Of a stretch of DNA of 52,516 nucleotides, positions 1 to 52,516 are shown piece after piece. The stretch comes from Nitrospirota bacterium (GTDB lineage: Bacteria; Nitrospirota; Thermodesulfovibrionia; Thermodesulfovibrionales; SM23-35), in assembly GCA_013388435.1 (NCBI GenBank), contig JACAFE010000052.1:1-52516 (forward strand). Direction: 5' to 3'. The position numbers and the translations under genes were made by a program. The notes beneath the pieces were generated by a model. That model saw only the letters and a program-made list of their open reading frames with translations. It did no database searches and was not told where the DNA came from. Position 1 is the stretch's first letter, and each line of letters begins with the position of its first letter.

Positions 1-75
1 CGTTGATAGGCTGGAGGTGTAAGTACAGTAATGTATTCAGCTGACCAGTACTAATAGACCGTGAGACTTGACCCT
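1..75 (+). rRNA. 23S rRNA, 3' end (partial)
   Basis: The first bases match the conserved 3' terminus of bacterial 23S rRNA: a GTTGATAGGC block, then GACCAGTACTAATAG and a closing GTGAGACTTGACC. The gene enters from the left edge and only its last ~75 bases are present. The end is placed by analogy with the usual terminal CTT and may be off by a few bases. No tRNA lies between it and the 5S gene. Confidence 0.93.
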
Positions 76-153
76 TATTTTATTTCCCTCCTGTTGTCAA
101 AACAGTTGAAATAATATGTTCTTTTATAGTAAAATTTATATTGAAAAAAGTTT

Positions 154-270
<117 letters not shown>

Positions 271-282
271 TTAAGATATAAA

Positions 283-311
283 AGCTCGGATTTATTCCGG
301 GCTTTTTTTTT
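283..311 (+). terminator. rRNA operon rho-independent terminator
   Basis: An 8-bp stem (AGCTCGGA pairing with TCCGGGCT, with one G-U pair) closed by a short ATTTAT-type loop is followed by a run of nine T residues. It lies just after the 5S gene and is the expected end of the rRNA transcript. Confidence 0.85.
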
Positions 312-465
312 GGGTTTTTATTATATATAGTTCACAAAATATTGAATAATGTTGTAAAGTAAATATAAGTAATCTGCAGATGGAATACCTTTAGTAAAAG
401 CGTACTCCAAAAAAGTACTTGAATAGATGAAAGTATTTCCATGCAATTTTTAAAGGAGATTTTTT

Positions 466-1542
466 ATGGGTTTAAAAGATTTGAAAATAGGAGACTTAAC
501 AGCTAATATTCCGATTATTCAGGGAGGCATGGGAATAGGAATATCTTTATCAGGACTGGCTTCTGCTGTTGCCAATGAAGGTGGAATAGGAGTAATCGCA
601 ACCGCAGTTATAGGTATGAATGAACCTGATTTTGCGAAAAATTATCTTGAAGCGAACATAAGGGCATTGAAGAAAGAAATTAGAAAGGCGAGGGAACTTA
701 CGAAAGGCATAATAGGAGTTAATATAATGGTTGCTCTAACTAATTTTGGAGATATGGTTAGAACCGCCATTGAAGAAGGTATTGATATTATTTTTTCAGG
801 TGCAGGGTTGCCACTTAATCTTCCTGAATATTTAAATGAAAAGGTTAAAACAAAACTTGCTCCTATAGTTTCATCAGCAAGAGCAGCTGCGATAATTGCG
901 AAGAAATGGAGCGATAAATTTAATAGAGTTCCTGATGCAGTTGTCGTAGAAGGTCCAAAAGCAGGAGGACATCTCGGATTTAAACTTAATGAAATTGATA
1001 ACCCTGAATTTTCTCTTGAAAAAATAGTGCCTGAAGTTATAAATGCCTTAAAACCTTTTGAAGAAAAGTATAAGAAGGAAATACCTGTAATAGCAGCAGG
1101 AGGAATTTATACCGGACAGGATATTAATAAATTTCTAAAGATGGGCGCAGCTGGTGTTCAAATGGCAACACGTTTTGTTACAACTCATGAATGCGATGCA
1201 TCAGAAGAGTTTAAGAAAGCGTATATAAATGCTTCTGAAAAAGATATGGTTATAATTAACAGTCCTGTTGGATTACCCGGTAGAGCGATAAAAAATGAAT
1301 TTATAAATCAGGTGAGTCAGGGAATGAGAAAACCTTTTAAATGTCCATATCATTGCCTAAAAACATGTGATTTTAAGAACAGTCCATATTGTATTTCGCT
1401 TGCTCTTATTAATGCTCAGAGGGGGAATCTGCAGAATGGCTTTGCTTTTGCTGGAGCAAATGCATACAGAGCTACAAAGATTATTTCTGTAAAAGAGCTT
1501 ATTGAAAAAATAAAACAAGAATATAATGAAGCTACAAAATAA
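466..1542 (+). CDS. Nitronate monooxygenase / FabK-like flavin enzyme
   Basis: This 358-residue protein belongs to the FMN-binding TIM-barrel family of 2-nitropropane dioxygenase/nitronate monooxygenase and FabK enoyl-ACP reductase. The N-terminal IIQGGMGIGIS segment, the EGPKAGGHLG motif carrying the family's conserved His, and the phosphate-binding AAGGIYTG and GAAGVQMATRF blocks are all visible. Near the C-terminus a CPYHC..TC.....YC cysteine group is followed by GFAFAGANAYR, which I recall from anaerobe members of this family. The ATG is preceded by AAGGAG. The stop codon is immediately followed by the ATG of a 2x[4Fe-4S] protein, suggesting co-translation and perhaps electron supply. The true substrate (a nitronate or an enoyl thioester) cannot be decided from sequence. 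Confidence 0.85.
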   Translation: MGLKDLKIGDLTANIPIIQGGMGIGISLSGLASAVANEGGIGVIATAVIGMNEPDFAKNYLEANIRALKKEIRKARELTKGIIGVNIMVALTNFGDMVRTAIEEGIDIIFSGAGLPLNLPEYLNEKVKTKLAPIVSSARAAAIIAKKWSDKFNRVPDAVVVEGPKAGGHLGFKLNEIDNPEFSLEKIVPEVINALKPFEEKYKKEIPVIAAGGIYTGQDINKFLKMGAAGVQMATRFVTTHECDASEEFKKAYINASEKDMVIINSPVGLPGRAIKNEFINQVSQGMRKPFKCPYHCLKTCDFKNSPYCISLALINAQRGNLQNGFAFAGANAYRATKIISVKELIEKIKQEYNEATK

Positions 1543-2358
1543 ATGTGCGAGTTCTGTACAAAACATGGTGAAGGCAAAAAATGGTATGAGAATATTTTCA
1601 ACTATACCGAAGAATTATTCAATCAGGTAAATTCTAAAGAACATTTTAAAAAATATCTTTCAAATTTTTATCATGGCATGACACATGATATTCCAAAAGC
1701 TTATGCATGGAAAAAGCGCTTTCCACGTATTTATCGTTTAATTGCCTATCCAATGGTTACAGGACATATGAAAAAAACTCATTTTGGTCAGATAGTGCCT
1801 ATCGAAGATATTGAGATAGTACTTAATAATTTTTCATCTATCGTAAGACTTCCATGTATCTGCAGAAAAGTTACAACCGGTGAAAACAAAAGATTCTGTT
1901 TTGGAATCGGGATGGATTTAACGTATATTTTTAAAGATGTCCCGGATTTCAGTGATTTTGATACCATGACAATTGAAGAAGCAAAAAAATATTTATACAA
2001 ACTTGATGAAGAAGGAAATACTCATAGCCTGTGGACATTCAATACACCTTTTATAGCGGCATTATGTAACTGCGACAGGGATTGTATGGCATACAGGTTT
2101 CAGGTAAAAATGGAAATCGGAAAAATTATGTGGAAAGCCGAATACGCAGCGGAAATAGATATGTCAGTTTGTAGCGGTTGTAAAGAATGCATGAAAAGAT
2201 GTTATTTTGGAGCAATTAAATACGATATGAAAAATAATAAATGTTCAATAAATCTGAAAAATTGTTTTGGTTGTGGAATATGCAGGAATGTCTGTAATAA
2301 TAATGCTATAAAATTGAAAGAAAGGATAAAAATACCACAGATAGCTAATGAATGGTAG
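1543..2358 (+). CDS. 2x[4Fe-4S] ferredoxin-domain protein
   Basis: This 271-residue iron-sulfur protein starts on the base after the preceding stop codon. The C-terminal ~65 residues contain two complete [4Fe-4S] motifs of the CxxCxxCxxxC type (CSGCKECMKRC and CFGCGICRNVC), as in 8Fe ferredoxins. The N-terminal part begins MCEFCTKHGEGKKWY and holds further cysteine pairs (LPCICRK and ALCNCDRDC), so extra metal binding is possible. No signal peptide is seen, so it is probably cytoplasmic. Zero spacing to the flavoenzyme makes it a likely electron partner of that protein. No Shine-Dalgarno sequence stands out, in keeping with translational coupling. The function of the N-terminal domain is not known to me. 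Confidence 0.82.
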   Translation: MCEFCTKHGEGKKWYENIFNYTEELFNQVNSKEHFKKYLSNFYHGMTHDIPKAYAWKKRFPRIYRLIAYPMVTGHMKKTHFGQIVPIEDIEIVLNNFSSIVRLPCICRKVTTGENKRFCFGIGMDLTYIFKDVPDFSDFDTMTIEEAKKYLYKLDEEGNTHSLWTFNTPFIAALCNCDRDCMAYRFQVKMEIGKIMWKAEYAAEIDMSVCSGCKECMKRCYFGAIKYDMKNNKCSINLKNCFGCGICRNVCNNNAIKLKERIKIPQIANEW

Positions 2359-2359
2359 A

Positions 2360-2410
2360 AAAAGGGCGCATAAAGATTAACAATCTGTATTAAACTTCAT
2401 ACGCCCTTTT
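2360..2410. terminator. Bidirectional hairpin terminator
   Basis: AAAAGGGCG at the left and CGCCCTTTT at the right form a 9-bp perfect outer stem, with further imperfect pairing inside. It lies just after the ferredoxin stop. On the minus strand the stem is followed by TTTTTCT, so it can also end the tiny minus-strand unit at 2422-2466. Confidence 0.7.
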
Positions 2411-2421
2411 AAAAATTGGTC

Positions 2422-2466
2422 TTATTTCTTTTTGCTGCCTTTTCCACAATTGCATTTTTTGCACAT
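2422..2466 (-). CDS. Putative 14-residue CxxCxC peptide
   Basis: A very short reading frame encodes MCKKCNCGKGSKKK and then stops. Three cysteines lie in a CxxCxC arrangement and the tail is lysine-rich, which suggests metal or cluster binding. Support for expression is unusually good for its size: the sequence AGGAGGTGA, a full match to the anti-Shine-Dalgarno, lies five bases before the ATG. A TTGCAT/TAAAAT promoter-like pair with 18-base spacing lies just upstream, and a hairpin terminator follows the stop. I do not recognise a named family. A non-coding RNA or leader-peptide role cannot be excluded. Confidence 0.55.
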   Translation of the reverse strand: MCKKCNCGKGSKKK

Positions 2467-2503
2467 GAAAATCACCTCCTGAATTGTATTTGCTAATTTA
2501 TTT

Positions 2504-2533
2504 ATTTTACGGAAATGAATAGAATAAATGCAA
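2504..2533 (-). promoter_or_regulatory. Predicted promoter of the tiny Cys-peptide unit
   Basis: On the minus strand TTGCAT (2528-2533) and TAAAAT (2504-2509) are separated by 18 bases. They lie about 40 bases before the ATG of the 14-residue frame. The match to sigma-70 consensus is fair only, and AT-richness raises the chance of coincidence. Confidence 0.35.
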
Positions 2534-2590
2534 ATTAAAAAATATATGGAAGTAATTTACGCAGAAAAAGGCAGGATTTTTTAGACATAT

Positions 2591-3844
2591 ATGCTCATAG
2601 TAAAATTTTATTTAATTATTATATCTTGCCTTTATATTTTAAAAGAAGGTTTTCAATATCTGCTAAGGTATCTTAATCTCCGACACATGAAAAGCTTCGG
2701 GAATAATGTACCTCCAGAATTTGAAGGATATATTAATAGAGATTTTCTTAAAAAAGTTCAGGATTATGAGAGAGAAAAAACGAAAATTGATATAATATCA
2801 TCACTTTCAGGAAACATTGCTACAATTATTTTTATCTTCCTTGGATTATTGGATTATTACAATAACTGGATAAATTCTCTAAATTTATCTTTTATAGTTT
2901 CAGGGCTTATATTTTTTTTACTATTGAGTTATGCCAGCACAATAATTTCTATTCCTTTCAGCCTTTATATTAATTTTAAAATTGAAAACAAGTACGGATT
3001 TAATACAATGACATTTAAATTATGGATTCAGGATTTTATGAAATCTGTTTTACTTTCAACAATTCTGAATGGAATAGTTATTTCTATTGCTTTTTGGATA
3101 ATACAAGGAAACCCTGAATACTGGTGGCTCTGGTTATGGTTATTCTTTATGACTTTCAGCATATTTATTATGTATATTGCTCCTTATGTGATAGAACCGT
3201 TATTCAACAAATTCACACCAATAGAAAATCCAGTTCTCGAAAACAGGATTCAGGAAGTAATGGAAAAAATCAAAATAAAAGTAACCAGGGTTTTCAAGAT
3301 GGATGCTTCAAAAAGGAGCAAACATACAAATGCTTATTTTTCAGGTATCGGAAAAGTTAAGAGAATTATTTTATATGATACATTGCTTGAAAGCATGTCT
3401 GATGATGAAATAATTGCGGTTTTGGCTCATGAAGCAGGTCACTGGAAAAAAAGACATGTGCTAAAAATGGTAATTGCTGCGGAAGTCCTATCTTTCATAG
3501 GGCTTTATATTTCTTTCAGAATACTTCAAACAGATATGCTCACTCAACTATTTATGATCAAACAAAATACTCTTTTTGCCAAGATAATCCTTTTAGGGTT
3601 TATCGGTGGAATAATATCTTTTCCTTTTACTCCATTTGCAAGTTATATCTCGAGAAGATTCGAAAATCAGGCTGATGAATTTGCTTTGAAACTATTCAAT
3701 AATAAAGAAGCAATGATAAGTACACTCATCAAACTTTCCAAGGATAACCTTTCAAATCTTTATCCACATCCGTTATATGTAGCATTCTACTATAGTCATC
3801 CTCCTGTTATTGATAGAATTAATAAAATCAAGAAATACCTTTAG
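2591..3844 (+). CDS. Ste24-type M48 family membrane metalloprotease
   Basis: This 417-residue integral membrane zinc protease resembles the CAAX prenyl protease 1 (Ste24) group of peptidase family M48. The zinc motif LAHEAGHWK gives H280, E281 and H284, and the ENQADEFA motif supplies the third ligand E358 and D362. Several hydrophobic segments flank these motifs (about residues 1-20, 70-90, 98-120, 150-200, 290-350), matching the multi-pass Ste24 layout. Bacterial homologues are thought to act in membrane protein quality control, since prenylation is not expected here. The ATG has only a distant AGGA upstream. The gene stands alone and converges on the operon at 3906-11298. Confidence 0.88.
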   Translation: MLIVKFYLIIISCLYILKEGFQYLLRYLNLRHMKSFGNNVPPEFEGYINRDFLKKVQDYEREKTKIDIISSLSGNIATIIFIFLGLLDYYNNWINSLNLSFIVSGLIFFLLLSYASTIISIPFSLYINFKIENKYGFNTMTFKLWIQDFMKSVLLSTILNGIVISIAFWIIQGNPEYWWLWLWLFFMTFSIFIMYIAPYVIEPLFNKFTPIENPVLENRIQEVMEKIKIKVTRVFKMDASKRSKHTNAYFSGIGKVKRIILYDTLLESMSDDEIIAVLAHEAGHWKKRHVLKMVIAAEVLSFIGLYISFRILQTDMLTQLFMIKQNTLFAKIILLGFIGGIISFPFTPFASYISRRFENQADEFALKLFNNKEAMISTLIKLSKDNLSNLYPHPLYVAFYYSHPPVIDRINKIKKYL

Positions 3845-3905
3845 AGATTATTTCTATTGCATTTTTGGATTGAATAAAATCAGGAGATGCTGGATGAAAA
3901 TTAGT

Positions 3906-4409
3906 TTAGAATCTATAAATATTATTAAAAATAGAATATTTATTGGATAATGATATTTTAAATAATTTTGCTTTCAATAAGCTAAAAATAGCGATTAAGA
4001 AATTTAATTTTTTCCATACCGGTGATTCAAGATTTATTGATTTTAAACCTTTTCTTTTTGAATGTTTTTCTATTCTTATAGCTTTACCGAGAATCATGTC
4101 TTCCCTTACGGGATTGTCTATTGAAATAATACGGTCACCTTTGGTGATGAAAGTTATTCTTTCCTGATTATTTTTCTTTATCGAGACAATACGATGAAGT
4201 ACAGAAAATCCATTATCATCTTTAAAAAGTATTAGATCACCAATATTAATTTCTTTAAAATGCACTTTTCGAACAATTACTATCTCACCACTTTTTAGAA
4301 ATGGCGTCATACTTCCCCCTGTAACCTTAACTCGAAGGTCAATGTCTTTACTCAGCAAATCTTTAAATAATGTTGCATACTCTATGTTCTTAATATTCTC
4401 GGTTTTCAC
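3906..4409 (-). CDS. S26 signal-peptidase-like protein (SipW/SEC11 type)
   Basis: This 167-residue protein has a signal peptidase I-like catalytic core. The GGSMTP motif gives the nucleophile S33. FSVLHRIV gives H72 and the following TKGDRI...DNPV block matches the Ser-His (SEC11/SipW, S26B) type rather than the Ser-Lys type. There is no clear N-terminal membrane anchor, and a hydrophobic stretch near residues 130-150 may serve instead. The start is GTG, overlapping the TAG stop of the kinase gene by one base, with AGGA upstream. It is the last gene of the six-gene operon. A role in cleaving the leader or an exported product of this operon is inferred, not shown. Confidence 0.75.
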   Translation of the reverse strand: MKTENIKNIEYATLFKDLLSKDIDLRVKVTGGSMTPFLKSGEIVIVRKVHFKEINIGDLILFKDDNGFSVLHRIVSIKKNNQERITFITKGDRIISIDNPVREDMILGKAIRIEKHSKRKGLKSINLESPVWKKLNFLIAIFSLLKAKLFKISLSNKYSIFNNIYRF

Positions 4410-5308
4410 TATGTTTTCCTGTAGATAAAATCATAAAGAAAATCGGATATATTTTTATCTGCTTTGAAATAAAGATTATATGCGGGTGTTATGGAAGTTA
4501 ATTCTTCGCAGAAATGGAGTAATTTTGACATTGAGTCTTTTTCGTACCATGGAATAGAAGTAACAGGCAATATTTTTTCAAATGCCTTTTGTGAAGATAT
4601 TTCTTCAATCCTGTTTTCATTTCCATGATAAATAAAAAAAATACCTGATAATCTGGAGCTGTTATTAACAGCAATTCCTTCATCGCCAGGCCATTGTGTT
4701 CCAAATGCCTGTATATTTCCGGAAATCTTTCTTAAAATAATTCGGTCATCACTGAGAAATAAAAACCTATTGTTTTTTGAACAAAGTCTTGTTATTGTGC
4801 TTTTGCCAGCGCCGGAACGTCCGGGGAAAACAAAACATTCCCCGTTAATGACAGTACCTGCAGAATGAATAATAGCGCCTTCTCTTAAACTAAGATAGTG
4901 CATTAATAAAATTTGGTCAAAAGGATAATGTACAGGATTAAAGATTGATTGAGTGCCATCTTTTAATTCAAGCATAAAGTCACTGCAAAATATTGTTGCA
5001 TTGCTGAATTCATTATTTATTTCTGCTAAAAGGTACGGTTTATCAAACACGGGCGGTTGAAAAATCATATAATATTTTTGTTCATAAAAATATAATGACC
5101 ATGACTCACTATTATCAAAGAGTTTTTTTGCTTCATTAATAACAGGTATTGGCGAGTTTTTAACCTTAATGAAAATATCACATGGATTTTTATAATTGTA
5201 TAAAATAAATGGTATATAAGCAGGGTCTGATTGTAGTGTTATAGGAAGTCCCTCAGACTCAATACAGATATTTAACCCAGCAGTGTTAAGGCAAAAAGAG
5301 TTTAACAT
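4409..5308 (-). CDS. HPr kinase-like (HprK-type) P-loop kinase
   Basis: The 299-residue protein carries a Walker A motif GRSGAGKS at residues 163-170 followed by an LSDDR element near 186-189, the arrangement of the HprK/PEP carboxykinase-like kinase fold. The N-terminal 150 residues look unlike the HPr kinase N-domain and are typical of the shorter HprK-like proteins found in peptide-modification clusters. Known relatives in lasso peptide clusters phosphorylate the hydroxyl of the C-terminal Ser of the precursor. The neighbouring precursor here also ends in Ser, so it is the obvious candidate substrate, by inference. The ATG follows the precursor stop by 14 bases and lacks a clear Shine-Dalgarno. 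Confidence 0.75.
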   Translation of the reverse strand: MLNSFCLNTAGLNICIESEGLPITLQSDPAYIPFILYNYKNPCDIFIKVKNSPIPVINEAKKLFDNSESWSLYFYEQKYYMIFQPPVFDKPYLLAEINNEFSNATIFCSDFMLELKDGTQSIFNPVHYPFDQILLMHYLSLREGAIIHSAGTVINGECFVFPGRSGAGKSTITRLCSKNNRFLFLSDDRIILRKISGNIQAFGTQWPGDEGIAVNNSSRLSGIFFIYHGNENRIEEISSQKAFEKILPVTSIPWYEKDSMSKLLHFCEELTSITPAYNLYFKADKNISDFLYDFIYRKT

Positions 5309-5322
5309 TAATATTTAAAACA

Positions 5323-5499
5323 TTAAGAACCTTTGCCAGCACAATGGCGAATCATGCAAGGCGGAGTAGCTGATTTCGGCGCTGTTCCTGTGCTTAAAGA
5401 TTTACATCCAACAGCCAGTATCTCTTCTGCAACGAGTTCTATTTGTCTGAGCATAGGTTTTTCATAATGCTGTTTTTGTTGTTTTTCGAGTGATTTCAT
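5323..5499 (-). CDS. Putative RiPP precursor peptide (radical SAM-modified)
   Basis: This short gene encodes 58 residues from the ATG at 5499, chosen because GGAGG lies five bases upstream. An ATG at 5511 would add four residues. The leader half contains YEKPML, which fits the YxxPxL motif bound by PqqD-like recognition elements in lasso systems, then an acidic AEEILAVG segment. The candidate core starts near GCKS and has three Cys (residues 32, 48 and 53 from this start), several Ser/Thr, and a PPCMIRHCAGKGS tail ending in Ser. The start lies inside the 3' end of the radical SAM gene. Placement among PqqD-like, SPASM radical SAM, HprK-like and S26 genes makes the RiPP assignment likely. The final structure is unknown. 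Confidence 0.75.
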   Translation of the reverse strand: MKSLEKQQKQHYEKPMLRQIELVAEEILAVGCKSLSTGTAPKSATPPCMIRHCAGKGS

Positions 5500-6580
5500 T
5501 ATAACCTCCATTGTTATTGGTAATTAATCTATATCTTTCTCTGCCCATTGTACATAGGTATTCTGATCGGATATACTCTGAGCCATTTTCCAGAAGAAAA
5601 AAAGCCGGGCAAAAACCGCACAATGACCTTTTTTCACATGTATTACATTCATATCCTTCAGGCGCTTTTTTTTCAAGTATTTTTGAAATATGTTCATGCC
5701 AGCCAATCTTAAATGATGCATTATTTATATTATAACTCAAATTATCAGTCATCAGACATGGTTTGAGATTTCCAGATGGATCAATATGAAAATTAGTATG
5801 TCCCGCACTGCATATATAAAGCGAGTCAACAACAGGAAAATTTCTTGTCTGCTCAAAATAGTCTCTATATTTTTTAAACATAGATTGTTCTGAAAACTCT
5901 TTGCTAATGGCAAATTCAGGCGAAACCCTGAGTTTTAAAGGAGTTTTATCTCCATTGAATCTCGGAAAAATAGCAGCGTCAAACCTGAAAGGCACTCTGA
6001 AATCTCTTGCGATGTTTTTTATTGCTTCAAATTCATGGCTATTTTCTGTCATGAGAATTGTTTTAATTTTAACTGGAATATTGCAGCCCAGTAAAATTTC
6101 TATGCCTCTCAGGCATTTTTTAAGAGAGCCTTTTATATCTGTTATCCTATCAGATGTTTCAGATGTTGCGCCATATATTGAGATTTCAACTGTTTGTGGT
6201 GGGAATTCAGAAAATAAATTACCAGTTTCCTCTGTGATTAGAGTCCCGTTTGTAAAGACTGTAAGAAGAATCCCGTTCATCTTAGCATGTTTATAAATGG
6301 TGCTGAAATCCTTTCTAAGCAAAGGTTCTCCACCGCTGATAAGAAGAAAAAGGCAACCAGCATCTGTTATTTCATCAATTATTGAAAGCCATCTTTCTGT
6401 GCTCAGTTCTTTTTGCTTATTCTTAGTTTGAGAGCTATAATAACAATGAATGCATTTTAGATTACATCTTGAAGTTATATCTATGCTTCCTGATAAAGGT
6501 ATTCTTTCCTGATATGCTTTATTGCTGAAATTTAATAGATATTCAACATTACTTAATTGTGAAGTTTCCTGACAATTCAT
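5462..6580 (-). CDS. Radical SAM/SPASM peptide-modifying enzyme
   Basis: This 372-residue protein has the radical SAM cluster motif CNLKCIHC (C39, C43, C46), a GGEPL motif near residue 84, and a C-terminal SPASM region. The SPASM region holds seven cysteines (C257, C275, C312, C315, C321, C324, C343), enough for auxiliary [4Fe-4S] clusters. SPASM enzymes next to PqqD-like proteins usually install thioether or C-C crosslinks in ribosomal peptides. It follows the PqqD-like gene with one base between stop and start. Its last 38 bases overlap the precursor gene in another frame. The substrate is most likely that precursor, by position. Confidence 0.88.
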   Translation of the reverse strand: MNCQETSQLSNVEYLLNFSNKAYQERIPLSGSIDITSRCNLKCIHCYYSSQTKNKQKELSTERWLSIIDEITDAGCLFLLISGGEPLLRKDFSTIYKHAKMNGILLTVFTNGTLITEETGNLFSEFPPQTVEISIYGATSETSDRITDIKGSLKKCLRGIEILLGCNIPVKIKTILMTENSHEFEAIKNIARDFRVPFRFDAAIFPRFNGDKTPLKLRVSPEFAISKEFSEQSMFKKYRDYFEQTRNFPVVDSLYICSAGHTNFHIDPSGNLKPCLMTDNLSYNINNASFKIGWHEHISKILEKKAPEGYECNTCEKRSLCGFCPAFFLLENGSEYIRSEYLCTMGRERYRLITNNNGGYNEITRKTTKTAL

Positions 6581-6581
6581 T

Positions 6582-6869
6582 TTAGCCTTTATCTGTAATA
6601 AGATTTTCTTTTAGCAACTCTGAAATCAATTCCTGTATGTCGTTTTCAGCCTGAGGCCGCTCAACATCAAAACAATTCATTACATCATTCAATATATCAG
6701 AAAGATTTCTTTCTCCATCCAGTCTCTGCCAGATAAAATTCGCAACATTATTTAGAGTAAAAATTTTCTGCATATCTGCCAATTTACCTTTAATAGGAAC
6801 AAGTATTGTCTCACCGGCAACAAAACGTGAAACTATGTTTTCAGCTTTTTTAAATTTTGTATTCCACAT
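6582..6869 (-). CDS. PqqD-family peptide recognition/chaperone protein
   Basis: The 95-residue protein fits the PqqD family. It has an N-terminal beta segment with ILVPIKGKLADM, then FTLNNVANFIWQRLDG and a helical tail, matching the usual size and layout. Family members bind the leader peptide and present the core to the radical SAM enzyme. The YxxPxL element of the downstream precursor is the likely ligand. The gene begins four bases after the giant protease gene and is followed at once by the radical SAM gene, so the three are probably co-transcribed. Confidence 0.85.
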   Translation of the reverse strand: MWNTKFKKAENIVSRFVAGETILVPIKGKLADMQKIFTLNNVANFIWQRLDGERNLSDILNDVMNCFDVERPQAENDIQELISELLKENLITDKG

Positions 6870-6873
6870 ATTT

Positions 6874-9800
6874 TTATTTTAATTGAAGCGCTGGATCTCC
6901 TAATATGTTATAAATATCAAGAATATACCCTGAGACTCCATCATCTTTGCTTTTATTCAATGCATGTAAAACTATCTCTCCAAGAGTTTGTCCCTGTTTT
7001 TCAAAATAAGCTTGATAAAAAGATTTGCCTAAATCAAGAGCCTGTGAATTTAATGACATGCCTGTTGGCGAAAAGACAGCAGAGACTCCACCATTTTGTT
7101 TTAATAGCATTCCAACACCAAGAGAATCAAATCCTGCAATTGAATAATTGCCCAGAACGCATGTCAAAGCTGTAATAACAGGAAGCTTTTCATAATTATT
7201 CAGAGAACTAATATCATCTAAAGTCAGGATTCCTTCCTGTGCAAGTCTATCCATTGAAGCATGCCCGAGATAATTGAGAAGAACTGCACCATTGTTGATG
7301 CCTGACAACAACATCTGTTTTGTATCTTCTGCTGAATTCTCTGAAAGATAAATCTTTTGTATTGAATAGGTCTGAGGAATTATACTTGCAAGAGCATTAC
7401 TATCTGCTGTAAAATCCCCACCTATATCTGGATTATCTGCAAGAAGTATAACAGTGTTTTTCCAGTTATTACCTGATGAATTTTCATAAGATATTATTTT
7501 GTTTACAAGAGCCTGAAATTCTTCAGATGTCCCAGCTGGCAATCTTCCGATAGCTATTTCTGGTATATGATCATCATTAACATCAGCAAAATAATTATCC
7601 GATGGGAAAAGTCCGTCAGGGCTTCCTATCATAATAGGAGGTATAAGATTGCCACCATAACCCTGATAATTTTTATAATCGTCATTGCCCTCTCCTGCAA
7701 GAACTATATAGTCAGGATATTTTGCCCAATTATTATAAGCATAAATGAGGAAGTTCCTTATAGCATCAGGAGAATAATTGCCATAATTGAACTCATCCAT
7801 AATATCATCCTGTAGAACAACCATGGTTTTTAAGCCTTTGCCCTGTCTATATGAAGCAAGCTGTTCTGCAACAGATTGAAGATGAGGAACAGTGATTATA
7901 AGATAATCAGCAGAATTTGAGGTGTTTTTTAAGTTTGAAGGGGTATCTATATTTATTAAATTTGGTTTTTTGATGGCAGAGGAAGTAAGAGCTAAATAAG
8001 TATTTTCACCTGAGCTGCCTGAGAAACTAACATTAAAATTAGGACCATTTTTAGTGATGGTAAAGGAGCTTATTTGTTTTGGCTTAAGATGGTCGCTGAT
8101 GTCAAAAACCTTTATATCGCCTGTTGTAAATCCTTCAATAGTTATAGTTGGTTGGTTATTTCCTTTTACGATTCTTTGATTATTGTAAGCTTTGTAATAG
8201 CTTTGATAATTAATATTAAAGGAATTAATGTAAAAAATACTATATGGAACATCTTTATCTAAAATTCCTCTAACCTCAACAGTATTTTCTCCATCATGTA
8301 AAATAGAAGCATTGAAATCAAGTTTAAGCTGATAGGGAGTTAATCCATTCCATTTTGCTTCACCGACTTCTATACCATTTATGCTTATAATTGCATGATG
8401 AGACGTGTTAGTTCCGCCATGCATATTTACTGAAAATTTTACAGTACCTGTGTTAGAAGGTGAATACAAATTAAATGAGATGGATTTAGTTCCTTCTTTA
8501 TCATCACCTGAAACTATAAAATCCCAGAACCAGAAATCAGCATATGGATTATTGAAAAGAGCTTCCGCTGGAATTTTGTTTTCTTCAATAATATAATTTT
8601 CTGTGAAAGTCTGGCCTTGTGTTGTAGTAAAAGGACCTTTGTTTTTTAAGGTATTCATAATTGTTCCGGAACTATACTCAAGCCAATAAATATTTTCAGT
8701 AGAATAAATATTAGAGTTAGCTTCACCGAAAAAGTATATGCCAGAATTTTTTGGAGCAGGTGCATATGCAATGTCTCTGCCAGTGTTAGTAAGTTTAAGC
8801 ATTTTCTTCTTTATGTATGAAGAAATCTTTTGAGTAGTTGTGCCAAATAAAGGAGCTATTTCAGAGTTAGAAATATAATAAAGACCAGTTTCATTTACAC
8901 TAATCTTAATCTTTGAACTCAATGAAGCTTGTTCAGTTACAGAAGAAGTTGCTGTTTTCTCTTTTTCAATTGCTTCGAGCCGAGCTTTTTTAAGCTTGCT
9001 CGACAGATGGGGTATTTTTAAATATGAACCAGAAATTTTATCAGGATACACTTGCTCGGGTATAACAGTAAAAGGACCATTAATCCTTTTATTCCCTCTT
9101 TGTTCTATTTCTTCAAGTATATATGCATATGTTTTACCTGGTAAGGCAGTTGAATCAATATAAATATAGGTTCCGCCTTGTGGAGAAGAAATTAGCCCTG
9201 GAAGTAATCTGTCATTTAATTTAACATAATTTACTGAAGTAGCATCTTTTCTATAAATATAAAAACCTGCTGTTCCAATTTCAGATGCAGTATCCCATTT
9301 TAATAAGACTTTGCCATCTTTGACAAAGGCGTTAAAAGATGATATTGATGCGAGAGTTGGAAGTGAAGAAGAGCCTTCAGTAACAGCAAGCTCGCAAAGC
9401 GGTCCAAATGTATATGTTGCTCTTGCTTGTGTTGTATTGCCAGTTTCATCAATATATATAGCAATTGTTCCGTTCGATGCAGGTGTCCCTGTAACAGGCA
9501 ATCTCTGACCTGAAAGAGTTGGTGTTACATTTACTTCATAAACTAAATCAGCAGATGAACCAGCAGGGATTGTGCCGGGATTCCAGACAATATTTCCTGT
9601 TCCGCCAATAGATGGTTGGGATGTGATAGAACCCTGACTTACTACTGCATTACCTGCATAGACAACACCTGATCCCGGGATATTTGCTCTTATCATATTG
9701 CCTGTACCAGAAAATGTTATTGAGAAAGCTGAAGGATTAAAAAATGTTATTTGAACTTTTAGTCTTGATGTGCTGCCAACAGCAGGTGGATTAGGTCCAG

Positions 9801-11298
9801 ATACAAGGCTCAATGTCTGTGTTAATATTGGTTTTGATGGAGCTCCGCCGCTGTCTGTTGGAAAGTAAATCCTGAAAGTATTAGCCTGAGGCTGAGAAGT
9901 TGGAGGAGGGTTTGAAGAAGAATAATTACCTGTATAATATGTAATGTAATTACCAGTGTTTAATGCATAACGTTCCACTGTTATATCTGATCTCCATATA
10001 CCATAATCTGCTGACCATATATCAGTTGTCCAAGCAGTTATATTAAGGCTTTGCCATGTATTGTTTCTTGAAACAGTTGATGGAGAGGTTGAAAAAGTCC
10101 CTGTCCTGCTCGTATATGAGATTGAACCAAAACTATCGCCATCAAAGTCATTAGACTTAAAGGAACAACCACTTGTAATATAAGGATATATTGTATAAGA
10201 TCTACTCGAAGTATCTGGATGATTTCCCATTTCAACAAATGAATGCGCATAAATATTTAATTCAGTTCCGCCTGAAGAAGTATCCCCATCATGTGCCCTG
10301 ATTGCAAAGCCGTTAATATCATCATTTGTATTCATGTCAACCCTTAATTCCCAATGACCTGGGGTCAAAGGACCTCCATCATTTATCTCAACATTGTCAA
10401 AATAAGAATATTCTCTTCTCTCAATAGCACGGTTAACGGCGAATCTTATACGTGTATTGGAAGAAATATATGAAGTTATATCGTATGTAAATGTTGTTGC
10501 AGTATAATCATTACAAAACTGCTGAAGTTGTGTCCATGTTATCCCACCATTATTTGAGACAAATACGCCTACACAATCATCATTTTCCAGGTTTCCTGAA
10601 GTTCTGTAAGTAAAGGTGAGATAAGCAGAGGCAAGATTTAATCCTGTAGGAGAAAGATTTACTTCTCTTTCAATCCTGTTCTGGGTATTTCCTGTGATCT
10701 GGAGTGCTCCTCCATTTATTTGAATATTTCCAGCTGAAGGTCCAGCTCCGCCAGGGTCATTTTCTATCCATGAACCTGACCAGTTTTGGTTCCCATCATT
10801 GTTACTCCAGGAAGCAGTACTAAAGTTATCACGAACATTTTTCCCAGTCCCATTATAAAAATTAAGCCATGCATTATTAGCTCCAGCAGGTAGTGTTGAG
10901 TTACCTGTTGTAAAACGAACTGGTCTCTGGTTCCCCGAAGGATCAATAAGTGTATAGGTTGCCGATGTGTCCCAGCTACCACCCCTTTGCCTATCACGAG
11001 GTCCATTTGCTCCTTCATCAGCACCTCCAATATCAGCATCAAAAATATCAATTACAAGACGCGAAAGACCCGAGGGTACTTCAATAAAATAGGAATAATA
11101 TGTATTCAAACCGCCCGATGATGCACTCACATAGTCGCCACTTGATGTAGGTGAAGATGCTCCCATTGGCATTTGCAATTGATTTTCTGGAATTGCAGAA
11201 GCAAAAACGGAGAATGGTGTTAAAAATATAGTAAGTAAAAAAATAATAGCAGGCATCAAATAAATTTGATTAATCTTTTGAATTTTTTTTAAAAACAT
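6874..11298 (-). CDS. Large secreted C25 (gingipain-like) cysteine protease
   Basis: From the ATG at 11298, which has AGGGGGA just upstream, this is a 1474-residue exported protein. It has a Sec signal peptide of about 35 residues ending FSVFASA. Regions in order: a beta-rich N-terminal part (to ~450); a DUF11/Ig-like segment with VWNPGTIPAGSSADL (~520-620); a fibronectin-like VLLKWDTASEIGTAGFYIYR segment (~650-750); further beta domains; and a C-terminal C25 peptidase domain (~1130-1474) ending ILGDPALQLK. The catalytic pair is H1346 (LGHAS) and C1380 (LTCVLG), close to the gingipain spacing. No type IX sorting domain or LPXTG is visible. It heads the radical SAM peptide operon. Whether it matures or destroys the peptide, or is itself modified or activated by the system, is open. 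Confidence 0.85.
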   Translation of the reverse strand: MFLKKIQKINQIYLMPAIIFLLTIFLTPFSVFASAIPENQLQMPMGASSPTSSGDYVSASSGGLNTYYSYFIEVPSGLSRLVIDIFDADIGGADEGANGPRDRQRGGSWDTSATYTLIDPSGNQRPVRFTTGNSTLPAGANNAWLNFYNGTGKNVRDNFSTASWSNNDGNQNWSGSWIENDPGGAGPSAGNIQINGGALQITGNTQNRIEREVNLSPTGLNLASAYLTFTYRTSGNLENDDCVGVFVSNNGGITWTQLQQFCNDYTATTFTYDITSYISSNTRIRFAVNRAIERREYSYFDNVEINDGGPLTPGHWELRVDMNTNDDINGFAIRAHDGDTSSGGTELNIYAHSFVEMGNHPDTSSRSYTIYPYITSGCSFKSNDFDGDSFGSISYTSRTGTFSTSPSTVSRNNTWQSLNITAWTTDIWSADYGIWRSDITVERYALNTGNYITYYTGNYSSSNPPPTSQPQANTFRIYFPTDSGGAPSKPILTQTLSLVSGPNPPAVGSTSRLKVQITFFNPSAFSITFSGTGNMIRANIPGSGVVYAGNAVVSQGSITSQPSIGGTGNIVWNPGTIPAGSSADLVYEVNVTPTLSGQRLPVTGTPASNGTIAIYIDETGNTTQARATYTFGPLCELAVTEGSSSLPTLASISSFNAFVKDGKVLLKWDTASEIGTAGFYIYRKDATSVNYVKLNDRLLPGLISSPQGGTYIYIDSTALPGKTYAYILEEIEQRGNKRINGPFTVIPEQVYPDKISGSYLKIPHLSSKLKKARLEAIEKEKTATSSVTEQASLSSKIKISVNETGLYYISNSEIAPLFGTTTQKISSYIKKKMLKLTNTGRDIAYAPAPKNSGIYFFGEANSNIYSTENIYWLEYSSGTIMNTLKNKGPFTTTQGQTFTENYIIEENKIPAEALFNNPYADFWFWDFIVSGDDKEGTKSISFNLYSPSNTGTVKFSVNMHGGTNTSHHAIISINGIEVGEAKWNGLTPYQLKLDFNASILHDGENTVEVRGILDKDVPYSIFYINSFNINYQSYYKAYNNQRIVKGNNQPTITIEGFTTGDIKVFDISDHLKPKQISSFTITKNGPNFNVSFSGSSGENTYLALTSSAIKKPNLINIDTPSNLKNTSNSADYLIITVPHLQSVAEQLASYRQGKGLKTMVVLQDDIMDEFNYGNYSPDAIRNFLIYAYNNWAKYPDYIVLAGEGNDDYKNYQGYGGNLIPPIMIGSPDGLFPSDNYFADVNDDHIPEIAIGRLPAGTSEEFQALVNKIISYENSSGNNWKNTVILLADNPDIGGDFTADSNALASIIPQTYSIQKIYLSENSAEDTKQMLLSGINNGAVLLNYLGHASMDRLAQEGILTLDDISSLNNYEKLPVITALTCVLGNYSIAGFDSLGVGMLLKQNGGVSAVFSPTGMSLNSQALDLGKSFYQAYFEKQGQTLGEIVLHALNKSKDDGVSGYILDIYNILGDPALQLK

Positions 11299-11467
11299 AT
11301 TATCCCCCTTATTCATGTCTTTAATAAAATATTTATAACCCATATTGTATTGTAGTAATATAATATAAGTAATTTAACAAAAAAAAAGTATTTTTTAAAG
11401 AATTTTTATGTTTTGGTGAGCATTATATTGTTACAATTATGATTTATTGAGTAGATTAACCTGAAAG

Positions 11468-12361
11468 ATGAATATGACAAAAAAAATTATATTTATAGTA
11501 TTTATTTTATTCTACAGCGTAGTACTTTTAAATTCGGAAAAATTTTTATATGCAGAAACAAATAATTTTCTCTGGAAAGTAAGATCAAAAACAAGCACAG
11601 CTTATATTCTTGGTTCAATACATTTCATGAAAAAAGAACATTATCCTTTAAACAAAACGATAGAAGATGCTTTCAATAAATCTGAAGTGCTTGCAGTTGA
11701 AGCAAATGTTAATGATATAAGTAAGATTGATATACAGAAAGTGCTTGGTACATCATTTTACACGGGAGATGATTCTCTTGAAAAACATATTTCAGGTGAT
11801 ACTTTTAGATTACTTAAGACAAAGTTTGAAAGTCTTGGATTTCCATTATGGATAATTAACAAACAAAAGCCATGGTTTTTAGCTTTAACTCTTGTTTCGC
11901 TTGAATTAATGCAAAATGGCTATGACCCGCAATACGGACTGGATATGTATTTTCTTTCCAAGGCGAATAATAAAAAGATAAAAGAACTTGAAAGCATTGA
12001 TTATCAGATAAATTTATTATCTGAGTTTTCCGATATGGAACAGGAAGCTTTTTTGCTTTATTCAATAAAGAACTCAGAAAATCTTTCGAAAGATACAGAT
12101 GATATTATAAAAGCATGGAGAGAAGGAAATGCTTCAAAGCTTGAATCTATAATAATCAATTCTTTTAAGAATTATAATGGAATGACTTCTGTTTACAGAA
12201 AACTGGTTTCCGAAAGAAACGAAAAAATGGCATTAAGAATTGAAAAATACCTTGAATCCAATGAAACCCATTTTATTATTGTAGGAGCAGGTCATCTTGT
12301 TGGAAGAGGCGGAATAATTGAGCTATTAAAAAATAAGGGTTATATTGTGGAACAGATGTAG
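11468..12361 (+). CDS. TraB/GumN family exported protein
   Basis: This 297-residue protein has an N-terminal signal peptide (hydrophobic residues ~6-22, before FLYAET). It shows the TraB/GumN family landmarks: GSIH at residues 49-52 and the C-terminal FIIVGAGHLVGRGGI block. The family is related to Tiki-type metalloproteases, with the conserved His and Glu thought to bind metal, but bacterial functions are poorly defined. Two ATG codons lie close together (11468 and 11474). It is transcribed divergently from the C25 protease operon, with about 170 bases between the starts, and precedes the YacP-like gene by 26 bases. Confidence 0.82.
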   Translation: MNMTKKIIFIVFILFYSVVLLNSEKFLYAETNNFLWKVRSKTSTAYILGSIHFMKKEHYPLNKTIEDAFNKSEVLAVEANVNDISKIDIQKVLGTSFYTGDDSLEKHISGDTFRLLKTKFESLGFPLWIINKQKPWFLALTLVSLELMQNGYDPQYGLDMYFLSKANNKKIKELESIDYQINLLSEFSDMEQEAFLLYSIKNSENLSKDTDDIIKAWREGNASKLESIIINSFKNYNGMTSVYRKLVSERNEKMALRIEKYLESNETHFIIVGAGHLVGRGGIIELLKNKGYIVEQM

Positions 12362-12387
12362 GCAGGTAATTTTGTAAGGAGACCGCT

Positions 12388-12870
12388 ATTTCTTATATTA
12401 TTATTGACGGATATAATTTAATAGGGACTGCTCACAGAGACCTGAAAAAGCAGAGAGAAACGCTTATAAATTCTCTTATTGAATATAAAAAAAGAAAAGG
12501 TCATGAAATAACACTTGTCTTTGATGGCTGGAGATCAGGCTCTGCTAAGGAAAGTCATATAATTACAGGCGGGATTAAAATTATTTATTCAAGAATTGGA
12601 GATACAGCAGATTCGGTAATAAAGCGTATTATTTCAAAAGAAAGAAGGGAATGGATTGTTGTTACATCTGATAGGGCAATTGCTGATTATGCCTGGCAGA
12701 ATGCTTCAATACCTATATCATCAGATGATTTTTATAAGGCTTTATTTATTACTGAGCAAGATTATACAGATGATGAAGAATTAGAATATACTGAAATTAA
12801 GAGAAAAGGTAATCCAAGACAATTATCAAAGAAAGAAAAAGCAATTAAAAGGGCATTAAATAAGCTTTAA
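12388..12870 (+). CDS. YacP-like NYN-domain RNase with apparent AUU start
   Basis: This 160-residue frame has no ATG, GTG or TTG at its 5' end, so ordinary gene callers will miss or truncate it. The codon ATT at 12388 lies six bases after AAGGAG, and the product then reads (M)SYIIIDGYNLIG, exactly where YacP/NYN proteins begin. Conserved features include the IIDGYNL nuclease motif, TLVFDGW, YSRIGDTADSVI and VVTSDRAIADYA, the acidic set of PIN-like NYN RNases. The upstream in-frame stop at 12367 leaves no room for another start. The stop TAA overlaps the ATG of the PAP2 gene. Either this is a real AUU start, rare and best known from infC, or an ATG altered by mutation or sequencing error. Confidence 0.82.
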   Translation: MSYIIIDGYNLIGTAHRDLKKQRETLINSLIEYKKRKGHEITLVFDGWRSGSAKESHIITGGIKIIYSRIGDTADSVIKRIISKERREWIVVTSDRAIADYAWQNASIPISSDDFYKALFITEQDYTDDEELEYTEIKRKGNPRQLSKKEKAIKRALNKL

Positions 12871-13748
12871 TGAACAGGATTAAACAGATTCTTATTAGAA
12901 ACAGGCCTGCAGATATAATCTCGATTCTTTTTGTTTCATTCCTTCTGTTTATAACTTTATTTTTCTATTCTGTTTTACCTAAACCAAAATATTTAATTTC
13001 TCTTTATACCATATTATTAATTATTCAGTTCATTTTGATAAAAATTAGAAAAAATAACAGAATATTAAATTTTATTTATAATCTTGGATTTCCGTCAGTA
13101 TGCATTCTTCTTGTATTTGACAGCCTTGAATGGATTGTGCATTATGTAAACCCGAAAGATATAGATCCTTTACTAATTAAGCTGGATTATCTGCTTTTCG
13201 GGAACCATCCTACTGTTATGCTCGAGAGGTTTATGAACCCTTTACTGACCGATATTCTTCAGGTTGCATATTCTACATATTACTTCATTCCAATAGGACT
13301 GGGGATAATTTTGCTGATGAAAAAAAATGAGGAGAATTTTAACAAATCACTTTTCCTCATCCTTTTGTGCTTTTATCTTTCATATTTAGGATATATACTT
13401 TTCCCTGCGCTTGGACCAAGATTTTATCTTAAAGAGCTACAGACTGTTGAATTACAGGGATATTTAATTGCTGAGCCTTTAATTAATTTGCTTAACAGAC
13501 TTGAAGGCATAAAGCGGGATGCTTTTCCAAGCGGTCATACCGGGATAACAATACTGGTTCTTTATTTATCATGGAAATACAGCCGTAGATTTTTCTGGAT
13601 TGCTCTGCCTGTTGTATCAGCTCTTATTTTTGCAACTGTTTATTGCAGGTATCATTATGTAGTTGACGTAATTGCTGGATTCATACTTTTTATAATAACA
13701 ATAGTTATTGGTGAATGGTATTATAAGTGGTGGTCAAAAAAAATATGA
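12870..13748 (+). CDS. PAP2-superfamily membrane phosphatase
   Basis: This 292-residue multi-pass membrane protein has the PAP2 phosphatase signature: the conserved PSGHT motif (in KRDAFPSGHTG) and a CRYHYVVDVIAG motif equal to the family's SRxxxxxHxxxD block. GPRFYL may stand in for the first motif. About six hydrophobic segments surround these, placing the active site at the membrane face. Likely substrates are lipid phosphates or inositol/undecaprenyl phosphates, with a resemblance to inositolphosphotransferase-like PAP2 proteins. The ATG overlaps the stop of the YacP-like gene (TAATG), so translation is coupled. Confidence 0.83.
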   Translation: MNRIKQILIRNRPADIISILFVSFLLFITLFFYSVLPKPKYLISLYTILLIIQFILIKIRKNNRILNFIYNLGFPSVCILLVFDSLEWIVHYVNPKDIDPLLIKLDYLLFGNHPTVMLERFMNPLLTDILQVAYSTYYFIPIGLGIILLMKKNEENFNKSLFLILLCFYLSYLGYILFPALGPRFYLKELQTVELQGYLIAEPLINLLNRLEGIKRDAFPSGHTGITILVLYLSWKYSRRFFWIALPVVSALIFATVYCRYHYVVDVIAGFILFIITIVIGEWYYKWWSKKI

Positions 13749-13769
13749 CTATTTGAACAGGAAGATAAA

Positions 13770-13799
13770 GGTTGCAAAAATAAAATTATTTTTTCAACC
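13770..13799. terminator. Hairpin between convergent genes
   Basis: GGTTG...CAACC plus an inner AAAAATAA/TTATTTTT pairing, with one mismatch between the two blocks, forms a stem between the PAP2 stop and the AddB stop. It can serve both converging transcripts. Confidence 0.5.
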
Positions 13800-13852
13800 C
13801 ACGCTTTTAATTTCCATATGCTTTTTGGGGGTTAATTTAAGAGAACTGATTC

Positions 13853-16696
13853 TTATTTAACTATCCATTGGGTTCCGCAGATATACTTAAAATCGCAGTC
13901 AGGGCAGGTTTTCTTCTTATCTTTAGCAGGGTTGAAAGGTAGCAAAGGGTCAATAATTTCATTAAGTAATTTAATTATAATATCTTCAAGAATGCTGTAT
14001 TTTTGTATCTCTTCATTTTTTTCAAATAAAGGCGCTTCAATGCTTTTCTCAATATATGAGCGTCCAAGAAATAAGAACATAGCCTTTATATCAAGAGGAT
14101 TTAATCCTGAAAATTTAGAGTATAAAAGAATATAAAAAGGAAGTTGAATGCTTCCTATCGCATCATCCCATGAGCTTCTGTCTTCGGGATTAAGTTTATT
14201 GAAATTTATTTTAAGGTAATTTGGTGATGCTCCTGTTTTGTAATCAATAACATAAACTTTATTCCCTCTTTTTTCTATGATGTCAAGCCTGCCTTTTAAA
14301 ATAAATGAACCTAAGAATATGTTTAAAGATTTTTCTGTATCAATAATGGCTAATCGCTCTTTTGAAATCAACGGCTTATAGTAATTATTTATTAAATCCT
14401 TGAGATGGTTTTTTATCTGATATTTAATCAGATATAAAGAACCTTTTGGTTTTGCATCAAAATTTTCTTCAAAGAATTTATCAGTAATTTTAGTTATCTC
14501 ATTTTCATTAAGGTCTTTTTGTTTTAAAATCCTGCCTTTTTTCCTACCGAAAAATTCTTTTAAAATTGCATGTACAAATTGACCTATATCAGTTCTTTCA
14601 ATGTCCCCTGAAATTTCTTCTTTCTTTTTAAGTCTTAAAATATAAGAATAGTAAAATTTAAGCTGGCATTTTAAATAAGTATCAAGAGCAGTTGCGTGAA
14701 AATGCATATTCTTCAGGAATGATATAGTATCAGGAGTTTTATCTATTTTTTCTGGCAAAGGGTTATCAAGATTAACTTTATATTGAACTGTTTGTATATA
14801 ATTTTTGATATCAATAACTTTATCTTTTTTCTGCTTCTCCCATATCAATTTTTCGACAAATCTTGACTTTTCATTTTTGTCATTCTCAACAAAAAAAATA
14901 TTAACTTCATCTGTGCTCTTAATCAGCACATCAAAATAATATTCTGTGAGTTTATCCCTATCAAGATATGTTGGTAATCCAAGCATACGCCTGGTTTTGA
15001 AAGGTATAAGCGTATCGTCTTTTCTTGTGTCGGGAATTATATCTTCATTTGCATCAAGTAAATATACTTTTTTAAATTTTATATTTCTCGTTTCAAGAAA
15101 CCCTAAAATCTGTATGTTCTTTAAAGGTGTGCCTTCAAAAGGATTGTAGGCGGTCATTATATATTTCTTGAAAAAACCGAAATAACTTGATGTTTCAGTG
15201 AAACTAAAGTTACCGAGCATTGATTTTTCTATAATATCAAGTTCTCGCAGAAAGGATTCTGAAAAAGGATAAAAAAGCGGATGCAATTTTGCTGTGCTAT
15301 TGTTGAAAATATAAATTAAAATATCAGAACATTTTTTTGCAAAGTCATTAATGTTTTGAAAATTTATGAATTTATTTATAGTATTTTGATGAATATTTTT
15401 TAAGTGCTCCTTTATATCCTGAACTTTAATTATATTTTCAGTATCAGCTATTCTTTTATAAATCTCTCTTAAAATATTTTCATTTTCTTCAATCCCGGTT
15501 AATTCAATGAAACTAATGTTACTATCTTTAGAGAATAATTCCTCTATAGTGTGAAACATGATTCTTGTAACTTCAGACCTTCCATTAAAATAAATATTTT
15601 TTGTGTAAGGGTGAAGAGCAAATTTAAGATAATCAGGAACATAGACACGGTTTTCATCCATTGAATTTATTAATTCCATAAGATTATTCAAAAACCCAAA
15701 AATAGGTGTCCGTTCCAGAGGATAACCCAACGAAATGTTATAATTTTCTTCATTTAAGAAGGATAACCCTTGCCTGATTAAAGGAAATAAAATCTCAGAA
15801 GAAGGAAGAACAATTGCAACAGGTGAAATTTCATTGGAAACATTATTTAAATTTTCCTTTATTATTTTACCGAGACAGTAAACCTGACCATGAGAGTCAG
15901 GGCTGCTGTAGAGATTAAAGTTTATATCATATTTCTTGCTGCTGACAAAATTATCTATTTTTATTCCTAACTCAAGAAGTTTTTCTTTTAAGCCTGCTCC
16001 TTCTTGAAAGATAAAAACAGCATTTTCATTTTTGGAAATATTTCTAAAAAGTATTTTTTCAGAGGTGGTTAACGCAAAAAAACCAGCAAATATCAATCTG
16101 CTGTATTGACTTAAATCAATACTATCTATATTTTCGGAGACTTCTCTATATCTGAAAGACCTTGTGGAAAGACCCTGCTCTGAAATTAATCTGTAAAAAT
16201 TGTCATAGAAAAAAGACAATGACTGCATTCTTTTAAGAGTTTGTTCAGGAATAATAGAACTTTCTTTTAAATCAATCTGTCTAATATTTGATGATTTTAT
16301 ATTTTCAATATATAATTCTTCCAGGTCTCTATATATCTTGAGACCAAGAGGAAAAAAACTATCAGGACTCTGAAAATAATCTCCTCCCATTGGCTCAAGA
16401 GCTTTCTTGTGAATGTCATAAAGTATAGCAACAGCATCAATAGTTTTTATTTTAGTGTCTATCCTTATTTTCTGGTATAAAAAGTCAATGAATTCATCCA
16501 TAGATAAAATCTTAGGAGGAATAAAACTGCTTTTTAGATTATCTGCAATTGACTTAAGAAGAAAATGAGAAGGTCTCTTCCCCGGGAATACAACTAAATT
16601 GTTGGAATAATTTTTATCGTCATTTTTAAGAAGAAGAAAAATCTCGTCAATAAAGTTTTTCTCTGGATTAATTACTATTGTATTCAAAAGCAACAA
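13853..16696 (-). CDS. AddB-like helicase-nuclease subunit
   Basis: This 947-residue protein ends in a RecB-type PD-(D/E)XK nuclease domain. The motif VYVIDYKTGASPNY and upstream GRLDII supply the catalytic acids and lysine. Cysteines flank the domain (LKCQLKFYYSY and TCPDCDFKYIC), as in AddB proteins that bind a structural [4Fe-4S] cluster. The N-terminal helicase-like part has FPGKRPSHFL at the Walker A position and seems unable to hydrolyse ATP. Translation starts at a TTG (16696 or 16693) inside the addA 3' end, with AAAGGAG upstream. With its partner it should process double-strand DNA ends for RecA-dependent repair. Sequence divergence from Bacillus AddB makes the symbol provisional. 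Confidence 0.8.
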   Translation of the reverse strand: MLLLNTIVINPEKNFIDEIFLLLKNDDKNYSNNLVVFPGKRPSHFLLKSIADNLKSSFIPPKILSMDEFIDFLYQKIRIDTKIKTIDAVAILYDIHKKALEPMGGDYFQSPDSFFPLGLKIYRDLEELYIENIKSSNIRQIDLKESSIIPEQTLKRMQSLSFFYDNFYRLISEQGLSTRSFRYREVSENIDSIDLSQYSRLIFAGFFALTTSEKILFRNISKNENAVFIFQEGAGLKEKLLELGIKIDNFVSSKKYDINFNLYSSPDSHGQVYCLGKIIKENLNNVSNEISPVAIVLPSSEILFPLIRQGLSFLNEENYNISLGYPLERTPIFGFLNNLMELINSMDENRVYVPDYLKFALHPYTKNIYFNGRSEVTRIMFHTIEELFSKDSNISFIELTGIEENENILREIYKRIADTENIIKVQDIKEHLKNIHQNTINKFINFQNINDFAKKCSDILIYIFNNSTAKLHPLFYPFSESFLRELDIIEKSMLGNFSFTETSSYFGFFKKYIMTAYNPFEGTPLKNIQILGFLETRNIKFKKVYLLDANEDIIPDTRKDDTLIPFKTRRMLGLPTYLDRDKLTEYYFDVLIKSTDEVNIFFVENDKNEKSRFVEKLIWEKQKKDKVIDIKNYIQTVQYKVNLDNPLPEKIDKTPDTISFLKNMHFHATALDTYLKCQLKFYYSYILRLKKKEEISGDIERTDIGQFVHAILKEFFGRKKGRILKQKDLNENEITKITDKFFEENFDAKPKGSLYLIKYQIKNHLKDLINNYYKPLISKERLAIIDTEKSLNIFLGSFILKGRLDIIEKRGNKVYVIDYKTGASPNYLKINFNKLNPEDRSSWDDAIGSIQLPFYILLYSKFSGLNPLDIKAMFLFLGRSYIEKSIEAPLFEKNEEIQKYSILEDIIIKLLNEIIDPLLPFNPAKDKKKTCPDCDFKYICGTQWIVK

Positions 16697-19600
16697 TCTC
16701 CTTTAAATCAACATATGCGATAATTCCATGTATTTTCTTATCAGGATATATTTCTTTTAAAATTTTCATGTATGTATTTAATTGAGAAGAATATTTATCT
16801 TCTTCTCTATCAGTTCCTGTTTTGAAATCAATTACAGTTATTTTATCTCTGTCAATAACAACTCTATCCATTCTGAAAAGTCTGCCTTCATTATCAGAAA
16901 ATTCTTGCTCAAGAAGAATGATTCTTTCGTTTTTATATTTAAAGAAATCTATCATATTATTGCTATTAAGAAAATTCAAGATGACTTTCTTGATTTTATC
17001 CTGCGGGAAATTATCTCCTGTTTCTTTAATAACAATATCTATAATCTTATCTATTTTATCTTCAAATTCATCATATATGTATTCAATATAAGAAAAGACT
17101 TTATGAATAAAATCACCTCTTCTTTTCTCAGCCATATTTATCAGGGTGTCAGAACGTATTTGATAAAAATAAGGATTGTAGTAATGTTGAATATTTACCA
17201 GACTATGAGTGGTTGAATCTTTAACTATATCCCGCACAGGTTTTTCCGTACTCATATATTTGTCAGAAGGCAATAAATTAATCGGAAACTTTTCCTTTGA
17301 ATGTTGATAAACACCAATTACATATAGCTCTTCCTCTGCTCTTGTGAAACCTACATAAAGACTATTAAGTCTATTAACTAATTCATTAATGACTTCATTA
17401 TAATATTGAGTATGCAAGTCCGGATTAGTTAATTTAATTTTATCGGTTATTTTAAGAAGGCTGATATTTTTATCATTTTCATGTGTTATAAATTCAAACC
17501 CTCTATTTTTGATTTCATATAACAGCACAATACAAACCGGAAATCCGAGGCCTTTTGATTTATGTATGGTCATAACATGGACAGCATCTATATCAACAGG
17601 AATATTAACATCCCACTTTGATTCAACATCTTCCGCATTATTCGCAAATTCAAGAAAATCTTTAATGCTATTCTTACCTTCGCCTTCCATATCCCTTATT
17701 GTTTCAAGTATCTTGATAAACACTGCTTCTTCATTTTCCATTATTTCGAAGACCCTGAATTTACAGAAAATCTCGGAAGTAAGGTCATAAAGAGGAAGAT
17801 ACCCTGTGAATTTAAAAAGATCCGCAAAATAACTTCTCCAGATTTCTTCATAATTTTTCTGGAAAGCTTTATAAAGGATTGCGTTTTCTGAATTATTAAA
17901 GATAAATGAAATTAAATCTTCTTTTATAATTTGATGCGAATCTTTCTGAAGAATAATACTAAAAATATCTCCAAGCAAAAAAGAGGAAAAGGATAAATTA
18001 TCAGTTGGCGAATCAAGAAAATTAAGAAGAGAAATTATCTCTCCTGTCACTTTTCTCCTTCTAATATCAAGACTACTATGAGAAATAAAAGGAATATTTT
18101 TTTCATTTAACCATGATGTAATTCTTACAGCATCCTCGTTTCTCATTGTAAGTATTGCTATATCTTTATATTTAAAATGCCTGTTGTTAAGGTCTTTTAT
18201 TAGATCCTGAATCCTGAGTTTTTCTGGCGGGTTTTCTTCATTTTTTTCAAAAAGAACAACCTCAGCATATCCTTCTGACTTTTTGTTTTTGAGTGGTTTC
18301 TGAATGTAACTGATAAGACCGCTTTTTTCTCCTGCTAATTTGTGATCCTCAGAATTAAGAAGATTATGTTTAAATACTTCTTCGTTAAATTCAAGAATTC
18401 TTTTTAAACTGCGGTAATTTGTATCGAGTTCTATTACTGAATGTTCTGCTGAAGGAAAAGGATTTTTGCTTTCAGCCTCCTTCATGATTCTATAGTCTGC
18501 ATTACGGAATCCATAAATAGCCTGTTTTGTGTCTCCAACAATAAATAAACTGCCATTCTGAGATAAAGAATTTTCAAGCAGGGGTTTTAAATTATTCCAT
18601 TGAATTGGTGATGTGTCCTGAAATTCGTCTATGAGATAATGGAAGATGGTTTCGCCGAGCCTGAAATATATATCAGGCACTATTTCCTGGTTTAAGTATT
18701 CGGCAAGATATTTGTTAATATCGTCAATGAAGATTATACCCTGCTGTTTTTTGATTATCTCAAGAGTTTTGCAAAATTCACTGTAAATTTTTAGAAAAGG
18801 GAAATAATAAGAATAAACATAGAACGTGGTGTATTGTTTAATATATTTTATTACTTCAGACCAGATGTTATATATTTCAGTATATTCTTTAAGCAATTCT
18901 CCTTTTCCTGACGGTTTCTTAACAGGCGGGTATTTAATGCCTTTGCCAATTATATCCTGAAGACGATTATCTTTCAGAAAACCAACAAGTTTGTAAAATA
19001 TAGAATTATTATTAGGTTCAAGTCGGGAATTTTTTAGAAGATATTCAATATCTTTTAAAAGTAAAGATAATTTATTTTTTATTAGATTTATATCTTCTGA
19101 AAAATCTTCGATTAAAAGTTCTTTGCCGGATGAGGCGAGTTTTCCGTATATTTTAATTATCATATCTATCAATGGAACGGTTGGATCCCATGGATAAGCA
19201 GATTCTTTTGATTTTTGTTCAAGAATAATCTTGATAGCATCCAGAAAAAGTTTTGTTTCAGGCGAGCCTTCCCGAACATTTCTTAGAAATCTGTCAAACG
19301 AATATTTCATAGTATTTTTTATATCTATAAGAATGTCAAATTCAGGATTATAACCAAAGTCAATTGCTGATGCCTTAAAAACAGTGGTCATGAAACTATC
19401 TATAGTTTTTACCTGAAAATCAGAATAATTGCTCAGAATAACTTCTAACATATGTCCGGCTTTTTGGCTTAAATTATTTTTATCAATTGTTATAATCTTG
19501 CTAAAGTGATCTATAGCCTCTAACTCTTCAAAATACAACTCTTTAAACAATTTGATGATTCGTTCTTTCATTTCTTTTGCGGCATTGTTGGAGAAGGTTA

Positions 19601-19766
19601 TGGCTAATATATTTCTCGGATTATTCTCTGGTATTTTTTCTGACAATATAAATTGGACATATCTTGTTGTAAGATTATAAGTTTTGCCTGAACCTGCCGA
19701 TGCTTTAAGTATTTTGAATTGCGGCAGATGTATTTCAGAATCTTTTTCTAATGCAGGTAAATTCAT
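16668..19766 (-). CDS. addA: AddA-like UvrD/RecB-family helicase-nuclease
   Basis: This 1032-residue protein carries the superfamily 1 helicase motifs in order: ASAGSGKT (residues 22-29), DEFQDTSPIQW, GDTKQAIYGFR, HKSKGLGFPV and LYVGFTRAEEELYV. A C-terminal RecB-family nuclease motif (FRMDRVV...VIDFKTG) follows. This is the AddA/RexA layout: 3'-5' helicase plus nuclease. It overlaps the downstream AddB-like gene by 29 bases, so the two subunits are translationally coupled. Its start lies 58 bases after a strong terminator of the OmpA-like gene, so it should have its own promoter. RecB alone is less likely because the partner is AddB-like. Confidence 0.87.
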   Translation of the reverse strand: MNLPALEKDSEIHLPQFKILKASAGSGKTYNLTTRYVQFILSEKIPENNPRNILAITFSNNAAKEMKERIIKLFKELYFEELEAIDHFSKIITIDKNNLSQKAGHMLEVILSNYSDFQVKTIDSFMTTVFKASAIDFGYNPEFDILIDIKNTMKYSFDRFLRNVREGSPETKLFLDAIKIILEQKSKESAYPWDPTVPLIDMIIKIYGKLASSGKELLIEDFSEDINLIKNKLSLLLKDIEYLLKNSRLEPNNNSIFYKLVGFLKDNRLQDIIGKGIKYPPVKKPSGKGELLKEYTEIYNIWSEVIKYIKQYTTFYVYSYYFPFLKIYSEFCKTLEIIKKQQGIIFIDDINKYLAEYLNQEIVPDIYFRLGETIFHYLIDEFQDTSPIQWNNLKPLLENSLSQNGSLFIVGDTKQAIYGFRNADYRIMKEAESKNPFPSAEHSVIELDTNYRSLKRILEFNEEVFKHNLLNSEDHKLAGEKSGLISYIQKPLKNKKSEGYAEVVLFEKNEENPPEKLRIQDLIKDLNNRHFKYKDIAILTMRNEDAVRITSWLNEKNIPFISHSSLDIRRRKVTGEIISLLNFLDSPTDNLSFSSFLLGDIFSIILQKDSHQIIKEDLISFIFNNSENAILYKAFQKNYEEIWRSYFADLFKFTGYLPLYDLTSEIFCKFRVFEIMENEEAVFIKILETIRDMEGEGKNSIKDFLEFANNAEDVESKWDVNIPVDIDAVHVMTIHKSKGLGFPVCIVLLYEIKNRGFEFITHENDKNISLLKITDKIKLTNPDLHTQYYNEVINELVNRLNSLYVGFTRAEEELYVIGVYQHSKEKFPINLLPSDKYMSTEKPVRDIVKDSTTHSLVNIQHYYNPYFYQIRSDTLINMAEKRRGDFIHKVFSYIEYIYDEFEDKIDKIIDIVIKETGDNFPQDKIKKVILNFLNSNNMIDFFKYKNERIILLEQEFSDNEGRLFRMDRVVIDRDKITVIDFKTGTDREEDKYSSQLNTYMKILKEIYPDKKIHGIIAYVDLKEIVAFEYNSN

Positions 19767-19816
19767 AACAAGAATATTATATACTTTTATACATTTAAAA
19801 TGAGATTATGGTATAA

Positions 19817-19863
19817 GAAAAAAACTAAAGGAGAAAAGGTATAAATTGCCTTTTCTCCTTTAG
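19817..19863 (-). terminator. Strong rho-independent terminator
   Basis: CTAAAGGAGAAAAGG and CCTTTTCTCCTTTAG form a perfect 15-bp stem around a 9-base loop. On the minus strand it is followed by eight T residues. It lies after the OmpA-like lipoprotein stop and before the addA start. Confidence 0.92.
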
Positions 19864-19885
19864 CCATGATCTATATTAATTAAAT

Positions 19886-20578
19886 CTATTCTGAAAGTAT
19901 AAAGACTTCTACTCTTCTGTTGTTGGCTCTTCCTTCTTTGGTTTTGTTTGAATCAACGGGCTTTAACTCTCCATAACCAATTGAGGATATTGATGCCTCA
20001 CTGCAGCCGCCTTCTTTTACTATATATTTTCTAACAGCCTCTGCTCTTTTTTCTGATAGCTTCTGATTATATTGTTCGGTACCAATACTATCAGTATGAC
20101 CCTCGAGCTTGACTTTTGCCTGTGGATATTTTTTAACAAAATCAACAGCTTTTTTTAACTGTGGAATGTCAATATCCTTAATAATAGCTTTATCAAAGTC
20201 AAAATGGAGTAAGAGAGTCATTTTGTCAATTATTCTGGGAGCAGGAGCAGGTGGAGGTGGAGGAGGCGGGGGGCATAAAGCATTTGTCTTAATTAACGCA
20301 TCCTTTGCGATAGCTATGGATTCCTTTGTTCTGCATGACCAGTAAATTTCCCATGCTTTGTCTCTTAGACCCTTTGCTTCAGCAAATTCTTTTGGACATT
20401 GTTTGTCTTTGCCGGCATTCTGTGCATCAACTATAGCCTTATCTGCGTTAATTAGTTCAACAGGATGATACCCAACTCCATTTTTTGGGGAATATACATA
20501 TCCCGCACAACCAATAATAAAAGCAAGTGAGAAGCACAAAAGTAATAATATAAGTTTTCTTCTGTTTTTTGCTTCCAT
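19886..20578 (-). CDS. OmpA-family peptidoglycan-binding lipoprotein
   Basis: The chosen ATG at 20578 has GAGGGGG seven or so bases upstream and lies after a TTGACA promoter, giving 230 residues. A signal peptide ends in the lipobox IIGC, so the protein is a lipoprotein. A helical segment with DKQCPKEFAEA is followed by a poly-proline linker. The C-terminal ~115 residues are an OmpA domain (LHFDFDKAIIK, LEGHTDSIGTEQYNQKLSEKRA, NRRVEVFI) that binds peptidoglycan. It should link the outer membrane to the cell wall. A longer reading frame from a TTG at 20632 would place the start inside the promoter and is rejected. Confidence 0.88.
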   Translation of the reverse strand: MEAKNRRKLILLLLCFSLAFIIGCAGYVYSPKNGVGYHPVELINADKAIVDAQNAGKDKQCPKEFAEAKGLRDKAWEIYWSCRTKESIAIAKDALIKTNALCPPPPPPPPAPAPRIIDKMTLLLHFDFDKAIIKDIDIPQLKKAVDFVKKYPQAKVKLEGHTDSIGTEQYNQKLSEKRAEAVRKYIVKEGGCSEASISSIGYGELKPVDSNKTKEGRANNRRVEVFILSE

Positions 20579-20604
20579 TCTTAAGCACCCCCTCATATTT
20601 TTAA

Positions 20605-20632
20605 TAATTAGATGTTTGCTGCGTAATGTCAA
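20605..20632 (-). promoter_or_regulatory. Predicted promoter of the OmpA-like lipoprotein gene
   Basis: A perfect -35 box TTGACA (20627-20632) and a TAATTA -10 box (20605-20610) are 16 bases apart on the minus strand, upstream of the lipoprotein start. The -35 box lies in the left arm of a 12-bp inverted repeat, so a regulator or DNA structure could influence it. Confidence 0.5.
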
Positions 20633-20718
20633 AAGTTAATCACAGAGAACACCCAGCAAAAATCTATGCCATCGGTGGTTTCCTATTCTTTCCTATTTTT
20701 TCGTGAAACTTTTGACAT
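20626..20718. repeat. Inverted repeat with 12-bp perfect arms
   Basis: ATGTCAAAAGTT (20626-20637) is repeated in inverse orientation as AACTTTTGACAT (20707-20718). The arms enclose about 69 bases containing CACAGAGAACACCC and pyrimidine-rich CTATTCTTTCCTA. The arms each contain TTGACA, one used as the predicted -35 box of the OmpA-like gene. It may be an operator pair or a degenerate mobile or repeat element. Confidence 0.55.
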
Positions 20719-20775
20719 CACTGTTTACAGCTAAGTTCAAAATTCACCTCCTTTATAACAGATATGTTTAAGTAT

Positions 20776-21426
20776 TTATTTAACTGCTGTAAGTTTGTTA
20801 TTCTGTAAGGCAAACTTCAAGGTAACATCTTCAGTTGGACAGCATAATGGCTCTTTTTTCTTATGACGGAGCATATCTACCATAATTAGACCATTTTGAA
20901 TTGAAAGGGATTTAATTTTAACTCTGTCACCAAGAGGTACTGTTGAAATATTTCTTGTTTTACCCTTTTCTTTAATGACAAAAGCGAGATCATAATAAAA
21001 GCTCGCGGTTCCTGTTGTTGTAACAAGTATAGCAGCAGCTCCATCTTTACCCGAAACCTTTCCAAATGCAGTGTGATTAGTTAATGCAACCATAGTTTCG
21101 GTTAATGATTTAGGAGCATTCTTTTTTCTAAAAAGACCCCGGATAAGTTTCGCATTGCCTTTATATGCAGATAGAGAGGTATATTCAGCTTCTTCAAGGT
21201 CTTTTAAACTAAAACCTGAAATTTCTTTTTGGATTGCAACGTAAGGAGTTTTTGTCTCTATCTGTACTTTAGCTGGTTTTAGAGGTTCTTTTTTTTCTGC
21301 CTGAGGTTGCTCTTTTATTTCAGGAGTCATAGTCTTGCAGCTGTATAGAGAAGTTAATGATATAATGGTTGCAAAAATTACCAGTAAATTTAAAATACCC
21401 CTAACAGTAAATAAATTTTCTCTCAT
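20776..21426 (-). CDS. Lipoprotein of unknown function
   Basis: The 216-residue product has a signal peptide ending SLYSC, a lipobox-like site, so it is probably a lipoprotein. A charged, Pro/Lys/Glu-rich linker follows, then a domain of about 160 residues with the motif MVDMLRHKKKEPLCCPT near the C-terminus. The paired cysteines there are the only obvious special residues. I do not recognise the family. AAGGAG lies upstream of the ATG. It is separated from the OmpA-like gene by about 200 bases with that gene's own promoter, so the two need not be co-transcribed. Confidence 0.65.
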   Translation of the reverse strand: MRENLFTVRGILNLLVIFATIISLTSLYSCKTMTPEIKEQPQAEKKEPLKPAKVQIETKTPYVAIQKEISGFSLKDLEEAEYTSLSAYKGNAKLIRGLFRKKNAPKSLTETMVALTNHTAFGKVSGKDGAAAILVTTTGTASFYYDLAFVIKEKGKTRNISTVPLGDRVKIKSLSIQNGLIMVDMLRHKKKEPLCCPTEDVTLKFALQNNKLTAVK

Positions 21427-21638
21427 AAAACTCTCCTTTTTTAATATTTGGTTGTTATTTTAAAATTGCCCTTTATTCAAATAATATTAACTGACAAATA
21501 ATATAGCAAAAATGAAATAAAAAAGGAATGTAAAAACTGCGACCAAGTTGCTTTTCAATGTTTGCATTGTTTGGGTTAAACATTTTAAGCTATGGTAAAA
21601 TTTTATCAAGACGTTATAAATATTGAAACGGAGGAAAA

Positions 21639-22178
21639 ATGAAAACAGTTTTAGAAAAAGTAATTAATGGAAAGATTATACGCATTGTTCAGGGTGATAT
21701 AACGGAACGCAAAGTTGACGCAATTGTTAATGCAGCAAATTCTCATTTACAGCATGGTGGCGGGGTTGCCGGGGCAATAGTAAGAAAAGGAGGAATGATA
21801 ATACAGGAAGAGAGCAACAGAATAGGATTTGTTCCGGTTGGAAAAGCAGCTATTACTTCAGCTGGAAGCCTTCCGTCAAAATTTGTTATTCATGCTGTTG
21901 GTCCGAAAATGGGAGAAGGAGATGAAGACAATAAATTAAAAAACGCTATATGGAATAGTCTTAAACTTGCGTCAGGAAAAGCTTTGAAAAGTATTTCGAT
22001 ACCTGCGATAAGTTCCGGTATATTCGGTTTCCCGAAAGACCGTTGTGCAATGATTCTTGTGAATCAGGCGGTTGAATTTTTAAGGAAAAGTCCTGATACC
22101 AGTCTGGAAATAATAGAATTTTGTTTGTTTGATGAACAAACAGTAAAATATTTTGAAAACGAGTTAAAAAAATATTAA
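21639..22178 (+). CDS. Macrodomain ADP-ribose-binding protein
   Basis: This 179-residue protein is a single macrodomain. The signature VDAIVNAANSHLQHGGGVAGAIVRKGG and the second loop ISSGIFGFPKD, which bind ADP-ribose, are both present. The size matches stand-alone bacterial macrodomains of the MacroD/YmdB type, which remove ADP-ribose or hydrolyse O-acetyl-ADP-ribose. GGAGG lies just before the ATG. No ADP-ribosyltransferase partner is seen next to it, so its role is probably general. Confidence 0.9.
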   Translation: MKTVLEKVINGKIIRIVQGDITERKVDAIVNAANSHLQHGGGVAGAIVRKGGMIIQEESNRIGFVPVGKAAITSAGSLPSKFVIHAVGPKMGEGDEDNKLKNAIWNSLKLASGKALKSISIPAISSGIFGFPKDRCAMILVNQAVEFLRKSPDTSLEIIEFCLFDEQTVKYFENELKKY

Positions 22179-22255
22179 TATTTTATTTAAGTCCTTGAAA
22201 AAATTTGCTAAATCTGTGAAAATTAATCCTAATATTGAATCTGCGGAGGTAATTA

Positions 22256-23407
22256 TTGGAGTATTACAAACATGATGTTATAGTTATAGGTGCCGGTCCT
22301 GTTGGTAGTTATACTGCATTTTTACTTGCAAGAAAAGGTATTAATGTAGGTTTATTTGAAAAGAATGAAACAATAGGAGAAAACGTTAATTGTAGCGGCA
22401 TTATAAGCAAGGAATGTTACGACAGGTTTAGTCTTCCTGAAAGGTCTGTTATAAGACCTGTCAAAAAAATAAAAGCGTATTCTCCTTCCGGGAACTATAT
22501 TCAATATAACTCCGAATATCCTCTTGCATATATTGTTGATCGTTCAAGTTTTGATAAAGAAATTAATAAAAGAGCTAATAATTCAGGTGTTACTACATAC
22601 CTGGGGAGTAAAGTTAAGTATATTGGAAACACTCAAAAATCATTTTGCATAAGAGTTGTCTCAAAAAATAGTGAGGAAGAATTTAATTCGAGGGTTGGAA
22701 TCATTGCTACGGGTTTTGAATTTAATAACTTATTTTTAAACAGAACAAAATTTAAGGATTTTCTTTTTGGGGTTCAGACCGAAGTTGATTTTGAGAACAA
22801 CGATAATGTTGAAGTTTTTTTAGGTAAGAATATTGCACCTGGTTCATTTTCATGGGTAATACCTTCGGTTAAAGGATATGCGAAAATAGGCATGCTTGTT
22901 AAAAGTAGGCCGGTTGATTGTTTAAAGAATTTTTTGAATTCACATTTAATTTCTCCGAGAGTTAAATCATGGGATGGAGTAATGAAGTGCAGCCCTGTCC
23001 CGATTAAACCCATTCAAAAAACATATTATGAAAGAACACTGATTGTTGGTGAAGCAGCAGGTCAGGTAAAAGCGACAACCGGCGGCGGAATATATTTTGG
23101 CCTTATATGCGCAGAAATTGCTGCGCAGACTGTTATTAATTCTTTTAAAAATAACAATTTTACCGAAGAGTATCTAAAAGTTTATGAGAACAAATGGAAA
23201 AAAATCTTATCTACAGAGTTAAAAGCCGGACTAATACTCAGGAATATATTCTCAAAGCTTTCCGATAGACAGATTGATAAGCTTCTTGATCTTGCAAAAA
23301 GAGATGGGATTATGCCAATTATTAAAAATTCAGGTTTTGACTGGCATAAAGAAATAATTTATTATATGATAAATCATCTTATGCCAAAGAATATTTTCAA
23401 ATCTTAA
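22256..23407 (+). CDS. Geranylgeranyl-reductase-like FAD oxidoreductase
   Basis: The 383-residue protein starts with a Rossmann FAD motif ([15 protein letters not shown]) and has the family's VNCSGIIS segment. The second FAD-binding block [24 protein letters not shown] is typical of geranylgeranyl reductases and related flavoproteins. These reduce isoprenoid chains or act on other lipophilic substrates. The start is TTG with GGAGG upstream. It overlaps the stop of the convergent wrbA-like gene by four bases. With an isoprenoid synthase elsewhere in the window a lipid role is plausible but unproven. Confidence 0.8.
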
Positions 23408-24015
23408 CCTGTAAGTTTTAAAGCTATTTTAGCAACGTGTCTGCCCTGAAAACGCGCTGCTTCAAGTTCATTTTCACTCGGCATTCTTTCACCTTTCGGT
23501 CCTGCGATAGTTGAAGCTCCATATGGGGAGCTGCCTGTAATTTCATCTATTCTCATCTGCCCCTGAAAAGTGTAAGGTAACCCAACTATAATCATCCCGT
23601 GATGCAATAGTGTATTATAAAAACTTAATATGGTGGACTCCTGTCCTCCGTGTTGTGTGTTTGAACTCGTAAAGACACTGCCGACTTTTCCAACAAGAGC
23701 AGCCTGCGCCCACAGGCTGCCTGTTGAATCAAGAAACTGTCTCATTTGACCGCACATATTCCCAAATCTTGTAGGAGTCCCAAATATAATGGCATCAGCA
23801 GAAGCGAGTTCATCGAGTGTGCAAACAGGAATATGAGAAAATGCTTTTTGTGCTTCTGAAGCTTTCATTTTATTTAATATTTCTTCAGATAGTGTCTCTG
23901 GAACTCTTCTTAAAATAGCTTCAGCAGTAGAAACTTCATTAACACCTTTGGCAACAGCTTCAGCCATTTTATAGATGTGGCCATACATTGAATAAAATAA
24001 TATCAAAACTTTCAT
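23404..24015 (-). CDS. wrbA: WrbA-like NAD(P)H:quinone oxidoreductase
   Basis: This 203-residue flavodoxin-fold protein begins [19 protein letters not shown], the FMN phosphate loop of WrbA. It continues with [32 protein letters not shown] and [12 protein letters not shown], all conserved in WrbA. It should reduce quinones by two electrons and so limit semiquinone stress. It is the last gene after the caspase/DUF4384 operon, with a 42-base gap to the TPR lipoprotein gene, and may be its distal member. Confidence 0.9.
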
Positions 24016-24057
24016 GCTTCAAAGCTCCATATTAAAATATTTTCAGAAAATTTGCAT

Positions 24058-24696
24058 TTATTTCATTATGAATACCTTATGTTTTTCGAGTATTTTCCTG
24101 AATTCTGGATGCTTTCTAACATTGTTCAGGTCTGTATCGGTTCTGAGAGCATCATAATTATTAAACCCGAGTTCAAGAGCCCTGTCAAGTGAATCAAGAG
24201 CTCTATCGAGTTGTTTCTGCAATGAATATAGTGCAACAAAATTATAGTGAACTGTTGGATTATTCGGATTGATTTCTTCGGCTTTCTTTAAATCATCAAG
24301 AGCTTTATTAAATTTGCTTTGCTGCATATAAGCAACAGCTCTGTTAGAATAAGCAACATCGTAGTTTGGATATTTCTGAATAGCTACTGTAAATTCTTTG
24401 ATAGCATTGTCATAATCATGAGTTCTAAGGTAGTTCATCCCTTGTTGAAGGCTGAGCTTTGCTTCAGTTGGCACTGATGCCTGTGAAGTTGGATCCGTGC
24501 TTCCTTTCCCAATTTGTGCAGGGGGATGGGTTGCAGTTTGTGGCATCTGTTCTGTAGCAGGTTTTGTTTGAGGCACTGCAACAGGTTCAGCTGTTTTTGG
24601 AGCTTCTGTTTGTTTTTGCTGCTGACAGCCTGTAAAGATTAATCCAATAAATAATACAGAAATTAAAACCGGGACAAAATTAGTTTTTCTGAACAT
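24058..24696 (-). CDS. TPR-repeat lipoprotein
   Basis: The 212-residue product has a signal peptide ending in the lipobox FTGC, then a Gln/Pro/Thr-rich linker of about 50 residues. Two to three TPR units follow (AMNYLRTHDYDNAIKEF-like, AYSNRAVAYMQQSKFNKAL, HYNFVALYSLQKQLDRAL). TPRs usually mediate protein contacts. It lies 23 bases downstream of the caspase-like gene, so the two envelope proteins may work together. Confidence 0.82.
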   Translation of the reverse strand: MFRKTNFVPVLISVLFIGLIFTGCQQQKQTEAPKTAEPVAVPQTKPATEQMPQTATHPPAQIGKGSTDPTSQASVPTEAKLSLQQGMNYLRTHDYDNAIKEFTVAIQKYPNYDVAYSNRAVAYMQQSKFNKALDDLKKAEEINPNNPTVHYNFVALYSLQKQLDRALDSLDRALELGFNNYDALRTDTDLNNVRKHPEFRKILEKHKVFIMK

Positions 24697-24719
24697 TTAA
24701 GATTCCTCCTTTTAATAAT

Positions 24720-25979
24720 TTATTTTTTCTTTGCAAGTTTCATATCCCAGTTGGGAGTAGTTGCAATTACCTGTGGATTCTGATCAATGTCTTCACCTTT
24801 TTCCTGCTTAACTCTTTTTGGAACTAGCGGCTTGGCGTGATAAAAAGCTTTCTGTACCGAGCCATTATAACGGTTCAAGCCATCAAGAAAATAATATGTG
24901 AATATACTATTATTCAACTGATCCGATTCCCATGATTGTTCCCCGGGACCGCTTGCGCCTATTAATACATTCCCCCAGCCATCATCCGAATCAATATAAG
25001 ATTTAGGCGATGATTTTTGGTGTGGTTCGTCTTCAAAAACAATATCTTTGGCACCGAGCAATCTTTTAGCATATTCCTTTGAAATTCCATATCCTTCATT
25101 ATCACTTGCGCCAAGAGATTTTCCACCTGGAGGCAGAAAACCAGGCACTTTTCTGTAAGCGCCGTTACTATAACATGCATCAAGAATCATAACAAGTCTT
25201 TTAGCCCTGAGATTTTCTATAAAATCTCTCAGCATGTTTTCAGAAATTGCGGTGCGCCATACTTTTTCACGGGGTTTAACTTCAGTGTCATAGGTTACAA
25301 TGAATACGCCTCCAAACTTATCAGGCGGTGTTCCGTGACTGCTCATGTAAATGGTAACAAGGTCATCCTGCTCAGCAATGTTTCTGATTTTATTTAAAGC
25401 ATTAGCAATGTTATCTCTCGTTGCATCTCTGTTGGTAAGAAAGGTTACATTTTGTTTCAGAAAACCGCCGCGTTTCGGGTCAATAAGAAAATTGTAGAAA
25501 CTTCTCGCATCATGAACTGCAAAATTAAGGCGGGGTATGCCCTGAGATTCTGCTTTAAATTCTCCAATACCAACAACTAAAGCATATCTGTTTTTGATCG
25601 GACCTGGGATGCCGGAACCTTTTACTTCAGGGGTTAAGACTTTTGCTCGTGAAAAAAGGTCAGCAAATCTTTTTTCCCATGTTTTTACTCTAATGTTTTC
25701 AGGTGTTACAGGAGATACCCATTTAATCCCGACAACTGTTTGGGCTATTGAAAAAGCTCTGTCAACTTCATCTTCATCTTCGTATTCGCCTTTAAGTTCT
25801 ATTCTTCCGAATCTATCAAGCACAGCATAACCACGTGGAACATTATTCCTCTGAAGAAGGTTATTTATCTGTTCAATATGTTGATTCGTAACAGGAGATT
25901 GTTGAGAGTGAACTTCTGTAAAAGAAAAAACAAAAAAAGTGATAATTAAAAGTAAGTAAATAAATTTAAGCCTGGTCAT
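24720..25979 (-). CDS. Exported caspase-like (C14) protease with BON-like domain
   Basis: The 419-residue protein has a signal peptide (about residues 1-25). A BON-like region (~30-95, YAVLDRFGRIELKGEYEDE) precedes the caspase-fold domain. That domain starts RYALVVGIGEF and shows the catalytic dyad H215 (YMSSHGT) and C269 (MILDACYSNG). Prokaryotic caspase-fold proteases of this type are common in complex Gram-negatives, and their substrates are mostly unknown. Export is notable because many described bacterial caspase effectors act in the cytoplasm. It lies between a glycine-zipper lipoprotein and a TPR lipoprotein, and two genes downstream of a DUF4384 protein, a known companion of such caspases. 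Confidence 0.85.
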   Translation of the reverse strand: MTRLKFIYLLLIITFFVFSFTEVHSQQSPVTNQHIEQINNLLQRNNVPRGYAVLDRFGRIELKGEYEDEDEVDRAFSIAQTVVGIKWVSPVTPENIRVKTWEKRFADLFSRAKVLTPEVKGSGIPGPIKNRYALVVGIGEFKAESQGIPRLNFAVHDARSFYNFLIDPKRGGFLKQNVTFLTNRDATRDNIANALNKIRNIAEQDDLVTIYMSSHGTPPDKFGGVFIVTYDTEVKPREKVWRTAISENMLRDFIENLRAKRLVMILDACYSNGAYRKVPGFLPPGGKSLGASDNEGYGISKEYAKRLLGAKDIVFEDEPHQKSSPKSYIDSDDGWGNVLIGASGPGEQSWESDQLNNSIFTYYFLDGLNRYNGSVQKAFYHAKPLVPKRVKQEKGEDIDQNPQVIATTPNWDMKLAKKK

Positions 25980-26002
25980 GCCTTACTCCATTTGATATTA
26001 CT

Positions 26003-26740
26003 CTAACTTATCCGCATGTAATTAAGCATTGCAACGCCCTTTTTGACAGTAAGCTCTTTTGATACCTGATCTTCTTTACCTTGCGCGGCAATTTTAAGAG
26101 TTATGCGATATTTTCCTTCAGGAACGTCTGATGGTATATCAAAATTACCTTCAGCTTTTCTTGTCCCCAATGATGATGTAATTACATTGTCAACCGAACC
26201 GAGTTCTTTCCATTCGTTTTCGGATGGATTGTAATAATGAAGGATTCTTGTTTCAGTTACTTTCACTTCCTGTGTTCCCTCGGGCGCCATTATAAAATAT
26301 GAACCATTCATCTGAACTCTGCCACCCGGTGAGACTGCTTCAGGATTAAGATAAAATTTGTCTATTTTTGTGATATTTCCCTGAGAAGAGGTGTATCCTA
26401 TTTTCTGGGCTGTTTCTCTTGCACCGGCAACAGGATAACTATTAAGATCAGAATATACAGAAAGACAATGCCCCCATGCAATTGCAAATGCAATAGCACC
26501 ACCAGCAGCAGCACCAATAGCTGCTGTCTCCCATTTAGCGCCTTTACCTCCGAGAAGACTTCCGAGTATTGCACCACCTACTGCTCCGGCAGCTGTATAT
26601 CTTGCGATACATGTCTTTTTTGCTGATTCACGTTCTTCAGGTGTAAGAGCTGTTCCAGAAGGAGGGAGCGGAGCACATGAAGTAAAAAGAAAAACTGTTA
26701 TCAGAAAAATAATTGTATGTCTGAAAATTCTGATTTTCAT
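26003..26740 (-). CDS. Glycine-zipper lipoprotein
   Basis: This 245-residue product has a signal peptide ending FTSCAP, a lipobox. It is followed by a glycine-zipper segment (AGAVGGAILGSLLGGKGAKWETAAIGAAAGGAIAF in effect, residues ~50-90) that is likely to insert in or contact the membrane. The C-terminal ~130 residues are beta-rich (YFIMAPEGTQEVKVTETR). I know of no assigned function. It is 23 bases upstream of the caspase-like gene and 13 bases after the DUF4384 gene, so it is almost certainly in one operon with both. Confidence 0.75.
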   Translation of the reverse strand: MKIRIFRHTIIFLITVFLFTSCAPLPPSGTALTPEERESAKKTCIARYTAAGAVGGAILGSLLGGKGAKWETAAIGAAAGGAIAFAIAWGHCLSVYSDLNSYPVAGARETAQKIGYTSSQGNITKIDKFYLNPEAVSPGGRVQMNGSYFIMAPEGTQEVKVTETRILHYYNPSENEWKELGSVDNVITSSLGTRKAEGNFDIPSDVPEGKYRITLKIAAQGKEDQVSKELTVKKGVAMLNYMRIS

Positions 26741-26753
26741 GTGCTTTTCCTTT

Positions 26754-27602
26754 CTAATTATGTTTTAATTTTATTTGTAATGTAAGTATTCCGCCATCTG
26801 CTATTGTTGATGCAGGAATTACTCCATAATTTGAACCTGCAGAAGATTCAAGCACTATATCTTTCATTCCTCCCTGAACAGGTTTCCATCCATTTTTTGG
26901 AGAGATAACTGCATAGGTGTTTTGCATGGAATCTTCAACAACTATGTCTTTTGCACCCTTATTTCTCAAACTTTTAGCACCTTCAAGAGAAGCTACGATT
27001 GAGGGAGGCGGAGGAAGTTCTGTATTGCTTGCTGTTGATGTTGACGAAGGAGGTGTATAAGAAGGAGGGGTGTTTGAAGGAGGAGTTGAAGCAGTTGTTG
27101 TTTGATTTCCAGCAGGATATTGTTGATCAGAAAGCATCACAAGAATTGTCTCAGTACCTGGTGTTCCTGTGAATAAGAAATTTGTATTTTTAGGTATTTC
27201 ATGCAGAGTGAATGCTTCGACATAATCATTGAATAGCAGATTGGTTCTTCCTGATGAGCCAATATTATATATTGTCATATATCCCGGTCTATTGGTTCTG
27301 ATAAGCATTTTTATTCTTTCGCCAGATTTGAATGCTCTTGTTTTTGGAACTACTTTAAACTGACCATCATCAGAAAGTAAAAGGAGTTGATATGAAATAC
27401 CTGTATATTTTTCTTTTGGTTCAGTTATTGCTGAGGAAGTTTTTGTTTTGGCATGTCCTACTGACATTCCAACAGAGGGCCCTTCACCTGAGTCAAAAAT
27501 TGCTTTTGCTCCTTTGATTTCTTTTGCTCCGGCAATTCCAGCTATGAGTAGCGTTGATAAAAATAAAGCCGCCAGCAGATTGATAAAACTTTTCCTTAAC
27601 AT
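26754..27602 (-). CDS. DUF4384-domain exported protein
   Basis: The 282-residue product has a signal peptide ending IAGIAGA. Residues ~70-165 fit DUF4384: YQLLLLSDDGQFKVV, FKSGERIKMLIRTNRPGYMTIYNIG, NLLFNDYVEAF and TILVMLSDQ. A Thr/Pro/Ser-rich linker follows, and the C-terminal part has two similar segments around KDIVVEDSMQNTYAVI and KDIVLESSAGSNYGVI, an internal duplication. DUF4384 proteins often neighbour caspase-fold or Ser/Thr kinase genes. It is the first gene of the caspase operon. Confidence 0.8.
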   Translation of the reverse strand: MLRKSFINLLAALFLSTLLIAGIAGAKEIKGAKAIFDSGEGPSVGMSVGHAKTKTSSAITEPKEKYTGISYQLLLLSDDGQFKVVPKTRAFKSGERIKMLIRTNRPGYMTIYNIGSSGRTNLLFNDYVEAFTLHEIPKNTNFLFTGTPGTETILVMLSDQQYPAGNQTTTASTPPSNTPPSYTPPSSTSTASNTELPPPPSIVASLEGAKSLRNKGAKDIVVEDSMQNTYAVISPKNGWKPVQGGMKDIVLESSAGSNYGVIPASTIADGGILTLQIKLKHN

Positions 27603-27809
27603 AATAATCCCTCCTTTTTAATTAGACTCGTTTCTGTTCAATAAATCGAGCCATGTTAAAGTAAACTTTTTTAGAAATAATGAATCCCGAGATATTTTTA
27701 TTATTCCAGTCAATTTTATAAATTAATACAATAACAATGTAAAAATTAATATATTGTTTTATATTAAAAGATAATTTGTTTTTATTCAATTAGATTATAT
27801 AAATTACAT

Positions 27810-29063
27810 ATGAAAAAATATCTTGAGCCTTACCTTCATGTTTTTAAAAGCAGAACAATTGCAATTGTTTCTCTGATGGGTTTTGCATCCGGGCTTCCAT
27901 TGGCATTAAGTGGGGGAACATTGCAAGCATGGATGACTGTTGAAGGAATTGATCTAAAAACAATAGGTATATTTGCGCTTGCCGGACTTCCATATACATT
28001 AAAATTTCTATGGTCTCCTTTTATGGACAGGTTTATACCTCCGTTTTTGGGAAGAAGAAGAGGCTGGATTCTTTTCACACAAATACTTCTTGTTTTAAAT
28101 ATTGTTTTGCTTTCTTTTAGTTCACCATCAAATGCTGTTATGACTGTTGGATCCCTTGCGCTCTTCATAGCTTTTACTTCAGCATCACAGGATATAGTGA
28201 TAGACGCCTATCGTACCGATGTATTGCAGGAAAAAGAAAGGGGAGTGGGAGCAGCAGTTTTTGTGATGGGATATCGGGTAGCAACTCTCATATCTGGAGC
28301 TTTTGCTTTAATAATGTCTGATTATATAGGATGGCGAAATACTTATCTTGTTATGGCTCTAATAATGTTTTCAGGAATATTAACGACTTTGTTAGCAAAA
28401 GAACCTGATGGGAAAGTGATACCCCCATCAAGTATGAAGGAAGCTGTATGGGGTCCGCTCAAAGATTATTTTTCAAGAGAATCAGCAATTGCTTTGCTTC
28501 TCTTGATTGTTCTTTATAAATTAGGAGACGCTTTTGCAGGCACGCTTACCACACCTTTTCTTCTAAGGGGTATGGGCTTTACACCATCTGAGGTAGGTAC
28601 TATCAATAAAGGCCTTGGATTTTTGTCTTTGATAATTGGAGCCACAATTGGCGGAACATTGATGATTAAACTTGGCCTGTATAGAGCTCTTCTTTTATTC
28701 GGAATATTGCAGGCTGTCTCGAATCTTTCATTTATGGTTCTTGCATGGATTGGTAAAAGCTATGGAATGCTAATATTCACAATAGCTTTTGAGAACTTTA
28801 GCGGGGGAATGGGAACAGCGGCTTTTGTATCTCTAATCATGGGAATGTGCAATCATCGTTTTACAGCAACACAATATGCTTTATTATCATCCCTTGCAGC
28901 ATTGGGAAGAATTTTTATAGCTCCGTCATCAGGTTTCCTCGTAGAATCAATAGGCTGGCCTGGATTTTTCTTTATTACATTCATTTTTTCTATACCGGGA
29001 CTATTGTTACTTTATAAGTTGAGATTTAGTATTTTAAATATTGAGGAAATCAAAATTAGATAA
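27810..29063 (+). CDS. AmpG-like MFS permease
   Basis: This 417-residue protein has about twelve hydrophobic segments and the AmpG-type signature GFASGLPLALSGGTLQAWM...GLPYTLKFLWSPFMDRF. ASQDIVIDAYRTDVL is also characteristic. AmpG imports anhydromuropeptides for cell-wall recycling, and this is the likely role. MFS relatives with similar sequences include acetyl-CoA transporters, so the substrate is inferred. No clear ribosome site is seen before the ATG. It is divergent from the DUF4384/caspase operon. Confidence 0.85.
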   Translation: MKKYLEPYLHVFKSRTIAIVSLMGFASGLPLALSGGTLQAWMTVEGIDLKTIGIFALAGLPYTLKFLWSPFMDRFIPPFLGRRRGWILFTQILLVLNIVLLSFSSPSNAVMTVGSLALFIAFTSASQDIVIDAYRTDVLQEKERGVGAAVFVMGYRVATLISGAFALIMSDYIGWRNTYLVMALIMFSGILTTLLAKEPDGKVIPPSSMKEAVWGPLKDYFSRESAIALLLLIVLYKLGDAFAGTLTTPFLLRGMGFTPSEVGTINKGLGFLSLIIGATIGGTLMIKLGLYRALLLFGILQAVSNLSFMVLAWIGKSYGMLIFTIAFENFSGGMGTAAFVSLIMGMCNHRFTATQYALLSSLAALGRIFIAPSSGFLVESIGWPGFFFITFIFSIPGLLLLYKLRFSILNIEEIKIR

Positions 29064-29196
29064 ACTAATAACATAAAAAATTAGTGGAAGTATGCCCGAA
29101 GCATTAAAAATTTAATTCAGAATATTCAAATAAATTAATTAATTGTAAAATATGCTGCGATTGCAATTTTTTTTATAATAAAGGAAAATAAATATT

Positions 29197-29670
29197 ATGA
29201 AATATAAAAATAAAATAATTGCTATCCTCTTTATTTTGAGTTTCTTATTCGCTCATTCTGCAATAGCTCAGAATAATATTCAAATAAAATTGTATGTTGG
29301 CAGCGATACATGTAAAAAATGTCATGAAAAGGAATACGAAAGCTTTATTAAATATGCTAAAAAAAGCAGGTCTTATGAGAGTATAGAAAGACTCAAAAAA
29401 GGTCTTACACCAGAGGAAATTAAGGGATGCTATGCATGTCATACAACTGGATATGGAAAACCGGGTGGATTTGTAAGCATGGAAAAAACACCGTATCTTA
29501 AGAATGCAGGCTGTGAAGTATGCCACGGACCCGGGAGTATTCATGTTAAGACAATGAAACCAGAATATATAAAAAGAAAGATGACAATGAAAGACTGTGA
29601 AGAGTGTCATATTTCAGAAAGAGTTAGAGCATTTAGATATAAGCCATTAATTCACGGAGGAGCTCATTAA
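29197..29670 (+). CDS. Tetrahaem c-type cytochrome
   Basis: This 157-residue exported protein (signal peptide ending AHSAIA) has four CxxCH haem sites: C39-H43 (CKKCH), C78-H82 (CYACH), C106-H110 (CEVCH) and C134-H138 (CEECH). The layout resembles small cytochrome c554/NrfB-like proteins. Further His residues (H116, H153, H157) may be distal ligands. It is followed after 28 bases by a sensor kinase that itself carries a CxxCH site, so it may feed redox information to that sensor or act in the respiratory chain that the sensor reads. Confidence 0.85.
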   Translation: MKYKNKIIAILFILSFLFAHSAIAQNNIQIKLYVGSDTCKKCHEKEYESFIKYAKKSRSYESIERLKKGLTPEEIKGCYACHTTGYGKPGGFVSMEKTPYLKNAGCEVCHGPGSIHVKTMKPEYIKRKMTMKDCEECHISERVRAFRYKPLIHGGAH

Positions 29671-29698
29671 ATCTTAGAACTTAAAAGGTTAGATTAAA

Positions 29699-32395
29699 AT
29701 GTTTGATTTTATTAGAAAACATCTTGGCTATAAGATAATGGCAGTGATGTTAATTATTATCCTGATGGAGTTTTTGTCAGAAATTTACATGAGAATATAT
29801 TTCGGAACAAAAGACAGGCTTGAAATCGCTGCCACAATAAGCCGGGAACTGGCTGATGCGATTTATGCTGGTATTAAGTATCCCATGGAACTTGGTGATA
29901 GTGAAGCTATTAAAAGAGGGCTTGCTGATATAAGTGAAAAAATGAAGGATGTGGAAGTTTTTATATGTGATTATGAACAGGAAGTTGTATATTCAACACA
30001 ACCTGATAAGTTAAATAAAAAACTTTCAGATACAATAAAAGATAAATCAATATCTCAAACATTGACTCAAACCTTGCAAACTGGTATAGAACCTGTTTTT
30101 GACCCAAGAAATCCGTATGAAGATATAATTGATGGCAAAAGACACCTTTTTGTAATGAGGCCTATTTTGAATGAAAAAGATTGTTATCATTGTCATGGTT
30201 CTTCAAGAAAAGTATTAGGAGGCATAGTTGTCAAACTTGATGCTGAAAAGACTTATGCTCAGGTTGTTGCTCAAAGAAACAGGACCATAACAATTGTTTC
30301 AATACTTATACCAGTATCTATAGCTTTAATATATTTTATGATTAATAAACTTGTCAGAAAACCCGTTGAATCTCTTGCTGAAAAAGCGAAAAAATTTGCT
30401 GAAGGAGATATGTCAGTTTCTGTGGATGTTAAAACAGAAGATGAAATAGGAATATTAGGCAAGACCTTTAATTATATGGTAGATAGCGTTTCTTCTTTTA
30501 GCAAGAAACTCGAAGAAGAAGTAAAAAGAAAAACAGCTTTGCTTAATGAAAGAACACGTCTTTTAGCACTTCTTGAACGCGCCAATAAAGACTTAAGAGA
30601 ACTCGATAAACTAAAATCTACTTTTCTTGCAAATATGTCTCATGAACTTCGCACACCTATGAACGCTATTATAGGATATACTGATTTATTAATTGACGGA
30701 GTTGACGGACCTATTAATGAAGATCAGGAAAAAAGCCTTAAGAAAGTAGCAGCCAATGCAAGACATCTCTTACAACTAATAAATGACGTACTTGATATAT
30801 CAAAAATAGAAGCAGGGAAAATGAAACTCTCTATTAAAGAGATTGACCTGAAATGGCTTGTTGAAACAATAATTCATACGTTTGAACCTCAGCTTAAGGT
30901 TAAGGGTTTATATTTAAATATTGAAATCCCTGAAGGTCTTCCACTGGTTTACGGAGATGAGGATAGAGTTAAAGAAATTATAATAAACCTGATTTCAAAT
31001 GCGATTAAATTTACTCATAAAGGCGGGATAACAATTTCTGCGAAAATATCTGAACGTGGAATAAAGCCTGGAGAAGAACCTATTTTTATGGAGGTTTGTG
31101 TTTCTGATACAGGCATAGGAATTAAAGAGGAGGATATAGGAAAAATATTTGACAAATTTGTTCAGGTAGATCTTACAACTGTACGTCAGTATGAAGGAAC
31201 TGGTCTTGGGTTAAGCATTGCGAGAGGACTTGTAGCTCTCCATAAGGGGGTTATATGGGTAGAGAGTAAATATGGTGAAGGCAGTAAATTTTATTTTACG
31301 CTTCCTTTAAAAAGAGAGATACTTGAAAAACCAACACCCGTGATTGAGACAAGGATGGCTGAGGCTTTGGCAGATTATTTTGATAAACCTGTTGAAGATT
31401 TTCTCAAAGAGCCTGAATTTGCAGGGAAACCTATAAGATGCTGGGAATCTATTCGTTGCGGTCAGCCCACTTGTCCTGCTTATGGAAGTCCTGAAAGCCG
31501 TTGCTGGCTTATTATGGGCACACATTGCTCGGGCATGAAATTAGCAGCGTATCCTGAAAAAGTAGATTTCTGCAAAGGATGTGAATTAATTAAAAACATA
31601 GTGAAAGAATCCTCAGATATTTTAACTGATACGGATATTTTGAAAGCAGCTGGCGCTGAGAAAAAAACTATTCTTGCAATTGATGATAATCCGGATGCAA
31701 TTGATATTATTAAAAAGTATCTTGGAGATGATTATATTGTTATAGGACTTTTAAGTGGTGAAAATGCTGTTGAGAAGGCAAAAGAAATTAAGCCTATGGC
31801 AATAACTCTTGATATAATGATGCCTAAAAAAGACGGCTGGCAGGTTCTAAGAGAGCTTAAAAAAGATGCTCAAACGCAGGATATACCTGTAATAGTATTA
31901 TCTATTGTGGATGATCAAAGGCTCGGATTCAGTCTGGGAGCTGCTGAATATCTTTTGAAACCAGTGGATAAAAATGTTCTTCTCAAGAAACTCAAAGCAT
32001 TTGATAGAAAATCGAAAATTAAGAGAGTATTAATAGTTGATAATGATATTGAAACAGTTAAATCAATTGGTAGTATGCTCGAGGAGGAATCATATCAGGT
32101 TAAGACTGCTTATAATAGTGAAGATGCAATATCATCTATAAGAAATTATAAACCGGATCTCATTGTTGTTAATCTAACTATGCCGGTTACGGGGTTTGAT
32201 GTTATTGAGTATATAAAAACTGATAAAGATGCAAAAAATATCCCTGTAATTGTATTAACTCAGAAAGATCTTTCAGAAAAAGAAATTGAGGAGCTTAATG
32301 GAAGAATAAAGGGTGTCTTGAATAAGGTTGTTATGGAAAAAGAAGATCTTATCAATGAGCTCAAGAAGGTAATCGGAATAGAAGGAATTAATTAA
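29699..32395 (+). CDS. c-haem hybrid sensor histidine kinase
   Basis: The 898-residue protein has a membrane segment near the N-terminus, then a periplasmic sensor of the Tll0287/DUF3365-like type with a c-haem motif CYHCH (C162, C165, H166). A second membrane segment (~198-216) and a HAMP domain follow. Then come a HisKA domain with H315 (NMSHELRTPMN), a HATPase domain (NLISNAIKFTH, DTGIGIK, GTGLGLSIA) and a cysteine-rich two-CW-type module (CWESIRCGQPTCPAYG...GTHC). Two receiver domains close the protein. The first has the normal LDIMMP Asp. The second has N825 where the phospho-acceptor Asp should be. It probably senses redox state or a haem ligand such as NO or CO. Confidence 0.88.
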   Translation: MFDFIRKHLGYKIMAVMLIIILMEFLSEIYMRIYFGTKDRLEIAATISRELADAIYAGIKYPMELGDSEAIKRGLADISEKMKDVEVFICDYEQEVVYSTQPDKLNKKLSDTIKDKSISQTLTQTLQTGIEPVFDPRNPYEDIIDGKRHLFVMRPILNEKDCYHCHGSSRKVLGGIVVKLDAEKTYAQVVAQRNRTITIVSILIPVSIALIYFMINKLVRKPVESLAEKAKKFAEGDMSVSVDVKTEDEIGILGKTFNYMVDSVSSFSKKLEEEVKRKTALLNERTRLLALLERANKDLRELDKLKSTFLANMSHELRTPMNAIIGYTDLLIDGVDGPINEDQEKSLKKVAANARHLLQLINDVLDISKIEAGKMKLSIKEIDLKWLVETIIHTFEPQLKVKGLYLNIEIPEGLPLVYGDEDRVKEIIINLISNAIKFTHKGGITISAKISERGIKPGEEPIFMEVCVSDTGIGIKEEDIGKIFDKFVQVDLTTVRQYEGTGLGLSIARGLVALHKGVIWVESKYGEGSKFYFTLPLKREILEKPTPVIETRMAEALADYFDKPVEDFLKEPEFAGKPIRCWESIRCGQPTCPAYGSPESRCWLIMGTHCSGMKLAAYPEKVDFCKGCELIKNIVKESSDILTDTDILKAAGAEKKTILAIDDNPDAIDIIKKYLGDDYIVIGLLSGENAVEKAKEIKPMAITLDIMMPKKDGWQVLRELKKDAQTQDIPVIVLSIVDDQRLGFSLGAAEYLLKPVDKNVLLKKLKAFDRKSKIKRVLIVDNDIETVKSIGSMLEEESYQVKTAYNSEDAISSIRNYKPDLIVVNLTMPVTGFDVIEYIKTDKDAKNIPVIVLTQKDLSEKEIEELNGRIKGVLNKVVMEKEDLINELKKVIGIEGIN

Positions 32396-32538
32396 TATTT
32401 TTTTGAAAAATTTAGCTATAAAACATTTCTCTGTTATTCAGGAAGGCTTGATTTTGCTTTACTTTGCCGTTAAAAAAAGAATTACTAAAATAGGAATAAA
32501 TGCGTTATATTATATTAGTTTCAAATCAGGAATAAATA

Positions 32539-32961
32539 ATGGAAGAAGAGAAAAAATTACCTTTAAGAAAGATTCTTGTTGTTGAAGACAATCAGGATAG
32601 CCGTGAGTTAGTAGTTAAAGTTTTAAAAAACAAAGGTTATCAAATGATTGAGGCTGAAGATGGAGAACAGGCTATTGAAAAAGCTATAGCTGAATCTCCA
32701 AATCTTATTTTACTGGATATTTCATTGCCGAAATTGAGCGGTTATGAGGTTGCAAAAAAACTCAAGGAAATGGATGAGTTTAAAGACATACCCATCATTG
32801 CTTTTACAGCCCATGCTATGAAAGGAGACAGAGAAAAAGTTTTAATTGCAGGATTTGAAGGATATATTTCAAAACCAGTAAATGTTAGAGAACTTCCAAA
32901 TCAAATCAAATCATATCTAAGAGGAAAATGGGAGAGCGTTCTGGGTGGAGAACAAGAATAA
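32539..32961 (+). CDS. Single-domain response regulator (DivK/CheY-like)
   Basis: The 140-residue protein is one receiver domain: KILVVEDNQDSRELV, the acceptor Asp in LILLDISLPKLSG, the TAHAMKGD signalling Thr, and the KPVN lysine. No output domain is present. AGGA precedes the ATG. It overlaps the start of the next gene by 17 bases and lies 143 bases after the hybrid kinase, so it is probably a partner in the same phosphorelay. Confidence 0.9.
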   Translation: MEEEKKLPLRKILVVEDNQDSRELVVKVLKNKGYQMIEAEDGEQAIEKAIAESPNLILLDISLPKLSGYEVAKKLKEMDEFKDIPIIAFTAHAMKGDREKVLIAGFEGYISKPVNVRELPNQIKSYLRGKWESVLGGEQE

Positions 32962-34006
32962 GATTCTAATTGTTGATGATGCAGTTGATACAGTTGAGCT
33001 TTTAAGAAAACGTTTTAGAGCAGAAGGTTATGATACTGATGAAGCTTATAATGGGGAAGAGGCACTTCAAAAAGTAAGTGAATACAATCCTGATTTAATT
33101 GTGCTTGATGTTATGATGCCTAAAATCGACGGCTACGAAGTCTGTCAGAGACTTAAATCAGATGAAAAAACCCGTTATATTCCGATTCTTATGCTTACTG
33201 CAAAAGGGGAGGTTGAACACAAAGTCAAAGGGCTTGATATCGGAGCTGACGATTATATGTCCAAGCCTTTTGACTACAAAGAACTATCAGCCCGTATCCG
33301 CTCTTTGTTATCTCTAAAAACAGCTCATGAGAAAAAGGTTGTTGAAGTTAAGTCAAGTGCTCTTGAACAGATGATGGATCAGGTAGCTCATGAAATAAGA
33401 AATCCGTTAACATCAATTGGAGGTTTTGCAAGAAAAGTATTTAGCAAGCTACCTGAAGATGATCCTAACAGAAAATATATGCAATATATAATTGAAGATG
33501 TTACAGTGCTTGAAAGTATGATAAAACAACTGATAGAGCTTAAAAGTCTTTCTATTTCTAATAAAGAACCTTCTGATATTAATGAAATTCTCAAAGAAGC
33601 TTTAAGTGTGTTTGAGCAGGATTTTATTAATAAAGGTGTACATTTGAATTTGGATTTAATGGAAAATCCACCAGCAGTTATAGCTGACAAAAAACTACTT
33701 AAAAGAGCTTTTTGTAATATTATCAAAAATGCAATTGAGGCTATGGAGCACGAGCCCAGAATATTAAAAGTTGTCACAAAATTAGTTGATAGTAATCTTA
33801 ATATAGAAATAACAGATACAGGAAAAGGTATTGAAAAGGAAAAGATAAAAAATATTTTTGATCCATTGGTAACTTCGAAAGTTTATGGACCTGGTTTGGG
33901 CTTGACTTTTGCAACAAAAATAATTCAGGATCATCAAGGTTCCATTAAGGTTGAAAGCGAAGTTGGACATGGAACAACATTTATAATAAGCTTTCCTACA
34001 AAATAA
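32945..34006 (+). CDS. Response regulator-histidine kinase hybrid (REC-HisKA-HATPase)
   Basis: This 353-residue cytoplasmic protein starts at a GTG within the preceding gene. Residues ~1-125 are a receiver (KILIVDDAVDTVE, acceptor Asp in LIVLDVMMPKIDG). A HisKA domain (MMDQVAHEIRNPLTSIGGF) and a HATPase domain (NIIKNAIEAME, DTGKGIEKE, GPGLGLTFATKII) follow. A receiver at the N-terminus of a kinase lets one phosphorelay control another. With the upstream c-haem hybrid kinase and the single receiver it forms a three-protein signalling cluster lacking a DNA-binding output. Confidence 0.88.
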   Translation: MENKNKILIVDDAVDTVELLRKRFRAEGYDTDEAYNGEEALQKVSEYNPDLIVLDVMMPKIDGYEVCQRLKSDEKTRYIPILMLTAKGEVEHKVKGLDIGADDYMSKPFDYKELSARIRSLLSLKTAHEKKVVEVKSSALEQMMDQVAHEIRNPLTSIGGFARKVFSKLPEDDPNRKYMQYIIEDVTVLESMIKQLIELKSLSISNKEPSDINEILKEALSVFEQDFINKGVHLNLDLMENPPAVIADKKLLKRAFCNIIKNAIEAMEHEPRILKVVTKLVDSNLNIEITDTGKGIEKEKIKNIFDPLVTSKVYGPGLGLTFATKIIQDHQGSIKVESEVGHGTTFIISFPTK

Positions 34007-34008
34007 AA

Positions 34009-34719
34009 TTATTTAGTTTTTAAAGTTCTAATTCGTGCTATCTCTTCCTGATAACCATAAATATGAGCTCCAGCACTATAAGCATACATTGGCCCGTTTT
34101 TAAGATTTGCCTCACTTGCTACATATTGCTTTAATAATTCAATGCCTCCAAGATTTGTTGGAAACCCTGCCCAAATATCCCATGACCTGAAATATGCTGT
34201 TACAGTAAGAATAAGGTCATTTTTTGATGGAATTGTTTTGAAATCAAGAAGTCTTAGACATGGCGGATCAATTTTGCCATCTTTACCATAACATATATCA
34301 AGGTCTTCAGGAGTACCTATTTCAATTGCAGCTTGATTGGTTAATGGGGTTTCTTTAAGTATATCAATGACGCGTTCAAGCTGTGTCCCACCTTTGGGCA
34401 TTTTGTGCTGGATTCTGCTTGCGTATGTATATGTTTCATTTTCTGCAAGCTCAGGATTCATTAAGTAATTTGTAAAATAATCCTCAATATATTCCATTGT
34501 TGTAGGAGCTGGAATTCCAAGTCCGGGAGGTATTACCGGAATCATATCATAATAAGGATGCTCAATAAAAACTGCTATTCCGGGATACTGGAGCCTGTAT
34601 TGTTCATTTTCAAAAGAGCCTCTCTGTATGTTTTGTGAATAAGCTCTGTCAAATAAATTATAAATAAGCTGAAACCATGCGTCTGAAATTGTTTTTGCGT
34701 TAAGGCAATAAAGATGCAT
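34009..34719 (-). CDS. Thymidylate synthase, archaeal-type ThyA family
   Basis: The 236-residue protein shows the ThyA catalytic landmarks: DPPCLRLL with nucleophile C154, YFRSWDIW (R178, S179, D181), the FPTNLGG Asn (N189), and GAHIYGY (H219, Y221). It is shorter than E. coli ThyA (264) and diverges outside these motifs, resembling the methanogen-type enzymes. It should methylate dUMP, or a related pyrimidine nucleotide, using a folate or pterin donor. A hydroxymethylase acting on dCMP/dUMP is the main alternative. AAGGAG precedes the ATG. It converges on the kinase gene with two bases between the stops. Confidence 0.78.
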   Translation of the reverse strand: MHLYCLNAKTISDAWFQLIYNLFDRAYSQNIQRGSFENEQYRLQYPGIAVFIEHPYYDMIPVIPPGLGIPAPTTMEYIEDYFTNYLMNPELAENETYTYASRIQHKMPKGGTQLERVIDILKETPLTNQAAIEIGTPEDLDICYGKDGKIDPPCLRLLDFKTIPSKNDLILTVTAYFRSWDIWAGFPTNLGGIELLKQYVASEANLKNGPMYAYSAGAHIYGYQEEIARIRTLKTK

Positions 34720-34751
34720 AACTTTCTCCTTTTTTACAATAAAATCATCAG

Positions 34752-34778
34752 GGTAAATCCGCCAGAGGCGGATAAACC
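34752..34778 (-). terminator. Hairpin after ABC exporter genes
   Basis: ATCCGCC and GGCGGAT form a perfect 7-bp stem with an AGA loop, extended by an outer GGT/ACC pair across two mismatches. It lies between the permease stop and the thyA-like start on the minus strand. No long T tract follows directly, so it could be a weak terminator or a dispersed hairpin like those at 52136-52227. Confidence 0.45.
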
Positions 34779-34807
34779 TAAATTTTAGTTATCTGTATAT
34801 TTTTAAA

Positions 34808-35572
34808 TTAATCTTTTCGTTCAAATGCTTTTGCTCCAAAGAATACAAAAATTATTGATGTAAATATGATTACTGCGAGACTTGTTTTAAAAGAAAAATC
34901 AGGAGTCATTCTACCACCAATTGAGGGTAAAATAACATGTTTAATTGCATCAATTCCATATGTTAGCGGATTGAGTTTTGATATAAACTGAAGTACAGGT
35001 GGAAGCATTTTAACAGGATACATTGCTCCTGATAAAAAAAACATAGGCATAATAATAAAGTTCATTATAACACTGAAACTCTCATAGCTTTCATAAAAAG
35101 TAGCGATTACTATCCCGAATGCTGAAATGCAAAAAGAAAGCGTTGCACAAATAATGATGGCTTCAATTAATTGTATAATGCCAAGCTTCAGACCAAGAAA
35201 AGGGAAAAGAGCAAGAATAATAACAGCCTGTATTGTTGATACTATAGTGCCACTCAGCGCTTTTCCTATTACTATTGAAAATCTTGAAACAGGTGCAACA
35301 AGTATTTCTTTCATAAATCCAAATTCTTTATCCCATATAATTGAAATAGAAGAAAATATTGAGCTGAATAGAATGGTCATGCCTAAAATTCCCGGAAATA
35401 TAAATTGAGTATAGGGAACTCCTGATTCATCAGGCACAAGTCTTGATATTCCAGCACCTACAATAAAAAGCCAGAGCAAAGGCCTAGCTAATGCTGAAAA
35501 AAGCCTGCTTTTTTCTCTTATAAATTTTTTAAATTCACGTGCTACTATTACATAAACAGCATTTAATTCCAA
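34808..35572 (-). CDS. ABC-2 type permease (DrrB-like)
   Basis: The 254-residue protein has six hydrophobic segments and the ABC-2 pattern: FPGILGMTILFSSIFSSISIIWDKEFGFMKEILVAPVSR, then MPMFFLSGAMYPV and LNPLTYGIDAIKH. These match the DrrB/NodJ group of export permeases. Its gene follows the ATPase gene by 32 bases. The pair should export a lipid, polysaccharide or drug-like compound, but the substrate cannot be told from sequence. Confidence 0.88.
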   Translation of the reverse strand: MELNAVYVIVAREFKKFIREKSRLFSALARPLLWLFIVGAGISRLVPDESGVPYTQFIFPGILGMTILFSSIFSSISIIWDKEFGFMKEILVAPVSRFSIVIGKALSGTIVSTIQAVIILALFPFLGLKLGIIQLIEAIIICATLSFCISAFGIVIATFYESYESFSVIMNFIIMPMFFLSGAMYPVKMLPPVLQFISKLNPLTYGIDAIKHVILPSIGGRMTPDFSFKTSLAVIIFTSIIFVFFGAKAFERKD

Positions 35573-35604
35573 AAAACCTCCAGATATTTAACTGTATTTC
35601 TGGT

Positions 35605-36579
35605 TTAATGTCTTCTTTTGTATACTCTTACTGATTCCTTAGATGAATTGCTCTCAGATAAGTCTTCTTCTCTTATTGTTTTTCCAGTAAGTTTTAGAAA
35701 TACATCATTCAAAGTTGGTCTCTGTATTTTTACAGAAAGAACTTTATCTCCAAGTGATCTTATCAGCTCAGGGATGCAAGTTTCTCCTTGATTGCAGGTC
35801 ATATAAAGTTCATTTCCTTTTTCAGATACCTGAAGCTTAAGCAGTCTTTCAATTTGATCCCTTGCAAGAATATTGTCTTTTGTTATTATAGAAACTACAT
35901 CCCCTCCTATTATTTTTTTGAGTTCATCAGGTGATCCAGAAGCAATTATTTTACCATTGTCAATTATTGCAATTTTGTTACATACCTCAGCTTCTTCCAT
36001 GTAGTGGGTTGTCATGAAAATAGTAACATTTTGTTCTTCTGGCAATTTGATTATGAATTCCCAGAGATTGGCTCTGCTTTGAGGATCGAGTCCCAGAGTA
36101 GGTTCATCTAAAAAAAGTACACGAGGATTATGTATGAGTCCTCTTGCAACTTCGAGTCTTCTTTTCATACCTCCGGAATATTTTTTTACAAGTTCGTCTT
36201 TTCTTTCATATAAACCTACAAAATTCAGTACAGAATTAACTCTATTTTTTATATTGGACTTTGGCACATTATATAAATAAGCATGAAATACAAGGTTTTC
36301 ATATCCAGTTAAATCTTTGTCAAGAGTGGAATCTTGAAAAACTATACCTATTGATTTTCTGACTTCAGAAGGATATTTCATACAATCATAACCTGCAATA
36401 TATGCATTTCCTGATGTTGGAGAAAGCAATGTGCACAATATACTGATAGTAGTGGTTTTCCCTGCGCCATTAGGACCTAAGAAACCAAAAATAGTGCTTT
36501 CTTCAACTTGAAAAGAAATGTCATTAACTGCTGTGATATGATTGTAACGTTTTACAAGATTCTGTACTTTAATTACCAT
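35605..36579 (-). CDS. ABC transporter ATPase (DrrA-like)
   Basis: The 324-residue ATPase has Walker A GPNGAGKTTT, the signature KYSGGMKRRLEVARGL, Walker B VLFLDEPTLGLD and the H-loop TTHYMEEAE. A C-terminal extension ending QRPTLNDVFLKLTGKTIRE is the DrrA-type tail that contacts the permease. It powers the ABC-2 permease encoded just downstream. No clear ribosome site is visible. A 21-bp sequence found again at 51968-51988 lies directly upstream of the start. Confidence 0.92.
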   Translation of the reverse strand: MVIKVQNLVKRYNHITAVNDISFQVEESTIFGFLGPNGAGKTTTISILCTLLSPTSGNAYIAGYDCMKYPSEVRKSIGIVFQDSTLDKDLTGYENLVFHAYLYNVPKSNIKNRVNSVLNFVGLYERKDELVKKYSGGMKRRLEVARGLIHNPRVLFLDEPTLGLDPQSRANLWEFIIKLPEEQNVTIFMTTHYMEEAEVCNKIAIIDNGKIIASGSPDELKKIIGGDVVSIITKDNILARDQIERLLKLQVSEKGNELYMTCNQGETCIPELIRSLGDKVLSVKIQRPTLNDVFLKLTGKTIREEDLSESNSSKESVRVYKRRH

Positions 36580-36580
36580 T

Positions 36581-36601
36581 TTATTATGTTATTAGTTGTT
36601 T
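36581..36601. repeat. Dispersed 21-bp repeat, copy 1
   Basis: TTATTATGTTATTAGTTGTTT occurs here and again, identical, at 51968-51988. In both places it is followed by TTTGCT/TTCGCTC-rich sequence (here ACTCTTTGCTCTTTGC). It lies just upstream of the ABC ATPase gene. Confidence 0.7.
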
Positions 36602-36713
36602 ACTCTTTGCTCTTTGCTTTCAATGGGGTTGTTATAAAATAATAGATTTTTTCGCAATATCTATGTTATTTCAATTGCTTTTTTGGGGTGCACGACCTTT
36701 TTTCATTCGGCTT

Positions 36714-36806
36714 TCATCTATAAAAGCTTGTTTTCGGAAGAATAAAAAAAATAACAATCAGCCAGACTGCAAGAGCTATAATCCAAATTATTGTATCCCA
36801 ATGCAT
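36714..36806 (-). CDS. Putative 30-residue single-pass membrane peptide
   Basis: A short frame starts at ATG 36806 with AAGGAG five bases upstream. It encodes MHWDTIIWIIALAVWLIVIF and then FILPKTSFYR before TGA. About 20 residues form a continuous hydrophobic helix, followed by a short basic tail, so it is probably a small inner-membrane protein with its C-terminus inside. It starts 20 bases after the stop of the selenocysteine DsbC-like gene and may belong to that operon. I know of no family, although such small proteins occur near cytochrome c and redox genes. No homology evidence is available here. Confidence 0.5.
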   Translation of the reverse strand: MHWDTIIWIIALAVWLIVIFFILPKTSFYR

Positions 36807-36826
36807 ATAAACTCCTTAAAAAAAAG

Positions 36827-37633
36827 TTATTTGTTGCCAATTAATTCATTTATTGCGGAGGCATCTTTGAAACCTCTTATTATCCTTCCATCAGGCAAGA
36901 CCATTGCAGGTGCTCCGGTAATTCCTATTTTTTTGACAAGTTCTATATTTTTGTCAATTGATGGAGCAAGACATTTAGCAGCAGGCAAGGGCTTCTTTTC
37001 ATAAGCATCCTCGAGAAGTTTCAAAGAATTTTCACAAACTATAGCTTTAGATTTTTCATAAGCCTGAGGATGAATATTTACAAGGGGAGCAAGCTTAATA
37101 TAAAAAGCAATGTCTTTTCTGTCTTTAACTACCTTCTTCATCTCCTGATGAAGTTTAGCGCAGAAAGGTCAGTCAGGATCATCAAATACAATAATTTTTT
37201 TCTTTGCATTCTTTGAACCAAGAACAAGCGCATCATTTAAAGGTATTTTTGATACATCAATTCTGTTAATATCAGTTAATCTATCCTGTGTGATATTTTT
37301 TTTGTCTTGAATTGTCATTAATGACCCTTCAAAAATATGTTTTTTTGAAAGGTCCATATAAATAATGCCTTTTTTCCCGTTTATTTCAATTTCTATTTCC
37401 CACAGATAACTGACAGGCCCTTTTTTTATATTAATTACATTGACATTTTGATTGAAGTTTTTAATAAGTAAAAGCGCCTCTTCTTTATTAAGAGTATGAC
37501 ATTTTATGCAATTCTGACTTTTTGGCTGAAAACCATATGCAAAATTAAAAGGATTAAATATTAATATTGCTAAAATTAAAGTATAATACTTTATGTGTGA
37601 ACCCATAATATTTATACTAACATAAATCATCAT
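36827..37633 (-). CDS. DsbC-like thiol:disulfide protein with selenocysteine (UxxC)
   Basis: Two adjacent frames are joined by an in-frame TGA (37169-37171). Read as selenocysteine, the 268-residue product has a UPFC active site (U155, C158) in the context DPD-U-PFCAKLHQE, where DsbC-type proteins have CPYC. The rest of the thioredoxin fold follows, with the cis-Pro loop GITGAPAMVLPDG. The N-terminal part has a signal sequence and a CIKCH motif that may bind c-haem. A 7-bp hairpin with an AGGA loop starts 15 bases after the TGA, as needed for a bacterial SECIS. The start may be 37633 or ATG 37606. It likely acts in the periplasm on disulfides or cytochrome maturation. A plain nonsense mutation is the alternative. 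Confidence 0.82.
37136..37153 (-). promoter_or_regulatory. Predicted bacterial SECIS hairpin
   Basis: On the coding (minus) strand CTTCATC and GATGAAG form a perfect 7-bp stem with an AGGA tetraloop. The loop begins 22 bases after the TGA. Bacterial SECIS elements have a G among the first two loop bases and a loop 16-37 bases from the UGA, so this fits. The hairpin is also coding sequence. Confidence 0.75.
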
Positions 37634-37663
37634 TATCTAAAATATAGAATATTGAAAATTAAA

Positions 37664-38827
37664 ATGATTCATAATCTTTATATTCATATTCCTTTTTGTA
37701 TTAAGAAATGTTTATATTGTGATTTTTATTCTGTTTCTTACGATGAATCACTTGCTGAATATTATATTGATTCTTTATGCAAAGAAATAAACCTTAGAAA
37801 AAATTGCTGCAATTTATTAAAGACAATATATATCGGCGGTGGTACGCCATCTGTTTTGAATATTAAATCTTTAATAAAACTTTTAGAGTATCTTCAGAAT
37901 TCTTTTAATTTTGCGCATGATATAGAAATAACTACAGAGATAAATCCGGGAACTATTGATGAAGCAAAAGCACAGACCTTAGTTATTCTCGGAGTCAATA
38001 GATTCAGCATTGGTGTGCAGTCTTTTAACAATGAGGAATTGAAATTTCTTGGCAGAATACATAATTCTGCAGATGCACTAAGGACAATTAAAACTCTGAG
38101 AAAGTATGGCGTTAATAATTTATCAATAGACCTTATTTATGGAATACCCGGACAAAAAATAGAATCCTGGGAAAAATCTTTGAATAAAGCTATTAATCTT
38201 TCACCAGATCATATTTCAGCATATGAACTTACACTGGAAGAAAATACTGTTCTTTATAAAATTATGAAAAGCTCTGCAAAAAGAAATAAGAGTAACTTAT
38301 CATTACCAGATGAGGACAATATAATTGATATGTATAATTACACTATAGATTATCTTGCTACAAATCATTATTATCAATACGAGATATCAAATTTTGCAAA
38401 AATAGGATTTAAGTGTTTGCACAATTTAAATTATTGGGATAGGGGCGAATATATCGGGTTAGGCGCTGGAGCGCATTCGTTTATTGATGGAATAAGAAAG
38501 AAAAATGTTGCAGATATTAATAAGTATATCCATAGCTTAAAATCTGATATCATACCTGAAACAGAGATTTTTAAAATAACTAAGGAAGAAGCACTAAAAG
38601 AGTTTATATTTTTAGGCCTCAGAAAAACAGAAGGAATCAAATTGGATAATTCTTTTTTGGCGATTATGGGTAATAAAAATAAAGGCATTAATTTTATTGA
38701 ATGTTCACGTGAATTAATTGATTCAGGATATCTTGAGTTTCAGGGAAACTATCTCAAACTTACCAGAAAAGGAATTACTGTTTCAAATACAATATTTGTA
38801 AAACTTTTTGAGAAACTGGGACTTTAA
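37664..38827 (+). CDS. hemW: HemW-like radical SAM haem chaperone
   Basis: The ATG at 37664 is preferred to a TTG at 37652, giving MIHNLYIHIPFCIKKC and 387 residues. The radical SAM motif is CIKKCLYCDF, and IYIGGGTPS, LGVNRFSIGVQSF and SIDLIYGIPGQ are typical of the HemN/HemW family. The N-terminal extension found in true HemN is absent, and the C-terminal HemN domain (NYWDRGEYIGLGAGAHSF) is present, so HemW is the better call. It binds haem and helps insert it into respiratory enzymes. It is divergent from the DsbC-like selenoprotein gene with only about 30 bases between starts. Confidence 0.87.
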   Translation: MIHNLYIHIPFCIKKCLYCDFYSVSYDESLAEYYIDSLCKEINLRKNCCNLLKTIYIGGGTPSVLNIKSLIKLLEYLQNSFNFAHDIEITTEINPGTIDEAKAQTLVILGVNRFSIGVQSFNNEELKFLGRIHNSADALRTIKTLRKYGVNNLSIDLIYGIPGQKIESWEKSLNKAINLSPDHISAYELTLEENTVLYKIMKSSAKRNKSNLSLPDEDNIIDMYNYTIDYLATNHYYQYEISNFAKIGFKCLHNLNYWDRGEYIGLGAGAHSFIDGIRKKNVADINKYIHSLKSDIIPETEIFKITKEEALKEFIFLGLRKTEGIKLDNSFLAIMGNKNKGINFIECSRELIDSGYLEFQGNYLKLTRKGITVSNTIFVKLFEKLGL

Positions 38828-38859
38828 CCAAGCTATGCCTTCAGCCTTTTTTAATTTTT

Positions 38860-38900
38860 CAACATCTGCATTATTTCAATCACAATTTTTAGGTTAAGGG
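38860..38900. repeat. Dispersed ~40-bp imperfect repeat, copy 1
   Basis: The segment beginning CAACATCTGCATTATTTCAA and ending GGTTAAG matches 47726-47763 with about 85% identity by eye and one indel. Both copies lie just after the stop of a plus-strand gene (hemW and tlyA). A shorter partial match lies at 42548-42562 between guaB and guaA. Confidence 0.5.
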
Positions 38901-38975
38901 GAAAAAAATAACCAAAATGTGACATTTTAAAATATTAATATCAATTACAATTGAATTATTGAGATTTACAAGAAG

Positions 38976-40763
38976 TTATTTTACTTTTAAAACAGCAAGG
39001 AAAGCTTCTTGCGGCAGGTCAAGCTTTCCGAATTTTTTCATCCTTTTCTTGCCTTCTTTTTGTTTTTCAAGAAGTTTTCTCTTACGTGTAATATCGCCTC
39101 CATAGCATTTTGCAAGAACGTCTTTTCGTAATGCTTTGACAGTTTCCCTTGCAATTATCTTATTTCCAATTGCTGCCTGAATTGCAACCTCGTACATCTG
39201 TCGGGGAATAATTCCTCTTAGTTTTTCTGTTAGCTCTCTTCCTTTTTGATAAGCTTTGTCTTTATGCACAATTAAAGATAGGGCATCAACTATTTCTCCA
39301 TTAAGAAGAATATTCAATCTTACGAGATCTGATTCCCTGTAACCAATAAATTCATAATCCATCGAAGCATAACCTTTTGATAGGGATTTCAATCTATCAT
39401 AAAAATCCCATAGAATTTCGTTCAAAGGAAGCTCGTAATCAACTTTTATTCTATCTTTGCCTATATATGTAAAATTTTTCTGTGTGCCTCTTTTTTCCTG
39501 ACATAAATCCAATACAGGACCTATAAATTCTGAAGGCACAAAAATAGTTGCAAGAACATATGGTTCTTCTATTTTCAGATAATTTTCAGGCAATAGAGAA
39601 GGATTTTCAACATGTATAATTTCTCCATCAGTTTTTGTGACTCTGTAAACGACTGTAGGAGCAGTACTTAATATTGAAAGATCGAATTCGCGTTCAAGAC
39701 GTTCTTTTATTATTTCCATATGTAAAAGACCGAGAAAACCGCATCTAAATCCAAATCCAAGGGCAAGAGATGTTTCTGGTTCATAAATAAAAGAAGAGTC
39801 GTTTAATCTTAGTTTATTAAGGGCGTCTCTTAAATTTTCGTACTGATGCGTCTGTGTTGGATAGAAACCGCAAAATACCATTGGTTTAATGTCTTTGTAA
39901 CCTGGACAGGGCACAGAAGCAGGGTTGTCTGCGTCAGTTATTGTATCGCCTATTTTTGTGTCTGTAACACGTTTTATGCCTGCAATAATATATCCAACTT
40001 CGCCTGAGAAAAGCTCATGAACATCTTTCATTTTTGGCGAGAAAATTCCTACGCGCGAGACTTCAAAAATTCCTCCTTCGGCCATCATTTTTATACGCAT
40101 TCCGGGTCTTAGCCTGCCTTCAAAAATTCTTACAAGAACTATGACGCCAAGATAATTGTCAAACCATGAATCGAAAATAAGAGCCTTAAGTGGATTGTTA
40201 TCATCACCGGAAGGAGGTTTAATTTTTTTTACGATAGCTTCAAGAATTTCTTTTGTGCCTATTCCTTCTTTAGCGCTTGCAAGAATTGCTTCAGAGCAAT
40301 CTATTCCTATTGCTTCTTCAATTTCCTTTATAGTTTTGTTCGGATCTGCAGACGGAAGATCAATTTTGTTTATGACTGGAATGATTTCAAGATTATGTTC
40401 AACTGCAAGATATGCATTTGCGAGTGTTTGTGCTTCAACTCCCTGAGAAGCATCAACTACAAGCAAAGCTCCTTCGCATGAAGCAAGACTTCTTGATACT
40501 TCATAGGAAAAATCAACATGTCCAGGTGTATCTATCAAATTCAGAATATAGATATTCCCGTCATTTGCTTTATATTCAAGTCTGACTGCATGGGCTTTGA
40601 TTGTAATTCCTCTTTCCCTTTCCAGGTCCATAGAATCAAGCACCTGTTCCATCATTTCCCTTTCACTAATCGCACCGGTATATTCAAGAAGTCTGTCGGC
40701 AAGAGTGGACTTCCCGTGATCTATATGAGCAATAATAGAAAAATTACGTATATTTTTTGTCAT
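38976..40763 (-). CDS. lepA: Elongation factor 4 (LepA)
   Basis: This 595-residue translational GTPase begins [23 protein letters not shown] (P-loop). It has the switch [16 protein letters not shown] and the LepA-specific C-terminal domain with [24 protein letters not shown]. The length is normal for LepA (about 600). It binds the ribosome and promotes back-translocation or assembly. It is monocistronic here, divergent from guaB across 234 bases and convergent on hemW. Confidence 0.97.
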
Positions 40764-40944
40764 GAATTTTAATGATAGAATATTTTTTATAAAAGAATGT
40801 AAATCAGAAATAATATTGTATCATATTATTTAATCCAAAAGATGCAGAGCATAAAAATAAATTTATTTAACATAAATAAATGGTTTAGACAATGGCTAAG
40901 AATCTGCATAAAATTATTTTGAAAAAACTGCTATTTTTTGTGAT

Positions 40945-40974
40945 TTGCGTTAGATAGTCATAACATGGTAAACT
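40945..40974 (+). promoter_or_regulatory. Possible guaB promoter
   Basis: TTGCGT (40945-40950) and TAAACT (40969-40974) are 18 bases apart and lie about 25 bases before the guaB start. The match is weak, so this is tentative. Confidence 0.3.
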
Positions 40975-40994
40975 TAACAGAAAACCCGAGGTAA

Positions 40995-42458
<1,464 letters not shown>

Positions 42459-42603
42459 GAAAATCATTAGTTTTAACTGATCATTTCTGAAGTCAACTCA
42501 AAAATACATATTATAGATGCAGATGATAAAAGTAGATTTTTGAGCAATATCTGCATTATTTTGCTTAACTGAATAATTAATCAATTTTAGGATGGTATAT
42601 ACC

Positions 42604-44142
42604 ATGCTTGAAGAAAAAATATTAGTTCTTGATTTTGGTTCTCAATATACCCAGCTTATTGCAAGGAGAGTCAGGGAGAGCAAGGTTTATTCTGAAATAT
42701 ATCCCTATAATATTCCTTTAGAAAAAATAATTGCTTTTAAGCCTAAAGGTATAATCCTTTCAGGAGGCCCTTCGAGTGTTTATGAATCTTCAGCTCCCTT
42801 GCCAGACCCTAAAATTTTTAATCTTGGAATTCCTTTCCTTGGCATATGTTATGGAATGCAGATTATGGCACATATGCTTGGTGGAAAGGTCGCAAAAGCA
42901 CAAAAAAGAGAGTATGGAAGGGCTGAGCTTATCATCGACAGAAGAATAGAACTTTTTAAAAATATTCCAAAAAGAACAGTGGTATGGATGAGTCATGGTG
43001 ATAAAATAGAAAAATATCCGCCTGAATTTTATCCTGCTGCGCATACAGATAATTCTCCTGTTGCTGTAATGTTTGATAAAAATAAAAAGTTTTATGCGAT
43101 TCAATTCCATCCTGAAGTTGCGCATACACCCCTCGGGACAAAGATATTGAAAAATTTTTTATTTGAAATATGTAACTGTAGACCTCTATGGACGATGAAG
43201 TCATTTATTGAAAGCACAACCGAAGAGATTAAAAATAAGGTTGGGAATAAGAAAGTTGTATGCGGTATAAGCGGAGGTGTTGATTCTACTGTAACAGCAG
43301 TGCTTGTACATAAGGCTATAGGAAAACAATTGACCTGCATTTTTGTGGATAATGGCGTTCTAAGAGAGGGTGAGAGCAGGAAAGTTGAAGAGAACCTGCG
43401 CAAGCATTTCAAGATGAATATTGATTTTGTTGATGCTTCAGAAAGATTTCTACGCAAGCTAAAGGGGATTACAGACCCGGAGAAAAAAAGAAAAATAATT
43501 GGAAATGAGTTTATACGTGTATTTGAGGAAGAAGCAAAAAAAATCAAAGATGTTGAATTTCTTGCTCAGGGAACATTATACCCTGATGTTATAGAAAGTG
43601 TTTCATTCAAAGGACCTTCAGCAACTATAAAGAGTCATCACAATGTAGGCGGATTGCTAAAGAGAATGAAGCTCAAACTCATAGAACCCTTAAGAGAATT
43701 GTTTAAAGACGAAGTGAGGATGCTTGGCAGGGACCTTGATATTCCGGAAGAGATAATTAACCGTCAGCCATTTCCTGGTCCAGGCCTCGCAATAAGAATT
43801 ATAGGTGAGGTTACAAAAGAAAGATGTGACATATTACGCAGGGCAGATACAATTGTATGGGAAGAAATTAGAAAAGCAGGACTTTATACAAAGCTCTGGC
43901 AGTCATTTGCGGTTTTACTCCCTGTTAAAAGTGTAGGGGTTATGGGGGATGAAAGAACATATGAAAATGTTATTGCTATAAGGGCTGTTAACAGCCTTGA
44001 TGGTATGACAGCAGACTGGGCAAAGCTTCCATATAATGTGCTTGGAATTATTTCAAACAGAATAATCAATGAAGTGAAAGGAATTAATAGAGTAGTTTAT
44101 GATATAAGCTCAAAACCACCAAGCACTATTGAATGGGAATAA
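42604..44142 (+). CDS. guaA: GMP synthase (glutamine-hydrolysing)
   Basis: This 512-residue enzyme (from ATG 42604; another ATG at 42592 would leave no room for a ribosome site) amidates XMP to GMP. It has an N-terminal class I glutaminase ([24 protein letters not shown] nucleophile, FHPEVAHT His/Glu). An ATP pyrophosphatase domain ([10 protein letters not shown]) and the dimerisation domain ending [11 protein letters not shown] complete it. It follows guaB and overlaps nothing upstream. The ispA-like gene starts 20 bases after its stop, so transcription probably continues into the isoprenoid genes. Confidence 0.97.
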
Positions 44143-44162
44143 ATTCTATTTCTTATTGTAAA

Positions 44163-45047
44163 ATGGATATTAAAGAATATATTAATAAAAAACAATTTGT
44201 TATAGATAATTATTTAAAGAATTACTTTAGCTCACCGATTAAGCCCGGTATTCTATATGAATCTATGACTTATTCTTTGTTTGCTGGAGGTAAAAGAATA
44301 AGACCGATTCTTGCTCTTTCTGCATATGAAGTCTGCGGGGGTAATCCTGAACATATTTTGCCGCAGGCATCAGCTATTGAACTTATACATACTTACTCCT
44401 TAATACATGATGATCTTCCGGCAATGGATAATGATGATTTAAGACGTGGAAAGCCAACAAACCATAAAATATTCGGAGAAGCAGTGGCTATACTTGCAGG
44501 TGATGCTTTGCTTACCGAAGCATTTAAGATGATGACAGAATGTGAGATTAAAAAAATAAAAAAATCCTCTCTACTTAAGGTTATAAAAGAGCTGTCTTCA
44601 GCATCTGGCGCGCATGGCATGGTAGGTGGACAGGCTCAGGACATTATTTCTGAAAAATCAGAACCTGATAAAAATACCCTTGAATTTATTCATACACACA
44701 AAACAGCCGCTCTTATAAGAGCTTCTGTAAGAACAGGGGCTATACTTGCTGGAAGTAAAAAGAGTATATTAAACGCATTAACTAAATACGGCGAATGCAT
44801 AGGACTTGCTTTCCAGATTATTGATGACATTCTTAATATTGAAGGCAGTATAGAAGAGCTTGGCAAAAGCGCCGGGACTGATATTGAAAAAGGAAAAATG
44901 ACATATCCTGCATTGTATGGTAATGAAAAAGCAAAGCAGAAGTCAGAAGAACTTGTTTCTTCCGGGATTAGTGCTCTGAAAATATTTTCATCTGAAGCAG
45001 ACCCGCTAAGGGAAATAGCTTTGTATTTACTTAAAAGGAGGGCTTGA
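44163..45047 (+). CDS. ispA: Polyprenyl (farnesyl/geranylgeranyl) diphosphate synthase
   Basis: The protein is 294 residues from ATG 44163, where MDIKEYINKKQFVIDNYL aligns with IspA starts. An ATG at 44133 would overlap guaA. The first Asp-rich motif is DDLPAMDNDDLRRGKPT and the second is FQIIDDILN, and the GGKRIRP motif is also present. It condenses IPP with allylic diphosphates to give a C15 or C20 product. Its stop overlaps the dxs start by one base (TGATG), linking IPP supply and use in one operon. Confidence 0.92.
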   Translation: MDIKEYINKKQFVIDNYLKNYFSSPIKPGILYESMTYSLFAGGKRIRPILALSAYEVCGGNPEHILPQASAIELIHTYSLIHDDLPAMDNDDLRRGKPTNHKIFGEAVAILAGDALLTEAFKMMTECEIKKIKKSSLLKVIKELSSASGAHGMVGGQAQDIISEKSEPDKNTLEFIHTHKTAALIRASVRTGAILAGSKKSILNALTKYGECIGLAFQIIDDILNIEGSIEELGKSAGTDIEKGKMTYPALYGNEKAKQKSEELVSSGISALKIFSSEADPLREIALYLLKRRA

Positions 45048-46933
45048 TGTTTATTGAACATATTAAATCTCCTGAAGATATAAAAAAACTTTCATTTTCT
45101 GAACTTAAACTTCTTGCAGAAGAAATGAGAGATATGATTATTGAATGTGTATCTAAAAACGGAGGTCATCTTGCTTCTAATCTTGGAGTTATAGAACTTA
45201 CACTGGCTCTGCATTATGTTTTTAAATCTCCAGAAGATAAAATTATATGGGATGTAGGGCATCAAACTTACCCTCATAAATTAATTACAGGGAGATTTGA
45301 TAAATTTTCAACAATAAGAAAATTCAGGGGCATATCTGGTTTCCCGAAGAGAGATGAAAGTGAACATGATATATTTGGTACAGGACATAGCTCAACATCC
45401 ATTTCAGCAGCGCTCGGGATTCTCGAAGGACGTGATAAACGTATGGAAGATTATAAAGTTATTGCCGTAATCGGAGATGGTGCTTTATCAGGCGGTCTTG
45501 CATTTGAAGGTTTAAATAATGCAGGACATTTAAAGAAAGATTTGATAGTCATTCTAAATGACAATGAAATGTCAATATCTCCAAATGTAGGAGCATTACA
45601 CTCTTATCTTAACAGAATAATGACAGGTGAATTGTATAAAAAGTTCAAGAGGGATACAAAAGCTATTCTCGAAAATATACCAAAGGTTGGTGAGACTGCT
45701 GCCAGAATTGCCCAGAAAACAGAAGAAATGTTTAAGGGTTTATTTTTACCCGGTATAATTTTTGAGGAGTTAGGGTTCAATTATATAGGTCCAATTGACG
45801 GTCATAATATCGAACTCCTGATCCGTACATTAAAAAGTATAAAAACATGTACTTCTCCGACTCTTGTTCATGTAATTACAAAAAAAGGAAAAGGATATGC
45901 TTTTTCTGAAGAAAATCCTTCATTATTTCATGGTATAGGACCATTTGAACCTGACACAGGCTCACCCATAAAAGGCAATCGTAAGACATACAGTGAAGTT
46001 TTTGGAGAGACTATGTGCCAGTTAGCAGAAAAAGATTACAGAATTGTCGCTATTACCGCTGCTATGAAAGAAGGCACAGGTCTTCAAGAATTTTCGAGAA
46101 AATTTCCAGAACGTTTTTATGATGTTGGTATTGCGGAACAGCATGCGGTAACATTTGCAGCAGGATTGGCTATACAGGGAGTCAAACCGGTTGTGGCAAT
46201 ATATTCCACATTTCTCCAGAGAGCCTATGACCAGATAATTCATGATGTATGTCTTCAGAATCTTCATGTTGTTTTTGCTATTGACAGAAGCGGTCTTGTT
46301 GGAGAGGATGGACCAACACATCATGGTGTGTTTGATTTATCCTATCTCAGACATATACCAAACATAGTAGTTATGGAGCCAAAAGATGAAAAAGAATTAA
46401 AAAGCATGATTGAGCTCGCAATTTCACATAGCGGACCTGTTGCACTTCGTTATCCGAGAGGAAAATCTTTAAATGAACCTTTATTTGCAGAGGCAACTTC
46501 TTCTTATAAAATAGGTGAAGCCGAGATAATTAAAGAAGGAAGTGATGTTGCCATAATAGCAATTGGAAGTGCAGTTCTGCCTTCATTAAAAGCAGCAAAG
46601 AAAATTGAAGAGCAAGAAGGTGTTTCAGCTATGGTTGTGAATGCACGGTTTATAAAACCTCTTGATAGTAATTTGATATTCTCCATTGCTTCTAAAATAC
46701 CAAAGATCATTACAGTTGAAGAGAATGCTTTGCAAGGAGGGTTTGGTAGTGCGGTGCTCGAGTTGCTAAATGATGCAGGAATACGAAATTTGAAAATTAA
46801 AAGACTCGGAATTCCTGATATTTTTATCGAACAGGGTTCACAGCCTGAATTAAGAAAAAAATATGGCATTGATGAAGATGGTATTTTGCAGGCTATTCTT
46901 GCTCTTTCAAAAGAGACTGTATATTCCTGTTGA
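45047..46933 (+). CDS. dxs: 1-deoxy-D-xylulose-5-phosphate synthase
   Basis: The 628-residue thiamine-diphosphate enzyme condenses pyruvate and glyceraldehyde 3-phosphate, the first step of the MEP isoprenoid pathway. Motifs include GHQTYPHKLITGR, GTGHSSTSISAALG, VIGDGALSGGLAFEGLNN and RSGLVGEDGPTHHG. AGGAGG lies five bases before the ATG, which overlaps the ispA stop. The length is standard. The tlyA gene starts in its last codons, so ispA-dxs-tlyA form a tight operon, an order seen in many bacteria. Confidence 0.97.
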   Translation: MFIEHIKSPEDIKKLSFSELKLLAEEMRDMIIECVSKNGGHLASNLGVIELTLALHYVFKSPEDKIIWDVGHQTYPHKLITGRFDKFSTIRKFRGISGFPKRDESEHDIFGTGHSSTSISAALGILEGRDKRMEDYKVIAVIGDGALSGGLAFEGLNNAGHLKKDLIVILNDNEMSISPNVGALHSYLNRIMTGELYKKFKRDTKAILENIPKVGETAARIAQKTEEMFKGLFLPGIIFEELGFNYIGPIDGHNIELLIRTLKSIKTCTSPTLVHVITKKGKGYAFSEENPSLFHGIGPFEPDTGSPIKGNRKTYSEVFGETMCQLAEKDYRIVAITAAMKEGTGLQEFSRKFPERFYDVGIAEQHAVTFAAGLAIQGVKPVVAIYSTFLQRAYDQIIHDVCLQNLHVVFAIDRSGLVGEDGPTHHGVFDLSYLRHIPNIVVMEPKDEKELKSMIELAISHSGPVALRYPRGKSLNEPLFAEATSSYKIGEAEIIKEGSDVAIIAIGSAVLPSLKAAKKIEEQEGVSAMVVNARFIKPLDSNLIFSIASKIPKIITVEENALQGGFGSAVLELLNDAGIRNLKIKRLGIPDIFIEQGSQPELRKKYGIDEDGILQAILALSKETVYSC

Positions 46934-47715
46934 AAGAAAGACTTGATAAGATTCTTGTATCAAAGGGACTTGCGAAAAGCAGAAACCTTGCGAGCGCTTT
47001 TATAATCGAAGGTAAGGTTTTTGTTAATGGCATAAAAATCTTAAAACCCGGTGCACTTGTTGATGAGAATTCTTCTATTTCTGTAGAAACCGAAAAAATG
47101 CCTTATGTCAGCAGGGGAGGTCTTAAACTTGAAGCAGTTCTCGAATATTTTAGAATTGATGTTAAAGATAGAGTAATAATGGATGTTGGTTCCTCAACAG
47201 GAGGTTTCACAGATTGTGTCCTGAAAAAAGGAGCTAAAAAAGTTTTTTGTATTGATGTTGGATATGGTCAGCTCGACTGGTCTTTAAGAAATGACCCGAG
47301 AGTTTTTCTTATGGAGAGAACCAATGCACGTTACCTTGATGAGATTATCTCTAAAAGAGTAGCAGAAAAAGGAAAAGAAGGAATAGAAGAACTTGTAGGG
47401 AAAAATATTGATATAATTGTTATAGATGTTTCATTTATTTCTCTTACAAAAATATTGCCTGTGCTTAAGGGATTTGTTAAAAAAAACGGTTTCATAATAA
47501 CTCTGGTAAAACCTCAATTTGAAGCTGGAAAAGGAGAGGTTGGGAGAGGTGGCATAATAAGGGATGAAGAAAAAAGAATGAATATTGTAAAAAAAGTTTC
47601 GCAATCATTGAATGAGATTGGACTGGAAACACTTGGTATTTATCAATCACCAATCAAAGGGCAAAAGGGGAATGTAGAATATTTTTTATTATTAAAATTA
47701 ATTGTGAATGAGTAA
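46930..47715 (+). CDS. tlyA: TlyA family rRNA 2'-O-methyltransferase
   Basis: This 261-residue protein has an N-terminal S4 RNA-binding domain (RLDKILVSKGLAKSR...GKVFVNG). A FtsJ-like SAM methyltransferase domain follows (VIMDVGSSTGGFTDCVLKKGAKKVFCIDVGYGQL; KPQFEAGK). TlyA methylates ribose positions in 16S and/or 23S rRNA, and some members are called haemolysins. The start is TTG overlapping the dxs stop. An S4 domain and the dxs neighbour support the call. Confidence 0.92.
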   Translation: MKERLDKILVSKGLAKSRNLASAFIIEGKVFVNGIKILKPGALVDENSSISVETEKMPYVSRGGLKLEAVLEYFRIDVKDRVIMDVGSSTGGFTDCVLKKGAKKVFCIDVGYGQLDWSLRNDPRVFLMERTNARYLDEIISKRVAEKGKEGIEELVGKNIDIIVIDVSFISLTKILPVLKGFVKKNGFIITLVKPQFEAGKGEVGRGGIIRDEEKRMNIVKKVSQSLNEIGLETLGIYQSPIKGQKGNVEYFLLLKLIVNE

Positions 47716-47725
47716 AAATATATAA

Positions 47726-47763
47726 CAACATCTGAATTATTTCAATTACATTATTGGGTTAAG
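47726..47763. repeat. Dispersed ~40-bp imperfect repeat, copy 2
   Basis: The segment beginning CAACATCTGAATTATTTCAA and ending GGGTTAAG corresponds to 38860-38900. It lies 10 bases after the tlyA stop and before the ribosome site of the next gene. Confidence 0.5.
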
Positions 47764-47799
47764 TTTTGACAATACGGACTTCCTAAAAAGGGGGAATAG

Positions 47800-48477
47800 A
47801 TGGAAGAGCAGAGAGTTTTAATTGGTATTGATTATTCTACAGCATCTTTGCTGGCAATAGAGTTGCTTCTTGAAGACGCATACGACCCGTCACTGTATGA
47901 AGAGATTGCAAAGGCAAATGTAAACAGACCCGAAGTTTTACGCCTCATACTCGAATGTCCTGACACTCCTGATTCTGTCAGGAAGATGGTTTCTGACATG
48001 ATGAAAGTCCCTGATATTCCAAAAGAAAAAATTGTTAAACCCCGTAAACCACCAGAAATACGTGAACAAACGATTTTCCAGAGAATACAGAAATTAAGTG
48101 TATCTGAAAGAATTCAGCTTGCGATAAGAGGCGGAAAGGAAATAAGATCTATTCTTTTAAGGGATTCAAATAAAGAAGTTGCATTGTCTGTTCTTGATAA
48201 TCCGAGAATTACTGAAACAGAAATTGAGATGATTGCTAAATCAAGGTCTGTAACAGATGAGGCTTTAAGGATTATAACGAGAAAAAGAGAATGGATGAAA
48301 AGTTATAACATAATTCTCGCTCTTGTGAACAATCCAAAAACTCCTGTTGGAATTGCCATGAAACTTGTGCCTGAATTACGCACGAGGGATTTACAGATAT
48401 TGGAGAAAAACAGAAATGTTGCTGAAGGAGTCCGTTCAAATGCAAAGAAGATATTAAAGGCAAGAAAGTCTCTATAA
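47800..48477 (+). CDS. HEAT-like repeat protein of unknown function
   Basis: The 225-residue product is helical and looks built of short degenerate HEAT-like repeats, for example VLRLILECPDTPDSVRKMV, LSVLDNPRITETEIEMIA and ILALVNNPKTPVGIAMKLV. Each has an Asn/Asp-Pro turn between helices. A Lys/Pro-rich linker lies near residues 70-90. There is no signal peptide. GGGGG lies before the ATG. I recognise no specific family, and a scaffold or protein-binding role is all that can be said. It sits between tlyA and the decarboxylase gene. Confidence 0.7.
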   Translation: MEEQRVLIGIDYSTASLLAIELLLEDAYDPSLYEEIAKANVNRPEVLRLILECPDTPDSVRKMVSDMMKVPDIPKEKIVKPRKPPEIREQTIFQRIQKLSVSERIQLAIRGGKEIRSILLRDSNKEVALSVLDNPRITETEIEMIAKSRSVTDEALRIITRKREWMKSYNIILALVNNPKTPVGIAMKLVPELRTRDLQILEKNRNVAEGVRSNAKKILKARKSL

Positions 48478-48558
48478 ATATATTGAAATTTTTTTCAAAA
48501 TTTCTTTTAATAAAAAATCAATTTATTTTTCAAACCAGTAAATAGTGTAAGGGAAAAA

Positions 48559-49722
48559 ATGTTACGCTCATTTAAAATCGAAAAACATCATACAGGTATT
48601 GTGCCTGAATCAACTTTATTCAAGACACTTAAATATCTTGACAGAAAAAATATAAAAACGCCATTTTTACTGATGGACAGCAACAAGATTGCTGAAAAAG
48701 TTTCTTTAATCGGGAGTTTTATAAGAAATTCGAGAGTGTTTTACGCTGTCAAAGCAAATCCTGATATATCTGTTATAAAATTACTGAATAAACTTAAAGC
48801 AGGTTTTGAGATTGCTTCTGAAGGGGAGCTTGAATTACTTGCATCCATTAAGGTTGAACCAACAAGAATAATCTCGAGCAATCCTGTAAAAACTCTAAAA
48901 TTTCTAAGACTTGCTTCAAAATATGGGGTAAACTATTTTTCTTTTGATTCATATGATGAAGTAGATAAATTAAAAGAATTTATACCCGGATGTAATGTTT
49001 ACGTAAGATTAACAGTCCCGAATGAAGGAAGTGAATGGCCATTAAGCAAAAAATTTGGGGTTGAAATAGATCAGGCAATTAAACTACTGCTATATGCTAA
49101 AGAAAGCGGACTAAACCCTGTTGGGATAACATTTCATGTTGGCTCACAGTGCACAAATATATATAACTGGAACTCAGCTCTTGATAAAGCCAGGACATTA
49201 TGGGAGCTTGCTGTAAAAAAAGGATTAAGTCTGAAGATGCTGAATATTGGCGGAGGTTACCCCATTAAATATACTAAGAATGTTGTAAGCATAGAAGCAA
49301 TAGAGAAGAACATAGAATCTCTTATAAAAGAACGTTTCCCTGAAAATGTTGAAATATATATTGAACCGGGCAGAGCAGTTGTTGGTGACGCAGGAATTTT
49401 CGTAACAAAAGTTATTGGAAAGGCAAAGAGGGGTGATGAAGACTGGCTTTATATAGATGTTGGAGTTTTTAATGGACTTATGGAGAGTGTTGGCGGAATA
49501 AAATATAGTTATATAATCGAAAAGCAAAAAAATATCAAAGCAAGAAAACAGTGGACTATCGCAGGTCCGAGTTGCGACAGTTTTGATGTGATAGACAAAA
49601 ATGTTATCTTAAATGAACCTGAAGTCGGAAATCTTGTATTGATTCCATCGAGCGGGGCTTATACAATATCATATGCATCGGAATTCAATGGGTTTTCGAT
49701 TCCAAAAACTATTTTAATATAA
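48559..49722 (+). CDS. Ornithine/diaminopimelate-type PLP decarboxylase
   Basis: The 387-residue enzyme is a fold-type III PLP decarboxylase. FYAVKANPD carries the PLP lysine, with FEIASEGELELL, FHVGSQCTN, MLNIGGGYP, YIEPGRAVVGDAG and GPSCDSFDVID carrying the second-subunit Cys. The sequence is closer to ornithine decarboxylases of the eukaryotic-like group than to LysA, which is usually longer. A spermidine synthase gene follows after 17 bases, so decarboxylation of ornithine to putrescine is the likely reaction. Lysine or arginine as substrate cannot be excluded. Confidence 0.85.
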   Translation: MLRSFKIEKHHTGIVPESTLFKTLKYLDRKNIKTPFLLMDSNKIAEKVSLIGSFIRNSRVFYAVKANPDISVIKLLNKLKAGFEIASEGELELLASIKVEPTRIISSNPVKTLKFLRLASKYGVNYFSFDSYDEVDKLKEFIPGCNVYVRLTVPNEGSEWPLSKKFGVEIDQAIKLLLYAKESGLNPVGITFHVGSQCTNIYNWNSALDKARTLWELAVKKGLSLKMLNIGGGYPIKYTKNVVSIEAIEKNIESLIKERFPENVEIYIEPGRAVVGDAGIFVTKVIGKAKRGDEDWLYIDVGVFNGLMESVGGIKYSYIIEKQKNIKARKQWTIAGPSCDSFDVIDKNVILNEPEVGNLVLIPSSGAYTISYASEFNGFSIPKTILI

Positions 49723-49739
49723 TTCAGAGAGGGTAAGAA

Positions 49740-50579
49740 ATGATTAAGTTTACTGAAAAAGCACCATATTCACCGGTTGAATATCTTTATGATGTAGAGG
49801 AAATTCTTTATAAAGGAAAGAGTAAATTCCAGGAAATCATGGTAATTACCAATCCTTATTTCGGCAGGATGCTTATACTCGATGATGTTGTTCAGATTAC
49901 AGAAAGGGATGAATTTTTTTACCATGAAATGCTCACCCATGTTGTTATGCACGCTCAGACCAATCCGAAGAAAGTAATTGTTATTGGCGGAGGAGACGGA
50001 GGCGTTGTCAGGGAAGTTCTTAAACATAAATCCGTTGAGAAAGTTTATTTTGTCGAGATTGATGAGGATGTAATTAATGTCTCGAGAAAGTTTTTCCCCA
50101 CTGTATCATGCGGAATGGATGACCCAAGAGTAGAGATAAAGATTATGGATGGAGCTGATTTTATCAAGAAAATAAAAACCCCTGAAATTGATGCAATCAT
50201 TATCGACTCTACAGATATTATAGGTTTTGCAAGAAGCCTTTTTACCAAAGAATTTTTTACTTCAGTAAAAAATTGTCTTACACCCGAAGGCATGTTCGTT
50301 ACACATACCGAATCCATGCATTTCCACAAAGATATGGTTATAGAACTTCAAGAAGCGTTAAAGGAAGTGTTTCCTCTTGTTGATTTATATTCAGCGCCTA
50401 TTGCAACATATCCTGGTAACTGGTGGGTATTTGCAGTGGCTACAAAAGGAGCATCCCCAAGAGAAATCAGGCGCAATTATGAAATCAATACAAAATATTA
50501 CAGCGATGAGATTCATCAACAGGCCTTTATAACAAAAGGTTTGTATGAAAAATTAATGCAAAGAAAACTGCAATGGTAA
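49740..50579 (+). CDS. speE: Spermidine synthase
   Basis: The 279-residue enzyme transfers aminopropyl groups from decarboxylated SAM to putrescine. It has an N-terminal beta domain (YEVEEILYKGKSKFQ-like), the nucleotide motif VIGGGDGGVVREVLKH (GGGDGG at 83-88) and the catalytic Asp region IIDSTDIIGFARSLFTKEF. GAGGG precedes the ATG. With the upstream decarboxylase it forms a two-step polyamine unit. No SpeD (SAM decarboxylase) is in the window. Confidence 0.95.
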   Translation: MIKFTEKAPYSPVEYLYDVEEILYKGKSKFQEIMVITNPYFGRMLILDDVVQITERDEFFYHEMLTHVVMHAQTNPKKVIVIGGGDGGVVREVLKHKSVEKVYFVEIDEDVINVSRKFFPTVSCGMDDPRVEIKIMDGADFIKKIKTPEIDAIIIDSTDIIGFARSLFTKEFFTSVKNCLTPEGMFVTHTESMHFHKDMVIELQEALKEVFPLVDLYSAPIATYPGNWWVFAVATKGASPREIRRNYEINTKYYSDEIHQQAFITKGLYEKLMQRKLQW

Positions 50580-50670
50580 TCTTGAATAATCTGTCCTTAT
50601 AGATTTATAATAAAAAACAAATTTCAGGTCTGCGATTTTAAATCACAAAAATGACGGAGGTGTGTTTTAA

Positions 50671-50961
50671 ATGCCTATTTACGAGTACGAGTGCATGAAT
50701 TGCGGAAAATATTGCGAAATCATTCAAAAATTTAATGACGAACCTTTGAAGACATGTCCTGATTGTGGCGGGCATATGCACAAACTTATATCACAATCTT
50801 CTTTTGTACTTAAAGGTTCTGGATGGTATGTAACTGATTACGCATCTCCAGAAAGAAAAAAGGCTATGGAATCTGATGGAACATTGCCAAAAGATTCAAA
50901 ACCCTCAAATGGTGACAAAAGGAAAGAAAATAAAAAAGCAGAAACCGTAGCAAAAAGTTAA
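50671..50961 (+). CDS. FmdB-family zinc ribbon protein
   Basis: The 96-residue protein starts [17 protein letters not shown] and has C8-C11 and C29-C32 pairs that form a zinc ribbon, the FmdB/putative regulatory family. A short [20 protein letters not shown] segment and a charged Lys/Glu-rich tail follow, both typical. Function is not established; a regulatory role was proposed in formamidase and amidase systems. GGAGGTG precedes the ATG. Its stop overlaps the start of the next gene (TAATG). Confidence 0.9.
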
Positions 50962-51725
50962 TGATAGCTCCGCATATACATATGCCCTATCACATGATAG
51001 GGCATTACTTATCTTTTATAATAGAACATAGAATTAATCTCGAGTTATATTTTTCTTCTAATACACTTGATGAAACAGATTATTCAGAAATAGAAAAACT
51101 TTTAGAGACCCTTACATACAATCCTTCTTTTACAATACACGCACCATTCATGGATTTATCTCCGGGAGCGGTTGATTCTAAGATAAGAGCTATAACAATC
51201 GAAAGATTCAATCAGGTATTTTCATTTGCTGAAATAATAAAACCAGAAGTCATTGTGTTTCACTCGGGTTATGAAAAATGGAAATATGCTCTTAAAGTTG
51301 ATGTATGGCTTGAAAATAGTTTAAAGACCTGGAAGGAGTTTATAAAAAGAGCAGAAGAACTGAATACAAAAATTGCTATAGAAAATATATTTGAAGATGA
51401 GCCCGGGAACCTCAGACTCTTAATGGAGAATCTCGGTTCTGAATTTTTTGGACTATGTTTTGATACAGGTCATTTCAATTTATTTTCAAAAACTTCATTG
51501 AAAGAGTGGCTTAATCAAACAAAGGATTATATATTTGAATTTCATCTTCATGACAATAATAGAACTTCAGATGCGCATCTTGCCATCGGAGAAGGCAATT
51601 TTGATTTCGATACTCTTTTTTATGAATTTAAAGGGAATAATGTTGTTTATACAATCGAAGGACACACCGAGCAGGATGTTCTAAAAAGCCTCGAAAGATT
51701 AAAAAAATATACTGAAACTAAATAA
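50961..51725 (+). CDS. Xylose-isomerase-like TIM-barrel protein
   Basis: This 254-residue protein fits the sugar phosphate isomerase/epimerase (AP endonuclease 2-like) superfamily. Metal-binding positions are suggested by FTIHAPF, VIVFHSGY, IAIENIFED, GLCFDTGHFNLF, FHLHDNNRTSDAHLAIGEG and TIEGHT. The start overlaps the FmdB-like stop by one base. The substrate is unknown; endonuclease IV and IolE-like activities share this fold. The pairing with a FmdB-like gene gives no clear clue. Confidence 0.82.
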   Translation: MIAPHIHMPYHMIGHYLSFIIEHRINLELYFSSNTLDETDYSEIEKLLETLTYNPSFTIHAPFMDLSPGAVDSKIRAITIERFNQVFSFAEIIKPEVIVFHSGYEKWKYALKVDVWLENSLKTWKEFIKRAEELNTKIAIENIFEDEPGNLRLLMENLGSEFFGLCFDTGHFNLFSKTSLKEWLNQTKDYIFEFHLHDNNRTSDAHLAIGEGNFDFDTLFYEFKGNNVVYTIEGHTEQDVLKSLERLKKYTETK

Positions 51726-51802
51726 TTCAGATATTGCTAAAAAATTTATTTTTATATAACAACCCCCTTGCTTCAGAGGGATAAAGGCGGTTGTTTACTG
51801 GT

Positions 51803-51958
51803 AATAACTCAATTTATGAAACAAAATAAACTACCTTATTATAAGAACATTGCTTTATTTTATATTTTGTAGTTACCTATTTTATCTCTGAGGCTTACGC
51901 TTCGACTTCAGCCTCAGTATAAATAGACCCGTGATTTTGTTTCATAAATTGAATTATT
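51803..51958. repeat. 25-bp inverted repeat with internal hairpin
   Basis: The left arm (51803-51827) starts AATAACTCAATTTATGAAAC and the right arm (51934-51958) is its inverse complement with a single mismatch. The 106-base interior holds an 8-bp hairpin, CTGAGGCT/AGCCTCAG (51888-51895 and 51910-51917). The shape suggests a MITE-like element or a structured RNA. Confidence 0.72.
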
Positions 51959-51967
51959 GCTATTTGA

Positions 51968-51988
51968 TTATTATGTTATTAGTTGTTT
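51968..51988. repeat. Dispersed 21-bp repeat, copy 2
   Basis: Identical to 36581-36601. It follows the right arm of the 25-bp inverted repeat by nine bases and leads into TTCGCTCTTCGCTATTTGCT-like sequence. Confidence 0.7.
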
Positions 51989-52037
51989 GTCACGAACCAT
52001 AAGATCTTCGCTCTTCGCTATTTGCTATTTGATAAGC

Positions 52038-52124
52038 TCAACAAACGCAATAACGCTATAACGCAACGAACGCAATGAACGCAACAAACGCTATAAACGC
52101 TATAACGCAATAAACGCTATAAAC
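52038..52124. repeat. AACGC 8-9-mer array, left block
   Basis: About nine consecutive units of 8 or 9 bases end in AACGC, such as AACAAACGC, TATAACGC, AACGAACGC and AATGAACGC. They are variations on one short theme rather than exact copies. A second block with the same units lies at 52233-52287. Confidence 0.75.
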
Positions 52125-52135
52125 AGTTTGATTAG

Positions 52136-52227
52136 TTCCAGTCGCCAGAGCGACTAACTTCCAGTGCCGTTTTTCGGCACTCAATTCCAGACCCGTAAAG
52201 CGGGTCTCACTTCCAATGCGAAGCATT
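52136..52227. repeat. Cassette of four TTCCA-linked hairpins
   Basis: TTCCA occurs at 52136, 52159, 52185 and 52211, and each copy leads into a different perfect hairpin. These are AGTCGC/GCGACT (loop CAGA), AGTGCCG/CGGCACT (loop TTTTT), AGACCCG/CGGGTCT (loop TAAAG) and AATGC/GCATT (loop GAA). Spacing is 23, 26 and 26 bases. The stems differ in sequence but share the same architecture. Confidence 0.8.
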
Positions 52228-52232
52228 AAATT

Positions 52233-52287
52233 TAACAAACGCAACAAACGCTATAACGCAACGAACGCAACAAACGCTATAAACGCT
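52233..52287. repeat. AACGC 8-9-mer array, right block
   Basis: Six further units of the left-block type (AACAAACGC, AACAAACGC, TATAACGC, AACGAACGC, AACAAACGC, TATAAACGC) follow the hairpin cassette, so the cassette is framed by two similar arrays. Confidence 0.75.
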
Positions 52288-52349
52288 TTTCACTTTTTGC
52301 CTTTTTAAAATTTCTTGAAACAACATTTATATAAATGCTAAAATTTAAC

Positions 52350-52516
52350 ATGTCCAAACTTTTAGAGGCAATAGATGAAATATCACCAGAGCTGAGGCTT
52401 CCCTTACTCAAAGCTTTTACATATTTAAAAGAAGAAATTGCTGAGACTGTAAAAAAATCAGATTTTGAGAGATTTGAGAAGGCTACTGAGGAAAATTTCA
52501 ATAGAGTATGGAAGGC
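52350..52516 (+). CDS. Partial gene, helical/coiled-coil protein N-terminus
   Basis: An open frame starts at ATG 52350 and runs off the right edge after 55 codons, beginning MSKLLEAIDEISPELRLPLL. The visible part is charged and helical (FTYLKEEIAETVKKSDFERFEKATEENFNRVWK in short pieces), with no signal peptide. The ending resembles DUF3782-type coiled-coil proteins that continue as a coiled coil and then a nuclease-like domain, but too little is present to be sure. No clear ribosome site is seen. Confidence 0.55.
   Translation, partial: MSKLLEAIDEISPELRLPLLKAFTYLKEEIAETVKKSDFERFEKATEENFNRVWK

Follow-up and report, generated by a model that had tools for sequence, protein, structure and literature searches.

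The window analysed here is a 52,516-nucleotide stretch of DNA from a Nitrospirota bacterium. Its minus strand carries a C25 protease gene, followed by genes for a PqqD-like protein, a radical SAM/SPASM enzyme, a 58-residue peptide, an HprK-like kinase and an S26 peptidase. From C25 to S26, the intergenic spacings are 4, 1, -38, 14 and -1 bp: no gap exceeds 14 bp, and two gene pairs overlap. The first-pass annotation had proposed six tightly spaced minus-strand genes of these families, which held with one refinement, the start of the peptide. The same six-gene set was found again in many Nitrospirota genomes, usually in the same order, and another Nitrospirota family has a form of it containing three radical SAM genes. 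Almost all complete clusters include a radical SAM gene, with a maximum of three copies. A scan of genome contigs with a single radical SAM sequence recovered the congeneric locus only. The operon is not a chance arrangement, since numerous genomes carry the same genes and purifying selection acts on the peptide frame; the genomes compared are related, and our counts overstate their independence. Genes for TraB and M48 proteins are kept beside the cluster only inside the family of the window organism, and we treat them as synteny, not as parts of the operon. Two of the loci found elsewhere, L037 and L043, adjoin polysaccharide export genes.

The precursor peptide, MKSLEKQQKQHYEKPMLRQIELVAEEILAVGCKSLSTGTAPKSATPPCMIRHCAGKGS, is encoded at 5323..5499 on the minus strand. 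Its likeliest start is at 5499, where a GGAGG Shine-Dalgarno sequence lies upstream of the ATG, rather than at the start of the 62-residue open reading frame. The peptide belongs to a real gene family, with 63 distinct members, a shared leader motif, recurrent PqqD, HprK and S26 neighbours, and clear purifying selection (dN 0.11 vs dS 1.84; dN/dS near 0.06). A search of the precursor against a phage collection gave no match. Family members consist of a leader with a lasso-type motif, [Y/W]xxPx[L/V/I], and a variable core. The motif reads YEKPML in the window (5449..5466, minus strand) and, judged by its sequence, is the likely binding site of the RiPP recognition element (RRE); the first residue of the motif is Tyr in 51 and Trp in 12 of the 63 peptides, and the leader consensus is YEKPxLRxIELxAEEVLxxGCK. 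Motifs of the same type occur in the leaders of LPPs (linear polyphosphorylated peptides) and lasso peptides (PMC13381572, PMC10368454). A conserved cysteine, Cys32 (5404..5406), follows 20 residues after the motif Tyr, a spacing kept in 59/63 peptides, and is preceded by Gly, Ala, Ser or Thr in 57/63. Judging from sequence alone, the border between leader and core probably lies just before Cys32.

The PqqD-like protein (95 residues; 6582..6869, minus strand; Pfam PqqD, E = 2.5e-17) is a discrete RRE and the only PqqD of its genome. The neighbouring gene (5462..6580, minus strand) encodes a putative radical SAM/SPASM peptide maturase of 372 residues (Pfam Radical_SAM, E = 8.7e-23). Its CxxxCxxC motif is invariant in an alignment of 72 rows, as are five further cysteines of the auxiliary clusters. 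SPASM-type cysteines and a cysteine-containing core, both features of sactipeptide and ranthipeptide systems, are thus present; the thioether bond itself is an inference.

The HprK-like kinase (299 residues; 4409..5308, minus strand) is only weakly recognisable by sequence (best E = 2.7e-4). Its AlphaFold2 model, with a pLDDT of 93.8, matches PEPCK (1.9e-7) and the HPr kinase/phosphatase HprK/P (4.5e-5) in Foldseek. Residues H148, G163, S165, G168, K169, T171 and D187 are invariant, five of them in the P-loop GRSGAGKST (4796..4822). In the lasso kinase BsfK, the residues of the motif H148-G163-G166-G168-K169-S170-D186-D187 matter for function (PMC10368454), and these positions coincide with the residue numbers of the window kinase. 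Despite the weak sequence similarity, the predicted fold and the motif together make a firm case for an HprK identity.

The likely target of this kinase is the last residue of the precursor, Ser58 (5326..5328, minus strand). The family ends in Ser in 60/63 peptides and in Thr in another two, and the terminal Ser is retained in 36 of 39 dissimilar cores (<50% identity; P about 5e-31). Unrelated precursors at the HprK-bearing loci L053, L055, L056 and L195 also end in Ser or Thr, while one precursor candidate at L056 ends in Gly. Where no kinase gene is adjacent, the candidate peptides (L193, L208 and the orphan L096, only three controls) do not end in Ser. Kinases of the PadeK (paeninodin) type phosphorylate a C-terminal Ser, a residue described as conserved to an extreme degree among lasso clusters that have a kinase (PMC9266682). 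By analogy, the HprK-like kinase probably phosphorylates the nearly invariant last Ser. The presence of an HprK gene is not enough to fix the C-terminal residue, because the precursor at locus L155, which has an HprK-like gene, ends in Pro, and because LppK (PMC13381572) and BsfK (PMC10368454) both act on the internal Ser3.

The last gene (3906..4409, minus strand) encodes a 167-residue S26 enzyme resembling archaeal/Sec11-type signal peptidases, predicted to be the leader peptidase. It matches the archaeal-type signal peptidase I model TIGR02228 with 66 bits (cut-off, 52; E = 2.5e-18) and the SEC11C entry of the PDB (E = 3.9e-5). The catalytic triad, S33/H72/D92, is invariant in 40 rows. LppS, the LPP leader peptidase, has the triad S29, H68 and D93 (PMC13381572); the two enzymes share the triad type and a Ser-His spacing of 39. 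Loci L045 and L048 encode the S26 enzyme as a fusion with a GNAT acetyltransferase, which fits an enzyme exposing a new N-terminus. Such natural fusions suggest further tailoring.

The largest gene (11298(11343)-6874, minus strand) encodes an exported gingipain/PorU-like C25 protease of 1474 residues, counted from the ATG at 11298. A signal peptide is followed by a β-rich N-terminal part of ~830 residues, a PorU-like part and, at the extreme C-terminus, the C25 domain (Pfam Peptidase_C25, E = 1.9e-86). The PorU model matches at 1.4e-87, yet below its cut-off (294 of 420 bits), and the PorU structure 6za2 at E = 5.7e-23. The catalytic dyad, His (7261-7263) and Cys (7159-7161), is assigned by homology, and both columns (GH and TC) are invariant or nearly so in 18 locus-linked homologues. 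The N-terminal parts differ widely among relatives, some of which have adhesin-like domains there, and structure prediction for this part was poor (pLDDT 44.7 with three sequences). We considered a type IX secretion reading of the protein and rejected it: sorting tails (TIGR04183) were not found in the genome although positive controls were detected, and the PorU score is under its cut-off. A search for the SprA translocon gave no match, but the control sequences likewise gave none.

Among near relatives of the window organism, C25 proteases hardly occur outside this locus. Strong C25 matches occur in 14 genomes, all among the 23 of 101 relatives that carry this radical SAM enzyme, and in 13 of the 14 the gene lies inside the cluster. 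It stands upstream of PqqD in 16 of 17 members of one radical SAM clade, the remaining contig beginning at PqqD. A different radical SAM clade has it between HprK and S26, as does L155 in a cluster without a radical SAM gene. The first-pass annotation had placed C25 at the head of the operon, which holds for the window. Many relatives with the same other five genes lack it, and so it is better described as an accessory of one subclade, albeit a tightly linked one, whose place in the pathway is uncertain.

We consider it likely that the operon is a new form of the RRE/HprK/signal-peptidase RiPP chassis, one with radical SAM catalysis as its main chemistry. The product would be a ribosomally made peptide that is modified and then exported. 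In this model the PqqD-like element would bind the YEKPML motif and present the precursor to the radical SAM/SPASM enzyme, which would modify the cysteine-containing core, most simply by a thioether or C-C cross-link. Ser58 would be phosphorylated by the HprK-like kinase, after which the S26 enzyme would remove the leader, probably around AVG/CK directly before Cys32. The C25 protein would leave the cytoplasm via its signal peptide and, once outside, may carry out the last processing cleavage or serve as the peptide's surface partner. Each catalytic step is inferred by analogy with named relatives, and there are no product or expression data.

One alternative, which we regard as unlikely, is a plain LPP cluster from a further phylum, its radical SAM enzyme being confined to secondary tailoring. 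LPPs are produced from the lppA-K-B-S-D-N genes of Paenibacillus alginolyticus (PMC13381572). The resemblance is considerable: a discrete RRE, an HprK-like kinase, an archaeal-type signal-peptidase-like Ser/His/Asp enzyme (cleavage being inferred here) and a [Y/W]xxP leader. Some relatives come closer still. L050 has both an NTP_transf_5 gene and an MsbA-like ABC gene, completing the LPP core set, and L119, an f29 cluster, has NTP_transf_5; LPPs frequently sit in capsule loci, and the polysaccharide export genes beside L037 and L043 are in keeping with this. However, the radical SAM gene behaves as a core gene, being present in nearly all complete clusters. No NTP transferase or MsbA-like transporter was found among the window operon genes or their immediate flanks. 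The LPP leader, YxxPxVLxHQxIxFETxxS, and its Ser3 phosphosite are not matched by our family, which has a cysteine-containing core and a conserved terminal Ser. The subclade C25 gene and the phylum (Nitrospirota here, Bacillota in LPPs) are further differences.

Paeninodin-like lasso peptides (PadeK, ThcoK, PsmK) share with our system an HprK-type kinase, a conserved C-terminal Ser, an RRE and a YxxP/WxxP leader. The lasso macrolactam cyclase C and the B2 cysteine leader peptidase are absent from the operon and adjacent genes, the scope searched; a radical SAM enzyme is found in their place.

It is also improbable that C25 is an unrelated secreted protein sharing the transcription unit, with the RiPP pathway made up of the other five genes. 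The many five-gene relatives and the highly variable N-terminal parts speak for this view. Against it, C25 has joined such clusters in three arrangements, and strong C25 matches are restricted to cluster-bearing genomes.

We give still less credit to membership of the SynChlorMet cassette (NCBIfam ScmC to ScmF), which unites PqqD-like, HprK-related and two radical SAM/SPASM proteins. The PqqD and radical SAM proteins do obtain scores from the ScmD and ScmE models, and the L119 kinase matches ScmC (6.5e-6). Every score, however, falls well short of the curated cut-offs (100, 400 and 125 bits), with 39/100 for ScmD, 117/400 for ScmE and 70/400 for ScmF. The window has a single radical SAM enzyme, and its kinase gives no ScmC match at E 0.1. 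To our knowledge, neither S26 nor C25 is part of the SynChlorMet definition. Finally, a non-RiPP locus, with a radical SAM enzyme for haem or cofactor synthesis and a spurious small frame, is all but excluded: AhbD and NirJ2 are the best NCBIfam models, but at 131 and 126 bits against cut-offs of 500 this identity was rejected, and the small frame encodes a family under purifying selection that recurs beside PqqD, HprK and S26.

The RiPP assignment of the first-pass annotation therefore held, with functions inferred from sequence and relatives. Neither of the two conditions it had named as refuting applied: radical SAM homologues do accompany similar short peptides, HprK-like and C25 genes elsewhere, and the peptide frame is conserved. 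Its view that this is not a named RiPP class held in part. The RRE, HprK and signal-peptidase portion is the LPP core (PMC13381572, May 2026); we found no name for the union of the LPP chassis with a radical SAM maturase and C25, and no description of this combination in the literature searched, which lacks most subscription papers and so does not prove its absence. The lack of an ABC exporter held for the window, L050 being a relative that has one. Of the two enzymes suggested for release or export, S26 is the predicted leader peptidase; what C25 does, and how export takes place, are undecided. A bolder reading, for which we see little support at present, is a distinct Nitrospirota RiPP class combining radical SAM cross-linking with phosphorylation of the C-terminal Ser, one branch of which would join or display the peptide on a giant adhesin-like surface protein via the PorU-like C25, without release by an ABC exporter.

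On our preferred reading, that of a chassis variant, the operon joins two RiPP logics described apart so far: peptide modification by radical SAM enzymes, and the RRE/HprK/signal-peptidase chassis that LPPs and phosphorylated lasso peptides use. It yields a testable prediction at the level of single residues, a phosphate on the last Ser, together with a defined leader motif. It also points to a conserved and unstudied peptide of the Nitrospirota, one branch of which is tied to a secreted C25 protease although the genome lacks type IX sorting tails.

The first-pass annotation had placed six minus-strand genes at positions 3906-11298, encoding a C25 protease, a PqqD-like protein, a radical SAM/SPASM enzyme, a small peptide, an HprK-like kinase and an S26 peptidase; the gene positions bear this out. 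The intergenic distances are 4, 1, -38, 14 and -1 bp, and by this arrangement the genes are therefore judged to be a single transcription unit. The peptide start is better set at position 5499, which has GGAGG upstream and gives a product of 58 residues. We regard it as very likely that the six genes form a RiPP operon. The source genome comprises 2.15 Mb and is 98% complete. We assign the window to the phylum Nitrospirota and, by inference from background knowledge, probably to the order Thermodesulfovibrionales; a locus from its genus, L034, was also recovered.

Family searches located the C25 peptidase domain at the C-terminus of the exported protein (E=1.9e-86), matched the PqqD protein (2.5e-17) and the radical SAM protein (8.7e-23, SPASM-like cysteines present), and scored the S26 protein above the cut-off for the archaeal/Sec11 type. 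The C25 protein did not reach the PorU cut-off. The sequence match of the kinase to its family is weak. The top PDB matches of its AlphaFold2 model (18 homologues, pLDDT 93.8) are PEP carboxykinases and HPr kinase/phosphatases, so that the predicted fold belongs to the superfamily expected of HprK. Residues listed for the lasso-peptide kinase BsfK (PMC10368454) have identical numbering in the window kinase. The catalytic residues, all invariant among homologues, are CxxxCxxC and five auxiliary cysteines (radical SAM), His148, the P-loop and Asp187 (kinase), Ser/His/Asp (S26), and His and Cys (C25).

The peptides share a leader motif, [Y/W]xxPx[L/V/I]. In 59 of 63 peptides the Tyr/Trp of this motif is followed, at a distance of exactly 20 residues, by a cysteine; a small residue directly precedes that cysteine in 57 of the 63. 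The core that follows is variable, with two cysteines in most members. Comparison of the window peptide with that of a congener gave dN 0.11 and dS 1.84 (the frame partly overlaps the radical SAM gene). In a related genome, a nearly identical second precursor copy (L040:19282-19458) lies upstream of the giant C25 gene.

The radical SAM protein was found in 23 of 101 related genomes at E<=1e-30, and the peptide profile matched in 62 of 396 Nitrospirota genomes. In the loci inspected, PqqD, radical SAM, peptide, HprK and S26 genes are repeatedly grouped, mostly in the window's order. Related clusters of another family, f29 (L105-L120), carry HprK and S26 alongside three genes for radical SAM proteins, and they encode between one and three peptides, many of which end in DSGxRxS. 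One of them, L119, includes an NTP_transf_5 gene and is adjoined by an ECF sigma factor gene. Locus L050 has NTP_transf_5 plus an MsbA-like ABC transporter. At L199 (genome G015) the family's PqqD sits beside M48, with no radical SAM, kinase or peptide gene found nearby; this resembles a decayed cluster.

M48/CAAX-type protease and TraB/PrgY-family genes border the window cluster (2591-3844 and 11468-12361) and recur in L035, L038, L039 and L045 of the same family, even without C25. Peptide pheromones are targets of PrgY relatives. Common ancestry of the region could account for this flanking.

A strong C25 match occurs in 14 of the 101 related genomes, each of which also belongs to the 23 that encode the radical SAM protein (hypergeometric 1.6e-11, kinship ignored); in 13 the C25 gene is inside the locus. 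C25 falls into two clades of the radical SAM tree, and the C25 proteins of the two are separate from each other. In clade one it is upstream of PqqD in 16 of 17 cases, the exception (L094) being a contig that starts at PqqD. In clade two it lies between HprK and S26 (L051, L054); L093 stops just past HprK, and another contig from that genome, L152, opens inside C25 and continues with S26. A locus of a different family, L155 (6669-13451), encodes PqqD, a YEPPQV peptide, HprK, a separately encoded C25 propeptide, C25, S26 and NTP_transf_5, with no radical SAM gene in the cluster. C25 thus joins the kinase/signal-peptidase chassis in three arrangements, which argues for a functional link to the peptide pathway; we consider this link likely, the reaction being unknown. 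The N-terminal parts carry varied surface-type domains (SdrD_B, DUF11, DUF7933, LTD, G8), and C25 without such a cluster also occurs elsewhere in the phylum. Extracellular processing is the simplest guess at its role and surface attachment the boldest; both are no more than possibilities.

By analogy, recognition, phosphorylation and leader cleavage would work as in the linear polyphosphorylated peptide (LPP) and phosphorylated lasso pathways. The LPP leader is cut by a SipW-like signal peptidase (S29, H68, D93) with RRE assistance (PMC13381572), and the window S26 has Ser33, His72 and Asp92 at the corresponding places. LPP clusters of Bacilli are placed in capsule loci; Poly_export, Wzz-type and Wzy polysaccharide export genes adjoin the cluster at L037:14290-17330 and L043:407-5868. 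However, the NTP transferase and ABC genes of LPP are not in the window, and leader consensus and predicted phosphosite differ. The lasso cyclase and leader peptidase B2 are both missing from the operon. The window pathway belongs to neither group; the literature search for the comparison was confined to an open-access library. Nor were the curated cut-offs of SynChlorMet (the ScmC-ScmF cassette) reached.

S26 is fused to a GNAT acetyltransferase in L045:6920-7918 and L048:7251-8288, and possibly to a methyltransferase in L047:257-1390 (weak match). Such fusions would fit an S26 that exposes a new N-terminus for subsequent capping, a tentative inference.

The C-terminal residue of the peptide is Ser in 60 of 63 members and Thr in two. 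Among cores less than 50% alike, 36 of 39 end in Ser, which makes up 11% of the remaining core (P about 5e-31, presuming independence of cores, which is only roughly true). Unrelated precursors at other HprK-bearing loci also end in Ser/Thr (two at L053, L055, the second peptide of L056, L195); the exceptions are the first L056 peptide (Gly) and that of L155 (Pro). Candidate peptides without a neighbouring kinase (L193, L208, orphan L096) lack a terminal Ser/Thr. We infer that the kinase probably acts on the terminal Ser and that S26 is likely to be the leader peptidase. The HprK-type kinases PadeK, ThcoK and PsmK of lasso clusters phosphorylate a C-terminal Ser, described as extremely conserved in lasso clusters with a homologous kinase (PMC9266682). 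The main new result is that this lasso-kinase signature is seen in the window's peptide family.
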